From Nitrospinota bacterium (lineage in GTDB: Bacteria > Nitrospinota > Nitrospinia > UBA9942 > JAHJSF01), in NCBI GenBank assembly GCA_018830405.1, contig JAHJSF010000161.1, positions 1-8,193 of the forward strand: a stretch of DNA of 8,193 bases, written 5' to 3'. The translations under genes and the position numbers were made by a program. Positions 1-8,193 of this stretch are shown here, piece by piece. Numbering within the stretch: the stretch's first letter is position 1; each line of letters begins with the position of its first letter. The notes below the pieces were generated by a model. That model saw only the letters and a program-made list of their open reading frames with translations. It ran no database searches and was not told the origin of the DNA.

Positions 1-19
1 CTCCCTTTGTCAAAGGGAG
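1..19. repeat. Short palindromic repeat, possibly cut by the window edge
   Basis: The first 19 bases form a perfect 8-base inverted repeat: CTCCCTTT (1-8), a 3-base spacer, and AAAGGGAG (12-19). A C-run/T-run palindrome with a tiny loop is typical of short interspersed elements scattered between genes in many bacterial genomes. A similar palindrome lies at 48-68, so these look like two units of one family about 30 bases apart. The left end may continue outside the window. No T-run follows on the + strand, so it is not a standard terminator. Confidence 0.6.
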
Positions 20-47
20 GGGCAAAGAAGGTGGGACAATAATAGTT

Positions 48-80
48 CCCCCCTTTAGGAAAGGGGGGTAGGGGGGATTT
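48..80. repeat. Palindromic interspersed repeat with G-rich tail
   Basis: CCCCCCTTT (48-56) and AAAGGGGGG (60-68) form a perfect 9-base inverted repeat with a 3-base loop, followed by TAGGGGGGATTT (69-80). The shape (C-run, T-run, small loop, A-run, G-run, then a second G-run ending in ATTT) resembles a widespread class of intergenic palindromes. It lies 39 bases before the uppS start. A TATAAT (88-93) just after it could be a -10 element for uppS, but no matching -35 is visible because the expected position falls in the G-run. Confidence 0.6.
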
Positions 81-119
81 GAAAAATTATAATATCTGCA
101 CAAAGGAAAGATTAATATA

Positions 120-887
120 TTGTCTGAGATAGACCTGAAAGAATTGGGGGTAGACCCTGAGAGGCTTCCTAAGCATATTGCCATTATTATGGACGGTAAC
201 GGTAGGTGGGCCAAGAAAAGGATGATGCCGCGTATCTTCGGCCACAGGGAAGGTGTTAAAACGGTAGACCGTATTGTTACCTTCGCCCGTAAGGCGGGGA
301 TATCGGCCCTTACCCTCTACTCCTTCTCATCGGAGAATTGGCTTCGTCCCCAGGAAGAGGTTAGCGCCCTTATGGGAATTTTAAACGAATATATAAAGAA
401 CGAGCTAGCCCGTATGCTTCGGGAGGATATCCGTTTTAATACAATCGGCCATATAGACCACCTCCCGCAAACCACCCAAGACCTTATCAACGATGCCAAA
501 GAAAAGACGAGGGAGAATAAAGGTTTAATATTAACCTTGGCTCTCAGCTATGGGTCACGGCAAGAGATTTTGGAGGTGGCCAAGCGGATAGCATCTCTAA
601 CCAAGGCTGGTGAGATAGGGGAGGGGGATATAGATGAGAAGTTGTTTGAATCTTTCCTCGATACAAAAGGACTTCCGACCGTAGACCTCTTAGTGAGGAC
701 GAGTGGGGAAATTAGGATAAGTAATTTTCTTCTTTGGCAGATTGCCTATTCTGAACTATACTTCACCGATGCCCTTTGGCCCGATTTCAAAGAGAATGAC
801 CTGGTTAAAGCGATAATAGAATACCAGAATCGGGAACGTAGGTTTGGTATGACAACAGAACAGTTGGAAAACAAAAAGGAGAATTAA
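120..887 (+). CDS. uppS: Isoprenyl transferase (undecaprenyl diphosphate synthase)
   Basis: A 255-residue cis-prenyltransferase that condenses isopentenyl diphosphate onto farnesyl diphosphate to make the C55 lipid carrier of peptidoglycan and other envelope polymers; it is cytosolic and peripheral to the membrane. Residues 19-32 hold the family signature HIAIIMDGNGRWAK with catalytic Asp25. FSSENW is at 69-74. The diphosphate-binding block RTSGEIRISNF is at 193-203 (Arg193, Arg199), followed by Glu212 in AYSELYF and the LWPDF motif. Length and motifs are those of an intact enzyme. The start is TTG at 120, chosen because AAAGGAAAG (102-110) lies 9 bases upstream and the conserved core begins soon after. 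It is followed by cdsA with two bases between them, so the two are co-transcribed. The upstream promoter is not clear; genes outside the window may lead the operon. Confidence 0.96.
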   Translation: MSEIDLKELGVDPERLPKHIAIIMDGNGRWAKKRMMPRIFGHREGVKTVDRIVTFARKAGISALTLYSFSSENWLRPQEEVSALMGILNEYIKNELARMLREDIRFNTIGHIDHLPQTTQDLINDAKEKTRENKGLILTLALSYGSRQEILEVAKRIASLTKAGEIGEGDIDEKLFESFLDTKGLPTVDLLVRTSGEIRISNFLLWQIAYSELYFTDALWPDFKENDLVKAIIEYQNRERRFGMTTEQLENKKEN

Positions 888-889
888 GC

Positions 890-1696
890 GTGTCGAGAAT
901 AATAAGTGCGATAGTTGCAATAGCGGCAGTTTTGGGGATACTCTTTTTCGGCGGGGTACAGTTGTTCGTTATAGCAACGATTGCGGTGACTGCCCTAGCG
1001 GCTCATGAATTCTACTTTGCGGTGGGGAGAGGCTGGAAAGACATGTACAAGAGGATAGCTACTGTCCTGGCCCTTCATATTCCGCTAATAATTTATGCGA
1101 ATGTTACCAAGACTCTTGAGCCGTATATGTTTAATATTACTATACCGTTCCTCCTCTATTTTACCTTTAAGGTCTTGCGAGGCCCGGTTATGGTTGAGGA
1201 GAGAAATAAATCGATAATGATTCCCTTTGGAATGTTTTATGTAGGCGTTCTTATGAGCTATCTAATCAGGATAAGGGTAATGGAGAAGGGAATATATCTT
1301 ATCCTCTTCCTCTTGGTAACTGTTTGGGCCTCCGATGCATTTGCCTACTATGTAGGTAAAACTATTGGGAGTAATAAACTGATACCTAAGGTAAGCCCCA
1401 ACAAAACAGTAGAAGGCTCAATTGGTGGGATAGCCGGAAGTATTATGGTTGCCTATTTGATGGGGCAGTATCTGGTTTTGGGGATGACTCCCAGGGAGTG
1501 TATCATTGCAGGGCTGGCTATTGCCATAGCTGGCGGGATAGGAGACTTGGCCGCCTCGCTGATTAAGAGGGAAGAGGGGATAAAAGATTTCAGCAATATT
1601 ATGCCGGGACATGGAGGGGCTTTGGATAGGGTCGACAGCCTAATCTTCGCGGCGCCGGTCTTCTTCTACTATCTCTTGTATATAGTTAAGATATAA
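890..1696 (+). CDS. cdsA: Phosphatidate cytidylyltransferase (CDP-diacylglycerol synthase)
   Basis: A 268-residue integral membrane enzyme that makes CDP-diacylglycerol from CTP and phosphatidic acid, the branch point for all bacterial phospholipids. Most of the protein is hydrophobic segments, consistent with a multi-pass inner-membrane protein. The C-terminal signature is complete: S223-x-x-K226-R227, then K232-D233-F, then PGHGG at 239-243, and D246-R-x-D249. These are the residues conserved across CdsA proteins. Start is GTG at 890, with AAAAAGGAG ending at 881, 8 bases upstream. It sits 2 bases after the uppS stop, the usual uppS-cdsA pairing. A GC-rich hairpin follows the stop. Length is slightly below the roughly 285 residues of the E. 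coli enzyme, but nothing appears missing. Confidence 0.95.
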   Translation: MSRIISAIVAIAAVLGILFFGGVQLFVIATIAVTALAAHEFYFAVGRGWKDMYKRIATVLALHIPLIIYANVTKTLEPYMFNITIPFLLYFTFKVLRGPVMVEERNKSIMIPFGMFYVGVLMSYLIRIRVMEKGIYLILFLLVTVWASDAFAYYVGKTIGSNKLIPKVSPNKTVEGSIGGIAGSIMVAYLMGQYLVLGMTPRECIIAGLAIAIAGGIGDLAASLIKREEGIKDFSNIMPGHGGALDRVDSLIFAAPVFFYYLLYIVKI

Positions 1697-1707
1697 ATAG
1701 CTACTCT

Positions 1708-1743
1708 CCCCTTTTCCTTTTTGCTGAATGGAGGGAAAAGGGG
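1708..1743 (+). terminator. Possible weak transcription-end hairpin after cdsA
   Basis: CCCCTTTTCC (1708-1717) pairs perfectly with GGAAAAGGGG (1734-1743) around a 16-base loop, 11 bases after the cdsA stop. The base after the stem begins an A-run rather than a T-run, so it lacks the U-tract of an intrinsic terminator on the + strand. It may be an mRNA-stabilising hairpin, a weak terminator, or another member of the C-run/G-run palindrome family seen at 1-68. Confidence 0.4.
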
Positions 1744-1891
1744 GCAAAAAAACACCTAAATTAACAAAACTTTTTAAACCTTCCCAAAGTCCTTATTTGG
1801 GGTTAGTTAATCGTTGCAACCAATTGATATTTAAAGAATATTTCGGTTAAGTGCCAAGTTTAAAAAAAATTATCTATTATATGAAAAAAAC
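1744..1891. other. AT-rich non-coding stretch upstream of the lipoprotein promoter
   Basis: No convincing reading frame is seen on either strand. The stretch is AT-rich with several A-runs, most strikingly around 1861-1869 and 1884-1890, immediately before the promoter at 1892-1919. Phased A-runs at this distance can act as an UP element contacted by the RNA polymerase alpha subunit; that role is inferred here. Confidence 0.45.
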
Positions 1892-1919
1892 TTGTTGACT
1901 CTATTTTTTAGTGTATAAT
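1892..1919 (+). promoter_or_regulatory. Sigma70-type promoter for the small lipoprotein gene
   Basis: The -10 element TATAAT (1914-1919) is a perfect consensus. TTGTTG (1892-1897) lies 16 bases upstream as the -35. The alternative TTGACT (1895-1900) matches the -35 consensus better, but its spacing of 13 is too short. Predicted transcription start is near 1926, giving a leader of about 97 bases. A-runs just upstream may strengthen it. An orphan AGGAGG (1928-1933) at the start of the transcript is not followed by a usable start codon. Confidence 0.7.
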
Positions 1920-2022
1920 TCTTTATCAGGAGGCTTTTAAATAAGAGTCTATTTTCTTTAATATGGAGAGAAAACAGATCATTTTAATTAAGCCGTTAAC
2001 TTTTGTTGGAGGTTTAAGTAAT

Positions 2023-2250
2023 ATGGAGAAGAAATTGGGGAAGTTGTTGTTGGCGGTTGCTTTTGTAGCAGTAGCCGGGATTGTGGTTGTTGGTTGTGAC
2101 AAGCCTGCCAAGACCGAGGCTCCTGCAACAACAGAGGTTGCCGCACCAGTAGAAGCTGAGAAGCCAGCTGAGGAAGTAGCCGCACCTGCTCATGAAGAGG
2201 CTGCACCTGCCCATACCGCAGAGCCGGTAGCTGCACCTGCAAAACACTAA
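2023..2250 (+). CDS. Small Ala/Pro/Glu-rich lipoprotein, function unknown
   Basis: A 75-residue protein with a lipoprotein signal: lysines at 3, 4 and 7, a hydrophobic core at 8-23 and the lipobox VVGC with lipidated Cys25. Asp26 follows the Cys; in E. coli this +2 Asp keeps lipoproteins in the inner membrane, though the rule may not hold here. The mature 51 residues are low complexity: VAAP occurs at 39-42, 52-55 and 69-72, and AAPAH at 53-57 and 60-64, with many Glu and no other Cys. An extended, unstructured tail is likely. The start is ATG 2023, with TTGGAGG (2006-2012) 10 bases upstream. An in-frame ATG at 1963 would add 20 residues, but it lacks a ribosome site and would bury the signal peptide. 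The gene is monocistronic, with its own promoter and a strong terminator, suggesting high expression. I recognise no family; an abundant structural lipoprotein is one guess. Confidence 0.8.
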   Translation: MEKKLGKLLLAVAFVAVAGIVVVGCDKPAKTEAPATTEVAAPVEAEKPAEEVAAPAHEEAAPAHTAEPVAAPAKH

Positions 2251-2269
2251 TACTGTATTTGCTTGCGCG

Positions 2270-2303
2270 AAAGGCCGCCCTTTATAAGGGGCGGCCTTTT
2301 TTT
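2270..2303 (+). terminator. Strong intrinsic terminator after the lipoprotein gene
   Basis: AAAGGCCGCCC (2270-2280) pairs perfectly with GGGCGGCCTTT (2289-2299) around an 8-base loop, and a run of seven T (2297-2303) follows. This is a classic rho-independent terminator 19 bases after the stop codon, so dxr must have its own promoter. Confidence 0.93.
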
Positions 2304-2348
2304 GTCCTTTTTCAGGCATCTCTTCTATTATTGTCGTTATATATCCCC

Positions 2349-2354
2349 TATAAT
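2349..2354 (+). promoter_or_regulatory. Candidate -10 element for dxr
   Basis: A perfect TATAAT lies 45 bases before the dxr start and downstream of the strong terminator, where a promoter is needed. No good -35 sits 16-18 bases upstream (TTGTCG at 2331 is only 12 bases away), so the call rests on the hexamer and position. Confidence 0.35.
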
Positions 2355-2399
2355 GGTCAAAGTTAAATATTAAAGACATTAAAGGGATCGAAATTTATT

Positions 2400-3572
2400 A
2401 TGAAGAATATCGTTATTCTCGGCTCAACCGGTTCCATAGGGGTAAATGCCCTTGATGTTGTTGAGAGAAACGGAGGCAGATTCAATGTTGTAGGACTGGC
2501 GGCAGGTTCTAATCTTCCTCTACTCCTTGAGCAGATAAACAAATTTTCCCCATCCAAAGTAGCCCTCTATGATTCATCTTTAGCCAAAGAACTGCGGGAA
2601 ATTTTATCGGGGAAAAAGATTGAAGTCTTGTCAGGCATAGAGGGGATAATAGAGGTTGCTGCTATGGAGCAGGGGGATCTGGTTCTTTCCGCTATTGTTG
2701 GGGCTGCCGGTCTACTTCCAACTTATTCAGCCATAAAATCTGGGAAGGATGTTGCCCTGGCCAATAAGGAATCTCTGGTTATGGCCGGGGCTATTATGAT
2801 GGCTGAGGCTAAAAGGTCTGGAGCAAAGATTATTCCGGTGGATAGTGAACACAGTGCTATATTTCAAGCGCTAAACGGGGATGTAAAGAAGAAAAACGTC
2901 AAACGTCTTATCATTACCGGGTCGGGGGGACCATTTAGAGGGTGTTCTGCCGATCGCCTGAATGAAGTTACAGTAGCGGAGGCGCTCCGTCACCCCAATT
3001 GGAGCATGGGTAAAAAGATCAGTATAGATTCGGCCACTATGATGAACAAAGGCTTTGAGATGATAGAGGCCAGGTGGCTCTTTGATCTAGAACCGGGTAA
3101 GATTGATATCCTGATTCATCCCCAAAGCATTGTTCACTCAATGGTCGAGTTTGTCGATACCTCCATAATTGCCCAACTTGGCATTCCAGATATGAGGCTC
3201 CCAATATCTTATGCCCTAAACTATCCGGATAGGATAGACGTATCCCTTCCCTCACTTAACCTTGAAGAGATTACTCCCCTTACCTTCGAAAAGCCGGATA
3301 CAGATATCTTTCCATCTATAAAGTTTGCGTATCAGGCTATCAGTAAGGGGGATACATATCCGGCCGTCTTAAATGCCGCTAACGAGGTAGCGGTGCAGGC
3401 CTTCATAAGCGGGGAGATTCGTTTTCCTGATATTCCGGTAGTTATTGAAGAAACAATCTCTGCCCATAATCCCTTTAAAGTAAAAAATATTTCTGATATT
3501 TTAAGGGCCGATAAGTGGGGGATTAAGAAGGGGAGAGCAGTTAAGGAGGGGCTGGTTAGAAAAGGGTCTTAA
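2400..3572 (+). CDS. dxr: 1-deoxy-D-xylulose 5-phosphate reductoisomerase
   Basis: A 390-residue cytosolic enzyme of the MEP isoprenoid pathway, converting DXP to 2-C-methyl-D-erythritol 4-phosphate with NADPH and a divalent metal; it is the target of fosmidomycin. GSTGSIG at 8-14 is the NADPH-binding loop. LANKESLVMAG follows mid-protein. The metal ligands are Asp148 and Glu150 in the DSEH motif (148-151) and Glu220 in MMNKGFEMIEAR. GSGGPFRG and HPNWSMGKKISIDSATMMNKG form the substrate site and flexible lid region. Length matches the family (E. coli 398). ATG at 2400 is preceded by a weak AAGGGAT 11 bases upstream. The gene is far from uppS-cdsA but functionally linked, since its pathway makes the isoprenoid units UppS uses. 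The site-2 protease gene rseP, often next after dxr, is absent here; the downstream region is a repeat facing a convergent operon. A loose AAAAGGG/CCCTTTT pairing with a six-T run (3560-3606) may end the transcript. Confidence 0.97.
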   Translation: MKNIVILGSTGSIGVNALDVVERNGGRFNVVGLAAGSNLPLLLEQINKFSPSKVALYDSSLAKELREILSGKKIEVLSGIEGIIEVAAMEQGDLVLSAIVGAAGLLPTYSAIKSGKDVALANKESLVMAGAIMMAEAKRSGAKIIPVDSEHSAIFQALNGDVKKKNVKRLIITGSGGPFRGCSADRLNEVTVAEALRHPNWSMGKKISIDSATMMNKGFEMIEARWLFDLEPGKIDILIHPQSIVHSMVEFVDTSIIAQLGIPDMRLPISYALNYPDRIDVSLPSLNLEEITPLTFEKPDTDIFPSIKFAYQAISKGDTYPAVLNAANEVAVQAFISGEIRFPDIPVVIEETISAHNPFKVKNISDILRADKWGIKKGRAVKEGLVRKGS

Positions 3573-3607
3573 TATCGCTCCGCTTTCAAGCTTCCCCCCC
3601 TTTTTTC

Positions 3608-3718
3608 GTCATTCCCCGATTTGATCCCCCAATCAAGTTGGGGGACGGAATCCAGTAATTATATCTTCATACAGATCTTTCCAATTTTCTGGATTCCCCA
3701 GTCAAGCTGGGGAATGAC
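3608..3718. repeat. Nested inverted repeat (MITE- or REP-like element)
   Basis: The outer ends are perfect inverse copies: GTCATTCCCC (3608-3617) and GGGGAATGAC (3709-3718). Inside, GGAATCCAG (3647-3655) matches the inverse CTGGATTCC (3689-3697). Each arm also holds its own hairpin with the same loop TCAAG: TCCCCCAA/TTGGGGGA (3625-3632/3638-3645) and ATTCCCCAG/CTGGGGAAT (3693-3701/3707-3715). The 111-base unit can fold as a large cruciform or as two small hairpins. It resembles the ATTCCC...GGGAAT class of dispersed bacterial repeats. It carries no protein gene and lies between the 3' ends of convergent genes, the usual harmless landing place. It may also help end both transcripts. Confidence 0.85.
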
Positions 3719-3756
3719 ATGTTTTGTTTCGGGGGAAGATCAAATGACATGTTTTG
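3713..3756. repeat. Direct repeat of the inverted-repeat edge
   Basis: The 14-mer AATGACATGTTTTG occurs at 3713-3726 and again at 3743-3756, offset by 30 bases. The first copy overlaps the right end of the nested inverted repeat. The second ends 12 bases before the stop codon of the Spy-like gene (read on the - strand). This may be a partial duplication left by insertion or slippage of the repeat. Confidence 0.7.
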
Positions 3757-3768
3757 CTTTCCCAAAAA

Positions 3769-4251
3769 CTATTCTATATGCCCGATTCTCTTACGCTGTT
3801 CCCCTGTTAAAATTCCGCGTGTTTCAAGCATTGCCTTGAATCTCAGATCACTTAGCTCGATTACTAATTTTTGCATTCTTTTATGCGGCACAAGCAGATC
3901 CTGATTGTGGGCACTTGACCTTAATTTTTGGTGATATTCCCTTCTGGCCTTAAAAAGTTCTTCTCTTTTTGAGGTTAACTTATCACGATATTTTCCGCGA
4001 ATCTTTGTTATCTTTTCTTCCTGATCCTTATTTAACTCCATTCGCCTGCCCCAAGGGGCATCTTTTCTTATGCCTCTTCCTTGCCTGTCACCTATGTTGT
4101 TCATACGACCTCCGCTCCGGTCGCAGTCGAACGATTCCCCGCTCCTGTGGTATCTTTCCCCATCCCTCATGCCTCGACTATCGGCCGAGGCACTATAGGC
4201 GGTTGAAAATAAGATTGCACTACTTACTAAAACAACTGCCATCTTTTTCAT
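3769..4251 (-). CDS. Spy/CpxP/ZraP-like periplasmic stress protein
   Basis: A 160-residue secreted protein. The signal peptide spans residues 1-23 (MKK, hydrophobic stretch, cleavage after ASA). After a Gly/Arg-rich segment (24-70), a helical, charged domain carries two LTxxQ-type motifs: LNKDQ at 73-77 and LTGEQ at 148-152. This paired motif is the mark of the Spy/CpxP/ZraP superfamily, periplasmic ATP-independent chaperones and metal-responsive sensors. The mature protein is strongly basic (about 35 Lys/Arg to 22 Asp/Glu by my count), with five His and one Cys (Cys43). ATG 4251 is preceded by AGAAGGAGA with 8-base spacing. It follows the anti-sigma gene by 121 bases and has its own copy of the ECF promoter. 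The context suggests either the effector of the sigma regulon or the periplasmic sensor that controls the anti-sigma, as CnrX does in the nickel/cobalt system. Family is fairly sure; ligand is unknown. Confidence 0.82.
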   Translation of the reverse strand: MKKMAVVLVSSAILFSTAYSASADSRGMRDGERYHRSGESFDCDRSGGRMNNIGDRQGRGIRKDAPWGRRMELNKDQEEKITKIRGKYRDKLTSKREELFKARREYHQKLRSSAHNQDLLVPHKRMQKLVIELSDLRFKAMLETRGILTGEQRKRIGHIE

Positions 4252-4307
4252 CTCTAATCTCCTTCTAAAATTTATCCTGCTACTTTAAAACTTAGAACCC
4301 AATCGAC

Positions 4308-4321
4308 CTTTAACGTTAAAG
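4308..4321. promoter_or_regulatory. Perfect 14-base palindrome in the Spy-like gene leader
   Basis: CTTTAACGTTAAAG is fully self-complementary with no loop, so it is a better candidate for a dimeric DNA-binding site than for an RNA hairpin. It lies about 16-29 bases into the predicted transcript from the 4341-4372 promoter, where a bound repressor would block elongation. No second copy was seen near the sigma gene promoter, so any control would be specific to the Spy-like gene. Chance is not excluded in AT-rich DNA. Confidence 0.4.
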
Positions 4322-4340
4322 TGATTTTCGCTTATATACT

Positions 4341-4372
4341 GTTTAGACCGTTGGTAGATTGAAAAGGTTCAA
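4341..4372 (-). promoter_or_regulatory. ECF sigma promoter for the Spy-like gene
   Basis: Read on the - strand, TTGAACC (4372-4366) is followed 17 bases later by GTCTAAAC (4348-4341). GAAC-type -35 and GTCTAA-type -10 elements are typical of ECF sigma promoters. The same boxes with exactly the same 17-base spacing precede the ECF sigma gene at 5367-5398. The -35 begins one base after the stop codon of the anti-sigma gene, so it is an internal operon promoter. Predicted start is near 4336, leaving a leader of about 85 bases. Confidence 0.8.
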
Positions 4373-4762
4373 CTACAATTCCATTATTTCATTTATTTCT
4401 GCTGTTAAATCATTATCCCAATAATCTTCGTAGCCTGTCTCCCACACATATTCCACAAAGTCGCCTGTTTCAGCCATTTCCAGGGAATTATCTTTGGTTG
4501 TCTTTCCGATGGGGAGAATAATGGCCGCAACCAGCAGGGCTGCGACCGCTATTGAGGCCGGAATGAAGATGTAAGGATTAAAGAACTGTTTTAGTTTATC
4601 GAACAGGCTTTCCTCCTCAAGGGGAGGAGACTCCTCAGCCGATATTGCCTTCATTATTCTATCCTCAAGGCCGTCTGAGGTCTTTGGGATGTCTGGGGCA
4701 TTCTTTTTGAGGAAAGATACCAATCCCTCATCTTGGTTGTCTAAATCATTATTGTTCATCAT
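4373..4762 (-). CDS. Membrane-bound anti-sigma factor of the ECF sigma
   Basis: A 129-residue single-pass protein. An acidic N-terminal cytoplasmic part (1-63) contains a short segment, SFLKKNAPDIPKTSDGLEDRIMKAI (16-40 region), with the P-x-x-P then LExRIM pattern seen in small anti-sigma factors. The transmembrane helix is about 64-86. The C-terminal periplasmic tail (87-129) is very acidic and aromatic: about 13 Asp/Glu to 2 Lys, with Trp107, Trp115 and several Tyr. The HxxxCxxC zinc motif of ZAS anti-sigmas is absent; there is no Cys at all. The start ATG (4762) overlaps the sigma stop by four bases (ATGA), with AAAGGAGGGG 8-10 bases upstream; a second ATG follows directly. Position, size and topology make anti-sigma the natural reading, though sequence similarity is modest. 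The tail could contact the basic Spy-like protein or metal ions. Confidence 0.78.
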   Translation of the reverse strand: MMNNNDLDNQDEGLVSFLKKNAPDIPKTSDGLEDRIMKAISAEESPPLEEESLFDKLKQFFNPYIFIPASIAVAALLVAAIILPIGKTTKDNSLEMAETGDFVEYVWETGYEDYWDNDLTAEINEIMEL

Positions 4763-5304
4763 AATTCTATCCCCTCCTTTCTAAAGTATTCTCTAAGGTT
4801 TTTTCTGGCGTGAAATAGCCTCGATTTTACGGTCCCTTCTGAAATCTTCAGAATCTCTCCGATCTCTCTTATCAATAACTCATCTAAGTCATGAAGGACC
4901 ACTACGGCCTTATGTTCCGGAGAGAGTGTCTTTAAGGCCTTTTCAACCATATCCTTCCCATGATAATCGGATTGAATGTCTGTATCAGATTTAACCGAAT
5001 CCTCATCCTCAAGGGGTATGTTTTTCTTATCCTTTTCTCCATCTGATCTTAGGGAATCAAAGGCAACATTCATGGTAAGGCGGTATATCCAGGTGGATAG
5101 ATAGGCCTCTTCACGAAGTTTTGCAAACCCCTTCCATATCTTTATGAATACCTCTTGAGTAAGATCATCAAGATGTGTGGTGCCGGCAACCCTGCTTAAG
5201 GTCCCCCTTATCTTTCTCTCGTTTCGCCGATAAAATTCTCTAAAATACTCCTGATTTGTATTCTTGCTTAGTTTAAGAAGCTCTATATCTGAAATCTTTT
5301 CCAC
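4759..5304 (-). CDS. ECF-family RNA polymerase sigma factor (RpoE-like)
   Basis: A 181-residue sigma70-family factor with only regions 2 and 4, as in the ECF group. Region 2 covers about 21-88, including DDLTQEVFIKIW (46-57, core-binding region 2.2) and STWIYRLTMNVAFDSLR (70-86, the -10 recognition part). An acidic linker (88-118) follows. Region 4 spans about 119-174, with LSPEHKAVVVLHDLDE leading into the helix-turn-helix IREIGEILKISEGTVKSRL that reads the -35. Start is GTG 5304. GGAG lies 13 bases upstream, longer than usual, but no other start fits between there and the in-frame stop at 5323-5325. It is translationally coupled to its anti-sigma by a four-base overlap. The promoter at 5367-5398 matches that of the Spy-like gene, implying autoregulation. 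Specific ECF group cannot be assigned by eye. Confidence 0.93.
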   Translation of the reverse strand: MEKISDIELLKLSKNTNQEYFREFYRRNERKIRGTLSRVAGTTHLDDLTQEVFIKIWKGFAKLREEAYLSTWIYRLTMNVAFDSLRSDGEKDKKNIPLEDEDSVKSDTDIQSDYHGKDMVEKALKTLSPEHKAVVVLHDLDELLIREIGEILKISEGTVKSRLFHARKNLREYFRKEGIEL

Positions 5305-5366
5305 AACTATTATTTTTCTCCGCTAAGATACGAGTGTTTGTGATCCTAAAAATTTCTTTCTATGTA

Positions 5367-5398
5367 GTTTAGACTAAAAAGGGGTGAAAAAGGTTCAA
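5367..5398 (-). promoter_or_regulatory. Autoregulatory ECF sigma promoter
   Basis: Read on the - strand, TTTGAACC (5399-5392) and GTCTAAAC (5374-5367) are separated by 17 bases between GAACC and GTCTAA. This copies the promoter of the Spy-like gene box for box; the bases after GAACC are also alike (TTTTTCA here, TTTTCAA there). Predicted start near 5361 gives a leader of about 57 bases. The spacer is otherwise unrelated between the two sites, which argues for selection on the boxes rather than recent duplication. Confidence 0.8.
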
Positions 5399-5432
5399 AG
5401 ATATTTTTTATCAGGAAACTACGTTAGAGGGA

Positions 5433-5456
5433 GGAGGGGGCTTGCAGCACCCCTCC
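5433..5456 (-). terminator. GC-rich hairpin between rhlE and the ECF operon
   Basis: GGAGGGG (5433-5439) pairs with CCCCTCC (5450-5456) around a 10-base loop. It lies downstream of the rhlE stop and upstream of the ECF promoter, where a terminator would keep helicase transcription out of the sigma operon. No T-run follows on the - strand, so efficiency is doubtful. A second, smaller pairing GACT/AGTC is at 5478-5489. Confidence 0.35.
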
Positions 5457-5512
5457 GGCGATGGGGTAATGATTTTAGACTATAAAGTCATTCAATAATA
5501 AAGAGATATAAA

Positions 5513-6808
5513 CTACCGCTTGGCCTTTGCCTTCGATTGACTCCATTTTGGTTTACTGCCGTGGGAACTTGTTCTGGAACGCTGCCCATCCCTATGCCCC
5601 AGGTTCGGCCTATTCTGCGGATTAGGCTTTTTAGGTATAAATGGCCGCCTATCTAAATTAGACTCGGGCAGGTCATGTGTTGGTTCAAAGCCATCGATAA
5701 ATTTCCTTGTTAATATCTGTTTGAGGAGACGTTCAATATCGGATAGCTGCTGAAACTCATCGGCACTGACCAGAGATATGGCCTGCCCGCTGGCCCCGGC
5801 CCGGCCTGTTCGCCCGATCCGGTGGACATAATCTTCCGGCACGTTTGGTAAGTCAAAATTGACTACTTGAGGGAGGAGATCGATGTCTAATCCTCTGGCC
5901 GCAATATCGGTGGCTATCAGAAATCTAACCGTCCCTTTTTTGAAATCGGCCAAGGCCTTGGTTCTGGCTCCCTGGCTCTTGTTCCCATGAATGGCCGCGG
6001 CATTAATACCACTCTGCTCCAAACTACGGGTCAACTTATTTGCCCCATGCTTGGTACGGGTAAAGACAAGGGCCTGTGACCAATTGTTCTCCTTAATCAG
6101 ATGGATAAGGAGGGGGGTCTTCTGTTTTTTGTCGGCCGGGCATATCCAATGCTCTACCAATTCTACGGCAGTATTACGCGGAGTTACTGAGATCTCAACA
6201 GGGTTATTAACCATCCCCTTGGCCAGGTTACGGATATCCTCCGAAAAAGTGGCCGAGAACATCAGGTTTTGACGGTTCTTCGGTAAAAGGGCCAGAATCT
6301 TGCGGATATCGTGGATAAATCCCATATCGAGCATTCGATCCGCCTCATCCAGAACCAACACCTCTACCTGCCTAAAATTAACCGCATTTTGTCTGTAGAG
6401 GTCAAGGAGACGCCCCGGTGTTGCAACCAGGATATCAACCCCTTTTCTCAGCTTCATCATCTGAGGGTTTATATTCACCCCGCCGAAAACGACGGTGGAA
6501 CGTAAACGCAAATGTTTTCCATAGGTGTCGACACTCTCTGCAATCTGGGCCGCCAATTCACGTGTAGGTGTTAATATCAGGGCACGCACCTGATTGGCCT
6601 GAACCGAACCCCTTTTAGATAGTTTATCTAAAATAGGTAAGGTGAAGGCGGCAGTCTTGCCGGTACCCGTTTGGGCCGCGGCCATAACATCCTTCCCCGC
6701 CATAACCGCAGGTATGGCCTGGAGTTGAATAGGGGTAGGGGTTGTGTAGCCCTCTTCGGCTACCGCTTTAAGGATAGGGTCTGATAACCCCAATGTTGTA
6801 AAACTCAT
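5513..6808 (-). CDS. rhlE: DEAD-box ATP-dependent RNA helicase, RhlE type
   Basis: A 431-residue helicase that unwinds short RNA duplexes, in bacteria used in ribosome assembly, RNA decay and cold adaptation. All motifs are present in order: Q motif with F3 and TPIQLQAIP (25-33), motif I AQTGTGKT (45-52), Ia PTRELA (81-86), Ib TPGR (130-133), II DEAD (154-157), III SAT (185-187), IV LVFTRT (247-252), [12 protein letters not shown] (299-309), [12 protein letters not shown] (329-338). A basic, Pro/Arg/Lys-rich tail from about 385 to 431 is typical of RhlE and probably binds RNA. ATG 6808 has a weak AGAAGAG ribosome site. It is on the same strand as the ECF operon, 208 bases upstream of it, but a hairpin and the ECF promoter separate them. 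The symbol rests on the N-terminal FTxLGLSxPIL block and the tail; CsdA, DbpA and SrmB look less likely. Confidence 0.92.
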
Positions 6809-7318
6809 AAAATTTTCTCTTCTTTCAATATATTAAAATTTGTTTGTTATATCTGTGACGTTACACCTCTTTCCCCACTATTCTATATATAGCTCGCAAA
6901 AGGGAATATGTATCCACTCTTAATGGATTGCCATGCGACAACTGCACAAGATTTGAATTGTTTTGACTAGGATGCTTCTATTCTAGTTGAGGGGAGGTCT
7001 TGAAACGCGGCATTTCTCGGTCAATAATCAATCAGTTGCCACATACTACGACTATTCTGGGGAATAAGCAATAGGAAAGTTGGATTTTAAAACCTGTCCC
7101 ATTTATGTTAGTTTTTTTACCTGCTTGGATACGGCAAATGGAAAGTAGGCATAAACTGTTACGGCTCTTCGCGTAAGAGTGTGGGTCATTTTATATCCCC
7201 TTAAGCATACAAGTCAGTATTTTCAGCCTCAGATACTCCTCGTCTCATGAAAGGAGTCGAAGAGGTAACTGGTTTTAACTTTTGTGATACTATCATAAAC
7301 AACCTTGGAGGATTTAAA
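6809..7318. other. Long divergent intergenic region, no recognised gene
   Basis: About 510 bases separate the divergent starts of rhlE (- strand) and the H1-like gene (+ strand). I find no tRNA, no known riboswitch and no convincing reading frame. Visible structure: TATATATA near 6884-6891, where an rhlE promoter could lie though no good -35 pairs with it; a hairpin CTCTT/AAGAG at 7165-7179; a stem ACTCCT/AGGAGT at 7235-7257; and TGATA-C-TATCA at 7285-7295, which contains the -10-like TATCAT (7291-7296). Such a long leader is consistent with cold-shock-type regulation of rhlE, with an unrecognised small RNA, or with a decayed insertion. None is proved. Confidence 0.5.
7235..7257 (+). other. 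Stem-loop upstream of the H1-like gene
   Basis: ACTCCT (7235-7240) pairs with AGGAGT (7252-7257) around an 11-base loop that holds an ATG (7247). The 3' arm contains an AGGAG that could act as a ribosome site hidden in the stem. The gene's real start at 7319 has its own site, so any control here would act on the leader. The stem is short and may be chance. Confidence 0.25.
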
Positions 7319-7558
7319 ATGGAGAGTGACGCTAAGAAAGCAGTCGTGAAGGCCACGGTTAAAAAAACAGTTAAGAAGGCAGCCAAGAAAGTAGTTAAGA
7401 AGGCTCCTGCCAAAAAGGCCCCTGCCAAAAAGACGGTTAAGAAGGCAGTCAAGAAGGCTCCTGCCAAAAAGGCAATTAAGAAGGTAGTCAAGAAAGCAGT
7501 TAAGAAGGCCCCTGCTAAAAAAGCAGTTAAGAAGACGACTGCCAAAAAGAAAAAATAG
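7319..7558 (+). CDS. Histone H1-like Lys/Ala/Pro-rich nucleoid protein
   Basis: A 79-residue protein of which 35 residues are lysine and nearly all the rest Ala, Val, Pro and Thr. After MESDA, pairs KK recur every 4 or 5 residues to the C-terminus, and KAPAK occurs four times (28-32, 33-37, 46-50, 63-67). This matches the C-terminal tail of eukaryotic histone H1 and bacterial H1-like proteins (Hc1/Hc2 of Chlamydia, AlgP/AlgR3 tails). Such tails bind DNA by charge and compact the nucleoid. There is no folded domain such as HU. The start ATG 7319 is chosen for GGAGG (7307-7311) seven bases upstream. An in-frame ATG at 7247 would add 24 residues unlike the rest and has no suitable site. Codons for Lys alternate AAG and AAA and the repeats vary, so this is a maintained gene, not recent slippage. 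It stands alone with a strong terminator. Confidence 0.85.
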   Translation: MESDAKKAVVKATVKKTVKKAAKKVVKKAPAKKAPAKKTVKKAVKKAPAKKAIKKVVKKAVKKAPAKKAVKKTTAKKKK

Positions 7559-7579
7559 ATATAGGTAATTAGTTGTAAG

Positions 7580-7609
7580 AAGGGCGGGGATAATATCTCC
7601 GCCCTTTTT
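7580..7609 (+). terminator. Intrinsic terminator after the H1-like gene
   Basis: AAGGGCGGGGA (7580-7590) pairs with TCTCCGCCCTT (7596-7606), with one G-U pair, around a 5-base loop TAATA; a T-run (7605-7609) follows. It lies 21 bases after the stop codon. The following mdh gene must therefore be transcribed from a start within 7610-7690; no clear promoter boxes are visible there. Confidence 0.92.
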
Positions 7610-7704
7610 GTCCCTTAAAAGACCTGTTTACGATTGTTTCGGAAACTTCTCTTACTGTTTGGAGAGATGTCTTTTATTCTTATTGTATGCGAAGGAGAAA
7701 ATTG

Positions 7705-8193
7705 ATGAAGAAGATTACTATAGTCGGGGGAGGAAATGTTGGGGCTTCAACGGCTCAGCTTTGCGCCTACAAAGAATTAGGAGATATCGTCTTAATGGAT
7801 CGGATTGAAGGGTTTCCCCAGGGGAAGAGCCTTGATATTTTGGAGTCCGCTCCCCTTGAAGGGTTTGATGTCAATATAATGGGAAGTAATGATTATGCTG
7901 ATGCTGCCAATTCTGATGTTGTGGTTATAACTGCAGGAAAACCGAGAACCCCGGGGATGACACGGGCTGATCTTATACATGTGAACTCGGAAATTGTTAA
8001 ATCTGTTACCGAACAGGTTATGAAGGTTTCCCCAGATGCCTTTTTTATAATTGCCTCAAACCCGCTTGATACGATGTGTTATGTGGCCAAAAAGGTTGGA
8101 GGTCTTAAGAGAAACAGGATTGTCGGTATGTCAGGGGTGTTGGATTCAGCCCGAATGAGGACCTTTATAGCCCTGGAGTTAAATGTTGCCCCC
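7705..8193 (+). CDS. mdh: Malate dehydrogenase, N-terminal part (cut by window end)
   Basis: The first 163 codons are open to the window edge; a full enzyme is about 310 residues. It interconverts malate and oxaloacetate with NAD in the TCA cycle and is cytosolic. GGGNVG (8-13) is the Rossmann nucleotide loop, and the Asp in VLMDR ends the second strand, favouring NAD over [18 protein letters not shown] is the mobile active-site loop with substrate-binding arginines. [14 protein letters not shown] and [15 protein letters not shown] carry the next conserved Asn and the Asp/Arg relay. The PGMTR loop separates it from lactate dehydrogenase; it belongs to the LDH-like MDH group. The catalytic His lies beyond the window. 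ATG 7705 has AAGGAGA (7692-7698) six bases upstream. Confidence 0.94.

Follow-up and report, generated by a model that had tools for sequence, protein, structure and literature searches.

A predicted autoregulated ECF sigma factor module of cyanobacterial type with its own effector promoter, probably exchanged between phyla

Introduction

In Escherichia coli the gene for the periplasmic chaperone Spy is controlled by Cpx and Bae and is unlinked to rpoE. Other proteins of related fold act on regulators, CnrX on the CnrY–CnrH pair and CpxP on CpxA, as sensors or feedback regulators. The locus described here, which lies in an 8,193-nt stretch of DNA from a Nitrospinota bacterium (hereafter the window), resembles two of the described envelope systems in part. 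With E. coli σE/RseA and Spy it appears to share an envelope-stress logic, GAAC/TCTAA promoter elements, positive autoregulation and the Spy chaperone fold, but it has no RseB/MucB-like gene. With CnrYXH of Cupriavidus metallidurans it has in common an ECF sigma factor, a short membrane anti-sigma factor of non-ZAS type and a Spy-fold periplasmic protein, all in one operon, and the parallel extends to cyanobacteria, where some of the promoter boxes analysed below precede efflux-adaptor genes. It departs from CnrYXH, however, in gene order and in its Spy-like family, which is closer to Spy than to CnrX and lacks a conserved metal site; the sigma factor matches CnrH only distantly (1.7e-16, weaker than its match to E. 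coli SigE) and the anti-sigma factor has no detectable similarity to CnrY.

The closest described relatives are cyanobacterial, namely the group 3/4 ECF factor SigH (Synechocystis Sll0856) and the NCBIfam family PRK12518 (NF009171). A 2009 review recorded no genes known to be under the control of cyanobacterial SigH-type sigma factors, and assigned an RpoE-type promoter to the mapped start of Synechocystis sigH (PsigH-73; PMC2758279). We found no later paper on SigH-type target genes among the open-access papers searched. Cyanobacterial PRK12518 loci have the same order of sigma, short anti-sigma and Spy-like genes as the window and the same TTGAACC-N17-GTCTAAAC box. Unlike them, the window belongs to another phylum, its sigma factor scores just under the family cut-off, a second promoter is predicted before its Spy-like gene, and its genome assembly holds no further sites.

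We argue here, with high confidence and from comparative sequence analysis, that the locus would form an ECF envelope-stress module under positive autoregulation, in which the effector has a promoter of its own. We further argue that the module is of PRK12518 (probably SigH) type and that it probably passed from one phylum to another with its promoter sequence preserved. ECF modules that regulate themselves are commonplace; what is new is the conserved regulon and the two-promoter layout.

Sigma factor and host

The product of the sigma gene (Table 1) matched Pfam Sigma70_r2 and r4/r4_2 and exceeded the cut-off of TIGR02937, and it has the architecture of an ECF factor, with regions 2 and 4 only. 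Its best NCBIfam model was NF009171 (PRK12518), at 190 bits against 93 bits for the next best. The curated cut-off of that model, 208 bits, was not reached, whereas four cyanobacterial relatives that we tested scored 254–294 bits; this shortfall, and an identity of only ~36–43% to cyanobacterial members, count against the explanation that we prefer. In a tree of 44 sigma factors the window protein and 24 cyanobacterial-type rows formed a clade, with support of 100/98, that excluded 19 outgroup sequences, its exact place among the 24 being unsettled (92/85). On sequence and tree, the window sigma factor falls in the PRK12518 clade of cyanobacterial ECF factors. That this clade represents the SigH type, as opposed to SigG, SigI or SigJ, is probable by elimination, because our Synechococcus elongatus control gave no match over the NF009171 cut-off, and strain PCC 7942 lacks the H type and has types G, I and J (PMC2758279 Table 1).

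Table 1. Positions of the genes and predicted promoters of the module in the window
Feature	Position	Strand	Details
ECF sigma factor, 181 aa	4759–5304	−	GTG start; PRK12518/NF009171 clade (Pfam, NCBIfam and tree)
Anti-sigma factor, 129 aa	4373–4762	−	overlaps the sigma gene; short cytoplasmic N-terminus, one predicted membrane helix, periplasmic tail of ~50 aa
Spy/CpxP-like (LTXXQ) periplasmic protein, 160 aa	3769–4251	−	PF07813; signal peptide read by eye
P1, predicted ECF promoter	5367–5398	−	TTGAACCTTTTTCACCCCTTTTTAGTCTAAAC; TTGAACC (−35), 17-nt spacer, GTCTAAAC (−10); exact dyad; precedes the sigma/anti-sigma/Spy-like genes, upstream of the sigma start at 5304
P2, predicted ECF promoter	4341–4372	−	TTGAACCTTTTCAATCTACCAACGGTCTAAAC; exact dyad; begins right after the anti-sigma TAG stop (4373), which it abuts, and ends ~90 nt upstream of the ATG (4251) of the Spy-like gene

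When genome contigs were searched at the protein level with the sigma factor, at least ten cyanobacterial loci came up, which were the sole close kin among the matches listed and account for the identities given above. When 387 genomes sampled around the window genome were scanned for the family, there were just two members, the window genome itself, alone among the 77 sampled from its phylum, and one further genome, after which scores fell from 260 to 163 bits, and a plasmid search with the window protein gave matches of only ~30%. We rejected cyanobacterial contamination for the contig as a whole, since the DXR encoded in the window is closer to its own phylum (54–61% identical) than to cyanobacteria (48–51%). 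A cyanobacterial-type module in a non-cyanobacterial host suggests transfer, and the module probably passed between phyla together with an unaltered promoter sequence.

Anti-sigma and Spy-like proteins

Directly downstream of the sigma gene lies a gene for a putative membrane anti-sigma factor, orthologous to the cyanobacterial genes at the same position. The window protein aligns with the product of the gene downstream of the cyanobacterial sigma orthologues, the motifs LVxFLxQxRPxxP..LExRI and LEAFLExxW being common to them. Its membrane helix is a hydrophobic segment that we read by eye; no Pfam domain and no zinc-binding (ZAS) motif was found in it, and its profile matched nothing in the PDB, CnrY included. 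From the position of the gene and by analogy with known ECF systems, the protein would inhibit the sigma factor.

The third gene encodes a member of the LTXXQ family, matching PF07813 at 1.3e-7 and 32.7 bits (gathering score 24.3). Searched against the PDB, the profile of the Spy-like family matched E. coli Spy (1.4e-9), ZraP (1.8e-4) and CpxP (2.3e-3), and left CnrX unmatched. The AF2 model has a helical core with pLDDT above 90. Foldseek comparison of the model with the PDB gave weak E-values throughout (above 0.01), with ZraP and CnrX in the lead and STV, CpxP and Spy lower. The two LTxxQ motifs account for most of the residues that are invariant in the family alignment, which contains no conserved His/Met/Glu metal site.

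These comparisons bear on whether the Spy-like protein mainly senses for the anti-sigma factor or regulates it by feedback, in which case the promoter in front of its gene would determine how much of a brake or sensor is made, and not how much of a chaperone effector. Such a role is suggested by the parts of the module, which are those of CnrYXH (an ECF sigma factor, a short non-ZAS membrane anti-sigma factor and an adjacent Spy-fold periplasmic protein), by the CnrX chains among the top, if weak, Foldseek matches, and by the linkage of Spy-like and anti-sigma genes, which is kept in cyanobacteria. By sequence, however, the family is nearest to E. coli Spy and not to CnrX, its alignment is without the metal ligands, the anti-sigma profile does not match CnrY, and in cyanobacteria lone Spy-like genes far from any anti-sigma gene (L104, L174) carry the same promoter, which fits the role of an effector. 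The lack of conserved metal ligands and of a CnrX or CnrY profile match speaks against a metal sensor of CnrX type, and we consider a principally sensory role in the broader sense unlikely, if by no means far-fetched. Our preferred reading is that the Spy-like protein would act as a periplasmic chaperone and thus as the effector of the module.

Promoter sites at the locus

The original prediction had placed two minus-strand sites at the coordinates of P1 and P2, one before the ECF sigma gene and the other directly behind the anti-sigma stop and ahead of the Spy-like gene, with TTGAACC and GTCTAAAC in common and the same 17-base gap between GAACC and GTCTAA. All of these details are exact in the sequence (Table 1). 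P1 and P2 agree at 15 bases in register, or at 19 if the TTTT after GAACC is counted, and the exact 15-base dyad is expected by chance ~2e-5 times in the window and 0.003 times in the 1.42-Mb assembly, which is 87% complete and in which the window is contig C148. A scan of the whole assembly for TTGAACCTTTTN13GTCTAAAC, allowing up to three mismatches in the 19 bases, found P1 and P2 only, both of them perfect, and the reversed control gave 0. The regulon of two sites that had been proposed therefore holds for the 87% of the genome that is assembled.

Relaxing the pattern to GAACCN{16,18}GTCTAA added a single site in the assembly, at 5658–5686 on the minus strand. We rejected this third candidate as a chance match because about two are expected at that looseness, the reversed control also giving two; it has N18 spacing, lies within the DEAD-box gene and is absent from the top matches of the matrix described below.

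The promoter had also been called duplicated. This is correct in the sense that it occurs twice, but recent duplication of the DNA was rejected, since the spacers of P1 and P2 are identical at only 6 of 17 bases and their flanks agree at chance level.

The box in cyanobacteria

Most of the ten cyanobacterial loci have the gene order sigma, short membrane protein, Spy-like protein, as read from the sequence. We ran a de novo dyad search on the 280-nt regions upstream of the ten sigma genes, which had been found by protein alone. The commonest dyads were GAAC-N18-GTCT and its one-base shift TGAA-N19-GTCT, each in nine of the ten regions, whereas the maximum in 60 shuffled sets was four; the shorter GAAC-N18-GTC stood upstream of the sigma gene at all ten loci. 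A matrix built from those ten cyanobacterial sites only was then scanned over both strands of the 8,193-base window, where it ranked 5365–5399 (−) first with 27.6 bits and 4339–4373 (−) second with 20.5 bits, ahead of the next match at 12.9 bits. The original prediction was to be given up if the boxes were lost in relatives that keep the operon; they are instead retained at every one of the ten loci, and a matrix made without the window picks out P1 and P2 as its two best sites. The original interpretation is well supported. It had taken the additional output from P2 to be possibly the stronger; in the matrix the sigma-proximal P1 has the better fit.

The pattern TTGAACCTN{14,16}GTCTAAA, which admits three spacings, was searched blind in cyanobacterial genomes. 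It gave nine matches and no control matches in the ten genomes, and 49 sites in 292 cyanobacterial genomes, where the reversed control gave 17. By our own count 43 of the 49 have the exact spacing of the window. Downstream of these 43 lie 23 sigma operons, 8 genes for group-2 sigma factors (in one case assigned by its identical spacer), 5 genes for HlyD/MFP efflux adaptors (with a MacB-like permease next in three cases and an RND-like pump in one), 2 lone Spy-like genes and 1 gene of DUF1800 type, the remaining 4 being without a clear target. Genes that do not belong to the sigma family were classed by reading their translations and not by profile searches. The second Spy copy in L023 has a site of its own. 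As read from these sequences, the target set fits an envelope-stress regulon. The analysis provides a conserved promoter code and a target list for a cyanobacterial sigma clade whose regulon lacked description, and the box and its targets (the sigma operon itself, Spy-like chaperones, MacAB- and RND-type efflux adaptors and group-2 sigma factors) can now be tested in culturable cyanobacteria.

At L115, L116, L123, L124, L126, L128 and L136 the GAACC-N17-GTCTAA box stands ~110–220 nt before a group-2 sigma gene encoding 327–328 aa. The arrangement suggests a putative sigma cascade in cyanobacteria, from the ECF factor to a group-2 sigma factor. In the related cyanobacterial genomes of L103 and L177 the box has conserved flanks and adjoins a gene for a CRP-like regulator on the other strand, with no downstream target evident.

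Two-promoter loci in the phylum of the window

The cyanobacterial operons that we inspected have a single promoter for all three genes and no internal site of P2 type. There being no orthologous P2 sites in cyanobacteria, the case for P2 function is built on the quality of its motif and on parallels in layout with other sigma types. In the phylum of the window, GAACYTTTN{13,15}GTCTAA gave 16 matches against ~25 in the reversed control and is thus not enriched overall; only its pairing at one locus is notable. In the window genome (G000) and in G004, G005 and G009 exactly two matches share a locus, where the first precedes the sigma gene and the second follows the anti-sigma gene. In G004 and G005 the second site comes immediately after the anti-sigma stop, in G009 at a distance of 28 nt, and in all three of these other genomes it precedes an envelope effector. 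In both G004 and G005 the sigma factor is RpoE-like, the anti-sigma factor is of ZAS type and the second site is followed by a Spy-like gene, which in G005 comes after a DoxX-like gene and before one for an HlyD/MacA-like adaptor. The G009 locus (L194, G009:C133) has an unrelated ECF factor and a 353-aa anti-sigma factor of ZAS type, and its second ECF-type site precedes a gene for a secreted VIT/VWA-domain protein. Since the sigma factors of G004, G005 and G009 are not close to that of the window, the layout recurs with different sigma types.

It is improbable that P2 is a chance or decaying box, with the Spy-like gene expressed by read-through from P1 only, as in cyanobacteria. The missing internal site in the cyanobacterial operons inspected, the lower matrix score of P2 and the lack of a terminator between the anti-sigma and Spy-like genes speak for such a reading, but P2 is a perfect 19-base match and one of only two in the genome, its exact dyad has the chance expectation of 0.003 given above, it is the second-best site of an independently built matrix, and its position behind the anti-sigma stop is paralleled in G004, G005 and, at 28 nt, in G009. 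We tentatively propose a broader idea, possible but doubtful at present: that in this phylum the placing of a separate effector promoter after the anti-sigma gene has arisen repeatedly, with no fewer than three unrelated pairs of ECF and anti-sigma factor (a PRK12518-type sigma factor with a non-ZAS anti-sigma factor; RpoE-like with a ZAS protein in G004 and G005; and the ZAS-type pair with a VIT/VWA protein in G009). Such a design would uncouple the dose of the effector from that of the anti-sigma factor, and in the window it would have been added to a module exchanged with cyanobacteria whose promoter code was kept.

Recognition of the promoters and proposed mechanism

That another sigma factor of the window genome reads P1 and P2 is very improbable. 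GAAC/GTCTAA-type boxes are common to several ECF groups, and the ECF factors of G004, G005 and G009 have similar sites, but a search of the window genome itself gave few candidates (a single match to the window sigma factor at E ≤ 1e-20), and across cyanobacteria the box accompanies the PRK12518 sigma gene, with few sites elsewhere. From the conservation of the box we infer that the neighbouring sigma factor recognizes P1 and P2 and hence regulates its own gene.

In the mechanism that we favour, the membrane anti-sigma factor would hold the sigma factor inactive, and an envelope signal would presumably free it. The freed sigma factor would read TTGAACC-N17-GTCTAAAC at both P1 and P2. Transcription from P1 would give a message for the sigma, anti-sigma and Spy-like proteins, combining positive feedback with renewed inhibitor and some Spy. 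No terminator-like site was found on the minus strand in the stretch from the anti-sigma gene to the Spy-like gene; read-through from P1 into the latter is therefore expected, and P2 would be an addition to it. Transcription from P2 would give Spy-like mRNA alone, and the predicted periplasmic chaperone would thereby be raised without more sigma or anti-sigma factor. The window would thus represent a minimal two-promoter form of the module outside cyanobacteria, and a simple case in which a sigma factor and its promoters move together and the effector output is separable from the feedback.

Neighbouring sequences

The gene for a DEAD-box helicase that adjoins the module (5513–6808, minus strand) is ~60–63% identical to genes of G007, of G011 and of two cyanobacteria (one of the Gloeobacterales and a Pseudanabaena), and only 41–42% identical to the nearest in its own order; its distribution is accordingly patchy too, and it may have moved together with the module. 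By eye we noted imperfect inverted repeats (CATTCCCC..GGGGAATCC), like those of a small repeat element, at 3600–3740 in the intergenic stretch that separates the Spy-like gene from that for DXR. On the plus strand, at 7247–7558, lies a Lys/Ala/Pro-rich, histone H1-like open reading frame with KKAPAKKA repeats, which has weak similarity to the HC2-type Pfam family.
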